A stretch of DNA of 55,826 bases from an uncultured SAR86 cluster bacterium (lineage in GTDB: Bacteria; Pseudomonadota; Gammaproteobacteria; Magnimaribacterales; D2472). The position numbers were made by a program, and so were the translations under genes. The notes under the pieces were generated by a model that saw nothing but the letters and a program-made list of their open reading frames with translations, was not told the origin of the DNA and made no database searches. Where the stretch lies: contig CACPCZ010000007.1 of the NCBI GenBank assembly GCA_902632555.1, positions 1 to 55,826 on the forward strand, written 5' to 3'. The number at the start of each line of letters is the position of its first letter. Within the stretch, counting starts at the first letter, position 1. Below, piece by piece: positions 1-55,826 of the stretch.

Positions 1-470
1 AAGTCACCAGCTGGTACCAAAAAAACAGCATCTCTATTTAATTTGGAAATAGTTTTTAAAGACTTTATATCGAGATGATCGTAATGGTTGTGGCTTACAG
101 TTACAAAGTCAATTTGAGGAAGATCATTAATATTTAATGCGGGAGGTATCAGTCTTTTGGGACCAATGTTTTTAAATGGAGAGGCTCTTTCAGAAAAAAT
201 AGGATCCGTAAGAATTGTTATGCCATTTTTTTTAATTAAAAAAGTAGAATGGCCAATCCAAATGAAGTAATTATCAGCTTTCTCAAGATTTATATTTTTC
301 CACTCATTTGATAGATCAATATATGAAATTTTAGGATCTACATTATTCCTTTGCCATTCCAAAAGTTCCCGAAAAGACTTATTAAGCTCTTCTCCGTCTG
401 TATTTTTATATTTTGCGAATAAATCAAAACATAACAATAGACATATTGAAATTAATGCTCTTTTAATCAT
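1..470 (-). CDS. Metallo-beta-lactamase-fold hydrolase, NAPE-PLD/RomA-like (C-terminus cut by window edge)
   Basis: The first 156 residues of a protein that runs off the left edge. I translated it from the ATG at 468-470. Residues 1-19 form a hydrophobic signal peptide or anchor. WIGHST (71-76), TDPIFSERASP (about 88-98), GPKR (103-106) and the zinc-binding SHNHYDHLD (126-134; ligands H127, H129, D131, H132) follow in the order seen in the NAPE-PLD/RomA/UlaG branch of metallo-beta-lactamase-fold enzymes. Family members hydrolyse phosphodiesters, lactones or phospholipids; the substrate here cannot be told. No clear Shine-Dalgarno sequence precedes the start. The downstream metal ligands lie outside the window. 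Family assignment is firm, function is not. Confidence 0.85.
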   Translation of the reverse strand, partial: MIKRALISICLLLCFDLFAKYKNTDGEELNKSFRELLEWQRNNVDPKISYIDLSNEWKNINLEKADNYFIWIGHSTFLIKKNGITILTDPIFSERASPFKNIGPKRLIPPALNINDLPQIDFVTVSHNHYDHLDIKSLKTISKLNRDAVFLVPAGD

Positions 471-592
471 TTTAAAATTTTATGACTTTTTAGCTTGGAA
501 TTTTATGTAGATATTTATTAAATGAATTGATATTTTTGAGAGATATGTAAATAGCTTAATAACTATTTTTACTTTCAATAACTTAAGAAATT

Positions 593-1033
593 TCATTCTG
601 CATTATCAATCATATCAACAAATTCATCTCTTAAAATAAAATCTAAATCTTTTAATCCTGGTTTATATAGCGAGAAAATATACCTATGGTTTTGGTTTTT
701 TAGAATGCATGATTTTCCATTTGAGGTTTTTGGAGCTGTGTATTTCATTAAAGTTCCGGCTTCAACGGATCTGGCTTTAAAAAATGGACATCTTCTAAAC
801 TTAATACTCCCATCATCATTCCTTGACATAGCACATTGTGAATCAACTGCTTTTACATTTGAGACACTTCCATCTAAATTAACATCATAATTTATGATCG
901 CGTAACCTTGATAAGATGCATAGGGATATAAAGGTTTCATAATCTGAACCTTTTTTGCAAAACAATCCTGATCAGCAGTTAACGTAAAATTAGAGAAAAA
1001 AACTAAAAAAATAAATTTGTTGAGGATTTTCAT
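593..1033 (-). CDS. Small exported protein with TonB C-terminal-like domain
   Basis: 146 residues from the ATG at 1031-1033. A longer reading to 1078 would run into the receptor terminator hairpin and lacks a signal peptide at its start. Residues 1-20 form a signal peptide or single N-terminal anchor. Residues about 34-105 resemble the TonB C-terminal fold: YPYASYQGYAIINYDV, then NLDGSVSNVKAVDS, then FKARSVEAG. It lacks the proline-rich periplasmic spacer of a true TonB, so it is unlikely to be the energiser itself. Four cysteines follow the signal region (24, 67, 82, 109). It lies just downstream of TonB-dependent receptor 1 on the same strand but beyond that gene's terminator. A receptor-associated accessory role is inference. 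Confidence 0.7.
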   Translation of the reverse strand: MKILNKFIFLVFFSNFTLTADQDCFAKKVQIMKPLYPYASYQGYAIINYDVNLDGSVSNVKAVDSQCAMSRNDDGSIKFRRCPFFKARSVEAGTLMKYTAPKTSNGKSCILKNQNHRYIFSLYKPGLKDLDFILRDEFVDMIDNAE

Positions 1034-1056
1034 AAATTGATTGTAATTAAAATATT

Positions 1057-1089
1057 GAAATAAAAAAAGGCCGGTCAAAACCGGCCTTT
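1057..1089 (-). terminator. Rho-independent terminator of TonB-dependent receptor 1
   Basis: Perfect 9-bp stem AAAGGCCGG / CCGGCCTTT (arms 1066-1074 and 1081-1089) with a 6-base loop. On the minus strand it is followed by seven T residues, so it terminates the receptor gene whose stop is at 1108. Confidence 0.9.
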
Positions 1090-1107
1090 AATTTTATAAG
1101 CGTCTAA

Positions 1108-3945
1108 TTAGAACTTAACATTCCATTTTAAGTATGAAATCAAACCTTGGTTACCATAAAGGCTCAAGTATGTTTCATAGTTTTGGACTCTGTCTGGTAA
1201 TGGATCTGTATCTTCGACATTAAAAATACCGTAAGTTACTGTTCCGTATTTACCAAGATCAGCGTTAATTTGTAAGTCTAAAGCATCATACTCTTCCTGA
1301 GTTCCGCCACTTTTAACAATACCACCAGTACCGTTTCCAGATGCATCAACTTCAGGTACAGAATTTAATCTGTAATCACCTATATGTCTTTGTGTAAGAG
1401 CAACACTATATCTGTCCCATGAGTAAGCCAGAGTCAAGTTATTTCTTGTCTCAGGTGTACCTGGGAATCCAATACTGTTGATTTGCTTAGCGCTTCCTGT
1501 GAAAGCATCACTGTTATACTCATCCATAGATGTGTAATCAAGTGAAATATTCATAACACCAGGACCTACATCACGCATATAGTTTACAAAAATATCATGG
1601 CCTACTACGTTAATTTCACCAACGTTTGTAAACCCAGCACCTACGTATTCGGCACGACCATTAGCACAAGATCTAATGATGTATGCACCAGTACCTGGGT
1701 TGCCTTCTCTTCTTGCATATGTTGCTCCAGCAGGACATGTTGCTCCACCAAGAGCAGTTGATCCAGAAGTTGTGCCAGTTCCAACAGGATTACCAGCAGC
1801 AGTTCCGTCACCAGAAACACCATCAGCGTCATAGAAAGTTACGTTGTTTGAAAGGACACTACCACCAATATAGTCGTTCCATAGAACAGACTGAGTTGAT
1901 ACTGAAGCAATAGCATCAGTAACTGTAATGTCATATAGGTCTAATCTTACAGTTAAGCCTTCAAGAGCATCTAAAAGAACACCAAAGTCTTGTTCAACGC
2001 TCATTGTGAAACTTTCTGAAGATTCAGGTCCAATATTCTCGTTAGCTTTAATCAATGTTGATACCTGCTTACTTGGACAATCATCAAAAGATGTTCCTGA
2101 AGCACTACAAGCTGCATAGTCAGTTGATGCAACAGCACTAAAACTAGTAGCACCATATAATGTATCCATTGTTGGAGCTCTAAAACCTTCACCGAAGTTT
2201 AGTTTTACAGTTGTTCCAGCAGCAGGAGTCCAAAGAGCACCAACTTTAAATGAGTCAGCTTCGCCAACATCACTATAGTCATCTCTTCTAAATGAAGCAG
2301 TCACTTCAAGATTATCCATTACTGGGAGTAATACCTCAGCAAAAAGTGAATCTACTTCTCTAATACCTGCACCTGAGTTACCAGCTGAACCACCGACTAA
2401 TCCATTTTCTGAATGCTTATCGAATTCAGCAGCATATCTATTTTCTAATTGTTCTAAACCAATGAGAACAGAAACAGATCCGCCAGCCATATCAGCAACA
2501 TTATCAATCTGCATTACTACATCTTGTTTTTCGTAGTGGTTTGTGTATTCAACCAATGTTGTTGCACTCATTGCAGCAGCACCAGCTTCAGATCCAAAAG
2601 GCTCATCTTGAAGAACATTTGAATCTAAACCTGCATAACTTAAGTAATATCTACCAATATCAGTACCATAAAACTTGTTATATTGTTGACCATATGTAAC
2701 CTCAACATCATCGTTAATTTGATATGTGAGCTCTACAACAGCGTCCATACCATTATCAACAAAGTGCATTCCACGATTACCAATTTCGGTCCATCTCCAA
2801 TAACCAGTTACAGTTTCATCATATGGGTTAGATGGATCACCAACAGCAATATTTGGGTATCTAGCAGCAGGAGGAGCAAATCTTCCTGTTGACTCGTTTC
2901 TCAACATATTAACTCTTGAGTATAAGCTAAACTTATCGTTTATCTGATATTCAGTATTTGTTGTAATACTATCTCTAAAAGTAGCAGCATTTTGTACCAT
3001 GATGTCAGCCCATGCGAATCCGCAAATTCCTCTTGGGGCTCCACCGTTAGATGGTGTTGATGTTGCACCTTGACCAAAAGCAGCACCACCAAAGTTAGGT
3101 CCCCACCAACCATCAGTTGGGTTATCGACAGAACCTGGACATGTAGGTGTTGCCATAATGTCACCAGTAACTGGATCAGCTAAGTTTCTTGAGTACCAGC
3201 TTAGTCCATAGGTTTCACTATAGAGATCAATAACACCATCTCCATTTCTATCCTCGGCTGTTGCTTGTGTATACCATCTATCTTTTAGATAAATTTCATC
3301 TCTTTCATCATGCTCAACAACAATAGTTACATAACCTTTATCGTTTGTAGCACCATATATGAAAGATACAGCGTTTTCTTCGCCGTCATCTCTATCTCGA
3401 TCGCCTCTTCTGAAGTTGAACTCCATGCCATCGAAACCTTTTTTTGTTATAACGTTAATAACACCAGCAATTGCATCAGATCCATAAACAGATGAAGCAC
3501 CATCAGCTAGAATCTCAATTCTATCAACTGCAATAGTTGGTAACATATTGATGTTAGCAGCACCAGATCCACCAAGATGCGGTGAACCAGGCATTCTTCT
3601 TCCGTCCATGAGAACTAATGTTCGTGATGATCCTAATCCCCTCATGTCGATCGTAGCGTTACTCATTGCGCCACTACCAGCAGTAGGTGAGAAAGAACCA
3701 AAAGAGTTATAGATGGATTGCTGAATAACATCCGCGGTAATCATACCCGAAGATGCAGCGATATCCTCACTGGTGATTGTAGTAACCTGTGCAGCGCTAT
3801 TCAAAGAATCTCTCTTTATCCTAGAGCCGGTTATAACAACCTCTTCTACATCATCTGCAGCTTCATCTTGTGCAACAATATCGACATTAAAAAGGCCGAA
3901 TGTTAAAACAAGAACTGCAAATAAATAATTCTCTTTTTTAAACAT
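1108..3945 (-). CDS. TonB-dependent outer-membrane receptor 1
   Basis: 945 residues, a gated 22-strand beta-barrel predicted to import a scarce substrate across the outer membrane with TonB-ExbBD energy. Signal peptide at 1-25, TonB box EEVVIT at 35-40, plug domain at about 50-168 with DMRGLG (100-105) and RIEILADGASSVYGSDAIAGVI (142-163), then the barrel, ending in the aromatic residue F (NVKF) expected for BAM recognition. Several cysteine pairs lie in probable surface loops. The start is supported by AGGGGA about seven bases upstream. It belongs to the large generic receptor group common in marine gammaproteobacteria. The substrate is unknown: no SusD or siderophore gene is adjacent. The gene has its own terminator. 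Confidence 0.95.
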   Translation of the reverse strand: MFKKENYLFAVLVLTFGLFNVDIVAQDEAADDVEEVVITGSRIKRDSLNSAAQVTTITSEDIAASSGMITADVIQQSIYNSFGSFSPTAGSGAMSNATIDMRGLGSSRTLVLMDGRRMPGSPHLGGSGAANINMLPTIAVDRIEILADGASSVYGSDAIAGVINVITKKGFDGMEFNFRRGDRDRDDGEENAVSFIYGATNDKGYVTIVVEHDERDEIYLKDRWYTQATAEDRNGDGVIDLYSETYGLSWYSRNLADPVTGDIMATPTCPGSVDNPTDGWWGPNFGGAAFGQGATSTPSNGGAPRGICGFAWADIMVQNAATFRDSITTNTEYQINDKFSLYSRVNMLRNESTGRFAPPAARYPNIAVGDPSNPYDETVTGYWRWTEIGNRGMHFVDNGMDAVVELTYQINDDVEVTYGQQYNKFYGTDIGRYYLSYAGLDSNVLQDEPFGSEAGAAAMSATTLVEYTNHYEKQDVVMQIDNVADMAGGSVSVLIGLEQLENRYAAEFDKHSENGLVGGSAGNSGAGIREVDSLFAEVLLPVMDNLEVTASFRRDDYSDVGEADSFKVGALWTPAAGTTVKLNFGEGFRAPTMDTLYGATSFSAVASTDYAACSASGTSFDDCPSKQVSTLIKANENIGPESSESFTMSVEQDFGVLLDALEGLTVRLDLYDITVTDAIASVSTQSVLWNDYIGGSVLSNNVTFYDADGVSGDGTAAGNPVGTGTTSGSTALGGATCPAGATYARREGNPGTGAYIIRSCANGRAEYVGAGFTNVGEINVVGHDIFVNYMRDVGPGVMNISLDYTSMDEYNSDAFTGSAKQINSIGFPGTPETRNNLTLAYSWDRYSVALTQRHIGDYRLNSVPEVDASGNGTGGIVKSGGTQEEYDALDLQINADLGKYGTVTYGIFNVEDTDPLPDRVQNYETYLSLYGNQGLISYLKWNVKF

Positions 3946-4194
3946 ACATTTCCCCTGTAGTTTTAGTTTTAATTAATGAAAGCGCGCAGTTACAGCGCAC
4001 AATCACGCTTATTTTTGTATTGTTTCAGCGTTTTATATATAAAGCAACAACTTTTTTTTGTATTTATAATAAGTTATAAGCAATGCTTATAAAGGTACAT
4101 TATATATATTTAAAACTTAGATAAAGATTCCCTTGAGCTACTTAATTTAGATAAATTCTTTTACAATAAGTATCAAATTATTGGGGATCAAGAA
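3946..4194. promoter_or_regulatory. Divergent regulatory region between receptor 1 and the FabI-like gene
   Basis: 249 non-coding bases hold the promoters of both divergent genes. For the plus strand a -10-like TACAAT lies at 4162-4167 without a convincing -35. For the minus strand several TATATA/TATAAA candidates lie at 4032-4042. The receptor 5' leader contains an imperfect GC-rich hairpin (GTGCGC and GCGCGC arms, 3981-3999). A perfect palindrome at 4074-4092 is listed separately. Confidence 0.55.
4074..4092. repeat. Perfect palindrome, candidate operator
   Basis: Arms TTATAAGC (4074-4081) and GCTTATAA (4085-4092) around AAT. It sits upstream of both divergent genes (about 130 bases from the receptor ATG, 100 from the FabI-like ATG). 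It has no T-run, so it is more like a dimeric-regulator site than a terminator. Function is inferred. Confidence 0.5.
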
Positions 4195-4983
4195 ATGTTA
4201 TTAAAAAACAAGAAGATAATTATATTTGGACTTGCAAATAAATATTCTATTGCAGCTGGAATTGCTAAATCGATGCATGAACAAGGTGCAGAATTGGCCT
4301 TTGCCTATCAAAATGAAAGATTATTGAAAAACTTGCGCCCTATAGCCGACGAATGCAATTCAAATATATTGATAGAATGCGATGTTTCTAGCGATAAATC
4401 CATAGAAAATGCTTTTGATGAACTTACCAAACATTGGAATACATTCGATGGACTAGTTCATTCAATAGGTTACGCTCCAGCAGATCAGCTTGAAGGCAAT
4501 TTTGTAGATGTTACTAATAGAGAAGGATTTAAAATAGCTCACGATATAAGCTCTTATAGCTTTACAGCTTTAGCAAAAGCTGCAAAACCATTTTTAAATG
4601 AAAATTCTGCGCTATTAACACTTACTTATCTCGGCTCAATACAAACTATGCCTAATTACAATGTGATGGGTCTTGCTAAAGCAAGTCTAGAGGCAAATAC
4701 TCGTTTCTTAGCAGCCTCATTAGGAGAAAATAATATTAGGGTGAATGCAATATCAGCTGGTCCGATAAAGACATTAGCAGCTTCAGGCGTAAAAAACTTC
4801 AGAAAAATGCTTAATCAGCATTCAAAAAGAGCTCCACTAGGCAGAACAGTGACAGCCAGAGAAGTAGGGAATGTTGCATCTTTCTTGTGTTCTGACTTTG
4901 CCAGTGGAATAACTGGTGAAATAACATATGTAGATGCTGGATTTAATATTTCAGCCATGCCATTACATGAAACAAAAGAATGA
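4195..4983 (+). CDS. fabI: Enoyl-ACP reductase, FabI type
   Basis: 262 residues, the same length as E. coli FabI, an NADH-dependent SDR enzyme that reduces enoyl-ACP in the last step of each fatty-acid elongation cycle. The divergent FabI glycine motif is seen at about 11-20 (FGLANKYSIA). HSIGYAP lies at 89-95. The catalytic residues Y145 (in TYLGS), Y155 and K162 (YNVMGLAK) match E. coli Y146, Y156 and K163. NAISAGPIKTLAASG (184-198) is the typical FabI substrate-loop region. It starts a four-gene plus-strand run whose next ORF overlaps its stop (ATGA). The partners are not fatty-acid synthesis genes, so it could be the sole FabI of the cell or a specialised copy. Confidence 0.9.
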   Translation: MLLKNKKIIIFGLANKYSIAAGIAKSMHEQGAELAFAYQNERLLKNLRPIADECNSNILIECDVSSDKSIENAFDELTKHWNTFDGLVHSIGYAPADQLEGNFVDVTNREGFKIAHDISSYSFTALAKAAKPFLNENSALLTLTYLGSIQTMPNYNVMGLAKASLEANTRFLAASLGENNIRVNAISAGPIKTLAASGVKNFRKMLNQHSKRAPLGRTVTAREVGNVASFLCSDFASGITGEITYVDAGFNISAMPLHETKE

Positions 4984-5603
4984 TTGGATCTTTGTATAAT
5001 AAATATCTCGTGCCCAAAATTTTAGATGTATGTTGCTCAACAAAACCAATCAAGTATCAACGCAATAAGATTGTTCCGCATGCAAAAGGCGTAGTTCTTG
5101 AAATAGGTATTGGTTCTGGCCTAAACCTGCCCTTTTATAATGGCTCTACAGTAAAAAAAATATACGGGCTTGATCCATCTGAAGAGCTTAATGAAATAGC
5201 AAGAAAAAATGCATCATCAACTCAACTTGATATCGATTTTATAATTTCAGGTGCTGAGGAGATTAAACTTCCATCAAATTCAGTAGATACCGTATTAATA
5301 ACTTATACCCTTTGCACAATACCTGAATTCAATTCAGCTCTAAGAGAAATAAAAAGAGTTTTAAGAAATGATGGCATTATGCTTTTTTGTGAACACGGAT
5401 TGGCTCCAGATAAAAATGTAAAAAAATGGCAGAACAGAATCAATCCCTTATGGGGAAAACTATTTGGTGGATGCAATATTAATAGAAATATTCCACATAT
5501 AATTCAAGATTCTGGATTGAACATAAAAAAATTAGAGCAAATGTATTTACCAAGTACTCCTAAAATAGTTGCATACAATTATTGGGGTGTAGCTAGTCAA
5601 TAA
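4980..5603 (+). CDS. Class I SAM-dependent methyltransferase
   Basis: 207 residues. SAM-binding motif I VLEIGIGSGLNLPFY lies at about 39-53, the acidic post-I loop GLDPSEEL at about 63-70, and a motif-IV-like region SVDTVLITYTLCTIP follows. The overall pattern (N-terminal YNKYLVPKILD, CEHG after the Rossmann core) resembles the Methyltransf_11 group close to METTL7 and bacterial phospholipid N-methyltransferases. The substrate is not determinable. The ATG overlaps the fabI stop by four bases, so it is translationally coupled to the FabI-like reductase, which hints at lipid-related work. Confidence 0.8.
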   Translation: MIGSLYNKYLVPKILDVCCSTKPIKYQRNKIVPHAKGVVLEIGIGSGLNLPFYNGSTVKKIYGLDPSEELNEIARKNASSTQLDIDFIISGAEEIKLPSNSVDTVLITYTLCTIPEFNSALREIKRVLRNDGIMLFCEHGLAPDKNVKKWQNRINPLWGKLFGGCNINRNIPHIIQDSGLNIKKLEQMYLPSTPKIVAYNYWGVASQ

Positions 5604-5606
5604 AAA

Positions 5607-7058
5607 ATGATAAACACTCCTGTTGTTGTTGGTGTTGGTGATATTCAACAAAAAAATAACTTCGATAATTTAGATGAAGCTCTTGTCCTTATGGATAAGG
5701 CAACAAAATTAGCCATAAAAGATTCAGGCCAAGAAGACATAAAAAACTACATTGAAGAAGTTTTAATCCCGAAAGGTTTTTGGAGATACAGAGATCCTGG
5801 AAAATGGATTGCAAAAAATAACGACTTTAAAGATGTTAAAACTTCGGTATCTAAGATAGGAATACTTCAACAAAGCTTAATAAATTCTGCATGTATGAAA
5901 ATTCAATCTGGTGAAATGCAAGCATGTCTAATTTTAGGTGGTGAATCTAGATACAAAATAACAAGGGCGCTTAAAGAAAAAAAAGAATTTACAGAAACTG
6001 AATTAGTTGAAAATCCTGACTATTATATTAAAGCTAATGATGAGCTTCAGACAGATATAGAGAAAGATTCTTTAGGAACAATGGCTGTAGGTTATTATTC
6101 TCTATTTGAAAGCGCATTAAGACATAAAAAAAATAAAGGCTTCGATAATCATCATAAATATTTAAGCAAGATCTATGAAAATTTTTCTAACATTGCTGTT
6201 GATAACAAAGATAATTTGGCTGAAAAAAAATACTCTTCTGAAGAAATTTTAAAAAGTAGTAATAAAAATCCTCAAATTGCATTTCCATATAATAAACATC
6301 ACTGCACAAGCTGGAATGTCAATCAAGCGGCAGCAATAATAATTTGCTCTGAAAAATTAGCAAACGTGTTAAATATTGATTATGAGAAACGTGTATATCC
6401 AATTGCATCTTCAGAGAACAATCATATGATATCAAGCATTTTAAGACCCGAATTATCAAAACAAGCTGGTATGCAAATAGCTGCAGACTTTATTAAAAAA
6501 ATTTGCTCAGATAACAAAATTAAAATTACACACTTTGACTTGTATAGCTGCTTTCCAGTAGCAGTTCAAATGTTCGCAGATACACTGGGTATTAAAGATG
6601 CATCTTCCATGACAATTACAGGTGGCATGTCATTTGCCGGAGGTCCATTAAATAGTTATGTATTGCATTCTACAGTACAAATGATAAAAAAATTGAGAAA
6701 AGATAATAACGCAACAGGACTTGTTACCGGAGTATCAGGAATGATGACAAAACAGTCGTATTGTTTGTGGTCAAGTAACCCTATTCACAAATTTATTTTT
6801 AAAGATGTTTCTAGAGAAGCAAGTAATATTGATATTCCTCACAAAATCTCTAAAAATAAAAATGGAACTGCAAAAATCATTGGGTATACAATCATTAACG
6901 ATGATCGTAATATTAAAAAAGCTGTAATATATGTTGAGGATGAAAGTTTAGAGAGAAATATTGTTCAAAGTCATAACACAACAGTTATTAATTCTATGGA
7001 GAAAGAAGAATGGGTCGGAAAAATAATAAATTTCAAAAATTTACAATTAATTTCTTAG
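5607..7058 (+). CDS. Thiolase-like protein (TLP1 type) with extra C-terminal domain; nucleophilic Cys apparently absent
   Basis: 483 residues with a thiolase fold: the segment around INSACMKIQSGEMQACLILGGE (92-113), DLYSCFPVAV near 325, and GGMSFAGGPLNSY. After about residue 405 comes an extra domain (TAKIIGYTII, then EEWVGKIINF) like the additional C-terminal domain of mycobacterial thiolase-like protein type 1. When the SG(E/D) and GGE landmarks are aligned with classical thiolases (CSSGLQAV... VGD), the position of the nucleophilic cysteine falls on G85. C96 is eleven residues later, in a helix. Degradative thiolase activity is therefore doubtful; acyl-CoA binding or a non-canonical reaction is possible. 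It is three bases downstream of the methyltransferase, in the same operon. Confidence 0.75.
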   Translation: MINTPVVVGVGDIQQKNNFDNLDEALVLMDKATKLAIKDSGQEDIKNYIEEVLIPKGFWRYRDPGKWIAKNNDFKDVKTSVSKIGILQQSLINSACMKIQSGEMQACLILGGESRYKITRALKEKKEFTETELVENPDYYIKANDELQTDIEKDSLGTMAVGYYSLFESALRHKKNKGFDNHHKYLSKIYENFSNIAVDNKDNLAEKKYSSEEILKSSNKNPQIAFPYNKHHCTSWNVNQAAAIIICSEKLANVLNIDYEKRVYPIASSENNHMISSILRPELSKQAGMQIAADFIKKICSDNKIKITHFDLYSCFPVAVQMFADTLGIKDASSMTITGGMSFAGGPLNSYVLHSTVQMIKKLRKDNNATGLVTGVSGMMTKQSYCLWSSNPIHKFIFKDVSREASNIDIPHKISKNKNGTAKIIGYTIINDDRNIKKAVIYVEDESLERNIVQSHNTTVINSMEKEEWVGKIINFKNLQLIS

Positions 7059-8455
7059 TAATTATAGGTTTATCTTCATATATAAATGCGGGTCAGTTAA
7101 ATGAAATAGTTTCTAGTAAGAAAAATACATTTCAAAAAATCGCAATTGATATATGGGAGCTTGCTGAACTTGGTTACTTAGAGCATAAAAGCTCAAAATT
7201 ACTAGCAGATGAGTTAAGAAAAAATGGTTTTAAAATTACAAAAAGTGTTGCTGACATACCAACTAGCTTCGTTGCTGAATATAGTAATGGAGGACCAATA
7301 ATTGGAATATTGGGTGAATTTGATGCATTACCGGGCTTAGCTCAAACCTCTTCACCTTTTAAAGAAGTTGCACAAAATGAAACTGGAGCTGGTCATGCGT
7401 GTGGGCATCATTTATTTGGAGCAGCTTCAGCTTGGGCAGCTGTAGCCATAAAAGAGTGGATTGTTAAAAATGATATCAATGGCACTATAAGATTTTATGG
7501 AACACCTGCGGAAGAAGGAGGTTCTGGAAAAGTTTATATGGTTAGAGAGGGTCTTTTTGAAGATGTAGATATTGTTCTTCATTGGCACCCAGATGATGTT
7601 AATTCAGCTAATTCTAGGACATCTAATTCAAATAAGTCTGGTAAATTTAGATTTAAAGGCATATCTGCTCACGCTGCAGGTGCACCTGAATTGGGCAGAT
7701 CTGCACTTGATGGTGTTGAAGCTATGAATCACATGGTTAATATGATGCGAGAACATATTCCTCAAGAATCAAGAATTCATTACGTAATTACCAAAGGTGG
7801 TTTAGCTCCAAACGTCGTGCCTGATGATGCTGAAGTTTATTATTACATTAGACATCCAAAAATGGTTGTGGTTGATGAACTCTTTCAAAGAGTAGTTAAA
7901 ATAGCTGAAGGAGCTGCTATTGGAACTGAAACTGAAATCAGTTACGAGGTTATGCATGGAAATTACTCTTTGTTACCTAATGATACTATCCAAAAAATAG
8001 TACATAAGAATTTAAAGGAATTAGGTGGAATTAAATATACAGAAAATGAAGAAGAATATGCTGCAGATTTATATCAAACCTTGTTCAAACCAGATTTAAA
8101 AATTGGATCTCAAGAGATAGTTAAACCATATGAGACAACTCATTCCTACGGATCAACAGATGTAGGAGATGTAAGCTGGGTTGTCCCTACTGCTGGATTA
8201 AGAACAGCTACCTGGGTTCCTGGAACTGCTGCTCATTCATGGCAAGCGGTTGCAGCTGGAGGTACTTCAATCGGATTAAAAGGAGCTGAATTAGCTGCTC
8301 ACACAATGGCTAATACTATAAAAGATATTTTTAAAAATCCTTCTGTTATTGAAGATGCGAAACAGGAATTAATTGCTCGTAGAGGTGCTGATTTTAAATA
8401 TAAACCCTTATTAGGGGAAAGAAAACCTCCTCTTGAATATAGAGTTATTAATTAA
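7010..8455 (+). CDS. Exported M20-family amidohydrolase, AbgB-like
   Basis: 481 residues. Residues 1-27 form a signal peptide (basic N-region, hydrophobic core, SYINA). The start overlaps the previous gene by 49 bases but is well supported by GGAGAAAG eight bases upstream. Metal ligands of the M20D fold are visible: C131 and H133 (HACGHH), E168/E169 (PAEEGG) and H193 (HWHPDD). The dimerisation-domain signature HAAGAPELGRSALDGVE begins at 221. The closest known relative by pattern is the aminobenzoyl-glutamate hydrolase B subunit. Members cut amide bonds of N-acyl or conjugated amino acids. The signal peptide places this one in the periplasm, unlike E. coli AbgB. Its 3' end overlaps the convergent GGT gene by eight bases. 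Confidence 0.85.
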   Translation: MGRKNNKFQKFTINFLVIIGLSSYINAGQLNEIVSSKKNTFQKIAIDIWELAELGYLEHKSSKLLADELRKNGFKITKSVADIPTSFVAEYSNGGPIIGILGEFDALPGLAQTSSPFKEVAQNETGAGHACGHHLFGAASAWAAVAIKEWIVKNDINGTIRFYGTPAEEGGSGKVYMVREGLFEDVDIVLHWHPDDVNSANSRTSNSNKSGKFRFKGISAHAAGAPELGRSALDGVEAMNHMVNMMREHIPQESRIHYVITKGGLAPNVVPDDAEVYYYIRHPKMVVVDELFQRVVKIAEGAAIGTETEISYEVMHGNYSLLPNDTIQKIVHKNLKELGGIKYTENEEEYAADLYQTLFKPDLKIGSQEIVKPYETTHSYGSTDVGDVSWVVPTAGLRTATWVPGTAAHSWQAVAAGGTSIGLKGAELAAHTMANTIKDIFKNPSVIEDAKQELIARRGADFKYKPLLGERKPPLEYRVIN

Positions 8456-10181
8456 CTTGTGTAGCAACGGAGGAATTAGGGCGTCTTAAATCTGCATATC
8501 CATAATTAACTCCGTCTACTATATGAATACTTTGAGTACTGCCCATAGTATGTTCAGGCGTCATTTTATGACCTATCTTCCTAATACCTGCTATAGAGTC
8601 AGCATTTAATGTTCTTTCATAGAGAATTCCAGTGGTAGGCCAATCTTTGTGGACTCTTGGAAGCATAGTCGCTTGACCAATATCCAGATTAAAATCAATA
8701 ACTCCTGATATAACCCTTAAAATAGCAGCGGGTATTAATGATCCTCCTGGAGATCCAGTAATTAACATTAGATTATTATTTTTATCAAAGATCATGGTTG
8801 GAGCCATTGTGCTCATAGGCTTTTTGCCAGCTTCAAATCTATTGCCAGTACTAGCTCCTCTTCCTCTTATAGACTTATCACCATGTCTGTATGCGAAATT
8901 ATTCATTTGATTGTTCATCAAAATACCAGTTCCCGGTATTGTGACCCCTGATCCAAATGAATAGCCTAAGGTGTACGTATTAGAAACAGCATTTCCATCT
9001 TTGTCTATGATTGAAAAATGAGTAGTATCTCTGCTTTCAGTTGTAAGCTCAAATGGTTTAACAACAGTAGACTTTGTAGCTTTTTTTAAATCTATAGATT
9101 TTACTAAATGTTCAATTCTATTTTTAGATAATAAATCCTCTATTGGAACGTTAAAATATTCAGGATCACCTACAAAATGCGATCTGTTGTTATGACCTCT
9201 TCTTATGGCTTCTGACAGAAGATGGTAAGTTAAAGCGGAATCACTCATAAATTTACTTAAATCAAAATAACTGAGAACATTTAATGCAGTTAAAAGAGTG
9301 ATGCCACCTCCAGAGGGTGGACCTGCTGTAAAAACTAAGTTACCTCTATATGAAGCTGCAATCGGAGAACTAAATTTAGCTTCATAGCTTTCAAAATCTT
9401 TTATCGAGAATAGACCGCCATTGATATTCATAGCTTTTAAAATATTTTCAGCAACCTCTCCTTTATAAAATCCATCTCTTCCTTGTTTTGAAATAATCTT
9501 AAAAGTTTTTGCAAGATCCGGTCTTTTAAAAATTGAATTTTGTTTGATGGCTTTCCCATCTCTAAAATAAATTTTGAATGACTCTGGATCAGCTTTCAAT
9601 TGCTCGGTATCTTCAATTGCTTTACTGAGATCATAAGAGACTATGATCCCCTCCTCTGCTTGCTTTATGACTGGCTCAAGTACCTCTTGCAAAGGTAATT
9701 TTCCAAAATTTTTATGAGCTTCTAACAATCCAGCTACAGTTCCAGGAACAGCTGGAGCTTTGTAACCATATCTAGTCTTATCAAACATATCATTGGTAAA
9801 GTCTTGTGGTTTAAAGTTTCTTGATTTAGCGATATCAAAAATATTTTCAATTGAAGAATTAAGAGGAGACTTACTCCTATAATCAATATAAAAAATTTCA
9901 TCCTTTTCTTTTATATACACAAGCATGAAACCACCTCCCCCAAGATTTCCAGCCCTAGGTAATGTTATAGCAAGTGAAAAGCCGACTGCTACAGCTGCAT
10001 CAACTGCATTACCGCCTTTTTCTAAAATCTGCACACCGATATTAGATGAAAGATAGTTTTGTGAAACAACCATTCCAGATTTTGATACTGTTGGATGGAA
10101 TGGAGATTGATAATCAATATAACTTTGTTGTGATATTAACGAAATTGAAAAAGTTAAAAATAGGATATAAAGTTTTTTCAT
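8448..10181 (-). CDS. ggt: Gamma-glutamyltranspeptidase
   Basis: 577 residues, a periplasmic Ntn hydrolase that removes or transfers gamma-glutamyl groups from glutathione and related compounds and matures by self-cleavage. A signal peptide covers about 1-18. The large-subunit signature GNLGGGGFM lies at 78-86. The predicted autoprocessing nucleophile is T386 in DTTHFSIIDKDGNAVS, equal to T391 of E. coli. PMSTMAPT (455-462) and GSPGGS (477-482) form the oxyanion and substrate region. Its ATG shares one base with the stop of the upstream anion symporter, so the two are co-translated. The family is certain; the natural substrate is inferred. Confidence 0.95.
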   Translation of the reverse strand: MKKLYILFLTFSISLISQQSYIDYQSPFHPTVSKSGMVVSQNYLSSNIGVQILEKGGNAVDAAVAVGFSLAITLPRAGNLGGGGFMLVYIKEKDEIFYIDYRSKSPLNSSIENIFDIAKSRNFKPQDFTNDMFDKTRYGYKAPAVPGTVAGLLEAHKNFGKLPLQEVLEPVIKQAEEGIIVSYDLSKAIEDTEQLKADPESFKIYFRDGKAIKQNSIFKRPDLAKTFKIISKQGRDGFYKGEVAENILKAMNINGGLFSIKDFESYEAKFSSPIAASYRGNLVFTAGPPSGGGITLLTALNVLSYFDLSKFMSDSALTYHLLSEAIRRGHNNRSHFVGDPEYFNVPIEDLLSKNRIEHLVKSIDLKKATKSTVVKPFELTTESRDTTHFSIIDKDGNAVSNTYTLGYSFGSGVTIPGTGILMNNQMNNFAYRHGDKSIRGRGASTGNRFEAGKKPMSTMAPTMIFDKNNNLMLITGSPGGSLIPAAILRVISGVIDFNLDIGQATMLPRVHKDWPTTGILYERTLNADSIAGIRKIGHKMTPEHTMGSTQSIHIVDGVNYGYADLRRPNSSVATQVN

Positions 10182-11617
10182 TAAAAAATTATTGGAGCTA
10201 AATAATAAGAGAATATTGTAACAACAAGAATGCCAATTATATTCAAAGCTATTCCAGCTCGCATCATTGTTGCAATAGTGAATTTATTTGATCCATAAAC
10301 AATAGCATTCGGTGGGGTTGCAACTGGCAACATAAATGCACAGCTCGCTGCTAGACAAACCGGAATAGTCAAAGATACAGGCAAAACACCTATTGCAATA
10401 GCAACACCTCCAAATACTGGCAAAAATGTTGTTGTCGTTGTCACATTACTAGTAATTTCAGTTAAGAAAATTATTAAAGTTGCTACAGCCAGAATTAAAA
10501 AAATTGGGGGTATTGTGCTCAATACAATCAAACTCTCTCCAATCCAAATCCCTAACCCTGTTGAGCTTATTTGTGCTGCAAGAGATAAGCCACCTCCGAA
10601 TAAAATTAATAGTCCCCAGGGTAATTCTTTAGACTTTTCCCATTTTAGTAAATCGCCCCTTCGTGAAGCAGATGGGGTCATAAAAATTAAAATAGCAGCT
10701 ATTATAGCTATACCTGCATCGGTTAAACCTGATAAAAAGTCAATCTTTACTAAAAGCTTTCTGCTGATCCATGCAAATACCGCAAGTCCAAAAATTATTG
10801 AGATTCTTATTTCATCCTTGGTTAAACTTCCCATTTCTTTAAGCATTTTTTGTAGCTCATTACGAGACTCAATAGATGCTTCGAAATTAATTTTGAAAAC
10901 TATTTTAGTTAACGAATACCATGCTCCAAAAAGCAAAACTGCTGCCAACGGAACGCCTAACATCATCCAATTCAACATTGATATTTCAACTCCGTATGTG
11001 TCCTGCATAAATGAGCTAAAGACAATATTTGGAGCAGTTCCAATTAAAGTGGACATACCACCTATAGTTGCAGCATATGCTATACCCAGTAATAGAGCAG
11101 TATCAAAATTTCGTTTTTGCTTATCCGATAATCCAGGAATGGTATCAGCCATTACTGTACAAACAGCCAAACCAATGGGTAGCAACATAAGAGTAGTTGA
11201 AGTATTCATAACCCACATACTTATTAAAGCTGCAACAAGCATAAAGCCTCCTACTAAACTTGCACCACTTGAGCCAACGGCAATAATCATTTTTAAAGCA
11301 ATTCTTTTATGGAGGCCTGAATTTTCTATTCCAAGCGCTAAAATAAAACCACCTAAGAAGAGATAAATATTCTTATTAGCATATGGGACCGCAGCCTCTT
11401 CAAAAGAAGTAATTCCCATTAAAGGAAAAAGCGCTAATGGAAGAAATGCCGTCACTGCTACAGGGATAGCCTCTGTTGCCCACCAAACTGCCATTAAAAC
11501 TGCAATAGCTGCAACTCTCCATGCATCTAGACTTAAGCCTTCTGGTGTAGGTAAAAAAATTAATATAAAAAACAATCCTATTCCAATAGAAAAGCCTTTC
11601 TTTTTATAAGCTGGCAT
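10181..11617 (-). CDS. SLC13/DASS-family sodium:anion symporter
   Basis: 478 residues with about 11-12 hydrophobic segments. The two DASS sodium-binding signatures are present: MNTSTT in the first repeat (near 137) and EITSNVTTTTTF in the second (near 388). WWATEAIPVAVTAFLPL near 45 and the C-terminal VATPPNAIVYGS are typical of the di/tricarboxylate carriers (SdcS, CitT, VcINDY). It is expected to import dicarboxylates such as succinate, or related anions, with Na+. It is the first gene of a two-gene unit with ggt. The transported anion cannot be read from sequence, but glutamate-like or dicarboxylate products of GGT and M20 chemistry are plausible. Confidence 0.88.
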   Translation of the reverse strand: MPAYKKKGFSIGIGLFFILIFLPTPEGLSLDAWRVAAIAVLMAVWWATEAIPVAVTAFLPLALFPLMGITSFEEAAVPYANKNIYLFLGGFILALGIENSGLHKRIALKMIIAVGSSGASLVGGFMLVAALISMWVMNTSTTLMLLPIGLAVCTVMADTIPGLSDKQKRNFDTALLLGIAYAATIGGMSTLIGTAPNIVFSSFMQDTYGVEISMLNWMMLGVPLAAVLLFGAWYSLTKIVFKINFEASIESRNELQKMLKEMGSLTKDEIRISIIFGLAVFAWISRKLLVKIDFLSGLTDAGIAIIAAILIFMTPSASRRGDLLKWEKSKELPWGLLILFGGGLSLAAQISSTGLGIWIGESLIVLSTIPPIFLILAVATLIIFLTEITSNVTTTTTFLPVFGGVAIAIGVLPVSLTIPVCLAASCAFMLPVATPPNAIVYGSNKFTIATMMRAGIALNIIGILVVTIFSYYLAPIIF

Positions 11618-11643
11618 GGTTTATATATTAACTCTTAAGCTAT

Positions 11644-11671
11644 AAAAAAGGGAGCAAGTGCTCCCTTTTTT
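11644..11671 (-). terminator. Rho-independent terminator of TonB-dependent receptor 2
   Basis: GGGAGC and GCTCCC arms around a 4-base loop, flanked by A6 and T6. On the minus strand it follows the receptor 2 stop (11684) by about 13 bases and ends in a T-run. It separates the receptor from the symporter-ggt unit. Confidence 0.9.
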
Positions 11672-11683
11672 ATTTAAGATATT

Positions 11684-14600
11684 TTAGAATTTTTTGTAAA
11701 GCTCTAATGAATAGCTTTTGCCGTAATCGCTATGCACATCGCTAACAAAACCCCATGTGTATTCATCGGCTAATGGAGCTCTTGTATCTTGAAGATTTCT
11801 TACTGTACCTCTAAGTCTAAGACCATTCTTAAACTTATATCCTACAGTCAAGTTTAATGTCATCATTGCATCAACTGTCCATGTATCTCCACAAGTTCCA
11901 CCAGAATAACTATTTGTACCAGAACATGCATAAATATCGTTTGCACTCCCACTTACATCAACTGATTTTGCATTATCAGTAACAGCTTTTTCTTGGAAAC
12001 TACCAATTTTTGTTCCTGATAAAAACGCATCCCATCTGCCTTTTTTCCATGAGAGACGCATTGAATCTTTTTGTTCGTAGTAAGCTCTTCTGTCGTAAAC
12101 TCCGAGCAAATCACCATATCCTGAAGGTGCATTTGATCCTTCTAAAATTCCACCTGGTGCAGTTGCGGCAATAAGTTCAGCACTAATGCCAGAAGCCTCC
12201 TGTTCAAATTTATCAAATTGGACACTCATGAATTTTGCTGTAAATGTTCCAAAGTCTGTATCTACAGAATATTCAACTGCATAATCAGTTCCCTCTAGAG
12301 TCCTATCATCGAGGTTTGTATATACATCTTCAACTCTAATTACTTGACCAGCTTGACATAAGCTTGAGTCCCAATCGCCATTATATGTTGGCGAATCAGG
12401 ATCATCATCAAGCACAAAGTCACCCCTCACAACAAGAGGGTTACCAGTACATTCTGAAGGGCCTCCTCTTGCTCTAATTAAAGTATCGAGCAACATGTGG
12501 TTTTGTTCACCAAATAATCCAACAGTATTTGTAGTTGCTATTTGCCATTTATCAACAGTAATTATCCAATTGTCTCCAGGTGTTAATACTAAACCTAAAG
12601 ATGTATTGGTAGCCTCCTCAGCCTCTAAATTTGCATTACCTTTGGCTACCCTTTGAATAGAATATCCGTCTCTGCTTTCATCAAGAGCTTTTGTGTATAA
12701 AGGATCAGCTTGAGAATTATTTCTTACTACCATTCCCTCATTTACTGTAATTAAGTTTGGAGCTCTAAATGATGTTGAAGCAGAACCTCTAACTTTCAAC
12801 CAAGCTGTTGGTGTATATCCCACTGCAAATTTTCCAACAGCATTGCTGCCATAGTCATCAGCATTTTCAGCTCTAATTGCTAACTGTGATTCAACATTTT
12901 CAGCAATTGGTATTTGAAATTCAGTAAATAAGGATGCAACAGTCCTTTCACCATATGTGTTTGGTGAAGGGCTGCTGTTTGAAATATTTGAAATGTACGG
13001 GAAAGTTGACTGATTTTTTGCCAATGCTGGAGTTGAATATTTGATTGTTCCATCAATATTTGGATCTCTTGCATCGTCCATTGTTTCTTTCCTGACTTCA
13101 GCTCCAACAAGCATTGCTACATCACCTGCCGGAAGTGAAAATACAGATGGGTTACTCATCTTGAAGTCAATCATAAATAATTCGGTTGTATTATTTCTAA
13201 AAATTGTTGTCATGAATTCTTCTTCGTTACAATTCTCGCCAGCACAAAATGGGTTGTAAGCATCCGGTGTTGATCTTGCTAAAGCTGCATCAAGAAGTGT
13301 CATGTTTGCTCTACCACTATTCAACATAACTGAAGTTGCTCTTGAGGCTACAACACCAGCATCCCAATCCCAATCGCCGTAATTTCCTCTAAAACCTTGT
13401 ACAAGTCTCCAAGTTTCTCTTGTAGAATCCCATGCTCTAGGTGTTGAAAATCTAAAATACCTTGCCCATAAATAATCTGCCTCTCTATCAACAAATAAAT
13501 CGCCACCTGATGATCCTATAGCTCCTCTTTGGAGTTGGTTTAACCAATAGTTTGTAGAGGGAATTAGAAACGGTTGTGTATTACCGCCTTGTTTGGAAGA
13601 TGTACCAAGGCCCAAATGAGTTCCTCCATATAAAGTTTTTTCTGATTGAGACTGATAAAAACTTATTTCTGTATAAGCTTCGACTCCATTGTCTAGCTCT
13701 GTATTCACAAATACAACTAAATTATTTCTTAATAAAGGTCCTCTCTTATCATATGTCTGCCCATAACTTGTTCTATTTTCATCACGAATAGATGATGCAT
13801 CATATAAACACATATTTGTAATACCTGGAATCGAATAAAGATTACTTGATGAATTACTTAAACAGTATGGATCATCAGGTCTATACATCGAATGAACATT
13901 AGATCCAGATCCTGTATAAAATTGACCCCACACTGAACTGGCACTAGCATTTCTCCATGTTGTATCATTAAATTCACCATTAGGTGTTCCACTTGTTGGA
14001 GAATCTAAATATCTTCTTAAGTCTCCATTAGCCCATTTTGGATCTTCAATACCTCTGATTTTGTCTCTACGATATCTATCGAAGTAGACAGATACATTTG
14101 TACCATCGTCAAATGTTTTACCCCACTGAACACTTACTTTATTATCATTAGCTGCAAAGCTATCGTACCAATTGGTTCTTACCCTTACTGTTGCGCCATC
14201 AAAATCGTCTTTAAGGACAGTATTAATAACACCAGCAACAGCGTCTGCACCATAAATTGAAGACGCACCATCTCGCAATATTTCTATCCGCTCTGAGCCA
14301 TATACGGGAATTAAATTTGAATTTACGCTCGATACAGGAACAAAACTTCCTCCCACCCACTCAGTTGCATACCCAGGAGACTGAACAAGCCTTCTACCAT
14401 TAAGAAGTGTCAAAGTATTACCGGTACCTATATTCCTTAGGTCTAGCGAGCCTACATCACCTCTAGAAGCATTGTATCCACCACTAAAATCAGTTTGGTT
14501 GAAATTGTTGCTACCATTCTCTGCTAACTCTGCAAATAGTTCATCCCCTGATTCTACGCCTAGACTTTCTATGTCTTCAGCTGTAATGACGGTTACTGGA

Positions 14601-14749
14601 AGAGCTCCGGTAATTTTCGCACCTTTAATCTGCGAACCTACAACAACAACTTCCTCAACTTCTGAATCGCCGGATTCTTCGGAGTCTTGCGCATATACAA
14701 GAAACGGAAGTAATAAGATTAATGAATATAAATATTTAATATTTTTCAT
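11684..14749 (-). CDS. TonB-dependent outer-membrane receptor 2
   Basis: 1021 residues. Signal peptide 1-20, acidic stretch, TonB box EEVVVVGS at 32-39, plug with LDLRNIGTGNTLTLLNGRR and RIEILRDGASSIYGADAVAGVI, long barrel, terminal LELYKKF. AAGGGGA stands about eight bases before the ATG, and a sigma-70 promoter lies further upstream. Sequence patterns place it in the same broad receptor class as receptor 1, but the two are clearly different proteins. Cysteine pairs in loops (for example near PFCAGENC) suggest disulfide-stabilised surface loops. The gene is followed by its own terminator and then the symporter-ggt pair. A peptide, glutathione-like or conjugate substrate is a guess from context only. 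Confidence 0.95.
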   Translation of the reverse strand: MKNIKYLYSLILLLPFLVYAQDSEESGDSEVEEVVVVGSQIKGAKITGALPVTVITAEDIESLGVESGDELFAELAENGSNNFNQTDFSGGYNASRGDVGSLDLRNIGTGNTLTLLNGRRLVQSPGYATEWVGGSFVPVSSVNSNLIPVYGSERIEILRDGASSIYGADAVAGVINTVLKDDFDGATVRVRTNWYDSFAANDNKVSVQWGKTFDDGTNVSVYFDRYRRDKIRGIEDPKWANGDLRRYLDSPTSGTPNGEFNDTTWRNASASSVWGQFYTGSGSNVHSMYRPDDPYCLSNSSSNLYSIPGITNMCLYDASSIRDENRTSYGQTYDKRGPLLRNNLVVFVNTELDNGVEAYTEISFYQSQSEKTLYGGTHLGLGTSSKQGGNTQPFLIPSTNYWLNQLQRGAIGSSGGDLFVDREADYLWARYFRFSTPRAWDSTRETWRLVQGFRGNYGDWDWDAGVVASRATSVMLNSGRANMTLLDAALARSTPDAYNPFCAGENCNEEEFMTTIFRNNTTELFMIDFKMSNPSVFSLPAGDVAMLVGAEVRKETMDDARDPNIDGTIKYSTPALAKNQSTFPYISNISNSSPSPNTYGERTVASLFTEFQIPIAENVESQLAIRAENADDYGSNAVGKFAVGYTPTAWLKVRGSASTSFRAPNLITVNEGMVVRNNSQADPLYTKALDESRDGYSIQRVAKGNANLEAEEATNTSLGLVLTPGDNWIITVDKWQIATTNTVGLFGEQNHMLLDTLIRARGGPSECTGNPLVVRGDFVLDDDPDSPTYNGDWDSSLCQAGQVIRVEDVYTNLDDRTLEGTDYAVEYSVDTDFGTFTAKFMSVQFDKFEQEASGISAELIAATAPGGILEGSNAPSGYGDLLGVYDRRAYYEQKDSMRLSWKKGRWDAFLSGTKIGSFQEKAVTDNAKSVDVSGSANDIYACSGTNSYSGGTCGDTWTVDAMMTLNLTVGYKFKNGLRLRGTVRNLQDTRAPLADEYTWGFVSDVHSDYGKSYSLELYKKF

Positions 14750-14785
14750 GTGTTATCCCCTTTGAAAAATGTACAAACTTCACTA

Positions 14786-14815
14786 ATTATAGGCCTAGAA
14801 TTAATATTATGTCCA
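14786..14815 (-). promoter_or_regulatory. Sigma-70 promoter of receptor 2
   Basis: Perfect -10 TATAAT (14786-14791) and -35 TGGACA (14810-14815) separated by 18 bases. The predicted transcript start is near 14779, giving a leader of about 30 bases with a strong Shine-Dalgarno sequence. Confidence 0.7.
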
Positions 14816-14858
14816 ACATTCTTACAGGTAAAATTATTTGTAGCTATAGATGATAAAT

Positions 14859-16250
14859 TTAATTTTTAATAAGTAATTTAGATATTCTGTCCAAAGACTT
14901 ATCTTTTCCAAATAAAACTAATGTAAGCCCCAGCGAAGGTGATCTTGTAGAGCCAGTTAGAGCGATTCTAATTGGTTGATTAACCTTTGGAATAGGTAAT
15001 TCGTGTTCACTCTGATAATTTTTTAATGCTATGTCTAAATTCTTTTCATTCCAGTCAAAAATATTTGAAAGTATTTCTTTTAGATCAGACAAAATATTTA
15101 TTCCAACATCATCAACAAATTTCGAAATCGCTTTGTCATCATATTCGATTTCATCCAAGTAATAAGGCTTAAGATCTGATGCAATACCACTAAGTGTATT
15201 GCTTGAGGATCTCATTGAGGATATTAATAAATCTTCATCAAAATGATCTTCTAAATTAATATTAAAGTTCTCTAAATAAGGTCTTAATTTATTTTTTAAT
15301 TCATCTAAAGTTAAATTTGCTAAATGTTGAGTGTTTAACCAATCAAGTTTTGATACATCAAAAACTGCGCCTGCTTTTTGGACATCATTAATATTAAAAT
15401 TTTTAATTAAATCTTTAATATAAAATACTTCCTGATCGCCTTTTGACCAGCCCAGTCTAGCTAGAGTGTTTAGGATAGCTGAGTCTAAATATCCATCAGA
15501 TTGATATTCTTCAAGACTGGTTGCAGCATGTCTTTTAGAAAGTCTTTTTTTATCAGGTCCAAGAACTAAAGGCAGATGAGCATATTCGAGCGATGGATAT
15601 CCCAGAGCATTCTGAATATGAATTTGGCGAGGCGTATTACTTAAATGATCTTCACCGCGAATAACTGTTGTAACTTTTTGCTCGTAATCGTCAACAACGT
15701 TGCACAGATGGTATGTTGGTGACCCATCACTTCTTAATAAAATTAAATCGTCTAATTCTGAATTTTGAAATACAACTTCTCCTCGAATGATATCTTTTAC
15801 AATAATCTCTCCGTCCTCTGGAGTAGCTAATCTTAATACTGTATTTTCGGATTGTTTGAGCCCAAGGTTTCTGCTTCTTCCATCATACATTGGCTTTTTA
15901 CCAGCTGCCTCTTGGTCTTTTCGCATTTTATCAAGCGTTTCTTTTGAACAATCACACCAGTAAGCATTTCCTGATTCATATATCTTTTGAGCAGCTTTCA
16001 CATAAATATTATTTCTCTCAGATTGATTTATAGGTTTTTCATCTGGTGATAAGCCTATTGAGCTTAAGCTATCCAGAATATTTTTTTCAAATTCCTTTTT
16101 TGATCTTTCTTTGTCTGTATCCTCAATTCTTATTAAAAATAGACCGTTATTTTGTTTTGCATAGACATAATTAAAGAGTGCTGTTCTGACTCCTCCAATG
16201 TGAAGTGTGCCTGTAGGACTTGGAGCAAATCTTGTGACGACCTTATTCAT
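14859..16250 (-). CDS. gltX: Glutamyl-tRNA synthetase
   Basis: 463 residues from the ATG at 16248-16250. An ATG 15 bases upstream is possible, but the GGAG there serves better as Shine-Dalgarno, and family members begin with a short lead before TRFAPSPTG. It charges tRNA-Glu with glutamate. The class I signatures are present: HIGG at 17-20 and KRLSKRH (KMSKS equivalent) near 239. The cysteine pair WCDCS near 103 resembles the zinc-binding remnant of this enzyme. The start shares one base with the dnaQ stop (TAATG), indicating a coupled rnhA-dnaQ-gltX operon. Confidence 0.96.
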   Translation of the reverse strand: MNKVVTRFAPSPTGTLHIGGVRTALFNYVYAKQNNGLFLIRIEDTDKERSKKEFEKNILDSLSSIGLSPDEKPINQSERNNIYVKAAQKIYESGNAYWCDCSKETLDKMRKDQEAAGKKPMYDGRSRNLGLKQSENTVLRLATPEDGEIIVKDIIRGEVVFQNSELDDLILLRSDGSPTYHLCNVVDDYEQKVTTVIRGEDHLSNTPRQIHIQNALGYPSLEYAHLPLVLGPDKKRLSKRHAATSLEEYQSDGYLDSAILNTLARLGWSKGDQEVFYIKDLIKNFNINDVQKAGAVFDVSKLDWLNTQHLANLTLDELKNKLRPYLENFNINLEDHFDEDLLISSMRSSSNTLSGIASDLKPYYLDEIEYDDKAISKFVDDVGINILSDLKEILSNIFDWNEKNLDIALKNYQSEHELPIPKVNQPIRIALTGSTRSPSLGLTLVLFGKDKSLDRISKLLIKN

Positions 16251-16966
16251 TAAAATTTTCTCCATATTGTTTGAATATTATTGTTCTTCTCAATATCTAA
16301 AAGTCTCTTTTCATGTGCATCAAGATCGCTTTTAGATGATGTAATTGAAACAAGGTCTGAAAATTCTTCAATGTTATTTTTTTTAACTTTTTTTGCATTG
16401 ATTACATTACTAACTCCGTTTGAATTAAATTCGAATTTACTTTGACCCCCCGTCAATCTCATGTATACATCAGCAAGTATATTTGCATCAAGAAGAGCTC
16501 CATGAAAGGTTCTGTCGTAGCCAGAAATATCATATCTAACAGCCAGCGCATCTAATGAATTTCTTTGGCCGGGATATTTATCTCTGGCAAGACTTAATGA
16601 GTCTTCTATTTCACAAATATCCTCAAGCATTGGAAATGATGTTGATGCCAATTTTAATTCATGATTGAGAAAACCAACGTCAAAGGGTGCATTGTGAATT
16701 ACTAAAGTTGAACCTTCTATAAATTCAATAAATTCCTCAGCAATTTCATCAAACGATGGTTTGTTTTCTAAGTCGGCATTAGTGATCCCATGAACTTTCG
16801 AAGCCTCTTCATCTATTAGTCTGGAGGGATTTAAGTAGGAATGAAAATGAATATCAGATTTTTTTCTGTCGTTAAGCAATACTGCACCAATTTCGATAAC
16901 CCTATGGCCTTGTTTAACTTCAAGACCTGTGGTTTCTGTATCTAAAACAATATATTTCTTTGACAT
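16250..16966 (-). CDS. dnaQ: DNA polymerase III epsilon subunit (proofreading 3'-5' exonuclease)
   Basis: 238 residues. DEDDh exonuclease motifs: ExoI VLDTETTGLE with D9 and E11, ExoII HNAPFDVGFLN near 91-101, and ExoIII HGALLDANILADVY near 154-167 (H and D ligands). The C-terminal tail is the usual polymerase-binding extension. It removes misincorporated bases during replication. It lies between rnhA and gltX, two bases after rnhA. Confidence 0.96.
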   Translation of the reverse strand: MSKKYIVLDTETTGLEVKQGHRVIEIGAVLLNDRKKSDIHFHSYLNPSRLIDEEASKVHGITNADLENKPSFDEIAEEFIEFIEGSTLVIHNAPFDVGFLNHELKLASTSFPMLEDICEIEDSLSLARDKYPGQRNSLDALAVRYDISGYDRTFHGALLDANILADVYMRLTGGQSKFEFNSNGVSNVINAKKVKKNNIEEFSDLVSITSSKSDLDAHEKRLLDIEKNNNIQTIWRKF

Positions 16967-16968
16967 AT

Positions 16969-17400
16969 TTAAATACTATCAATTCCTTTATTAGCTAACG
17001 CATCTGCAATTTCATTTTTTGGATGACCAGAATGGCCTTTCACCCATTTCCAACTAACATTATGTTTTTGTCTTTCTGAATCTAGCTCTATCCAAAGTTC
17101 TTTATTTTTAACATCTTTTTTTGCAGAGTTTTTCCAGTTGTTTTTTTTCCAATTATCTATCCAAGATGTTATCCCATCCATTACGTATTTAGAATCAGTA
17201 GTTAAATTAACATTACATGGCTCTTTTAGAATTTTTAAACCTTCGATTGCAGCTTTTAGCTCCATTTGATTATTGGTAGTGTTCTTTTGACCTCCGAAAT
17301 ACTCATTTTTTACATCTTGATATTCAATTAATACCCCCCAACCACCATCACCGGGGTTACCTCTGCAAGCTCCATCTGTATATATATTTACTGTTTTCAT
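16969..17400 (-). CDS. rnhA: Ribonuclease HI
   Basis: 143 residues. Degrades the RNA strand of RNA-DNA hybrids. Active-site residues D9 ([12 protein letters not shown]), E47 (NNQMELKAA), D69 (TTDSKYV) and D133 (EIADALAN), plus H123, are all present at family spacing. First gene of the rnhA-dnaQ-gltX unit. It is divergent from gloB with only 22 bases between start codons, so its promoter must overlap gloB coding sequence. Confidence 0.97.
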
Positions 17401-17422
17401 TAGATTAAACTAAACTTTGCAT

Positions 17423-18187
17423 ATGTTAAGCATAAAACCTATCAAAGCATTTAGCGATAATTATATTTGGTTAATCTCAACTAATGAAGGGTCAATAGTT
17501 GTTGATCCTGGTGAAGCTGATGAAATTATTGAACTTAGTAAATCCAAAGAAATAGATCTTAAAGGTATCCTTGTAACTCATCATCATTATGACCATACAA
17601 ATGGTATTAAAAATATATTAAAAAGTTGTGATGTGAAAATTTATGGTCCAGATAACAATATTGGGGAGATTACTAATATAGTTAAGGAAGGAGATAATGT
17701 TAATATCATCGGACTTAATTTTAACGTTATTGAGATACCAGGACATACTCTGGACCATATTGCTTTTATTTGTAATAAAGACGGAGATTCAATTATATTT
17801 TGCGGTGATACTTTGTTTTCAGGGGGTTGTGGTAGGGTTTTTGAAGGAACATTTAAACAAATGTTTGAATCCATTAACAAAATAGCTAAACTCCCATTAA
17901 ATACAAGAATATTTTGTGGTCATGAATATACAGCATCTAATTTAGAATTTGCAAAAGAAGTTGAGCCTAATAATATTTTGATCAAAGAAAAACTTGATGA
18001 AGTGAAAAAAAACGTCTCAAAAGGTATTCCCTCATTACCATCAGATTTAAATACAGAATTGAAAATAAATCCTTTTTTGAGATGTGATAATAAAGATGTG
18101 AAAGAACAGATTGCTAATAAATTTGGATACACTGAATCTAAAATAGATATATTTAAAGCTTTAAGAAAATGGAAAGACAATTTTTAA
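17423..18187 (+). CDS. gloB: Hydroxyacylglutathione hydrolase (glyoxalase II)
   Basis: 254 residues from the ATG at 17423; a TTG two codons earlier is less likely because family members begin directly at this point. It hydrolyses S-D-lactoylglutathione to lactate and glutathione in methylglyoxal detoxification. Metallo-beta-lactamase motif THHHYDHTNG (52-61; H53, H55, D57, H58), FCGDTLFSGGCGRVFEG, and FCGHEYTASNL identify glyoxalase II rather than a generic member. The gene overlaps mltD by 19 bases; gloB-mltD adjacency is also found in E. coli. Confidence 0.95.
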   Translation: MLSIKPIKAFSDNYIWLISTNEGSIVVDPGEADEIIELSKSKEIDLKGILVTHHHYDHTNGIKNILKSCDVKIYGPDNNIGEITNIVKEGDNVNIIGLNFNVIEIPGHTLDHIAFICNKDGDSIIFCGDTLFSGGCGRVFEGTFKQMFESINKIAKLPLNTRIFCGHEYTASNLEFAKEVEPNNILIKEKLDEVKKNVSKGIPSLPSDLNTELKINPFLRCDNKDVKEQIANKFGYTESKIDIFKALRKWKDNF

Positions 18188-19659
18188 TCAAATTAATTTT
18201 TGCATCAGTAGTGATTTCCGGATGTCAGTCAACCAATATTGATAAATCTAATGAGGCTTTATTAGTAAACGATGTTGAACAAAAAACTGAAAAAATCTCA
18301 ATAGAAGAAGATGAAAAATTACTATCGTACTTTGATAGTATTTGGGATTACATAATTCTAAATTCTGAATACAAAGGTGGCTCACTCAATGAGCAAACTT
18401 TATATTATATGAATTTGCACCTTCAAGACATTGAAAGTTTTAAAGACTATTTAAATGATTCGTACTACTTTATTTTCTTTGTTGTAAAAGAGCTTGATGA
18501 GGCTAATTTACCAATTGAACTTGCTTTTTTGCCATACATTGAGAGTAATTATGATCCATTTTCAATATCTTCATCAGGCGCTGTCGGGATGTGGCAATTT
18601 ATGCCAAGAACGGGAAGATTGTATGAGCTAAATAGATCATGGTGGAATGAAGATAGACATGATCCATTTAAGTCTACTGAAGCAGCTATAAAGTATTTAG
18701 AGTATCTTTATTTGAGATTTGATAAAGATTTATACCTTACTTTGGCAGCATATAATGCTGGACCGTCATTACTAGATAGACAAATCAAAAAAAATCAGAG
18801 AAGAGGATTGGATACTGATTTTTGGTCTTTAGATCTACCCGCCCAAACACAAAATTATGTTCCCAAATTCATTGCTATATCTGAGCTAATTTTAAACCCA
18901 AATAAATATGATATTGAATTGCCTGAGATACCATATGAGCCAGTAGTCGCAAAAATAGAAATACCTGGCCAGGTTGAGGTCATGACTCTAAGTGAATATT
19001 TAAGTATCAAGCCTGAGCTTTTATACAAACTTAATGCTGGTTATACAAAATGGGCTTCCGCACCAAGTGAAAATAGCATATTTTATGTTCCTATTGAAAA
19101 ATATAACTATTTTGAATCGTCTGATAATCCTTTTAAAGATTCAAATAAAATTAATTGGATTTCGCACGTTATACAAAAAGGAGACAGCCTATGGTCTTTA
19201 GCAAGCAAATATGACACAGAGGTAAAAATAATTAAAGAAATAAATTTTTTAAGCTCTGATTTGCTCTCAATAAATTCGACTTTACTAATACCTCTGGGCA
19301 AAACAGAATCAAACAATTTCATTCCATATGAAATGCATATTGTCTCTGAAGGAGATACCTTATGGAGTATTGCAAGAAAATATAATTTAGAGGTTTTAGA
19401 TATTGCTCGAATGAATTCCATAAGCGCGAATTCTTATCTGCAACTTGGTCAACAATTATCAATTGGTAACAAGAATATTCATAGAAACATGGAGTCCAAG
19501 AAGAGAACAATTCTTTATTCAGTAAAGCAAGGGGATAATTTATATAAAATATCTGAATTATTTGATGTGTCCATAAAAAGTATTAAGGAAATTAATAAGT
19601 TTAAGGAAGACACTTTACGGCCAGGCCAAATTATTAAAATTGCAATAAGGGCTTTTTAA
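18169..19659 (+). CDS. mltD: Membrane-bound lytic murein transglycosylase D with three LysM domains
   Basis: 496 residues. Lipoprotein signal ending in the lipobox VISGC (C19). The SLT domain has catalytic E125 in LPYIESNYDP, then GAVGMWQFMPRTGR and LAAYNAGPS. Three LysM repeats follow at about 333-376, 390-431 and 450-493, each opening with a GD(S/T/N)L(W/Y) pattern, which bind peptidoglycan glycans. It cleaves murein to 1,6-anhydro products at the outer membrane. The start overlaps gloB. The stop overlaps the convergent permease gene by three bases, leaving no room for a dedicated terminator. Confidence 0.95.
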   Translation: MERQFLIKLIFASVVISGCQSTNIDKSNEALLVNDVEQKTEKISIEEDEKLLSYFDSIWDYIILNSEYKGGSLNEQTLYYMNLHLQDIESFKDYLNDSYYFIFFVVKELDEANLPIELAFLPYIESNYDPFSISSSGAVGMWQFMPRTGRLYELNRSWWNEDRHDPFKSTEAAIKYLEYLYLRFDKDLYLTLAAYNAGPSLLDRQIKKNQRRGLDTDFWSLDLPAQTQNYVPKFIAISELILNPNKYDIELPEIPYEPVVAKIEIPGQVEVMTLSEYLSIKPELLYKLNAGYTKWASAPSENSIFYVPIEKYNYFESSDNPFKDSNKINWISHVIQKGDSLWSLASKYDTEVKIIKEINFLSSDLLSINSTLLIPLGKTESNNFIPYEMHIVSEGDTLWSIARKYNLEVLDIARMNSISANSYLQLGQQLSIGNKNIHRNMESKKRTILYSVKQGDNLYKISELFDVSIKSIKEINKFKEDTLRPGQIIKIAIRAF

Positions 19660-20507
19660 CTATCTGTTGTTTTTGGATCTAATGCATCTCTAAGTCCATC
19701 ACCAAAAAAATTCAAAGCAAATAAAGTTATTGTAAATGTAATACCAGGATAAATTAAAAGCCAACTATACTCTTCCATTGACTCAACACCATCTTTTATT
19801 AATGTTCCCCAACTACTCATAGGTGGTTGTATACCTAAACCCAAGAAGCTTAAAAAACCCTCTAACAACATAACTTGAGGTATCGTTAAAGTTGCATAGA
19901 CTGCAATTGGGCCCAGGATGTTTGGCAGTAAATGTCTCCTAAACATAGCAAAATTACTTACGCCCATTGCTCTAGCAGCCATTACAAATTCTTGATTTTT
20001 TAAACCAATCACTTGACCTCTAACTATTCTTGCCATTGTGAGCCACTCGACAGCACCAATAGCTCCAAAAAGTAACCACAAATTCCTACCAAAAATTACC
20101 ATCAATAAAATAATGAAAATAATGAAAGGTAATCCATAAAGAATATCTACAATTCTCATCATTACTGAATCTACTCTTCCACCAACATAACCGGCAACAA
20201 TTCCCCACGAAACACCAATTATTAATGCAACTCCAGTAGCAACAAATCCAACCAATAGAGAAATTCTGGCACCATAAAGTATTCTGCTTAAAAGATCTCT
20301 ACCTAAAATATCTGTCCCTAATAAATGCTCTACAGATGGAGGACTGGCTCCTAAATTAAGGTCTTGGTAGGAATATGAATATGGTGCAATCCATGGAGCT
20401 AAAATTGCACATATTATTAACAAAATCAAAATAAAACCCCCAAACATTGCGGCCCTATTTCTAGATAATCTATATAGTGCATCTGACCAAAGTGAATTGC
20501 TTTTCAT
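19656..20507 (-). CDS. oppC: Peptide-type ABC transporter permease (OppC/DppC family)
   Basis: 283 residues from the ATG at 20505-20507, which shares a base with the oppB stop; an upstream TTG start would add ten residues. The OppC-type N-terminal stretch (RNRAAMFGG, then LAPWIAPYSY), HLLGTDILGRDLLSRILYGAR, and the EAA-loop ARAMGVSNFAMFRRHLLPN are characteristic. About six membrane segments. Forms a channel with the neighbouring OppB-like subunit. The ATPase genes oppD and oppF are not in this window. Substrate class (oligopeptide, dipeptide or other) is not resolved. Confidence 0.9.
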   Translation of the reverse strand: MKSNSLWSDALYRLSRNRAAMFGGFILILLIICAILAPWIAPYSYSYQDLNLGASPPSVEHLLGTDILGRDLLSRILYGARISLLVGFVATGVALIIGVSWGIVAGYVGGRVDSVMMRIVDILYGLPFIIFIILLMVIFGRNLWLLFGAIGAVEWLTMARIVRGQVIGLKNQEFVMAARAMGVSNFAMFRRHLLPNILGPIAVYATLTIPQVMLLEGFLSFLGLGIQPPMSSWGTLIKDGVESMEEYSWLLIYPGITFTITLFALNFFGDGLRDALDPKTTDS

Positions 20508-21427
20508 TATGTGTCTCTTGATCTTGGATTGAGCCAAAGTGCGGCTAAATCAGAAAGTAAATTAAAAAACACAATCATTGCCGAAAAGAATATCGTTGTT
20601 CCAAGTATCATTGTGTAATCTCTATTGAAGGCAGCTTCAACATAAAATCTTCCTAAACCAGGTATTTGAAAAATAGTTTCAACAACAAAAGAACCTGCTA
20701 GAAGTCCGGCTATTGCGGGACCCAAGAAAGAAACAACAGGTATAAGACCTCCCTGCATTGCATGTTTTATAACTACCATGCGCTCAGTTAATCCTTTTGC
20801 TCTTGCGGTTCTTATAAAATCTTGATTAAGTACCTCGAGCATTCCTCCTCTGCTTAATCTTGCAATATATGCAGCATAAGCAAAGCCCAAGGTAAGGGAT
20901 GGTAAAATTTTGTCCCCTGGCAATTGACCCCAGCCTGAAACAGGCAATACCTCAAGATTAATTCCAAAAATTAAAACAAGAAGAGGACCCATGAGAAAAG
21001 TTGGCACACATATACCAATCATGGCTATTGCCATTGGAATAAAGTCCAAAAAAGTATTTCTTTTAAGCGCTGCGAGCACACCAGAAAAAACACCCATTAA
21101 AAGCGCAATTAGGATTGCATAAAATGCAAGTTCAAAGGTTACAGGTAATCCAGTCGCTATCATTTCTGTCACAGATCTTCCAGGAAATCTAAAAGAAGGT
21201 CCTAAATCACCTTGAATTAGACCAGACATATAATCAACGTACTGCTCCCAATTTGAAGCATCAAGATTATATGCCTCATTAAGGTTCTTAAGTACTTGTG
21301 GAGACACAGCCCTATCAGCATCGAAAGGACCACCAGGTGCAATCTTTATTAAAAAGAAAGTAATGCTAGCTACAGCAAATAAAACTGGAATTGCAATTAA
21401 TATTCTCTTAACAAAAATCGCTAACAT
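20507..21427 (-). CDS. oppB: Peptide-type ABC transporter permease (OppB/DppB family)
   Basis: 306 residues, six predicted membrane helices. N-terminal VKRILIAIPVLFAVASITFFLIKIAPGGPFD and the EAA loop RTARAKGLTERMVVIKHAMQ are OppB-type. It lies six bases after the binding-protein gene and is coupled to oppC, so the three form one importer operon. Confidence 0.92.
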   Translation of the reverse strand: MLAIFVKRILIAIPVLFAVASITFFLIKIAPGGPFDADRAVSPQVLKNLNEAYNLDASNWEQYVDYMSGLIQGDLGPSFRFPGRSVTEMIATGLPVTFELAFYAILIALLMGVFSGVLAALKRNTFLDFIPMAIAMIGICVPTFLMGPLLVLIFGINLEVLPVSGWGQLPGDKILPSLTLGFAYAAYIARLSRGGMLEVLNQDFIRTARAKGLTERMVVIKHAMQGGLIPVVSFLGPAIAGLLAGSFVVETIFQIPGLGRFYVEAAFNRDYTMILGTTIFFSAMIVFFNLLSDLAALWLNPRSRDT

Positions 21428-21433
21428 GCGAAA

Positions 21434-23047
21434 TTAATCTCTTTCTAAATATATAAATTTAGGATGATGATGATCTAGTATATGCGGATTAAATCCTTTG
21501 ACATCTGGTGATAGCTGATATGCTCTAACATATGTATATAGTGGAATTATTGGCATATTATCAATTAAAATTTCTTCAGCTTTGTACAACATCTCATATC
21601 TTTCAGCTTGATCATTAATCGTATTAGCCTTTTCAACCAATGCATCGTATTCCATATCTTCCCATCCAGTTTTATTGTTACCTCTATTTGGTCTCATCAA
21701 GTCCAAAAATGTATTTGGATCTTCGTAATCGCCAATCCATCCGGCTCTAGAAATTTGAAAATCACCAATCATTTCTCTATTCAAATAAACCTTCCAATCT
21801 TGATTAACTAACTCGACCTCAATACCAAGGTTTAATTGCCACATTTGTTGCACAGCTAATGCAATTTTTCTGTGATCTTCATTAGTATTGAATAAAATTT
21901 CTAATTTTGGAAAAGGATTTTCTTCAGAAAATCCAGCTTCCGCTAGTAAAGATTTTGCAAGTACTGGATCGAATGGAATGTCTGTCTTAGGTTGATATCC
22001 ATTTGTTCCTGGAGGCGTAAAAGAATATGCCGGTATTTGACCACATTTTGTTACCTTATCTACAAGCAGTTTTCTATCGATAGAATATGCTAGTGCTTTT
22101 CTTACACGAGTATCCTTGAGTGCTTCATTTTCAGTATTAATTCTATAAAAATATGTTCCCATATATGGATCAATTCTCAAGTCAGGATTATTTTCAATAT
22201 ACATAGGACATTTCTGAGATGGAAGTGTGCTAGTAAGATGCAACTGTCCAGCTCTAAACATTCTATCTTCTGTCATTACATTAGATACAGGATAGTAATG
22301 AATCTCGTTTAAACGGACCATCGAAGCGTCATAGTAGTGAGGATTTTTTTCAACTACAATTTTATTATTTAACTCCCATGTTTTTAATTGAAATGGGCCA
22401 TTACATACAAAATTACCTGGCCTTGTCCATTCACCATTTCTGTCGTCAATATCACCAAACTTAAGAACGGTATCCTTATGAACTGGCCACGTACTATAGT
22501 GACTCAACAAGCCTAAGAAAAAAGGTGTTGGATTTTTTAAATTTACTTTTAATGTATGATCGTCTAATGCTTTAACGCCTACTTTTTTAAAGTCATCTAT
22601 TATGCCATTATGATATTCATAGGCACCCTCTAAATAATAGAGCATATCTGGATATTGCGATCCTAGACTTGCAGTCAATATTCTCATCCAAGACCAAACA
22701 AAGTCTTCAGCAGTTACAGGATCTCCGTTTGACCATTTAGCGTTTTTATTAATATTGAAAATATACTCTTTACCATCCTCACTTATCGACCATGACTCAG
22801 CAGTCCCAGCCATGTAACCATTAGATTCATTGGGATTGGGATTGGGAATTGTTAAACCCTCACATAAACTTATTAAAATATGATGTTCGGGAACTCCAGT
22901 AACAACATGCGGATCTATGCCCTGAGGCTCAGAGCCGTTTCCATGGTGATAGATTTGATTAACAAGACCAGAATCAACCGGTGTTATATTTTCAGAACAC
23001 CCAAAAATTAGAATAATTATGGGCAGATATATTATTTTTCTTAGCAT
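21434..23047 (-). CDS. oppA: Peptide-type ABC transporter substrate-binding lipoprotein (OppA family)
   Basis: 537 residues. Lipoprotein signal with lipobox IFGC (C17). SBP_bac_5 features include EPQGIDPHVVTGVPEH, GTAESWSISEDGKEYIFNI, AKWSNGDPVTAEDFVWSW and KALAYSIDRKLLVDKV. It captures short peptides in the periplasm and delivers them to the OppBC permeases encoded directly downstream. Unlike the freely soluble E. coli OppA, it appears lipid-anchored. First gene of the operon; 11 bases separate it from ppiD upstream, so readthrough from the chaperone block is possible. Confidence 0.92.
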   Translation of the reverse strand: MLRKIIYLPIIILIFGCSENITPVDSGLVNQIYHHGNGSEPQGIDPHVVTGVPEHHILISLCEGLTIPNPNPNESNGYMAGTAESWSISEDGKEYIFNINKNAKWSNGDPVTAEDFVWSWMRILTASLGSQYPDMLYYLEGAYEYHNGIIDDFKKVGVKALDDHTLKVNLKNPTPFFLGLLSHYSTWPVHKDTVLKFGDIDDRNGEWTRPGNFVCNGPFQLKTWELNNKIVVEKNPHYYDASMVRLNEIHYYPVSNVMTEDRMFRAGQLHLTSTLPSQKCPMYIENNPDLRIDPYMGTYFYRINTENEALKDTRVRKALAYSIDRKLLVDKVTKCGQIPAYSFTPPGTNGYQPKTDIPFDPVLAKSLLAEAGFSEENPFPKLEILFNTNEDHRKIALAVQQMWQLNLGIEVELVNQDWKVYLNREMIGDFQISRAGWIGDYEDPNTFLDLMRPNRGNNKTGWEDMEYDALVEKANTINDQAERYEMLYKAEEILIDNMPIIPLYTYVRAYQLSPDVKGFNPHILDHHHPKFIYLERD

Positions 23048-23058
23048 TTTTTTAATCC

Positions 23059-24936
23059 TTAAAGTTGTAAAGCATTATTTAAATTAACTTTTGCATTTTG
23101 AAATACATCTTCGTTAATAATTTCCTGCATCTTTGATACTGATCTATCAACCGCGAAATCATTATATTCACTTGCAATATTTAGTAATTCTTCTTCTGTA
23201 AGTTTGTTAAAGTTTATTAGATTGATTGAATATACATCACGATTATTAGCTACTGCACTTATTTCAGTGCCTTTTTTTTCATTAAAAATCTGACTCAGAA
23301 CCTCGTTCGGCAAAAGAGAAGAATATCGTTTTACATCTACATATGATTCATTGGTAATATAGTCATACGAATTAATAAACGATTCTTTATCTTTTATATT
23401 TTTTATAGAATCTAATTCATTTTGAAGCAATGATATTTTTTCGATAGCCTTGATTTCCGATAAGGATTCGCCTACTTCATCTATAACAGAATCAAATTCT
23501 TTGAGCAAAGGCTCTTCAATCCTATCCATTGCAATAAAAATCACTCTATCAGATATTTCTAGTGCAATTGGTGAATTTAACTGTGTTTCTCTTGCAAATA
23601 AAAATGCTTTAATCTCTTCATTAGTGATTTCAAATTCATAATCTGCCTCTGAATATAATTCAGACGACAACAAATCTTTCGAAACAGTTTCTGCTATCTC
23701 TTCAAGAGAATTATTAGCCATTAACATGTCATCAAGTTCACTGAAGTCGTCATTCATCAAGGCGAATGATTCAGTGTCTATTAATTCCTTAAGTAATTCA
23801 TCTTTAATTTGTTGTTCAGGTATTGGATTTTGTTTATTGTACTCTGTTACTTTCAGAATATGATAGGTTTCATCAAGTTCTATAATTTCACTGATATCAT
23901 TTAATCCTAGGCTAGATATAGCATTATCGAATTCAACTGGAAAAATGTCCTTTTCAAAATATTCTAAGTCGCCGCCTGAATCTTTCGTTATGATATCTTC
24001 ACTGAATTGAGAGGCTAGACTTTCAAAAGATTCTCCACTATTAAGCTTGCTTTCAATTGTTTTAATAGCTTCCAGCGCCTCATCATCCTCTACATAATTA
24101 CCTTTCTCAATCATGATATGTGAGAATCTAATTTCTGCAGATGCTTCAAAATTACTAATATAGTCTTTATAAGCTAATTCAATGTAGTTTTCTGGTACCT
24201 CAACTAAATCTCTATAATCTGATTGATCCAATAAGAAATATTTAAAACCCCTCCTTTCAGAAGTATAAAAATCTATTTCGTTATTTTCATAATATTCAAT
24301 AAGCTCTTCAAGAGTATTATTTACTTGGTCCTTTAATTCGCTATAACTTATTTTGGTAAATTTAATATCAGCTGATTGTTCTAGCAAAGATGCCAAAATA
24401 TTAATTTCCTCATCAGTAACAAAGTTAATTTTTGACAAAGAGTCTCGATATATTTCAGTAGCATAAAGATTTGTCATTATGTTCAAATACCCTTCTTTAG
24501 TGAACCCATTTGAATTTACTTGTGCCTCAAAAACACTTTCATCAAACCTACCTTCAATTTGAAATTGAGGACTTCTGATAATTCCTTTCTGTGCTTCCCT
24601 AACAGATATGTCATTTATAAATCCAAGTGACCTAGCTCCTGATTGTAAAACTTTCTGAACAATTAACTCTTGTTTAATAGACTCAGACCTAAGATCCTCA
24701 TCAAGCTCATCAAAATCAAAACTCTCACCATAAATATTTTTGAATCTTTGAACAGCCGTATTTGCAGCTATCTGAATATCTGATTCAGAAACATCTTCGC
24801 CATTAATTGAGCCATATGAACCAGTAAATACATTTGACAAAGAAGATGTCCCGAGAAAAACAAATGGCAATGCGCAGACTGCTACAACTATCATAAGCCT
24901 TGGGCCAGTTAAAAAATTTCTTAGAGATTCCATCAT
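23059..24936 (-). CDS. ppiD: Periplasmic folding chaperone PpiD (SurA-N-like and parvulin domains)
   Basis: 625 residues, close to the E. coli length. One membrane anchor (about 13-31), N-terminal chaperone region (40-180), parvulin/PPIC domain at about 266-367 (EIRFSHIMIEKG, SGGDLEYFEKD, YHILKVTEY), and a long acidic C-terminal region. It sits at the inner membrane near the Sec translocon and helps fold secreted proteins. The order lon-hupB-ppiD is the same as in E. coli. The gene follows hupB across a terminator, so it probably has its own promoter. Confidence 0.92.
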   Translation of the reverse strand: MMESLRNFLTGPRLMIVVAVCALPFVFLGTSSLSNVFTGSYGSINGEDVSESDIQIAANTAVQRFKNIYGESFDFDELDEDLRSESIKQELIVQKVLQSGARSLGFINDISVREAQKGIIRSPQFQIEGRFDESVFEAQVNSNGFTKEGYLNIMTNLYATEIYRDSLSKINFVTDEEINILASLLEQSADIKFTKISYSELKDQVNNTLEELIEYYENNEIDFYTSERRGFKYFLLDQSDYRDLVEVPENYIELAYKDYISNFEASAEIRFSHIMIEKGNYVEDDEALEAIKTIESKLNSGESFESLASQFSEDIITKDSGGDLEYFEKDIFPVEFDNAISSLGLNDISEIIELDETYHILKVTEYNKQNPIPEQQIKDELLKELIDTESFALMNDDFSELDDMLMANNSLEEIAETVSKDLLSSELYSEADYEFEITNEEIKAFLFARETQLNSPIALEISDRVIFIAMDRIEEPLLKEFDSVIDEVGESLSEIKAIEKISLLQNELDSIKNIKDKESFINSYDYITNESYVDVKRYSSLLPNEVLSQIFNEKKGTEISAVANNRDVYSINLINFNKLTEEELLNIASEYNDFAVDRSVSKMQEIINEDVFQNAKVNLNNALQL

Positions 24937-24950
24937 AGTGGCGATATTAT

Positions 24951-24983
24951 AGAATAAAAAAAAGGGTGCGTAAGCACCCTTTT
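24951..24983 (-). terminator. Rho-independent terminator of hupB
   Basis: Stem AAAAGGGTGC / GCACCCTTTT (24960-24969 and 24974-24983) with a 4-base loop. On the minus strand it is followed by an eight-T run, placed 17 bases after the hupB stop. Confidence 0.9.
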
Positions 24984-24999
24984 AATAAGTTAAAAATTC

Positions 25000-25278
25000 T
25001 TAGCTATGCTTAACCTTATCCTTAAGGCCTTTACCAGCTTTAAAACCTGGAACTTTAGACGCTGGAATATGCATTGCAGCACCTGTTTGAGGATTCCTCC
25101 CCTCTCTTGCAGCTCTGTGTCTTACTGAGAAAGTACCAAAGCCAACTAGTGAAACTGAGTCACCGCTCCCTAAAGCACCTGCTATCCCATCTAAAACTGC
25201 ATCAACAGCTCTACCTGCTGAAGCTTTTGAAAGATCTGCATCACCTGCTACTGCATCAATCAAGTCTGATTTATTCAT
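25000..25278 (-). CDS. hupB: DNA-binding protein HU
   Basis: 92 residues. Nucleoid protein that bends DNA as a dimer. [11 protein letters not shown] start, [21 protein letters not shown] and the proline-tipped DNA-binding arm region ([19 protein letters not shown]) are diagnostic. A strong GAGGAG stands about eight bases before the ATG. A -35-like TTGACT at 25346-25351 (minus) lies in the spacer after lon, but I see no good -10. It has its own terminator. Confidence 0.97.
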
Positions 25279-25366
25279 ATTAAATACTCCTCTGTGATAA
25301 TTTATTTAATAAATACCCTTCTATGAAAAGCCTTTTAGGCCGAAAAGTCAAGTAAATAAAGGGTTT

Positions 25367-27763
25367 TTAGTGTGCTGGTTTATTTTCAGCTTTCGGTGAA
25401 ATTTTAGATTTCTGTGTCTTAATTTTTTTAGAAATTGGTGTTGGCTCTTCGACCAAAGCTGCCGATATAACATCATCGATCCATTCAACAGGAATAATGT
25501 TTAAAGATTTAGTTATTTGATCAGGAATTTCTTGAAGGTCAGGCTCATTTTCTTTAGGTATTATAACGTTTTTAATCCCACCTCTTTTAGCAGCTAAAAG
25601 CTTTTCTTTTAAACCGCCAATTTTTAATATTTGACCTCTTAAAGTAATTTCTCCAGTCATTGCTGTATCTGCTTTTACAGGGATTCCTGTAAAAATTGAA
25701 ATTAAAGAAATAGCCATAGCACCACCAGCGCTTGGACCATCTTTTGGAGTTGCTCCCTCAGGCACATGAATATGAACATCATATTTCTCATAAAAATTAG
25801 ACTTGATACCTAATGATTCAGCTCTAGATCTAACAACGGTTAGAGCAGCTTGAATTGATTCTTGCATGACATCACCCAATGATCCTGTTTTAATTACTCG
25901 ACCTTTACCATCAATATGTGAAGCTTCAATTGTTAAAAGTTCTCCTCCAACCTCTGTCCATGCTAAACCTGTAACTTGACCAATTGCGTTATCTTTTTCA
26001 GCTATACCATATTTAAATTTACGTACACCAGAATATTTCTCCAAATTCCTTGACGTAATAGATGTAGCCCTAGACGATAATTTTTTTGTGACTAATCTCT
26101 CTTTTACAACTTTCCTTAATATTTTAGCAATTTGTCTTTCAAGGCCCCTTACTCCAGCTTCTCTTGTGTAATACCTAATCAAAGACAAAATTACATTTTT
26201 ATTAAGTTTTATTTCTTTGTCCTTAAGGCCATTTCTTTCCATTTGTTTAGGTAAGAGATATTTATTAGCAATATTAATTTTTTCATCCTCTATATATCCG
26301 GGAATTCTAATTATCTCCATTCTGTCAAGCAAAGGTGTCGGTATATTAAGACTATTAGCAGTACAAACAAACATTACCTCGGAAAGATCGTAATCAACTT
26401 CAAGATAGTGATCACTAAATGTATTATTCTGTTCCGGATCAAGAACCTCAAGCAAAGCAGAAGCAGGGTCGCCTCTATGATCCATTCCAATTTTATCTAT
26501 TTCATCTAAGAGAAATAATGGATTTTTAACTCCAACTTTACTTAATTTTTGGACAATTTTTCCTGGCATTGATCCAATATATGTTCTTCTATGTCCTCTT
26601 ATTTCAGATTCGTCTCTCACTCCACCTAATGACATTCTTACAAACTTTCTGTTAGTTGCTCTTGCTATTGATTCACCTAAAGACGTTTTACCTACTCCTG
26701 GAGGCCCAACCAAACAAAGAACTGGAGCTTTCATCGATTTAACTCTTTTTTGAACAGCCAAATATTCAACGATTCTTTCTTTAACTTCCTCAAGACCATA
26801 GTGATCCTCCTCCAATATCGCCATGGAAGCATTTATGTCAGTTTTAATTTTGGATTTCTTTTTCCAAGGAACATCAACCAAACAATCAAGATATGTTCTG
26901 ACAACTGAAGCTTCAGCTGATGAAGGTGCCATATGTTTAAATTTAGCTAATTCACTTTTAGCTTTTTTTAAAGCCTCTTTGGTCATCCCTACTTCATGAA
27001 TTTTCTTTTCTAAATTTTCTAGTTCGTCTCCTTCTTCTCCGATTTCACCAAGCTCTTTCTGTGCAGCTTTAATTTGCTCATTAAGATAGTATTCTCTTTG
27101 TGATTTTTCCATTTGTTTTTTGACTCTATCTCTTATCTTTTTTTCAACATCAACAACATCTAATTGAGATTCAATGAATGTTAAAACTTTCTCTGCTCTA
27201 TCTTTAAGTTCAATTGTTTCAAGAATGTCTTGTTTTTTTGAAGTCTCGATAGGAAGATGTCCAGTAATTGTGTCAATGAGTCTTGAAAGGTCATCAAGGG
27301 AATCAACTGTTGAGACAATCTCAGGAGGAATTCTTTTTGTAATACCTATATAGTCTTCAAACTTTGCTTTAATAAGTCTTATTAAATTAGCAGACTCGTT
27401 ATCTTTAAGAGCAGATTCTTCTTGCTCAATAACCCTAGCAATTGAATGGCTATCTTTATCAATGACTTTTTCTATCAAACATCTCTTGTGGCCTTCTACA
27501 AGAACCTTCATTGTTCCATCTGGAAGTTTTATAAGTTGTAATAAATTGCTAATTGATGCAAATTGATACAAGTCTGTAGTTTTGGGATCCTCATTAGCGG
27601 CATCTTTTTGACTGACTAAAACAAGTTTCTTGTTTGAAGCCATAGCAATATTAAGTGCTTCTACAGATTTTGGTCTACCAACAAATAGAGTTGTGACAAT
27701 CCCAGGGAATACTACTACGTCTCTTAATGGTATAAGTGGTAAGTCAGATTTTAAGCTACTCAT
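25367..27763 (-). CDS. lon: ATP-dependent protease Lon
   Basis: 798 residues. N-terminal LON substrate domain (about 9-200), coiled region, AAA+ module with Walker A GPPGVGKT (353-360), and protease domain with the catalytic dyad S678 (KDGPSAGG) and K721 (GGLKEK), matching E. coli S679 and K722. The lysine-rich tail after about 775 is poorly conserved. It degrades misfolded and regulatory proteins. It follows clpX by 30 bases with no clear Shine-Dalgarno sequence. Confidence 0.97.
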   Translation of the reverse strand: MSSLKSDLPLIPLRDVVVFPGIVTTLFVGRPKSVEALNIAMASNKKLVLVSQKDAANEDPKTTDLYQFASISNLLQLIKLPDGTMKVLVEGHKRCLIEKVIDKDSHSIARVIEQEESALKDNESANLIRLIKAKFEDYIGITKRIPPEIVSTVDSLDDLSRLIDTITGHLPIETSKKQDILETIELKDRAEKVLTFIESQLDVVDVEKKIRDRVKKQMEKSQREYYLNEQIKAAQKELGEIGEEGDELENLEKKIHEVGMTKEALKKAKSELAKFKHMAPSSAEASVVRTYLDCLVDVPWKKKSKIKTDINASMAILEEDHYGLEEVKERIVEYLAVQKRVKSMKAPVLCLVGPPGVGKTSLGESIARATNRKFVRMSLGGVRDESEIRGHRRTYIGSMPGKIVQKLSKVGVKNPLFLLDEIDKIGMDHRGDPASALLEVLDPEQNNTFSDHYLEVDYDLSEVMFVCTANSLNIPTPLLDRMEIIRIPGYIEDEKINIANKYLLPKQMERNGLKDKEIKLNKNVILSLIRYYTREAGVRGLERQIAKILRKVVKERLVTKKLSSRATSITSRNLEKYSGVRKFKYGIAEKDNAIGQVTGLAWTEVGGELLTIEASHIDGKGRVIKTGSLGDVMQESIQAALTVVRSRAESLGIKSNFYEKYDVHIHVPEGATPKDGPSAGGAMAISLISIFTGIPVKADTAMTGEITLRGQILKIGGLKEKLLAAKRGGIKNVIIPKENEPDLQEIPDQITKSLNIIPVEWIDDVISAALVEEPTPISKKIKTQKSKISPKAENKPAH

Positions 27764-27793
27764 TAAATTAATATAAGGCTATTAAGATAAATA

Positions 27794-29050
27794 TCAATTA
27801 CCAGATGAGGTTTTTTTTCTTTTTGTCTTTAATAATTTTATTGGTTCATTATTTGATACGACTGTTTTTTCATCGATTATAACTTTCTCAAGATCTTCAT
27901 TAGGTAGCTCAAACATAGTTTCCATTAAAAGATCTTCCATAATTGATCTCAATCCTCTAGCACCGGTCTTTCTACTAATAGCCTGTTTTGCAATTTCTTT
28001 TAAAGCCTCGTCCCTGAATGAGAGTTCAACATTATCAATCTCAAACAAATGTTTATATTGATTAACTAAAGCATTTTTGGGTTCTTTTAATATCCTTACC
28101 AGAGCGTTCTCATCTAATTCATGAAGGTTAGATATTACTGGCAGCCTTCCCACAAACTCTGGGATCAATCCAAACTTAACGAGGTCTTCTGGTTCTAAAT
28201 CATCAATATTCTTATTTAGATTAGTAACTTTTGAATTTGAATCGACTTCAGCACTAAAGCCTATTCCAGTTTTATTAGTTCTTTGCTCAATTACTTTATG
28301 AAGACCAGAAAATGCTCCTCCACATATGAATAGAATGTTTGAAGTATCAATTTGAATAAACTCCTGTTGAGGATGTTTTCTACCTCCTTGAGGAGGAATA
28401 GACGCAACAGTTCCCTCTATCAATTTTAGAAGCGCTTGTTGTACTCCCTCACCAGATACATCTCGAGTAATTGATGGATTATCTGATTTTCTGGCAATCT
28501 TATCTATCTCATCAATATATACAATTCCGAGTTCGGCTTTTTCAGGGTCATAATCAGCTTTCTGAAGAAGTTTCTGAATAATATTTTCTACATCTTCGCC
28601 TACATAGCCTGCCTCAGTTAAAGTTGTCGCATCAGCTATTGTAAAAGGCACATTTAGAATTTTTGCTAAGGTTTGAGCAAGTAATGTTTTTCCGCTACCA
28701 GTTGGTCCCAACAATAGAACGTTACTCTTTTGAAGTTCAACGTTATCTTTGCTATTTGCTTTTTTTAATCTTTTATAATGATTGTAAACAGCTACAGATA
28801 AAACTTTTTTTGCTTTTTCTTGACCAATAACATATTCATCAAGTTGATTGTATATTTCTAATGGAGAAAGAAGTTCATCATAAGGAGCATCTTCGTCATT
28901 TTTTATTTCTTCTTCAATAATGTCATTACACAAATCAACACATTCATTACAGATATACACACTTGGTCCAGCGATCAGTTTTTTTACTTCATCTTGCACC
29001 TTTCCGCAAAATGAACAATTTAATTTATCTGTTGAAGTATCTTTTGACAT
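27794..29050 (-). CDS. clpX: ClpX, ATPase specificity subunit of ClpXP
   Basis: 418 residues. N-terminal zinc-binding domain with C12, C15, C34, C37. Walker A GPTGSGKT (115-122), Walker [11 protein letters not shown], and the [11 protein letters not shown] sensor region are present. It unfolds substrates and feeds them into ClpP. It lies three bases after clpP in the same operon. Confidence 0.97.
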
Positions 29051-29053
29051 TTA

Positions 29054-29653
29054 TTAGCTCCTTACTTCGAGAATACTATCAATAATTCCATAAGTCTTTG
29101 CTGCTTTCGCATCTAAAAAATTATCTCTGTCAGTATCTTTTTCAATTTTTTTAATAGTTTGTCCTGTATGCTTAGCTAAAATTTCGTTCACAATTTTTTT
29201 CATATGCAATATTTCTTTTGCATGGATCTCAAAATCTGAAGCTTGTCCTTGAAATCCTCCCAAAGGTTGATGAATCATAATCCTTGAGTTTGGCAGTGCA
29301 AATCTTTTATCTTTGTCTCCTCCAGCAAGCAATAATGCTCCCATACTTGCAGCCTGACCAATGCACATAGTAGATATAGATGGCTTAACGAATTGCATAG
29401 TATCATATATAGCTAAACCAGCAGATATACTTCCACCTGGTGAGTTAATATATATTGATATGTCCTTCTCTGGATTTTCTGATTCTAAAAAAAGCAGCTG
29501 GGCAACAACAAGATTAGATATGTAATCATCAATCGGTCCTGATAAAAAAATAACTCTTTCTTTAAGCAATCGTGAGTAAATATCAAATGATCTCTCTCCT
29601 CTAGGAGTTTGTTCAATAACCATTGGGATAAGAGCTTGTTGAATATCTGTCAT
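29054..29653 (-). CDS. clpP: ClpP, proteolytic subunit
   Basis: 199 residues. Serine-protease triad S103 (GQAASMGA), H128 (MIHQPLGG) and D177 (TDRDNFL). Assembles as a double heptamer with ClpX. Starts eight bases after the tig stop, and clpX follows three bases later, so all are probably on one transcript. Confidence 0.97.
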
Positions 29654-29661
29654 TATTTAAC

Positions 29662-30957
29662 CTATTTGTTAGCTAGTTCTGAAAATTTTATCACTTTCTT
29701 CTTTGATTTAAGTGCATTTTTTAATTTTTCAACCAGTTGCTCCTCTAAAATTATCATTCTAAATTGTTCTAACTGTTTTGGCTGTCCAGCAATCCACTTT
29801 TTGTATTGTTCAGGATCTTTGTATCTAGATGACTCTCTTTCAATAAAATCATCAATATCTTTTTGTTCAATAGTTATATCGAAATGCTTTACCAATTCAG
29901 CAAAAAGAAGATCTAATCTCACCCTTTTTTCTGCTTTTTCAATAAAAGTATCTATTGGAAATAGATCATCACCAGCATTTTCTTCTGTATGACCGATTCT
30001 CATTAAAGCATCTTTCCTCATAAGGTCAGCTTGTTCATTGACCGTAGATTTTGGGGCACTAAATTTATTCATTTTTAGCAAAGTCTCGTACATGGATTCT
30101 TTTGTGAGTTCCTTTTCTTGAATTTTTACTTCATTTTCCATTCTTTTAACAATTTCGTCTTTAAATTTAGATTTATCATCTATATCCATCTGAAGTTTTT
30201 CAAATAATTCTTTATCAACCTTAGCCAAAGTAATTTCTTGAACTTTTTTAAGATTAATTTCAAATTCTGCATCTACATTAGCAAGATCTTTTTTAAAATA
30301 ATCTTCTGGAAAAGTACATTTTATTGAAAATTTTGATGGCTTTTTGTCTAATAATTGATCTTCAAATCCAGGTATCATTGATTTACTTCCAAGAATTAAT
30401 TTGAAATCTGTTGCTGCGTTTCCTTCAAACTCCTCGCCGTTGATTTTGCCAAGAAAGTCTACAATAACTTGATCATCGATCTTTGATGCACGTTCTACAT
30501 CCTTCCAATCACCGTATCTTTTTTTAATATCATCAATCGCTAAATCCACATCCGAGTCTTCTATTTCAATTGAGAAGTCCTCGTAGTTACTCCATCTTGA
30601 GAATTTTGGCTTTATATCAGGAAAAACTTCAATAACTGCTGAATAAGTTAGGGGTTTTCCTGGATCTTCGTTATCAATAGTTACTTGCGGTGAAGATGCT
30701 GGTCTAATATTATTTTCAGATATAGCCTTTGGATAGGAATCCTGAATTAGTTCATTTATAACTTCTGCGTGAATAGATGCACCATATCTTTGTTCAAGAA
30801 CATCATTTGGTACATTTCCTTTTCTAAAACCATCGACCTTTGCTTTTGATTTTATATTTTTAATTTTAGTATTAAACTTATTTTGATATTCCTCAACTGT
30901 GACAGAAATTGTAATTTTTCTTTCTAAGTCTTTTAATTTTTTAACATTAACTTTCAT
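29662..30957 (-). CDS. tig: Trigger factor
   Basis: 431 residues from the ATG at 30955-30957, preceded by AAGG eight bases upstream. Ribosome-binding GFRKG motif at 43-47, PPIase-like middle domain (about 160-245), C-terminal chaperone arms. It meets nascent chains at the ribosome exit. An in-frame extension to 31056 is not real because it reads through the tRNA-His gene. tRNA-His lies only 19 bases upstream, so the tig mRNA may be released by tRNA 3' processing. Confidence 0.96.
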   Translation of the reverse strand: MKVNVKKLKDLERKITISVTVEEYQNKFNTKIKNIKSKAKVDGFRKGNVPNDVLEQRYGASIHAEVINELIQDSYPKAISENNIRPASSPQVTIDNEDPGKPLTYSAVIEVFPDIKPKFSRWSNYEDFSIEIEDSDVDLAIDDIKKRYGDWKDVERASKIDDQVIVDFLGKINGEEFEGNAATDFKLILGSKSMIPGFEDQLLDKKPSKFSIKCTFPEDYFKKDLANVDAEFEINLKKVQEITLAKVDKELFEKLQMDIDDKSKFKDEIVKRMENEVKIQEKELTKESMYETLLKMNKFSAPKSTVNEQADLMRKDALMRIGHTEENAGDDLFPIDTFIEKAEKRVRLDLLFAELVKHFDITIEQKDIDDFIERESSRYKDPEQYKKWIAGQPKQLEQFRMIILEEQLVEKLKNALKSKKKVIKFSELANK

Positions 30958-30976
30958 ATTAGCTACCTTAAAATAT

Positions 30977-31054
30977 TGGGGCGAGCGATGGGGTTCGAAC
31001 CCACGGCCTCCGGAGCCACAATCCAGCGCTCTAACCAACTGAGCTACGCCCGCC
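30977..31054 (-). tRNA. tRNA-His (GTG)
   Basis: Complete cloverleaf with anticodon loop TTGTGGC, encoded CCA, and the histidine identity pair G-1 (31054) with C73. Acceptor GCGGGCG pairs with CGCTCGC through one G-T. D arm GCTC/GAGC and T loop TTCGAAC are standard. Confidence 0.97.
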
Positions 31055-31066
31055 ACAAGACTGGCT

Positions 31067-31072
31067 ATTATA
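31067..31072 (-). promoter_or_regulatory. -10 element of the tRNA-His/tig promoter
   Basis: Perfect TATAAT 12 bases before the tRNA 5' end. No recognisable -35 at 16-18 bases. It probably drives tRNA-His and at least part of tig-clpP-clpX-lon. Confidence 0.6.
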
Positions 31073-31139
31073 GTTTAAATACAATTATTATCTATTTTTT
31101 TGTTAATACTGATATATTATTGTTAAAAAAAATACTTAT

Positions 31140-32540
31140 ATGAATAATTTTTTAACAGATACAACTAGATACGTAAATAAAGCTTTAAAATATTCTGGCT
31201 TAACTGATGGTCTTGCTAACAAAATTGTTACCTGTAACTCTACCTATACTGTAAGATTTGGCGTGAGGCTTAGAGGGGAAATTTTTACATTTGAGGGATG
31301 GAGATCAGTTCATTCTGAACATATGGAACCTACAAAAGGTGGTATTAGGTTTGATTTAGCAACTCATGCTGAAGAAGTAGAAGCTCTTGCAGCATTAATG
31401 TCATATAAGTGTGCAATTATTAACGTGCCCTATGGTGGATCAAAAGGTGGTCTCAGAATTAACCCTTACGAATGGGATGAAAAAGAGCTGGAAAAAATTA
31501 CAAGAAGATTTGCACAAGAATTAATTAAAAGAGATTTGATCAGCCCCTCAATGAATGTACCTGCCCCAGATATTGGCACTTCGTCTAGGGAAATGGCTTG
31601 GATTGCTGATGAATATAGAAAAATCCATCCGTCAGATATAAATGGGTCTGCTTGTGTAACAGGGAAACCAATTAGCAAAAATGGACTTGTTGGAAGAGAG
31701 GAAGCAACTGGAAGAGGCGTTCAATTTATTATAAGAGAGTTCTTTAGGAGTCCTGAATTATTGAAATTAGCAAAGTTTGACAACAACTTATCTTCAAAAA
31801 CATTCATTCTTCAGGGATTGGGAAATGTTGGATTTCATGTATCTAAATTTTTAACTGAAGACGATAAGGTAAAATTAATCGGAATTGCAGAACACAACGG
31901 AGGTATCTATAACGAAGAAGGTATTAATGTAGAACATGCAAAGAAACACTTTATTAGATATAAAACTTTTGAAAATTACAAAAAAGCTACTTTTATAAAA
32001 GATTCATCTCTTCTTTTAAAAAGAAAATGTGACATCTTAATTCCAGCAGCGCGTGAAAATGTTATAACAGAAAAAAATGCAGGTGATGTATCTGCTAATT
32101 TGATTGTCGAGGCTGCTAACGGACCGATAAGCTTCAAGGGAAACCAAATATTAAACAGAAGAAAAATTTTTGTGATTCCAGATATCTTGGCTAATGGTGG
32201 TGGGGTTGCGGTCAGTTACTTTGAATGGGTCAAAAACTTAAGGCATATTAGATTTGGTAGGCTTGAGAAAAGAAGGAATCAAATTCAAATCAATAATTTA
32301 ATTGAAGCTATTGAAACAATGACTGGCAAAACAATGCCAAAAAAATTTAAAGACAAATTTACAGATGGAATTGAAGAAATCGATCTTGTAAGATCTGGGC
32401 TTGATGACATGATGATCGATGGATTCCAAAATGTTAAAAAAGAATTTTTAGAAAATGAAAAAATTCCAGACTTCAGAACTGCTGCATATAAAACAGCAAT
32501 TGAGAAAATAGCTCTTTCGTATGACTATATTGGTTTGTAA
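31140..32540 (+). CDS. Glutamate dehydrogenase (Glu/Leu/Phe/Val dehydrogenase family)
   Basis: 466 residues. Interconverts glutamate and 2-oxoglutarate plus ammonia. Substrate-binding MEPTKGGIRF, catalytic lysine region YKCAIINVPYGGSKGG, NVPAPDIGTS, the Rossmann motif LQGLGNVG, and VEAANGPIS lie in family order. Length and N-terminus suit the GdhA/RocG-like short form. The first base is the A at 31140. A -10-like TATATT lies at 31113-31118, but no Shine-Dalgarno sequence is visible. Cofactor preference was not determined. Ends one base before the convergent GST gene. Confidence 0.9.
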   Translation: MNNFLTDTTRYVNKALKYSGLTDGLANKIVTCNSTYTVRFGVRLRGEIFTFEGWRSVHSEHMEPTKGGIRFDLATHAEEVEALAALMSYKCAIINVPYGGSKGGLRINPYEWDEKELEKITRRFAQELIKRDLISPSMNVPAPDIGTSSREMAWIADEYRKIHPSDINGSACVTGKPISKNGLVGREEATGRGVQFIIREFFRSPELLKLAKFDNNLSSKTFILQGLGNVGFHVSKFLTEDDKVKLIGIAEHNGGIYNEEGINVEHAKKHFIRYKTFENYKKATFIKDSSLLLKRKCDILIPAARENVITEKNAGDVSANLIVEAANGPISFKGNQILNRRKIFVIPDILANGGGVAVSYFEWVKNLRHIRFGRLEKRRNQIQINNLIEAIETMTGKTMPKKFKDKFTDGIEEIDLVRSGLDDMMIDGFQNVKKEFLENEKIPDFRTAAYKTAIEKIALSYDYIGL

Positions 32541-33182
32541 TTAAGGAAAGTATATTAATTCTGAATCTTCATCCCAAACTTTGTAATTAATCATTACATC
32601 TTTAAGCAAGTCTGATTCAAGAAATCTGTTCAAATATTCTTTCACTTTTTTTGATTCAAGATTCTGATCAAACCAATTAGGATTTGCAATTCTAAATTGC
32701 CTTATAAAAGGAAGAATTGCAATGTCTAATTTGTTGATTTTCTCTCCAAAAAACCAATCATGATCAGAGATAGTATTTTCTATTTCAGAAAGAATTATTG
32801 CACATTCATCTCTGTGTTTTGACTCATTAGAACCCTCGTATCTCGATGAGTACTTATATCTATCTAGATGGTATTTAAACTTTTTATCGAAAAGATCAAT
32901 TAGATTTTCAGTATATTCTTCTAAATCTTCAGATAAATTCCCTTCAAAAATTTTATGCTTATCTATAACCCAATTAATAATTTCTATACTCTCATCTATT
33001 ACTTGATCTTTTAATATTAAAACTGGTACGGTCCCTTTTGGAGAAACTTCGAGCATATGATTTGGTTTATTGTTCAATCTTACTTCTCTTAGCTCGCATT
33101 TAATATTTGCAAGCATAAGAGACATTCTAGCTCTCATGGCATAAGGACATCTCTTAAAAGAGTACAGAATTGGATACTTCAT
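32541..33182 (-). CDS. Glutathione S-transferase-like protein
   Basis: 213 residues. Thioredoxin-fold N-terminal domain with the N-terminal cysteine motif RCPYAMRAR (C12), cis-Pro segment KGTVPVL and SNAIL-like DESIEI, then an all-helical C-terminal domain. Such proteins use glutathione for conjugation or thiol transfer. It starts five bases after trhO and probably shares its transcript. The reaction is unknown. Confidence 0.85.
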   Translation of the reverse strand: MKYPILYSFKRCPYAMRARMSLMLANIKCELREVRLNNKPNHMLEVSPKGTVPVLILKDQVIDESIEIINWVIDKHKIFEGNLSEDLEEYTENLIDLFDKKFKYHLDRYKYSSRYEGSNESKHRDECAIILSEIENTISDHDWFFGEKINKLDIAILPFIRQFRIANPNWFDQNLESKKVKEYLNRFLESDLLKDVMINYKVWDEDSELIYFP

Positions 33183-33187
33183 ACTTG

Positions 33188-34120
33188 TTAATTATATATT
33201 TCATCATTAGGCCCGATATGCCTTTTATTTCTTTTTTTTGCAATCTCAACCTGCTTTTGTCTGCTTGAATATCTTGCTTTTTGTTTATCAGAAGTTTTGT
33301 CAAAGCAACTAGAGCATGAAACTCCTTTGATGTAATGATCAGATTTTTTTTCATTTTCAGTTATAGGCATTCTGCAACCATGACACATATCATATGTTCC
33401 TTCAGATAAATCATGATTAAGTGAAACCCTATCATCAAAAACAAAACATTCACCTCTCCACAATGATTCATTTTCTGGAACATTTTCAAAATATTTTAAA
33501 ATACCCCCTTTTAATTGAAATACATTTTTAAAACCTTCGCGTTTCATTAGTGATGATGCCTTTTCACATCTTATGCCTCCTGTACAAAACATAGCAATTT
33601 TTTTATTTTCTTTAACTTCATTTGAAAAACTCTGATCTTCTAGCCATCCAGGAAAATCGCTAAATTTTTCAGTCTTTGGGTTAATTGAGTTCTTAAAAGT
33701 TCCAATGGAACATTCATACTGGTTTCTTGTATCAATTATTATAGTATCTTTATCATTTATTAATTTGTTCCAGTCTTTTGGCTCAATATGCTTTCCAACA
33801 ATTTCATTTGGATTAATAGAAATGTCGCCAATAGTTACAATCTCTTTCTTCAATTTTACTTTTAATCTTATGAATGGTTTTTTTATCGAATGAGAAAATT
33901 TTAAGTCTAATTTTCTTAAGCCCTTTAAAGACTCAATAAGGCTTAAGGCTAATGATAAATTTTCTTTAGAATCAGATGAAATTGTTCCATTAATACCTTC
34001 ATTACTAATGAGAATAGTTCCATAAATTTTTAGCTGGCTTAATCTTTTTTTTAAAATTTTCTGAAAATTTAATGGCTCATCAATGTTTGTGAATTTATAT
34101 AAAGCAACTATTTCGTACAT
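33188..34120 (-). CDS. trhO: tRNA uridine-34 hydroxylase (rhodanese domain, YceA family)
   Basis: 310 residues. N-terminal acylphosphatase-like domain (to about 90), rhodanese domain with the active loop CTGGIRCEKA (C179 first), and a cysteine-rich tail (CHGCRMP, CSSCF) that probably binds zinc. The family uses O2 to make 5-hydroxyuridine at the wobble position of tRNAs. It is immediately downstream of two tRNA genes on the same strand. Confidence 0.92.
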   Translation of the reverse strand: MYEIVALYKFTNIDEPLNFQKILKKRLSQLKIYGTILISNEGINGTISSDSKENLSLALSLIESLKGLRKLDLKFSHSIKKPFIRLKVKLKKEIVTIGDISINPNEIVGKHIEPKDWNKLINDKDTIIIDTRNQYECSIGTFKNSINPKTEKFSDFPGWLEDQSFSNEVKENKKIAMFCTGGIRCEKASSLMKREGFKNVFQLKGGILKYFENVPENESLWRGECFVFDDRVSLNHDLSEGTYDMCHGCRMPITENEKKSDHYIKGVSCSSCFDKTSDKQKARYSSRQKQVEIAKKRNKRHIGPNDEIYN

Positions 34121-34140
34121 TGTTTAATTATATAAAAAAA

Positions 34141-34217
<77 letters not shown>

Positions 34218-34218
34218 A

Positions 34219-34295
34219 TGGTCGGGGTAGTAAGATTCGAACTTACGACCACTCGCTCCCAAAGCGAGTGCGCTACCAGACTGCGCTATACCCCG
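34219..34295 (-). tRNA. tRNA-Pro (TGG)
   Basis: 77-base cloverleaf with anticodon loop TTTGGGA, acceptor CGGGGTA/TACCCCG and encoded CCA. First in a tRNA-Pro to tRNA-Arg pair. Confidence 0.97.
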
Positions 34296-34304
34296 AGGAA
34301 GCAA

Positions 34305-34333
34305 ATATTAAAGTTTATACAATAAATAAGCAA
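34305..34333 (-). promoter_or_regulatory. Sigma-70 promoter of the tRNA-Pro/tRNA-Arg pair
   Basis: -35 TTGCTT (34328-34333) and -10 TAATAT (34305-34310) with a 17-base spacer. The -10 ends ten bases before the mature tRNA-Pro. Confidence 0.7.
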
Positions 34334-34362
34334 TCATCATGGGCATAAATATTGTTTAATGA

Positions 34363-34368
34363 GATAAT
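34363..34368 (+). promoter_or_regulatory. Possible -10 element for a leaderless folD mRNA
   Basis: GATAAT lies six bases before the folD ATG, so a start seven bases downstream would place +1 at the A of ATG. No Shine-Dalgarno sequence precedes folD. No clear -35 was found, so this is tentative. Confidence 0.4.
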
Positions 34369-34374
34369 ATTATC

Positions 34375-35214
34375 ATGTCAGCAACAATACTTGATGGTAA
34401 AAACTTATCTAAAGTTTCGGAAGAATCTATTAAAAAAAGAGTTGAAATTCTTTCTAACGAGGGGGTAAAGCCAACACTTGCTACTATTTTAGTTGGAAAT
34501 GATCCTGCTTCTGAAACCTATGTAAAAATGAAACAGAATACGTGTGCGAGGATGGGCATGAAATCTATTGCCATTGAGCTGCCCAAAGATACATCTACTG
34601 AAGAATTACTAAAAAAAATTGAATCATTAAATAATGATAAAAATATTCATGGAATTCTTTTACAACACCCAGTCCCTTCTCAAATTGATGAAAGAAAATG
34701 TTTTGATGCGATAGACATCAATAAAGATGTTGATGGAGTAACCTGTTTGGGATTTGGCAATATGTCAATGGGAATTGAAGCATATGGCTCTTGCACACCT
34801 GCTGGAATAATTAGATTAATTGAACATTATAATCTAGATATTCAAGGTCTTAATGCTGTTGTTGTCGGCAGAAGTCCAATTTTAGGAAAACCTATGGCTA
34901 TGATGTTACTAAACTTAAATGCAACTGTAACAATATGTCACTCCAGAACAAAAAACATTGAAAAAATTATTAAAGATGCTGATCTAATTGTAGGTGCTGT
35001 TGGAATTCCTAAATTTATAAAATCAGACTGGATTAAACAAAATTGTATAGTTATAGATGCTGGCTATCACCCTGAAAAATGTGGTGACATTGATTTAAAT
35101 GGAATTGAAAATATTGCTAAGGCTTATACACCTGTACCAGGAGGTGTTGGCCCAATGACTATCAATACATTAATGTTGCAAACATTGATTTCTGCGGAGA
35201 AAACTCTAGGCTAA
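34375..35214 (+). CDS. folD: Bifunctional methylene-THF dehydrogenase / methenyl-THF cyclohydrolase
   Basis: 279 residues. Interconverts 5,10-methylene-, methenyl- and 10-formyl-tetrahydrofolate with [12 protein letters not shown] contains the catalytic lysine (K53, E. coli K54). [24 protein letters not shown] and [10 protein letters not shown] are family signatures. Divergent from the tRNA pair, and convergent with a four-base overlap to the DUF4389 gene. Confidence 0.97.
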
Positions 35215-35558
35215 GAATTTTCTGATTCATCCTCTGAATTGACTTCGTCAATCTCTTCAGATTCAGCATCAATAACAGCACTTTCGTCAGACGAAGTATT
35301 TTTAAATGGAAAAGGTTTTTCTTCGGTTTGAAATAATAAAAACATTAATGAATCATTAAAAAATTCGAGTATATGAGAATTGATATTTGAAATGGATGAG
35401 TTAGCTTTTGAGGTAAATAAAACAAAAAGAAATTGAACAAATGCTAATCCTATTGAAATAGTAAGTGCAAAATTAATGATGAACGCATATAGAACCATAA
35501 AAACAAATCTTATCCATTTGCTAGTCTTTAAAATCTCTTCTTTATCTATAGTATTCAT
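35211..35558 (-). CDS. DUF4389 membrane protein
   Basis: 115 residues. Two hydrophobic segments (about 17-48) followed by the DUF4389 hallmark EKPFPF near 80 and a very acidic tail. The function of the family is not known. It follows gpsA by nine bases, a neighbourhood often seen in gammaproteobacteria. Confidence 0.8.
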
Positions 35559-35567
35559 TTGTTAAAC

Positions 35568-36578
35568 CTAATACGTAAATTCTACATCAACTTCATTAGG
35601 ATTCTTAATTAAATCATCAATTAATGTACTTGGGGAGTAATTTTTATTAATAACATTATAAAGTGAATCTACCAATGGCATATTAAGATCTAATCTATCT
35701 GATTCATTTTTTATAACTTCAAGCGTTCTAATTCCTTCTGCTACCTGTCCAACTTTAGATTTTGAGTCTAATAAATTTAACCCACTTCCAATGTTGTAAC
35801 CTAGTTGATAATTTCTAGACAGTTTGGATGTACAGGTTGCTACCAAATCACCCATTCCCGATAGTCCAAGAAAAGTAATTGGATCAGCACCTTTCGCTAC
35901 AGCAAATCTGCTCATTTCAGCCATGCTTCTTGTTAAAATTAAGCCAATAGCATTTTCTCCAACATTCATTGATTCAGCCATTCCACAAATAATGGCATAA
36001 ATGTTTTTTAAAGCTCCAGCCATCTCAACGCCCTGCATATCCTTGCTAGAATATATTTTGAAGGTATTTGATGACAAAATTGACTTCACAGATGATAAAA
36101 TTCTTTCACTTTGGCTTGCTATTACTGTTCCAGCAACTTTATTTTCAGCTATTTCTTTTGCAAGATTTGGTCCACTCAGGACTCCTACATCATTTTTAAT
36201 ATTTCTTGATATAACATCGGATAATAATCGAAATGGATCAGATAAGATTCCCTTTGTACATGAAATGACAAATGCATCATTATTGATAAAAGGTGTAATT
36301 CTTTGAACTATATTTTCAAATATTGAACTTGGTGTAGCTATCAAGATCACTGATGCACTTTCAATAACTTTCTTAAGATCGTCTGACGCTTCAATTTTAT
36401 CAGAAAGCCTCAACTCAGGATGATAATCAGTATTTGCACCCTCGGAATTAATTCTAAGCGCTTGTTCCGCATCTCTTACCCAAAGAGAAACATCATATCC
36501 ATTTGACGCGGCTAGATTTGCGAGAACAGTTCCGAAACTTCCTCCTCCAAGAACAACGACTTTATTACTTTTAATCAT
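35568..36578 (-). CDS. gpsA: NAD(P)-dependent glycerol-3-phosphate dehydrogenase
   Basis: 336 residues. Makes sn-glycerol 3-phosphate from DHAP for phospholipid synthesis. Nucleotide-binding GGGSFGTVLA at 11-20, LSGPNLAKEIA, the catalytic-lysine segment AGALKNIYAI near 190, and GLSGMGDLVATCTS are present. Three bases downstream of htpG. Confidence 0.96.
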   Translation of the reverse strand: MIKSNKVVVLGGGSFGTVLANLAASNGYDVSLWVRDAEQALRINSEGANTDYHPELRLSDKIEASDDLKKVIESASVILIATPSSIFENIVQRITPFINNDAFVISCTKGILSDPFRLLSDVISRNIKNDVGVLSGPNLAKEIAENKVAGTVIASQSERILSSVKSILSSNTFKIYSSKDMQGVEMAGALKNIYAIICGMAESMNVGENAIGLILTRSMAEMSRFAVAKGADPITFLGLSGMGDLVATCTSKLSRNYQLGYNIGSGLNLLDSKSKVGQVAEGIRTLEVIKNESDRLDLNMPLVDSLYNVINKNYSPSTLIDDLIKNPNEVDVEFTY

Positions 36579-36581
36579 TTT

Positions 36582-38408
36582 TTAAGATAGATATTTATCT
36601 AATTGGCGTAGGTATTTTGCAGGATCCTTTGGCGAACCACCCTCAGCAATGACAGCGTAGTCATACAAAAAGTCAACGAAAGAATTAAATTGTTTACCGT
36701 TTAGAGTTTTTAACTTTTTTAATAATTTATGCTGTTTATTAATCTCAAAAATTGGTTGAGTATTTCCAAAGCTTTGTCCTGAAGCCTCTAAAATTTTTCT
36801 TAGTTGAGCCCCTGGCTCTGATTGAGGCAATATCAAACATGAAGCTGAATCAATAAGTCTTTCGCTAATAAGAACATCTGATACACGTTCACCTAGCTGT
36901 TTTTTTATCTTTTGTATTAATTCACTATCTTGTTTATTAACTTTTTTATCGTCATTTTCCTTTGACATGCTTTCTTTAGAAACATTTACTAATTGCTTGC
37001 CTTTATATTCATGGATGCTTGTCATAAGCCATTCATCGATTCGATCTGTAAGTAGAAGAACTTCAATATTTTTAGACTTTAACTTTTCGATATGTGGTGA
37101 ATTAGATGCGGCCTCAAATGTATCAGCAACACAAAAATATATCTTATCTTGTGAATTCTCCATGTTCTCGAGATATTTATCCAGCGATGTATATTCAGAA
37201 CTTCTATTAAAATTTGAAGAATTAAATAACATTAAACTAGCAATCAGCTCTCTATTCTCAAAATCTTCAGCTGGGCCCTCTTTTAAAACAAGTCCAAATT
37301 CTCTCCAGAAATCAACATATTCATCAAACTCGGCCTCTTTCAATTTTTTAAGAGCATCTAATGTCTTTTTAGTTATGGATTTTTTTATAGTTTCTACAAG
37401 AGGATTTGTTTGGAGTATTTCTCTTGATACGTTAAGAGGTAAATCACTTGTGTCAATTATTCCTCTAAGAAAACGTAAATATAGTGGAAGAAAATTTGAA
37501 GCATCGTCCATGATAAAAACTCTTTGAACATAAAGTTTTAGTCCTCTTGGAGACTCTCTATTCCATAAATCAAAAGGTGGTTTTGAGGGAATATAAACCA
37601 AATTTGTATACTCATTCTTTCCTTCAACTTTATTATGAATCCATAGCAGTGGATCGTTTTGATCCAAACTTATAAATTTATAAAAATCTTTATATTCTTC
37701 ATCTTTGATAGATCTTTTAGTTTTTAACCAAAGTGCATCAGCTTCATTAATTCTTTCATCTAACTCTTTATCATCTGAAATAAGTAAGGGGAAGTTAATG
37801 TATTGTGAGTATTTTTCAAGGAGAAACCTTACTCTTCCAACATCTGCAAATTCGTAATTGTCTTTATTTAAAAATATATGAATTTCTGTCCCATTATTCT
37901 TCTTTTCGATTGATTTAATTTTATATTTTTCTTCGCCAGAACTTTCCCATAAAGTTCCCTCATCATCAGTGTTAAGTGCAGACTTTGTTATAACCTGAAC
38001 CTTATCTGCAACCATAAAGACAGAGTAAAATCCTACACCAAATTGACCGATAAGATTAGAATCCTTTTTTTCGTCTCCCGTTATATTTTCAAGAAACGAC
38101 GCCGTACCTGATCTAGCAATTGTTCCAATATTTTCAATGACCTCCTCTTCGGTCATACCAATTCCATTATCAGAAATTACTATTTTATTTTTATCCGATA
38201 GAACTTGTACATTTACTCTTAAATCTTTAACAAGCTTTGCAAGTTTTTTATTTTGGACCGAATTAAATCTTAACTTGTCGAGAGCATCAGAAGCATTAGA
38301 TACTAGCTCTCTTATAAAAATTTCTTTATTAGAATATAAAGAATGAATCATAAGCTTAAGTAACTGCTTAGTCTCAGTTTGAAAAGCTCTTGTTCTAGAT
38401 TTGTTCAT
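36582..38408 (-). CDS. htpG: Hsp90-family chaperone HtpG
   Basis: 608 residues. GHKL ATPase domain with E34 and N38 ([16 protein letters not shown]), [14 protein letters not shown] and [11 protein letters not shown]; then the middle client domain and the dimerisation domain. It remodels clients under heat stress. A sigma-32-like promoter sits just upstream, in line with its heat-shock regulation in other gammaproteobacteria. It probably shares transcripts with gpsA downstream. Confidence 0.97.
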
Positions 38409-38429
38409 AATTTCTTTACTTATATGACT

Positions 38430-38457
38430 TATTGGAGATTAAAATTTTTAATTCAAG
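38430..38457 (-). promoter_or_regulatory. Sigma-32-like heat-shock promoter of htpG
   Basis: On the minus strand, -35 CTTGAAT (38451-38457), a 13-base spacer, then CTCCAATA (38430-38437), a five-of-seven match to the CCCCATNT consensus. The leader would be about 15 bases. Confidence 0.55.
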
Positions 38458-38465
38458 TAGTAATG

Positions 38466-38873
38466 TTAAAGAGTGGTAACCCTAAAAATTTGTACTATTG
38501 CGATAATCATTATTATTAAGGTATTAAAAACACTTAAATTATGAAGCCACTTAAATAACTTTTCCCATCCTCTGTCTCTAGCACTATTTGTAATCGGAAT
38601 TATCATAAACCCAATTAATGCAAATATTGCCGCTGTCAATGCAAGATAGACATCAAAGTCTTTGAAAAATAAAAATGAAATTAATAAGGCTATAAGAATT
38701 ATTAAAAATAATAATAAATAGTACCGAGGAAAAATCTTCCTAAGAAATTTAGAAGCGCTTTGATGATCTAAAACCTTGAAAACTACAGGTGCTGTTAATA
38801 AGACTTGAGTAAAAATTATACCCAGTACTAATGAATAGCACAGAATTAGCAGAGTCAGGATCATTGTATTCAT
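38466..38873 (-). CDS. DUF4149/TMEM205-like membrane protein
   Basis: 135 residues with four hydrophobic segments. The pattern of a TM1 ending TAPVVF, then FLRKIFPRYYLLL, and the late WEKLFKWLHNLSVFNTL fits the DUF4149 family. Function is unknown. It starts eight bases after tRNA-Asp and may be transcribed with it. Confidence 0.7.
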   Translation of the reverse strand: MNTMILTLLILCYSLVLGIIFTQVLLTAPVVFKVLDHQSASKFLRKIFPRYYLLLFLIILIALLISFLFFKDFDVYLALTAAIFALIGFMIIPITNSARDRGWEKLFKWLHNLSVFNTLIIMIIAIVQIFRVTTL

Positions 38874-38881
38874 AACATATA

Positions 38882-38956
38882 TGGCGGTCCGACGGGGAAT
38901 CGAACCCCGAACGCCGCCGTGACAGGGCGGAATTATAACCGTTTAACTACCGGACC
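38882..38956 (-). tRNA. tRNA-Asp (GTC)
   Basis: Cloverleaf with anticodon loop CTGTCAC, acceptor GGTCCGG/TCGGACC, discriminator G and encoded CCA. It follows tRNA-Val by 47 bases. Confidence 0.97.
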
Positions 38957-39003
38957 ACATTTTAGATTGCATATTATATATAAAATTTAAAACTGCAACC
39001 TTA

Positions 39004-39080
39004 TGGTGGGTGATGACAGGTTCGAACTGCCGACCCTCTCGGTGTAAACGAGATGCTCTACCAAACTGAGCTAATCACCC
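39004..39080 (-). tRNA. tRNA-Val (TAC)
   Basis: 77-base cloverleaf with anticodon loop TTTACAC, acceptor GGGTGAT/ATCACCC, discriminator A and encoded CCA. Confidence 0.97.
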
Positions 39081-39107
39081 TTTTCTCTTAATATTTAATC
39101 AAGGTTG

Positions 39108-39126
39108 CTAATAATACTATTATTAG
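39108..39126. repeat. Perfect 9+1+9 AT-rich palindrome
   Basis: CTAATAATA (39108-39116) and TATTATTAG (39118-39126) around one C, in the 63-base gap between tRNA-Val and the DMT exporter gene. On the minus strand the T8 run precedes the hairpin rather than following it, so it is not a normal terminator of the exporter gene. Confidence 0.6.
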
Positions 39127-39143
39127 AAAAAAAATAATATGCT

Positions 39144-40043
39144 TTATTGGCTATGTTTTGCCTCGGTGCCAGCAATGTTTAATCTTGCTAAATAAATACC
39201 AAACATTGTTAATACAACAAAAATTATCTGCATGAAATTAAGAATTTCATTAAACAAGAAAACTGCGAGTATCGTCGCTGTTAAAGGTTGCATTAATAGC
39301 CCTATTGATCCATCAGATGCAGGAATTTTTCCAATTCCATGAGTTATAAAGTATTGGCCACCAACTTGACATAAAATTGCCAATGAAAATAGGTTGATCC
39401 ACTCAAATGAAGATTCTGGAATAAAATTGCCGCCTTGGAGCAACATTGGTATTAAAGAAAATATACAACAAAAAAAAGTTGTGTAAAAAATAATATTTAA
39501 TGAGTCCTCATTACCTAGTTTTGAAATTACCAACAAATAAATCCCATAAAAAAGTGCAGCAATTAGACACAAAATATCTCCTAAAATCTTTCCGTTCATA
39601 TAATTATTAGAAAAGTAAACTAATCCAATTATTCCAACATAAGTAATGAAAAATGAACTTGCAAAACCTTTTGACGGTTTTTCACTGTAGATAAAATATG
39701 CCAGTATTGCTACAAATATAGGAGCTGAATTAACAATAATCGTAGCATTAGAAACTGAAGTAATATTCATACTAAAGTGCCATAAAGTTAGATCAGTTGT
39801 AAAAGCAAGTGATGCTAATGAAGAATAAAAAATTGTTTTTTTATTTTTAACTGAAAACTTAAAAGTTTTATTCAGCTTAAAATTTAGTATTAATAAAAAT
39901 GGGATTGCAAGAAACATTCTATAAAAAGATATTGCTGTTGGCGTGAGAGCGCTCCACTTAACAAATATTGGTGCAAAGCCAATAAGCGTTGCTCCGAGTG
40001 CAAGTATAAGAAAATAATTTGTTCGCTGAAAATTAGTTTTCAT
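39144..40043 (-). CDS. DMT-superfamily transporter (two EamA domains)
   Basis: 299 residues, about ten hydrophobic segments in two homologous EamA halves. GFAPIFVKWSALTPTAISFYRM at the N-terminus and QPLTATILAVFLFNE in the second half are typical of the RhaT/YdcZ-like export carriers. Such carriers export amino acids or small metabolites. The substrate is unknown. Divergent from xseA with a 17-base gap. Confidence 0.88.
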   Translation of the reverse strand: MKTNFQRTNYFLILALGATLIGFAPIFVKWSALTPTAISFYRMFLAIPFLLILNFKLNKTFKFSVKNKKTIFYSSLASLAFTTDLTLWHFSMNITSVSNATIIVNSAPIFVAILAYFIYSEKPSKGFASSFFITYVGIIGLVYFSNNYMNGKILGDILCLIAALFYGIYLLVISKLGNEDSLNIIFYTTFFCCIFSLIPMLLQGGNFIPESSFEWINLFSLAILCQVGGQYFITHGIGKIPASDGSIGLLMQPLTATILAVFLFNEILNFMQIIFVVLTMFGIYLARLNIAGTEAKHSQ

Positions 40044-40060
40044 AAAGTTATACTTTGTAA

Positions 40061-41425
40061 ATGCAAAACGACATTGTAAGTCAGAATGAAGAAATAATCT
40101 CAGTAGGAGAATTAAACAGATCTGCCAAATATTTGCTCGAAAATAATTTCAATAATATTTCTGTGTTAGGCGAAATATCTAATCTAGCAAGACCAAGTTC
40201 TGGACACATATACTTCACACTCAAAGATGAAGGTGGAGCAATAAGATGTGCGATGTTTAAAAATCAAAATCTTAAATTAAACTTTTCTCCTGAAAATGGA
40301 GATCAGTGTGTTTTAAAAGGACAGGTTAGTCTTTATGCACCACGTGGTGATTACCAGTTGATTGTAAAAAGTATACAGCCTGCAGGAGCAGGAAATTTAA
40401 TGCAAAAATTTGAGGCCCTTAAAAAGAGTCTTGATGAAGAGGGTTTATTTAGTTTAGATAAAAAAACTGAAATACCTGAATCACCAAAACACATTGGAGT
40501 TATTACATCATTATCTACTGCGGCTTTGCAGGATATAATCTCTACTGTTGAGAGGAGAGCTCCATCTACTCAAATCTCGATAAGTGATGCGTCTGTGCAG
40601 GGAGATAATGCACATGTCACAATCATTAAAGCTATGGAGCGTATTCTTAAGTTCAATAAGAATACAAAATCTGATCCGATCGATCTCGTGGTATTTGCCA
40701 GAGGAGGAGGATCAATCGAGGATTTATGGTGTTTTAATAATGAAGAGCTTGCTAGAGAAATATTTAACTACCCTATCCCAACAATATCTGGCGTTGGACA
40801 TGAAATTGACTTTACAATTTGCGATTTTGTATCTGATTTAAGAATGCCAACCCCAACCGCTGCAGCAGAATTAATTACAGAGTTTAATTATCAACTTCAA
40901 GATAAATTTACAGACTATAAAAGAAGCATAAATCGGATTATTTATAAAAAAATTGAGAGCTTTTATAATTATTTAGTTAAGCATGAATCAAGATTAAAAA
41001 ATCCTCTCACTAAAGTAAGAGAAATTTCTCAAAGCATTGATAATGTTGATATTAGACTTCAACAAAGTCAGAAATTTATTATTGCAAATTATAAAAATAA
41101 AATTAAATTATTATTAAGTGATATAAATAATTTGAATCCAGAAAAAAAGCTGTCTGATTTAAATAAAAAAGTAGATTTATTTAATGAGCTTTTGCAAAGA
41201 GGAATTTCTTTGAGTCAAAGAAATTTTACAAATCAACTTACAAAATTTAAAAGGAATTTAGAAATCTTAAGTCCTTTATCAATTCTTGATAGAGGTTATG
41301 CAATTGTTACAAATAAAAATGGTAAAGCCATTAAAAGTTTTAAAGAGGTGACTAAAGATGAGCTTTTGAGAACGAGGCTCAGCCAAGGATCAATTGATGT
41401 AAGTGTTCAAGATACTAATGAATAA
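40061..41425 (+). CDS. xseA: Exodeoxyribonuclease VII large subunit
   Basis: 454 residues. N-terminal OB-fold (about 13-110; SVLGEISNLARPSSGHIYFTLKD), catalytic core with ARGGGSIEDLWCFNNEELAREI, ISGVGHEIDFTICD and RMPTPTAAAE, and a coiled-coil C-terminal arm. It degrades single-stranded DNA in mismatch repair. xseB, the small subunit, is not next to it. Its end overlaps the M23 peptidase gene by eight bases. Confidence 0.96.
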   Translation: MQNDIVSQNEEIISVGELNRSAKYLLENNFNNISVLGEISNLARPSSGHIYFTLKDEGGAIRCAMFKNQNLKLNFSPENGDQCVLKGQVSLYAPRGDYQLIVKSIQPAGAGNLMQKFEALKKSLDEEGLFSLDKKTEIPESPKHIGVITSLSTAALQDIISTVERRAPSTQISISDASVQGDNAHVTIIKAMERILKFNKNTKSDPIDLVVFARGGGSIEDLWCFNNEELAREIFNYPIPTISGVGHEIDFTICDFVSDLRMPTPTAAAELITEFNYQLQDKFTDYKRSINRIIYKKIESFYNYLVKHESRLKNPLTKVREISQSIDNVDIRLQQSQKFIIANYKNKIKLLLSDINNLNPEKKLSDLNKKVDLFNELLQRGISLSQRNFTNQLTKFKRNLEILSPLSILDRGYAIVTNKNGKAIKSFKEVTKDELLRTRLSQGSIDVSVQDTNE

Positions 41426-42200
41426 ATTCTTTTTAGGAATAAGTTTAATTACTTTGCTCTGTGTTGAAGTCATAGCTGAGTCTATAGGACAACCTGGAGA
41501 AATATTTCCTGTTATGGTTGAAAATAAGAGTACAGATAACCATATGGGTTTAGTCGAAATAAACGGAAGCTTCTATAAACTTGTTCCTCTCTCATTCTCA
41601 AAACAAGGACAACACATTGTTTTTAATGACACAAGAATATTTGTCCAAGCTCAGGATTTTGGAGAATCAAGAATTACAATTACTAATAATGCTCTTGTAA
41701 ATTTAAGTGATCATGATAGAGAGAGAACAATTAAAGAATCAGCAATCATTCAAAGAGCTCTTCAATCGTATTCAAAGGAAATGTTGTCCTCATTTAATTT
41801 CGTTAATCCGGTTGAAGGTGTTATCTCAAGTCGATATGGTAAAAAAAGATTTATTAATGGGTCTCCCCGATCACCTCACTTAGCACTCGACATAGCAGCG
41901 CCTGAGGGAACAAAAATAATTTCACCTGAGAATGGAAAAGTAATTTTAATTGGTGATTTTTTCTATTCAGGGAAATATTTGATCATTGATCATGGATATG
42001 GGTTATTAAGCTCGTATAGTCACATGTCGAAAGTTTCTGTTTCAAAAAATGATATTGTGATAAAAGGACAAAAGATCGGAGAAGTTGGTTCAACAGGAAG
42101 AGTAACAGGGCCTCATCTGCATTGGACCGTTTATTATGAAAATGTAAGAATTAATCCTGAGTCTTTGCTCAAAGAAAATTACTTAGAAAGTCTCCTTTAA
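41418..42200 (+). CDS. Exported M23 metallopeptidase (LytM domain)
   Basis: 260 residues from the ATG at 41418 inside the xseA end; an upstream GTG would add five residues. Signal peptide about 1-20. The LytM zinc site is intact: H154 and D158 (HLALD), H202 (SYSHMS) and H233/H235 (GPHLHW), so it should be an active peptidoglycan endopeptidase rather than an EnvC/NlpD-type activator. The N-terminal 25-120 region resembles the beta-rich M23 N-terminal domain. Pairing with xseA is common in gammaproteobacteria. Confidence 0.9.
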   Translation: MNKFFLGISLITLLCVEVIAESIGQPGEIFPVMVENKSTDNHMGLVEINGSFYKLVPLSFSKQGQHIVFNDTRIFVQAQDFGESRITITNNALVNLSDHDRERTIKESAIIQRALQSYSKEMLSSFNFVNPVEGVISSRYGKKRFINGSPRSPHLALDIAAPEGTKIISPENGKVILIGDFFYSGKYLIIDHGYGLLSSYSHMSKVSVSKNDIVIKGQKIGEVGSTGRVTGPHLHWTVYYENVRINPESLLKENYLESLL

Positions 42201-42635
42201 CTCAGAAAAAATCTTATTCAAATCCTCTTTTGTTTGCGGTCTAAATAGCGACGAAGTAATTTCACCATTTGGATTTATAAAAAAAGTTGCGGGAACGGCC
42301 GGTGGTGTTGGAATACCCCAGATGTCTCTTGGATGGGAAATTAATGACGGCACGTTAATATTAAATTTTTTTGCAATTGGTTTTAGATCATCAACTTCAA
42401 GTTGATCAAAATTAAAGGTATAAACTATTAAATCCTCATTTTCTTGAGCAAATTCATTTAGCTCTGGAATTTCCTTTATACATGGAGCACACCAGTCAGC
42501 CCAGTAGTTAATAACTATCCAATTACCGTTTAGATCACTGATATTAGTATTCGAACCATTGAATACTTCAATATCATTTTTTTGACAACTTAAAACAGCC
42601 AATAAACATAAAAGTTGTATAATCTTATTTTTCAT
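42183..42635 (-). CDS. TlpA-like thioredoxin-fold lipoprotein
   Basis: 150 residues from the ATG at 42633-42635. Lipobox LAVLSC (C17), thioredoxin fold with active site WCAPC (C49, C52) and cis-proline segment AVPATFF. It is probably a membrane-anchored reductant for periplasmic disulfides or cytochrome c assembly. Convergent with an 18-base overlap with the M23 gene, and divergent from wrbA with 36 bases between starts. Confidence 0.9.
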   Translation of the reverse strand: MKNKIIQLLCLLAVLSCQKNDIEVFNGSNTNISDLNGNWIVINYWADWCAPCIKEIPELNEFAQENEDLIVYTFNFDQLEVDDLKPIAKKFNINVPSLISHPRDIWGIPTPPAVPATFFINPNGEITSSLFRPQTKEDLNKIFSELKETF

Positions 42636-42671
42636 CGCGTACATAATATAAAGATTATTACAAAAGTAAAT

Positions 42672-43268
42672 ATGGAAAAGAATTTTTTATTAATATTGTT
42701 CTATTCTGCCTCAGGTTCAGTAAGGCACTTGGCTCATGCAATTGCTGATGGTGCTGAAGAAACCGGAATGAATATTAAAATAAGGACAGTTCCAAAGGTG
42801 TCAGCAAATTCAGAAAAAACAGAATCAGCTGTACCAGAAAAAGATGAAATATATTGTTCTAAAGATGATTTGATTAATTGCAGTGCAATTGCGATCGGAT
42901 CTCCAACTAGATTTGGATCAATGGCTGCTCCGTTAAAACATTTTCTGGATTCCACTGGAGATCTTTGGGCTACTAATGCTCTAGAAAATAAGCCAGGGAT
43001 TGCTTTCACATCTACAGGATCAATGCATGGCGGTCAAGAGGTGACTTTATTTAATATCATTACTTATATGCTTCACCATGGAATGATAATTTTAGGATCA
43101 CCATATTCTTTCTCAGAATTAAATAAATCTAAATCAGGTGGAACACCATACGGACCATCTCATGTTGAAAGTTTTAATTCGTCAAATGAATTAACTAACG
43201 ATGAGTATGAAATAGCAAAGAAATCAGGCGCTAGGCTTGCAAATTTAATAAGCAAAATTAATGCTTAG
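42672..43268 (+). CDS. wrbA: NAD(P)H:quinone oxidoreductase, WrbA family
   Basis: 198 residues from the ATG at 42672; an upstream start at 42615 would overlap the divergent lipoprotein gene. Flavodoxin-like fold. FMN phosphate loop YSASGSVRHLA at about 10-20, GSPTRFGSMAAPLKHFLD, and FTSTGSMHGGQE near the flavin ring match WrbA. It performs two-electron reduction of quinones and limits oxidative stress. It overlaps the DUF2069 gene by eight bases; wrbA-DUF2069 pairing is typical of gammaproteobacteria. Confidence 0.93.
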   Translation: MEKNFLLILFYSASGSVRHLAHAIADGAEETGMNIKIRTVPKVSANSEKTESAVPEKDEIYCSKDDLINCSAIAIGSPTRFGSMAAPLKHFLDSTGDLWATNALENKPGIAFTSTGSMHGGQEVTLFNIITYMLHHGMIILGSPYSFSELNKSKSGGTPYGPSHVESFNSSNELTNDEYEIAKKSGARLANLISKINA

Positions 43269-43593
43269 CATTAAAAACTACAATTTAATAACAAATATTC
43301 TTTTTATAGCTCTTTTTGTTCTGAAAGGCTTAAATATATTAATTGATAGAATTGAAATATCGTTATTTGTATTTTGGTCTTTACCTTTAATTATTTTTTA
43401 TTTTTATTTAGTAAGACTTCGTGTAAAAGCATATCAGTGGTTTTGTTTTGTTTTGTTAATTTATTTTTTATTTGCCTCTGTGAGAGTTTTTGGAACAACT
43501 CCATTTTGGATAGATATTTTTGAGTTTATATGTGTATGTTTATTATTTATACATATAATGTATGGACCAAAAACTATTAATAAATTGAACTAA
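43261..43593 (+). CDS. DUF2069 membrane protein
   Basis: 110 residues with four hydrophobic segments and little else. Length, topology and the position directly behind wrbA match DUF2069. Function is unknown. Confidence 0.8.
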   Translation: MLSIKNYNLITNILFIALFVLKGLNILIDRIEISLFVFWSLPLIIFYFYLVRLRVKAYQWFCFVLLIYFLFASVRVFGTTPFWIDIFEFICVCLLFIHIMYGPKTINKLN

Positions 43594-43599
43594 AATCAT

Positions 43600-43628
43600 T
43601 TTACATAGTCATCTATATAGAATATTAT
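43600..43628 (+). promoter_or_regulatory. Sigma-70 promoter of sppA
   Basis: -35 TTTACA (43600-43605), 17-base spacer, -10 TATTAT (43623-43628). GGAG follows at 43641-43644, about nine bases before the ATG. Confidence 0.65.
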
Positions 43629-43652
43629 CAGAACCTTTTGGAGATAACATAA

Positions 43653-45488
43653 ATGAGTAAAGCAAAATCACTTTGGTCCACAGCTGATTCTTTTTTAACA
43701 AAAACAAGAAAATTTTTTCTTAATGCTGTAACCGTGTTGCTTTTAATATTAGTAACTATTTCTATATTTGGAATATTTGGCTCATTTTTCACAGAGGAAG
43801 AAAAAATTAATCCAGATGGAAAGGTGCTTTGGTTTAAGCCTATTGGTGTTGTGGTAGACAATGCCATTGATGCATCACCATCTATTGAGGATTTTCTATC
43901 GAATAACTCAGTTACGCAGCATGAAATAGATGATTTATTAGAAGTACTTAACCATGCTGCAAATGATGAAAATTTAGAAGCAATATATGTCAATGTTTCT
44001 GAACTTGGTATGTATTATGCAACTGCTTTTCAAATTGCAAACGCTGTAAAAAATATCAAAGATAATGGAAAAAGAGTAATAGCTTATGCTGAAAATTATG
44101 GAAATAACTCGTATCTCATAAGTTCACAAGCAAGTGATGTAATGATTAATAATTATGGTTCAGTAGCGGCTTTTGGTTTTGCTAGAAAAAGAGAATACTA
44201 CAAAGATCTCTACAAAAATATAAAACTAAACTATAACGTATTTGTTGCAGGAGATTTTAAAAGTGGTCCTGAACCATTTACAAGAACATCGATGTCAGAT
44301 GAAGACAAGCTTGCATGGAATGAGTTTGCAAATCCTTTATGGAAAAAAATGACTAGCATGATTGAATCCAGTAGAAATTTAAAAGAAGGCACCATGCAAG
44401 ATTATGGTAATAATTTTTGGGAAATGTCAGTTTCAAATCCAGAAAGAGCTCAAATAGCACTTGAAATGGGTCTTGTAGACAAGATAGTTACAAGAGAGGA
44501 TTTAAGACACTGGATGTTTGAAGAATTCCCAAATGAAAAAGGTGATAAAAATCGTTTTCCAGATTCAATTTCAATATACGATTATCTTTCCTTAATTGAA
44601 GAGGAAGAAAATGATTCAAAAAATAAAATTGCAGTTGTAAATGTCGAGGGTGCAATTACAACCGGTGAAGCAACATACAACGTAGCTGGTTCGGATACTA
44701 TTGTTAGGAATATTAGGAATGCCATTAAAGATGAGGATGTAAAAGCTCTAGTCTTAAGGGTGAATAGTCCAGGCGGAAGTGTATGGGCAAGTGAACTCAT
44801 CACAAATGCTTTAAACGAATTTAAAGAGACTGATAGACCTATAATTTCTTCAATGGGAGATATTGCTGCATCTGGTGGTGTCTGGGTAACAACTTTATCT
44901 GACGAAATTTGGGCCAGACCAGAAACATTGACTGGTTCAATAGGTGTATACGGTCTTGTGCCAACTCTGGACGGAATATATGATTGGGCAGGTATTCAGG
45001 TTGATGGTACTAGCAGCACAAAAGCAGCCGAATGGGATAATAGACTCCCAATGCCGGATTATGTATCAAATTCTATACAAGCTAGCATTGATAATAGCTA
45101 TGATAAGTTTGTTTCTAAGGTTTCTGAAAATAGATCAATGCCATACAAAGAAATTCTCGCTGTTGCTGGTGGAAGAATATGGTCTGGTGAAAAGGCACTT
45201 GAACTAGGCTTAATCGATAAGATCGGTGATATAGATGACGCAATTCAATCTGCAGCTAGTCTAGCTGAAATTGATGATTTCAAAGTAATACAATATTCAA
45301 AGGCTTTAGATCCTTTTGAAATATTTTTAGCAGAGCTGTTAGATAATCTCGATGTTAAATTAAATTTAAATAAAAATTTGATAAAGATTTATGAAGTGTT
45401 TAACTCAGATTACCTCTTCATAGATAAAGACAAAGACATAAATATTGCGAGTTATTGCTTTCAGTGTGAGTTCTTTGAGGTTAAGTAA
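43653..45488 (+). CDS. sppA: Signal peptide peptidase SppA, long (67 kDa) type
   Basis: 611 residues. One N-terminal membrane helix (about 22-44) and two tandem protease-IV domains. The catalytic dyad is split between them: K203 (GDFKSGPEPF) in the first and S407 (MGDIAASGGVW) in the second, as in E. coli. It digests leftover signal peptides in the membrane. Convergent with hda with an eight-base overlap. Confidence 0.95.
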   Translation: MSKAKSLWSTADSFLTKTRKFFLNAVTVLLLILVTISIFGIFGSFFTEEEKINPDGKVLWFKPIGVVVDNAIDASPSIEDFLSNNSVTQHEIDDLLEVLNHAANDENLEAIYVNVSELGMYYATAFQIANAVKNIKDNGKRVIAYAENYGNNSYLISSQASDVMINNYGSVAAFGFARKREYYKDLYKNIKLNYNVFVAGDFKSGPEPFTRTSMSDEDKLAWNEFANPLWKKMTSMIESSRNLKEGTMQDYGNNFWEMSVSNPERAQIALEMGLVDKIVTREDLRHWMFEEFPNEKGDKNRFPDSISIYDYLSLIEEEENDSKNKIAVVNVEGAITTGEATYNVAGSDTIVRNIRNAIKDEDVKALVLRVNSPGGSVWASELITNALNEFKETDRPIISSMGDIAASGGVWVTTLSDEIWARPETLTGSIGVYGLVPTLDGIYDWAGIQVDGTSSTKAAEWDNRLPMPDYVSNSIQASIDNSYDKFVSKVSENRSMPYKEILAVAGGRIWSGEKALELGLIDKIGDIDDAIQSAASLAEIDDFKVIQYSKALDPFEIFLAELLDNLDVKLNLNKNLIKIYEVFNSDYLFIDKDKDINIASYCFQCEFFEVK

Positions 45489-46158
45489 GTTCTTTTATCA
45501 AAGGAATCGTGATTTTTCTTTTTTTTTCTAAAGATAATGCATCTAGTTTATTTAATATTTTTACTAAATTAGAAATACTTCTTTCAGAGTAAGTCATTAA
45601 GTAGCTTAGCTCTCTGTCACCCAGATTAATTGATCTATGATTTGAAATTTGAATTAAGGCTCTTGAAATATTTTCACTTCTTATTGGAAAAACTTCTATT
45701 TGATCAATTTTTTTAATTCTCGATTCAAGATCTTTAAGAGTGAACTTAACATCGGATATATTATTTGATGAACTAAAAACTAATCTGCATCCTGAAATCA
45801 AACAATTATTAATTAAATTAAAAATAGCAAGCTCCCAACTACGTAAGTTTTGAATAGAATCTAAGTCATCTATGCATATCAAGTCCATGTTTTCGATAGA
45901 ATCTAGAATTGCGGTATCTAGAGAGCTTGCTTCGATTAAAGGTATGTATAAACTGGTCTTGCCCTCTTCGGCATATTTATTGCACAACGATTGCAGCAAA
46001 TATGTTTTGCCAGTTTTATTTATTCCATAAATAAAAATATCATCATTTTCTTGAAGTATTTTTTTTAATTTAAAATTTGGATCGTCAAAATAATACTCAT
46101 TAAAATTTGATTTGTTGGATTTACTCCATGGAAAAGTTAATTGTTTTGGATTATTCAT
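45481..46158 (-). CDS. hda: DnaA-inactivating protein Hda
   Basis: 225 residues. Clamp-binding motif QLTFPW at 6-11, AAA+ domain with Walker A GINKTGKT (45-52) and Walker B LICIDDLDSI. It joins the beta clamp to stimulate ATP hydrolysis by DnaA and prevent over-initiation. The preserved clamp motif separates it from DnaA fragments. It overlaps the pgsA end by eight bases, in the order DUF2066-pgsA-hda. Confidence 0.92.
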   Translation of the reverse strand: MNNPKQLTFPWSKSNKSNFNEYYFDDPNFKLKKILQENDDIFIYGINKTGKTYLLQSLCNKYAEEGKTSLYIPLIEASSLDTAILDSIENMDLICIDDLDSIQNLRSWELAIFNLINNCLISGCRLVFSSSNNISDVKFTLKDLESRIKKIDQIEVFPIRSENISRALIQISNHRSINLGDRELSYLMTYSERSISNLVKILNKLDALSLEKKRKITIPLIKELT

Positions 46159-46702
46159 TATGATAATCCCTCAGATCTTTATACCAATTCAAGGTATAAA
46201 CAATTAGGCTTAACAATGTAACTGAAATTGTAATAATGTTTAACACATTAAAACTAATACTAAAATCAATAATTTCAGTTAAAAAGACAATTGAAATATA
46301 AATTATCTGTAGACTAGTTGTGAGCTTTCCTAGTAAGTTTGGTGAGGGTGTGTATGATTCTATCAAAGACATTTGCACCGCTGCTCCTACTAAAATTGCT
46401 ACATCTCTGCTAATTAGGATCACAAAAATATAAAAAGGTATGTATTCGTTGAGCCATAATATGAATACTGTGCCAGATAATAAAAGTTTATCCGCAACAG
46501 GATCTAGTATTTGACCTAAATCAGTTTGCCATCCCATCTTTCTTGCTAAAAAACCATCTAATGCATCTGTCAATGATGCAACAAGAAAAATAGCTATACT
46601 AATTTTAAAATTCCCTAAATAAATATTGTTTAAAATTGGATAAACGAGAGCTATTCGTATTATTGAAAGTAGATTTGGAATAAAAATAAAGTATTTAGTC
46701 AT
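46151..46702 (-). CDS. pgsA: CDP-alcohol phosphatidyltransferase, PgsA-like
   Basis: 183 residues with about five to six membrane helices. The full family signature is present: D46, D49-G50, A53-R54, G63, D67, D71. The best fit is CDP-diacylglycerol:glycerol-3-phosphate phosphatidyltransferase, the first committed step to phosphatidylglycerol. Assignment over other CDP-alcohol enzymes rests on length and motif context. It overlaps the DUF2066 gene by four bases. Confidence 0.87.
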   Translation of the reverse strand: MTKYFIFIPNLLSIIRIALVYPILNNIYLGNFKISIAIFLVASLTDALDGFLARKMGWQTDLGQILDPVADKLLLSGTVFILWLNEYIPFYIFVILISRDVAILVGAAVQMSLIESYTPSPNLLGKLTTSLQIIYISIVFLTEIIDFSISFNVLNIITISVTLLSLIVYTLNWYKDLRDYHNE

Positions 46703-47733
46703 TTTTTATATGCTAAATGTAAATACTCTTCATTAACAGAACTTTCCACAACATCAAAAAAACTATTTTCAGCAAACTGATTTTCAATTGTTTCAAAGTT
46801 GCCGAAAATATCTGCTGTATAGGAAATGTTATCAATCTCGAACATCTCAATCTTTAAATTGCCAATACCTATTAGGTTTTGGATGATGTTACGAGAGTCC
46901 TTATAGTTTTGAAGATTTCTAATATTATTAATTTTTAATTTAATACTATATTTATTCGATATATCTATGAGATTCTTTTCAAGCATGTTATTTATTTCAT
47001 TTTCAATATATTCATTAAAATCCTCGATAAATTCTTTGCTAAAACTTTCCTCAGCATATTGAAAATTAATATCGCCAGATAGTGACCAACTATTAAGTCC
47101 TGTTTTAGTTAAGTCAATCATTATTACTTTATCGGATGTATATTTTGAAGAAATATATTGCTTGGTATCTATTAATTTTTCATACCTTAATAAATTTATC
47201 CTATCATTAAGATCAAGTTCAGGTAGCTCCAAGAAAACTCCTCTAATATTAGAATAATCTTTAATAGTGTTTCTTATAAGCTCATTTAAATAGTTGTCAT
47301 CTTGGTGTGAACTCAGAAAATAAGGCAATGAATTGCCTGAATCTATTTTAATAATAATCAATAGAACTGGCCTTGAATTGCTTACAATTGGTATTTTTAA
47401 ATCTTCAAACTTTTCGATTAAAAGATTTTTATCAAAATTTACTTGTAGGAAGGTTTTATCATCGATGTTTTTTATGGAGTAACTTGTTATAAAATCTTTT
47501 CTTGCATTGCCTGCGTTAATAATCCTCCAAATATTTGACGGTGATGCACTTCCACTTAATCTATAGATCATGGTATTAAATGCATTATTGATAGATTTCT
47601 CTATCAGAGTAGAATCTTGAATTGGTTCATATATAACAAAAAGTTCTTTAAAGTTCTTTCCAAAGGATGGAATAGAAAAGATAATAAGAAATATTAAAAA
47701 ATATTTAGTATTTTTAAAATTAATGATATCCAT
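46699..47733 (-). CDS. DUF2066 exported protein
   Basis: 344 residues from the ATG at 47731-47733 (AGGA just upstream). A TTG further out would run into purM and is less likely. N-terminal hydrophobic signal (about 9-25), then no known catalytic motif. The pattern IEKSINNAFNTMIYRLSGS and the place between purM and pgsA/hda fit DUF2066, a family of unknown role in gammaproteobacteria. Only 14 bases separate it from the divergent purM. Confidence 0.75.
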   Translation of the reverse strand: MDIINFKNTKYFLIFLIIFSIPSFGKNFKELFVIYEPIQDSTLIEKSINNAFNTMIYRLSGSASPSNIWRIINAGNARKDFITSYSIKNIDDKTFLQVNFDKNLLIEKFEDLKIPIVSNSRPVLLIIIKIDSGNSLPYFLSSHQDDNYLNELIRNTIKDYSNIRGVFLELPELDLNDRINLLRYEKLIDTKQYISSKYTSDKVIMIDLTKTGLNSWSLSGDINFQYAEESFSKEFIEDFNEYIENEINNMLEKNLIDISNKYSIKLKINNIRNLQNYKDSRNIIQNLIGIGNLKIEMFEIDNISYTADIFGNFETIENQFAENSFFDVVESSVNEEYLHLAYKK

Positions 47734-47747
47734 ATCCTGTATTTTAA

Positions 47748-48779
47748 ATGACAAAAGAAATTATAGAAAACGATCCATATAAATCTGCCGGGGTTGACAT
47801 CGATGCTGGTAACGATCTTATAGATAAAATAAAAAGTGATGTTGCTGAAACTCAAAATGAAAATGTTATTGGAGATTTAGGTGGTTTTGCTGGAATGTAT
47901 GAACTTCATAAAAAATATGAGGAACCGATTCTCGTTGCGTGTACAGATGGAGTTGGAACGAAAGTTTCATTAGCTCAAAAGTATAAAAAAATTGAAGGAA
48001 TTGGACAGGATTTAGTTGCGATGTGTGTCAACGATTTAGTTGTGTGTGGAGCAAAACCATTATTTTTTCTTGATTATTATGCTTCTTCAAAATTAAACGT
48101 TGATGAGGCTTCATTGGTAATAAAAAGTATTGCAAACGCATGCAAAAGTTCAGATTGTGTCTTGTTGGGAGGAGAAACAGCTGAAATGCCAGGTCATTAT
48201 GTTGATGATAATTTTGATCTTGCTGGATTCTCTGTCGGATGTGTTGAAAAGAAAAAAGTTTTAAAAAAAGATGATGTTGTTGAAGATGATATTTTAATTG
48301 GTATTGAGTCTAGTGGACCTCATTCAAATGGATTCTCATTGATTAGAAGCATACTTTCAAAATCTAAAAAAACGGAAGAGGAAAAAGAAAAAATAGCTCT
48401 CAAAGCACTAAAACCAACCCTGTTATATCCAAAGCTAGTTGGATCAATAACCAAGCAATATAAAATTAAATCTATTTCTCATATCACTGGCGGGGGCTTA
48501 ACTGAGAATTTACCAAGATCAATACCTGAGAGCCTTAGCGTTGAAATTGATACACAAAGCTGGCAAATCACAAATGTATTTAATTGGCTTAAGGAAGAAG
48601 GAAATATAACTAATAGTGATATGTTTAGAATCTTCAATTGTGGAATTGGAATGGTTTTGATTGTTGATAAAAAAGATGAAAAAGATATTCGCTTTTCAAT
48701 CGAAAAATTTGGTTTCAAAAGCTATAAAATTGGAAAAGTTACTAAAAATACTGGGGTTCAAAAAGTAGTATTTTCTTAA
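47748..48779 (+). CDS. purM: Phosphoribosylformylglycinamidine cyclo-ligase (AIR synthetase)
   Basis: 343 residues. ATP-dependent closure of the imidazole ring in purine synthesis. YKSAGVDIDAGNDLI, ACTDGVGTK, GQDLVAMCVND, LLGGETAEMPG and SHITGGGLTENLPR are the standard signatures. Four bases before purN. Confidence 0.97.
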   Translation: MTKEIIENDPYKSAGVDIDAGNDLIDKIKSDVAETQNENVIGDLGGFAGMYELHKKYEEPILVACTDGVGTKVSLAQKYKKIEGIGQDLVAMCVNDLVVCGAKPLFFLDYYASSKLNVDEASLVIKSIANACKSSDCVLLGGETAEMPGHYVDDNFDLAGFSVGCVEKKKVLKKDDVVEDDILIGIESSGPHSNGFSLIRSILSKSKKTEEEKEKIALKALKPTLLYPKLVGSITKQYKIKSISHITGGGLTENLPRSIPESLSVEIDTQSWQITNVFNWLKEEGNITNSDMFRIFNCGIGMVLIVDKKDEKDIRFSIEKFGFKSYKIGKVTKNTGVQKVVFS

Positions 48780-48783
48780 AATA

Positions 48784-49428
48784 ATGAAAAAGATAGCTAT
48801 ACTAATTTCAGGAAGTGGTTCAAATCTTGAGGCTATAGCTAAAGCATGCTTTGAGCAAAGAATTGACGGTCAAATAAAATGCGTAATCTCAAATGTTCCC
48901 AGCGCATTTGGAATTCAAAGGGCAAAAAGTTTTGGCTTAAATGCAGTCATTGTTGATCATAGCTTATTCAAAACAAGAGATGAATTTGATAATGAAATTG
49001 ACCATGTTTTAAGCAAATATAAAATAGACATTGTAGTATTGGCAGGATTTATGAGAATTCTTGGTAAAAAAATCACAAAAAAATATTATGGGAAGATGAT
49101 CAATCTTCATCCATCCCTTCTGCCTTTATATCCAGGATTAGATACACATGCAAAAGTGTTACAAAATAGGGATAAGAATCATGGCATATCTATTCATTAT
49201 GTTTCTTCAGAACTGGATGCAGGTCCAATTATTGCTCAAGGATGTATTAGCGTTAATAAGAATGACACTAAAAATGATCTTGAAAAAAGAATCCATAGCA
49301 TTGAACATAAATTATTTCCAAAAATTATAAATGACATATGTAATGAAAAAATTTATCTGGAAGATAATGTAGTCAAATTTTCAATGGATAAGAGTATGCA
49401 AAAAATTTATGAGTATTATGAAGAGTAA
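48784..49428 (+). CDS. purN: Phosphoribosylglycinamide formyltransferase
   Basis: 214 residues. Transfers formyl from 10-formyl-THF to GAR. Phosphate loop SGSGSNLEAI near 9-18, LAGFMRIL, the active-site INLHPSLLPLYPG (catalytic N and H), and SELDAGPIIAQ (catalytic D) are all present. It overlaps the DUF3108 gene. Confidence 0.96.
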   Translation: MKKIAILISGSGSNLEAIAKACFEQRIDGQIKCVISNVPSAFGIQRAKSFGLNAVIVDHSLFKTRDEFDNEIDHVLSKYKIDIVVLAGFMRILGKKITKKYYGKMINLHPSLLPLYPGLDTHAKVLQNRDKNHGISIHYVSSELDAGPIIAQGCISVNKNDTKNDLEKRIHSIEHKLFPKIINDICNEKIYLEDNVVKFSMDKSMQKIYEYYEE

Positions 49429-50101
49429 TTTTTTAATCTTAATTTTTCTTGTCTCATTTAGTTTGACTGGCGATGATGTAACTGAATATAAGGCAAAATA
49501 TCAATTTGATTCTGATGAAATTTCAATAACAGGTATAAGGGAATTTAGAAAAACAAACGATGCTTATGAGCTGAAATTCAAAGCATCAAATTTCATTGTA
49601 AGCATGTTCTTTTCATCAGTTTTTGAAATTGAGGACACCGGAATAAAATCTCTTAAATATGATATTAATATTAAACCAAAATTTCTTAAAAGAGATCAAT
49701 CAATTGATTTTAACTATCAGAATCAGGAGGTAATTTCATCTGGAAAAAATACCTGGAAAAGTAAATTTAATAGTAACGAAGTAACTGTTGATCCTTTGAA
49801 TGCTCAAATAATGATTAGAAAAAATCTTAAACACAGTCTAAATAGCTTCTCTCTAAATCTCATAAATATGCAAAAAGGTAACATTGAAAAATATAATTAT
49901 GTTGTAACTGGCAAATCTGCATGTGAATTTAATGAAATAGATTATAACTGCATAATTTTAGAGAGAGTCAGGGATGGAAGTAATAGAAAGACAACATACT
50001 ATCTAGCCGAAGAGCTTGATTTTATGTTTCTTAAAATAACTGACGAAGGTGATGACTGGAAAAACACACTTGAACTAAAAGAAATATTAAGTTTTGGGTA
50101 A
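49418..50101 (+). CDS. DUF3108 exported protein
   Basis: 227 residues from the ATG at 49418; an in-frame ATG nine bases earlier is equally possible. Signal peptide about 1-17 ([18 protein letters not shown]), then a beta-rich domain with the DUF3108 pattern YKAKY near the start and [17 protein letters not shown] near the end. Periplasmic, function unknown. Its position behind purN is a common gammaproteobacterial arrangement. Its 3' end overlaps dcd by 15 bases. Confidence 0.82.
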
Positions 50102-50656
50102 AGTTACTCCTGTCTGTCCCTGATATTTTCCGCCTCTATCTTTGTAACTTGTTTGACATTCTTCATCAGATTCAAAAAATAACATTTGAGCAACCCCTTC
50201 ACCAGCATATATCTTTGCAGGTAAATTTGTAGTATTAGAAAATTCTAACGTAACATGACCTTCCCATTCTGGCTCTAGTGGCGTGACATTTACGATAATG
50301 CCACATCTTGCATATGTGGATTTCCCGAGGCAAACAGTTAATACATTTCTGGGAATTTTAAAATATTCAATAGTTCTAGCTAAGGCAAATGAATTTGGAG
50401 GAATAACACAAACATCAGAATTAATATCTACAAAACTTTTTTCATCAAATGATTTGGGATCGACTATTGCTGAGTGTATGTTTGTGAAAACTTTAAACTC
50501 ATTTGAGCATCTGACATCATAACCATAGCTAGAAACACCATAGGAAATAAGTTTATTTCCATCTTCATCTAAACGTATTTGATTCTCTGAAAAAGGTTGT
50601 ATCATTTCTTCTTCAGTAGACATATGTTTTATCCATTTATCTGACTTAATCGACAT
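50087..50656 (-). CDS. dcd: dCTP deaminase
   Basis: 189 residues. Converts dCTP to dUTP for thymidylate synthesis. [10 protein letters not shown] and [20 protein letters not shown] (catalytic glutamate), and the C-terminal [13 protein letters not shown], are diagnostic. It overlaps the recR end by 11 bases. Confidence 0.96.
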
Positions 50657-51242
50657 TAATCTCTATCCTGCCCTCAATAGCTCTTGCAATTGTTGTTCCG
50701 TCTACGTACTCTAACTCGCCTCCAATTGGAATTCCATAAGATATGCGAGAAACTTTTGCTGTTTTTACATGGTCTGTAATATAAACTGCTGTAGCATCTC
50801 CTTCAACAGTGCTGCTTGTTGCGAGAATAATTTCATTTATTTCATCATTCTTGATTGTACTAAGTAAATCATTAATACCTAATTCTTCCGGACCAATTCC
50901 ATCAATTGGTGATAATCGACCTAAGAGAACAAAATATTTTCCCCTAAACCCACCTGTCGATTCAATTGCCAAAACATCAGATGGACTCTCAACTACACAT
51001 ATTTTTTTTATATCTCTTGATGAATCATTGCATATTTTGCAAAGATTATTTGAAGTCAGCATTCTACATGAAATACATCTTTGTATATTCTCAACTGCAT
51101 CTTTCATTGTACTTGCAAGAATGCTTGCTCCGTCTTTATTTCTATCAAGTAAATATAATGCCATTCTTTGAGCGGATTTTTTGCCAACACCAGGGAGTAT
51201 TGTTAAAGCATTTATTAATTCTGAAACTAAGTCTTTATTCAT
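50646..51242 (-). CDS. recR: Recombination mediator RecR
   Basis: 198 residues. Helix-hairpin-helix ([17 protein letters not shown], 16-32), zinc finger C56, C59, C68, C71, and TOPRIM domain (about 79-173). With RecF and RecO it loads RecA on gapped DNA. It starts at the base directly after the dnaX stop; the ybaB gene normally between them is missing here. Confidence 0.97.
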
Positions 51243-52838
51243 TTAGCTTACCGGCTTGATGCTGTCTTTCTTTATTGAACCTTCAAACTTTTTAACAAAT
51301 TTTTGAATCGATTCATTATTTTTTATATCTAATTGAGCTGTATCTTGATTCTCTTTTTCAATCTTTGATTGTATCTCAATTGGAGAATCAATAACCGATC
51401 CCGTCTCATATTTTATTTTTATATTTTCACTGAGAATTGATTTAAGTGCATTAACGAATTCAATTTCTATGTTTTCAGGTACTTTTCCAACTGACTTATC
51501 TACATTCAATAATATTTCATTATTTTTATGTGAAATAAATGCCATATTTCCAAAGTAATTTCTTGCAAATGGACTAATCTCAATTGATTTAAATAAATTT
51601 ATCCAGTCTGAATTATTCCTTAATTCGCTGTTGCTTCGTTTTTCGTTAACATTGTCATTATCTGTATTACTAACAGTTTTTGTATCTTCAGAAATTTTTT
51701 TTTCAGTTTTTAAATTTTTTTTTTCAGTTAGATTCTTTTTTTCTTCAGAGACATCGCTAAGTTTATGAAGTGGATTGAAAGTAAGCATTCTTAATAAGCA
51801 TATTTCAAGAGCTTCTTTTGGATCTGGATGAACACTAAATTTTGCATAGGCATTCATTGCAATTTCATATAATAGTTGACAGAACTCTTGATCGATTTTT
51901 TTTGCTAAATTTTGTATATTTTCAGATTCAGAGTTGCCTAAGACTTGCTGAAGAGAGACTTTATGAAGAATGGAAATAATGTCTCTTAGTATTAAATCGT
52001 ATGCAGGAGATAGTTCTTCAATTTGAGAGAGCGTATCAAATGTTGTGCTACCATTCCCATCAATAAGACTCACTAACAAATCAAATATTAAAGAATCATC
52101 TATAGTTCCAAGCAACTCTTTAACATGTTCATTGTTTAACTGTCCATCGCCATAAGCAATTGCTTGATCTAACAGTGTCAAACCATCTCTCACTGATCCT
52201 TTTGCAGAATTTGCTATTAATGACAGACTGGTATCATCAAATTTAATTTTTTCTTTTTTTAAAATATTTTTAATATGATCTACTAAAAGATTCTCACTAA
52301 CTGTTTTTAAATTAAGCTGGAGACATCTTGATTGAACTGTTTTAGGAATTTTTTCAGGATTGGTCGTTGCAAAAATAAAAACTACATGAGGTGGAGGTTC
52401 TTCGAGTGTTTTCAGCAATGCATTGAAGCTTGCTGTCGAAAGCATATGTACCTCGTCTATTAAGTACACCTTATATCTTCCTTTTGCGGGCTTGTATTCA
52501 ACTGTTTCTATTAAGTCTCGCATTTTCTCAACTTGTGTATTTGAGGCTGCATCTATTTCTAAAAAATCTACACTTCTACCTATCCTTATTTCAGAACAAT
52601 TTGCACATTCATTGCAAGGATTTGAAGTTGGAGAATCTGTTTCAATGCAGTTTAAACACTTAGCTAAAATTCTCGCTAATGTTGTTTTTCCAATGCCTCG
52701 TGTTCCAGAGAAAATATATGCTTGATGAAGTCTTTTTTGATTTATGCCATTAGAAATAGCTTGAACTACTTGATCTTGTCCAATAACTTGATCGAAGTTT
52801 GTGGGTCTATATTTTCTTGCTAAAACTTCATAAGACAT
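51243..52838 (-). CDS. dnaX: DNA polymerase III subunits tau and (by frameshift) gamma
   Basis: 531 residues, shorter than the 643 of E. coli tau. AAA+ clamp loader with Walker A GTRGIGKT (45-52), zinc module C64, C75, C78, C81, Walker B LIDEVHML, and the SRC-like VQSRC (168-172). Domain III ends near 365. Then comes a lysine-rich, low-complexity linker and a short tau-specific C-terminal part (about 410-531). At codons 366-368 the mRNA carries A AAA AAG in frame, predicting a 371-residue gamma product. Followed directly by recR. Confidence 0.95.
   Translation of the reverse strand: MSYEVLARKYRPTNFDQVIGQDQVVQAISNGINQKRLHQAYIFSGTRGIGKTTLARILAKCLNCIETDSPTSNPCNECANCSEIRIGRSVDFLEIDAASNTQVEKMRDLIETVEYKPAKGRYKVYLIDEVHMLSTASFNALLKTLEEPPPHVVFIFATTNPEKIPKTVQSRCLQLNLKTVSENLLVDHIKNILKKEKIKFDDTSLSLIANSAKGSVRDGLTLLDQAIAYGDGQLNNEHVKELLGTIDDSLIFDLLVSLIDGNGSTTFDTLSQIEELSPAYDLILRDIISILHKVSLQQVLGNSESENIQNLAKKIDQEFCQLLYEIAMNAYAKFSVHPDPKEALEICLLRMLTFNPLHKLSDVSEEKKNLTEKKNLKTEKKISEDTKTVSNTDNDNVNEKRSNSELRNNSDWINLFKSIEISPFARNYFGNMAFISHKNNEILLNVDKSVGKVPENIEIEFVNALKSILSENIKIKYETGSVIDSPIEIQSKIEKENQDTAQLDIKNNESIQKFVKKFEGSIKKDSIKPVS
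51724..51741 (-). promoter_or_regulatory. Programmed -1 frameshift site in dnaX
   Basis: Slippery heptamer A AAA AAG at 51735-51741 in the frame used by E. coli dnaX. After a -1 slip the ribosome reads E, S, N and then TGA (51724-51726). A10 (51715-51724) and A9 (51695-51703) runs follow in the linker and could also allow polymerase slippage. I saw no strong upstream Shine-Dalgarno-like stimulator and no GC-rich downstream hairpin. Confidence 0.65.
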
Positions 52839-52847
52839 AGCAAAGAA

Positions 52848-53297
52848 TCATAACATGTCATTACCAAAAACTGATTCAATTTCTTGAAAACCAAACCCTC
52901 TATTTGCCAAGAAATTTTTCTGTTTCAGGGTTATTTTTATGTCATCTGATTTACCCTCTGGAAATTTTTTTTTAAAGGCTTTTAAGGCTGCTTGATTCCA
53001 ACCACCAATATCATTTAAAACTCCCTCAATTTCTTTATCTAACAGTCCTTTTGCAATCAATTCATAGGATATTTTTTTTGGTCCAAACCCCTTTCTCTTT
53101 CTAGCAGACACATAAGCCTCAGCAAATCTAATGTTATTCAACAAATTATTTTTTATAAGTTTTGAAACAACTTCGTCAACAATGTCGATATTTTTATATT
53201 TATTTTTTAATTTCTGAACTAGTTCATTTTTCGAGTGTTCTCGTCTGGATAGAATATCCAGTGCTTTATTATAAATTAATGATTTTTCTTCATTCAT
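52848..53297 (-). CDS. recX: Recombination regulator RecX
   Basis: 149 residues, all-helical with the three tandem three-helix repeats of RecX: ALDILSRREHSKNELVQKLKNK, then LLNNIRFAEAYVSARKRKGFGPKKISYEL, then a C-terminal repeat ending ANRGFGFQEIESVF. It modulates RecA filaments. recA is not adjacent, unlike in many bacteria. Its ATG shares one base with the stop of the upstream lipoprotein gene. Confidence 0.88.
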   Translation of the reverse strand: MNEEKSLIYNKALDILSRREHSKNELVQKLKNKYKNIDIVDEVVSKLIKNNLLNNIRFAEAYVSARKRKGFGPKKISYELIAKGLLDKEIEGVLNDIGGWNQAALKAFKKKFPEGKSDDIKITLKQKNFLANRGFGFQEIESVFGNDML

Positions 53298-53755
53298 TAA
53301 TCAAAAGGTACTACTCTTGATTTGCCATTCCTTTTTATAATTCTGACTTTTTGATCAACTCTGAAATTATATTTACCAACTTCTTGTATTATTGAAACCA
53401 TTCGTCCTCCGTTAGTTTCAATAAGAATCTCGATCCCTTCTTTCTTAGTTAAGTTTGACGCAATTTCAGCACCGACTGCTGAGCCAACTAAGCCACCTAT
53501 AACTGAGGCAATGTTTGATTCAGGTTCAGAATCAGTAGTACTTTTTCCAGCAGCTCCACCAATTAAAGCTCCAGCAGCAGCTCCAGTTTCTCTGTCACCT
53601 TCAATCACAACATCTGTCAAATCAACGATAGTTCCTATAACAACATACTGTTGTTTTTGAGCATCAGACTTTCTAACGACCTCAGGAGCAAGAGACATAT
53701 TTGAACAAGATATCAAAAACAAAGACATAGACAAAAATAAAATTTTACGTTTCAT
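53297..53755 (-). CDS. Glycine-zipper outer-membrane lipoprotein (SlyB/Pcp-like)
   Basis: 152 residues. Lipobox LISC (C17), then a glycine-zipper region GAAAGALIGGAAG and VIGGLVGSAVGAEIA (about 58-101) forming a membrane-inserting hairpin, then a beta-rich C-terminal domain (IEILIETNGGRMVSIIQE). This is the SlyB/Pcp type of envelope-stabilising lipoprotein. It overlaps the upstream exported protein gene by 11 bases. Confidence 0.85.
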   Translation of the reverse strand: MKRKILFLSMSLFLISCSNMSLAPEVVRKSDAQKQQYVVIGTIVDLTDVVIEGDRETGAAAGALIGGAAGKSTTDSEPESNIASVIGGLVGSAVGAEIASNLTKKEGIEILIETNGGRMVSIIQEVGKYNFRVDQKVRIIKRNGKSRVVPFD

Positions 53756-54149
53756 TAGTTTTCTCCATTAAAGCAAAGTCTGAAATAAGATCCTCTTTGA
53801 TAACAAAATATTTTCTATTCTTTTCGAATCCATCCAGAAGTTCAACTTCATAGATCTTCTCTTGGTGTTTAGATTTCATTATTTTTATCCTGTCACCTTT
53901 ATTTAGCCTTACTAAATTTCTTGAGTCAGTAATAGAAAAGTTATTCCAGTCGTTAAATCTACGAGCTTGATATGTGCTGAAAGCATCTGTTGAAAAAAAA
54001 TACAAAACTTTTGAATTATGAAGAGATAGCTTATTGCTTTTTTTTATTAGCTCCCATGTTTGACCCTGTTCGATGGCAGTAAGGTCATCAAGAGCACTTA
54101 AATTAAATGTAAAAAAAACAATACCTATAGTTTTAAAAATTTTATTCAT
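53745..54149 (-). CDS. Exported protein of unknown function
   Basis: 134 residues from the ATG at 54147-54149, chosen because it opens directly into a signal peptide (MNKIFKTIGIVFFTFNLSA). A longer frame to 54308 would overlap the hsp20 promoter and has no sensible N-terminus. I do not recognise the mature part. Visible features are TAIEQGQTWELIKKSNKLS, then RNLVRLNKGDRIKIMKS and YEVELLDG, a beta-rich, lysine-rich pattern that could be an SH3-like fold (inference). No cysteine in the mature part, no membrane segment. It is co-directional with, and overlaps, the glycine-zipper lipoprotein gene, so an envelope role is likely. Confidence 0.7.
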   Translation of the reverse strand: MNKIFKTIGIVFFTFNLSALDDLTAIEQGQTWELIKKSNKLSLHNSKVLYFFSTDAFSTYQARRFNDWNNFSITDSRNLVRLNKGDRIKIMKSKHQEKIYEVELLDGFEKNRKYFVIKEDLISDFALMEKTNET

Positions 54150-54218
54150 AATATTTAGACAAGTTATAAAGATTAAAGTTCTGATAAAAGCATATTTTAA
54201 ATACATCAAAAAATAAAG

Positions 54219-54246
54219 CTTGAATTTCATTAAAATATCCCTATGT
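54219..54246 (+). promoter_or_regulatory. Sigma-32-like heat-shock promoter of hsp20
   Basis: -35 CTTGAAT (54219-54225), 13-base spacer, -10 CCCTATGT (54239-54246), seven of eight to CCCCATNT with the N position free. Predicted start near 54253, giving a leader of about 85 bases. Confidence 0.7.
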
Positions 54247-54256
54247 ATATCTTGAT

Positions 54257-54278
54257 GGAAATGCCATAACGGATTTCC
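54257..54278 (+). promoter_or_regulatory. Upstream hairpin of the hsp20 leader
   Basis: GGAAAT (54257-54262) pairs with ATTTCC (54273-54278) and CC (54264-54265) with GG (54271-54272), leaving G54263 bulged and a five-base loop. It lies at the predicted 5' end of the transcript. Confidence 0.55.
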
Positions 54279-54315
54279 GCTTAACAAGTGTAGTCTTAAC
54301 AGATACACATTTATT

Positions 54316-54336
54316 TAGTCGCTTTAAGGAGGACTA
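54316..54336 (+). promoter_or_regulatory. ROSE-like RNA thermometer hairpin over the hsp20 Shine-Dalgarno
   Basis: UAGUC (54316-54320) pairs with GACUA (54332-54336) and CUU (54322-54324) with GAG (54329-54331), with G54321 bulged and a UAAG loop. The AAGGAGG Shine-Dalgarno (54326-54332) lies in the loop and 3' arm. Bases 54319-54323 read UCGCU, the U(U/C)GCU motif conserved in ROSE thermometers, including the unpaired G known to be needed for heat response. Confidence 0.65.
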
Positions 54337-54338
54337 TT

Positions 54339-54791
54339 ATGATACTTAATTTTACAGATCCATTTTTCACAACTCGTGTTTTGGGTTTTGAACCATTATT
54401 CGATAGGTTGCAGAGACTCTCAGAATCAAATGAGCGTTCATCAAGCTATCCTCCATATAATATTAGTAAAGATGGTAATTTATTTGCTATCGAGATTGCC
54501 GTGGCAGGTTTGTCAAAAGAAGATATTCAAATCGAGCTTGCTGATGGTGTTTTGTCGATCAGTTACGATGGCCCATCAACTGAAGTAATTAATGGAGAAA
54601 ATAAAGTTGTCTATCAAGGAATTGCTCAAAGAGCTTTTAAACAACAGTTCACTCTTTCAGAAGATGTTGTTGTTCAAGGTGCTGAGCTCATAAATGGTTT
54701 ACTTACAGTAAATCTTGAAAAAATAATTCCTGATGAGAAAAAACCAAGAATGATTGAGATTAAATCACCAAAAAGAATCTCAAATAAGTAA
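54339..54791 (+). CDS. ibpA: Small heat-shock protein, Hsp20/IbpA class
   Basis: 150 residues. Alpha-crystallin domain with YPPYNI, FAIEIAVAGLSKEDI, the IbpA-class segment QRAFKQQFTLSEDV, and NGLLTVNLE; C-terminal anchoring motif IEI near 141. It holds unfolding proteins during heat stress. A strong AAGGAGG precedes the ATG but can be masked by the leader hairpin. The promoter is sigma-32-like. Followed by a terminator. Confidence 0.95.
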   Translation: MILNFTDPFFTTRVLGFEPLFDRLQRLSESNERSSSYPPYNISKDGNLFAIEIAVAGLSKEDIQIELADGVLSISYDGPSTEVINGENKVVYQGIAQRAFKQQFTLSEDVVVQGAELINGLLTVNLEKIIPDEKKPRMIEIKSPKRISNK

Positions 54792-54806
54792 TCCACATAT
54801 TGTGAA

Positions 54807-54835
54807 ATGGGGTGCATAATGCACCCCATATGTTT
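54807..54835 (+). terminator. Terminator of hsp20
   Basis: Ten-base-pair stem ATGGGGTGCA / TGCACCCCAT (54807-54816 and 54820-54829) with a TAA loop, followed by ATGTTTT. Confidence 0.85.
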
Positions 54836-54856
54836 TATAGGATAAAATTGCAATTA

Positions 54857-55826
54857 ATGAAATTTCTGAAAATCTCCTTTTTATTATTTTTTTGCCTTGC
54901 TATTAATGCTGTCACTGTAGATACCGGTCATGCAAACGTATCGTTGGTTAAGTATGAAAATGTCAAAGGAAATCAGAATATAAGTCTAATTGGGATTCGA
55001 ATGGATATGCAAAAGAATTGGCATACCTATTGGAAAAATCCTGGTGACTCAGGCGGTCCTATAAAAGTTAATTGGTCACATAATGATAATGTTTCTATAA
55101 GTGAGATTTATTGGCCAACTCCAAGCTTAATCCCTTATGAGCCTCTAATGACTTATGGTTACAAGAATTTTGTCATTTTTCCGTTTGAAATTATTAATTC
55201 AAATAATAAAAACTCATTCATAGAGGCGAGCATAGATTTTTTAATTTGTGATGATATTTGTGTTCCGGAAAAAGCATTTATAAAAACAAATCTTCAAGAT
55301 ATTGAAACAGATAATTCACTTTATGATTGGTTCCTAAAAGTTCCAGCTCAAACACTACCGGTTAAGGCATCATTAGTAAAAGATTTCATTGAAATAAGGT
55401 TTTCTTCCCCATTTAATGTTACTTCTGCGATATTTTTTGTTGATGATCAAAATATTGTTGAACATGCATCTGATCAGATTCTTGTTAAAGAAGAAAACAA
55501 CTACCTTTTGAGAATAAAAAAAATTGATGATCTGGAATCCTTCAATAATCTCTCTGGCGTAATATCTATCAATAATAATGAAAGTTTTAAAATAAATGCT
55601 GAAATTGATGGCGCACAACAAAACTCTCTAAATATTTCATTCTTACAAGCGATAATTTTCGCATTTGTAGGTGGATTAATTCTTAATTTAATGCCATGTG
55701 TTTTTCCAATAATTTCTTTAAAGGTGTTAAGTTTTATTTCAATGAGCAATCAATCTCCAACAAAAATTAGAGCTCATGCCCTATCGTTTTGTTCAGGAGT
55801 TATGCTTTCATTTATTATGATTGGTC
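54857..55826 (+). CDS. DsbD/ScsB-family thiol:disulfide interchange protein (N-terminal part, cut by window edge)
   Basis: 323 residues read from the ATG at 54857 to the window end. Signal peptide about 1-18. Periplasmic DsbD_N-like domain with HTYWKNPGDSGGP (56-68) and the redox pair C131/C135 in LICDDICVPE. Transmembrane core begins near 262 with GGLILNLMPCVFPIISLKVLSF (272-293), which carries the first electron-relay cysteine C281. The family carries electrons from cytoplasmic thioredoxin across the inner membrane to periplasmic partners. The N-domain motif is closer to ScsB-type proteins than to E. coli DsbD. The thioredoxin-like C-terminal domain, if present, lies beyond the edge. Confidence 0.9.
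   Translation, partial: MKFLKISFLLFFCLAINAVTVDTGHANVSLVKYENVKGNQNISLIGIRMDMQKNWHTYWKNPGDSGGPIKVNWSHNDNVSISEIYWPTPSLIPYEPLMTYGYKNFVIFPFEIINSNNKNSFIEASIDFLICDDICVPEKAFIKTNLQDIETDNSLYDWFLKVPAQTLPVKASLVKDFIEIRFSSPFNVTSAIFFVDDQNIVEHASDQILVKEENNYLLRIKKIDDLESFNNLSGVISINNNESFKINAEIDGAQQNSLNISFLQAIIFAFVGGLILNLMPCVFPIISLKVLSFISMSNQSPTKIRAHALSFCSGVMLSFIMIG

Follow-up and report, generated by a model that had tools for sequence, protein, structure and literature searches.

Does the small heat-shock gene of a streamlined marine bacterium carry both a heat-shock promoter and an RNA thermometer of the ROSE type, and what part would then be played by the hairpins that precede the one covering the ribosome-binding site? 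The question is raised by the leader of hsp20 in a stretch of 55,826 nucleotides from the SAR86 cluster, hereafter the window. The original prediction had placed a sigma-32 promoter and a ROSE-like leader at 54219-54336.

The hsp20 gene and its promoter

The closest named relatives of the window are SAR86 cluster genomes (AH-321-C05, 99%, and a SAR86A scaffold, 97% protein identity). The streamlined marine lineage supposed at the outset proves to be SAR86, whose genome assemblies measure about 0.7-1.8 Mb; that of the window has 1.04 Mb, is 83% complete and contains a single hsp20 match. The encoded Hsp20, with its ATG at 54339, is recognized by Pfam HSP20 (PF00011, E 3.3e-13). The features discussed below are the following, with the basis of each in parentheses:

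54219-54225, + strand: -35 element CTTGAAT of a sigma-32-like promoter (direct reading and pattern count)
54239-54246, + strand: -10 element CCCTATGT of the sigma-32-like promoter, after a 13 nt spacer (direct reading and pattern count)
54256-54279, + strand: hairpin 1, with a 7-pair stem, bulged G54263, a CC/GG apex and a 5-nt loop (folds, covariation, SAR86 model match)
54288-54308, + strand: hairpin 2, with a 5-pair stem, bulged G54293, UCU/AGA and a 4-nt loop (fold, covariation)
54316-54336, + strand: hairpin 3, the Shine-Dalgarno hairpin (fold, motif conservation, clamp-pair change)
54319-54323, + strand: UCGCU, the ROSE anti-Shine-Dalgarno motif (direct reading)
54326-54332, + strand: Shine-Dalgarno AAGGAGG (direct reading)
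54339-54791, + strand: hsp20, a small heat-shock protein gene (IbpA-like, 150 aa; reading frame and Pfam)
54807-54829, + strand: terminator-like hairpin 3' of hsp20 (pattern scan only)

The last of these is a strong, terminator-like inverted repeat, ATGGGGTGCATAATGCACCCCAT, lying between hsp20 and a DsbD-like gene, and its position suggests that hsp20 is probably transcribed alone, as a one-gene transcript.

Among 199 related genomes, hsp20 was found in 155, with one match in each of those listed except G087, where the gene is split into two pieces, and G166. From the 155 genomes, 109 leaders were read, which fall into four families of the order labelled f1-f4: f1 supplies 81 (32 from the window's genus and 49 others), f2 8, f3 11 and f4 9. 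An N in two of the leaders was taken as A by the fold scripts.

The promoter letters CTTGAAT-N13-CCCTATGT are present as claimed at 54219-54246. In the whole window the pattern CTTGAA-N11-16-CCCNATNT has a single occurrence, against 0.07 expected, and 7 of 100 shuffles contain one or more. A looser pattern, TTGA[ACT]-N11-17-C[CT].., which was written only after the leaders had been seen, stands upstream of 81 of the 109 SAR86 leaders, as against 0.6-3.3% of shuffled regions (30/32 in the window's genus, 31/49 in the rest of f1, 5/9 in f4, 11/11 in f3, and 4/8 in f2). The window's assembly encodes RpoH, which scores 381.7 bits where the cut-off is 323.1. It also has a similarly built promoter, TTGAAC-N-CCCAATATA, 49 bases 5' of grpE (L265:1501-1550; the gene is identified by PF01025, E 3.6e-45), likely a second one for sigma-32. 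Genome-wide, the promoter pattern yields 12 matches against 8 for its reversed control and is therefore not specific on its own. Delineating a sigma-32 regulon by pattern was abandoned: among nine inspected of the eleven other matches, only that of grpE resembles a promoter with a gene after it.

Structure and conservation of the leader

About 90 bases separate the -10 element from the ATG of hsp20. Two hairpins with one bulged G each had been described here, the second masking AAGGAGG; a single bulged G per hairpin holds, as does the masking, whereas the fold contains three hairpins and the masking one is the third. Each bulged G (G54263, G54293, G54321) sits on the 5' strand of its hairpin. 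In the predicted fold, hairpin 3 covers the Shine-Dalgarno sequence by pairing UAGUC-[G54321]-CUU with GAG-GACUA, and UCGCU at 54319-54323 indeed lies opposite AAGGAGG at 54326-54332. Taken alone, the fold of 54245-54345 is mildly better than those of shuffled sequences (z -1.93; 7 of 200 as good); the strong evidence for the leader structure is comparative and does not come from the single-sequence fold. The motif TYGCT-N4-GGAGG occurs twice in the window against 0.03 expected. Its other occurrence, TTGCT-N4-GGAGG at 29319-29332, falls inside a frame read as ClpP (29054-29653, minus strand) and is taken as chance; this ClpP-like frame is followed by a ClpX-like frame.

Relatives ought, if the original prediction holds, to keep both the motif and its pairing. 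U(U/C)GCU is present at most 45 bases from the start codon in all 109 SAR86 leaders, and compensatory changes are seen, clearly in hairpins 1 and 2 and only between families in hairpin 3. Two alignments were made. A1 comprises 79 of the 81 f1 leaders (one with an N and one duplicate being left out), and A2, aligned by MAFFT on sequence only, comprises 43 of the 49 f1 leaders outside the window's genus and none from within it; one duplicate and, by hand, L047, L058, L067, L079 and L080, with differing loop or stem lengths, were left out of A2. Across its 43 leaders, 97.4% of the cells of the three-hairpin structure are paired, compared with 91.0% after shuffling and 30-46% (maximum 45.7%) when the structure is slid. 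Double-change cells number 69 against a shuffled 20.2, a value reached by none of 500 shuffles, and nine pairs show double changes against a shuffled mean of 6.3 (2 of 500 reach nine), while the count of pair types is no higher than in shuffles (21 against 20.1). Within these leaders both sides change in 6 of the 9 family-helix pairs of hairpin 1, the loop of which is usually one base longer in the window's genus, and in 3 of the 6 of hairpin 2. Hairpin 3 shows both-side changes in none of its 7 pairs, 5 of which never vary.

Because hairpin 3 is nearly invariant inside f1, its covariation rests on changes between families. The clamp pair beside UYGCU is G-C in 79 of 81 f1 and 6 of 9 f4 leaders, C-G in all 11 f3 and all 8 f2 leaders, and A-U in 12 of the 25 leaders examined elsewhere in the class. 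Among the 161 leaders which this analysis covers, the three pairs flanking UYGCU form in 144, 147 and 103, and the shuffles reach at most 120, 117 and 92; 7 leaders were missed for want of the motif and 2 further loci never anchored, and where a leader has two AGGA the better-pairing one was used, in the shuffles likewise. One analysis chose its hairpin by pairing, so that the 100% paired which it gives is not independent evidence.

A covariance model, R1, was built on the 43 leaders of A2, none of them from the window's genus. Its sole significant match in the window's assembly is 54250-54341 (60.1 bits, E 1.6e-10; the next has E 9.17), and an unfiltered search of the window gives 60.1 bits against 14.8 for the runner-up. 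At E<=0.1, R1 matches 79 of 110 SAR86 genomes, of which the f1 members from genera other than the window's are for the most part the source of the model. As to the groups unused in building it, the genomes matched by R1 are 32 of the 34 in the window's genus, 12 from f4, 10 from f2 and none from f3; the two missed in the window's genus likewise lack an hsp20 match. The match in the f2 genome G119 lies away from the hsp20 leader; weak matches of this kind, in G048 and G119, lack a UYGCU-Shine-Dalgarno leader, and a second thermometer in SAR86 was rejected as a candidate. Outside SAR86, R1 matches the leader of hsp20, and in register with its start codon, in 4 of 29 other gammaproteobacterial genomes (L224, L225, L201 and L206; E 0.0007-0.011), L224 and L225 being of the same genus. 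Over 61 loci of other ROSE/IbpA leaders there are 11 matches at E<=1. The best-scoring locus outside SAR86, L205 (E 0.00025), is matched out of register, the match ending 68 bases before the start codon, and L236, an Rfam ROSE locus of another class, gives a weak match (E 0.058). The E. coli ibpA leader is not matched by R1; a weak match at L199 (E 0.22) precedes ibpB.

Relation to known ROSE elements

Rfam distinguishes RF00435 (ROSE), which we take to be the family described from rhizobia, and RF02523 (ROSE_3), presumably the short ROSE-like thermometers of Pseudomonas ibpA. The search with these families that had been proposed as a check leaves the window below cut-off: RF00435 gives 18.9 bits against a cut-off of 45 (E 3.1), though aligned end to end, and for ROSE_3 no match is listed at E<=10. 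RF00435 exceeds its cut-off in none of 60 related genomes. When 34 loci of SAR86 relatives were scanned, the ROSE_3 cut-off was passed by one, L106 of f2 (44.1 against 43 bits), and sub-threshold ROSE_3 matches were obtained for six f3 leaders (L097, L101, L099, L098, L095 and L100; E 0.0009-0.016). The other 27, like four other gammaproteobacterial loci scanned alongside, have no ROSE match listed, with limits of E 0.5 and 0.1. A reading by Rfam alone was rejected: a class-wide ROSE_3 scan gave matches in 62 of 274 genomes at E<=1 and none over the cut-off, and weak ROSE_3 matches also arise in 5 of 14 control genomes, e.g., Bacillus subtilis.

As far as the accessible portions of two papers on ROSE-like thermometers go, the anatomy of such an element consists of UYGCU facing the Shine-Dalgarno sequence with a bulged G, in the hairpin nearest the start codon, and its context is a small heat-shock gene that has a sigma-32 promoter (PMC3669281; PMC11342760). 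The window's leader has UCGCU (54319-54323) imperfectly paired with AGGA in the hairpin nearest the start codon, which in the predicted fold contains one bulged G, G54321; its three hairpins fall within the two to four of a ROSE leader, a small heat-shock gene follows, and compensatory pairing is strong in hairpins 1 and 2 and confined to between-family changes in hairpin 3. The best reading is that the leader represents a divergent ROSE-type element by anatomy, below the Rfam cut-off, with thermosensing predicted. The earlier reading of a sigma-32 promoter with a ROSE-like leader is supported in both parts, by the UYGCU:AGGA geometry and bulged G, and by the promoter pattern of the SAR86 leaders together with RpoH.

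Several known systems can be set beside it. In the text available of PMC3669281, the short ROSE-like elements of Pseudomonas ibpA share U(U/C)GCU against the Shine-Dalgarno sequence in the last hairpin, the small heat-shock gene and the sigma-32 promoter, whereas the window has an extra middle hairpin and stems of low G+C. RF00435 shares with the window the bulged G and CC/GG apex of hairpin 1, as well as a Shine-Dalgarno hairpin (with UUGCU). The E. coli ibpA leader likewise has UCGCU opposite AGGA, and its hairpin 1, ggacgc-G-CC-UGAU-GG-guguuc, displays the same bulged-G form as SAR86; it differs from the window by a different middle hairpin and a higher G+C, and in escaping R1. ROSE-G, from what the accessible part of its description gives, also has a Shine-Dalgarno hairpin with a bulged G, but it reads CUGCU and has a further bulged G on the Shine-Dalgarno side, where the window has UCGCU and, in the fold, no opposing bulge (PMC12857270). 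For the marine environment, the consulted excerpt of PMC3230580 reports predicted ROSE-like motifs 5' of ibpA and hspD in Nautella R11, of the Roseobacter clade, and describes ROSE-like control as common in alpha- and gamma-proteobacteria. The marine host, the small heat-shock genes and the recognition of the motif by sequence are shared with the window; R11 is an alphaproteobacterium outside SAR86, however, and is likened here by motif description and not by letters. Since ROSE-like motifs are named in R11 in that excerpt, marine ROSE itself is not new. A literature search among open-licence papers found none joining SAR86 and an RNA thermometer.

Control of hsp20 and the role of the upstream hairpins

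Considering these features together, it is highly probable from sequence evidence that hsp20 is under sigma-32 transcription combined with a divergent ROSE-type thermometer leader. RpoH (sigma-32) would drive transcription of hsp20 from 54219-54246, and the mRNA, starting presumably a few bases downstream of the promoter, would fold into the three hairpins. UCGCU would pair imperfectly with AGGA, leaving one bulged G, so that the Shine-Dalgarno sequence is clamped at normal sea temperature, and warming would loosen hairpin 3 and allow ribosome binding. Hairpins 1 and 2 would most likely insulate and stabilize the leader so that the weak hairpin 3 folds correctly. SAR86 is streamlined; if the proposal is true, a sigma-32 promoter and a ROSE-type leader, both kept on a lone hsp20 match, would place protein quality under the direct control of temperature in the range of sea water.

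At 37 °C the isolated Shine-Dalgarno hairpin of the window has a computed energy of -5.8 kcal/mol, and the medians are -5.3 for the window's genus, -4.9 for the rest of f1, -4.5 for f4, -3.5 for f3 and -2.9 kcal/mol for f2. The thermosensing hairpins of Pseudomonas range from -4.1 to -7.6 kcal/mol, according to the sections available of PMC3669281; the energies of the window, f1 and f4 fall within this range, and the medians of f3 and f2 are weaker and outside it. Computed melting is shallow: in the window, the paired fraction of the isolated hairpin 3 core falls from 0.98 (35 °C) to 0.60 (70 °C). The known thermometer of E. coli ibpA melts about as gradually (0.99 and 0.59); no usable switching temperature can therefore be derived from it. 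For the whole leader, mean openness of the Shine-Dalgarno sequence rises from 0.27 to 0.47 over 5 to 55 °C, though not steadily in L092. Nearest-neighbour temperature scans cannot tell a static hairpin from the known thermometers, and no support is drawn from them.

Such shallow melting would also suit a static structured leader, in which hairpin 1 protects the 5' end of the mRNA, hairpin 3 merely lowers translation and all heat control belongs to sigma-32. Hairpin 1 does start near the inferred transcription start, and a hairpin I has been proposed to stabilize the mRNA (PMC3669281, in the text at hand). However, the UYGCU:AGGA geometry with its bulged G, which is what makes ROSE hairpins labile, is kept across families, and in tested relatives stabilizing changes reduce or abolish heat induction, as reported in the accessible sections of PMC3669281 and PMC11342760, so that this explanation appears quite improbable. 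That the hairpins arose by chance in an AT-rich leader could be argued from the z of merely -1.93, but this is refuted by the covariation and by the held-out R1 match, and it deserves practically no credence.

An unlikely but less remote alternative, drawn by analogy with E. coli, is that the leader serves chiefly as a binding site for Hsp20 itself, the oligomer docking on the bulged-G hairpins until heat titrates the protein onto aggregates; self-repression of this kind and thermosensing could coexist. From the part of PMC10474464 that was available, E. coli IbpA represses its own mRNA via the 5' UTR, Arg93 and Tyr34 being needed, and alanine mutants of R97 and K98 lose repression. R93 is kept in all 109 SAR86 proteins and Y34 in 108, with an unreadable X in the remaining one, and the bulged-G form recurs in the upstream hairpins. 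Nevertheless, at positions 97/98 every one of the 32 proteins from the window's genus has Q/Q, the other 49 f1 proteins have Q (47) or L (2) at 97 and Q at 98, and all 11 of f3 have L/Q, though in all these groups the leader is conserved. In f2 a K or R stands at 97 and in most cases also at 98, and f4 has K98 only. The window's protein has R93 and Y34 with no positive charge at 97/98, and K at 96 in its genus might compensate for the lost charge. In a comparison with 30 further proteins neither R93 nor F95 varies, so that R93 may be structural.

Returning to the two-level control by promoter and thermometer, the form of the upstream hairpins was surveyed by taking, per leader, the most stable hairpin 5' of UYGCU with one single-base bulge, whatever the base or strand. 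The bulge is a 5'-strand G in 105 of the 109 SAR86 leaders (3 A, 1 C), against a chance rate of 2.8% of 327 shuffled leaders and 24 of 1450 window tiles. Two 5'-G hairpins occur in tandem in 73 of the 109 leaders (23/32 in the window's genus, 44/49 in the rest of f1 and 6/11 in f3), and one was found in each f2 and f4 leader. The number of bulged upstream hairpins thus varies within the order (L081-L089 and L102-L109 versus L001-L080). Among 31 further leaders of the class, including that of E. coli and the SAR86 f3 leader L228, 29 have the anchor motif, and their best hairpin, which is not always the leader's first, carries a 5'-G in 18, another bulge in 4 and none in 7 (shuffles: 5'-G in 4.8% of 290). 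A set of 30 Rfam-selected ROSE loci of the phylum, only one of them from within the class, is biased in that Rfam's model has the bulge; it shows a 5'-G in 21, another bulge in 6 and none in 1, with 2 unanchored. E. coli ibpA and the ROSE locus L238 (CGGGAU-G-CCC-UUC-GGG-GUCCCG) are near the SAR86 form GAU-G-CC-N4-GG-GUC.

The upstream bulge is implicit in the Rfam ROSE consensus, and a published search descriptor permits up to 2 unpaired bases at this position, to judge from the accessible portion of PMC11342760. The function of the ROSE 5' hairpins is described as not fully understood in the available text of PMC3669281, and the parts of the ROSE literature that were searched attach no role to the bulged G of the upstream hairpins. 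It can be speculated, with limited confidence, that upstream ROSE hairpins constitute a conserved recognition or sensing module and are not mere scaffolds. The module would tentatively be a hairpin whose 5' strand has one bulged G at a distance of 2-4 pairs from the loop, U-[G]-CC-N4-GG-G being the typical form. It would conceivably, if rather doubtfully, be shared by SAR86 with E. coli and further gammaproteobacteria and with ROSE elements of another class, occurring in tandem in most of the SAR86 leaders read. A somewhat unlikely but conceivable mode of action is reading by a common partner, e.g., a small heat-shock protein, or melting in concert with the Shine-Dalgarno hairpin. What can be reused is the bulged G fixed in the upstream hairpins, together with a set of natural variants: with the varying hairpin number, more than 100 of them are at hand for probing the role of upstream ROSE hairpins. 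In another gammaproteobacterium, at L205:1298-1418, it is the first leader hairpin, rather than the one over the Shine-Dalgarno sequence, that resembles the SAR86 Shine-Dalgarno hairpin (AGTCGCT..GAGGACT), a likeness hinting that upstream and Shine-Dalgarno hairpins may share one module.
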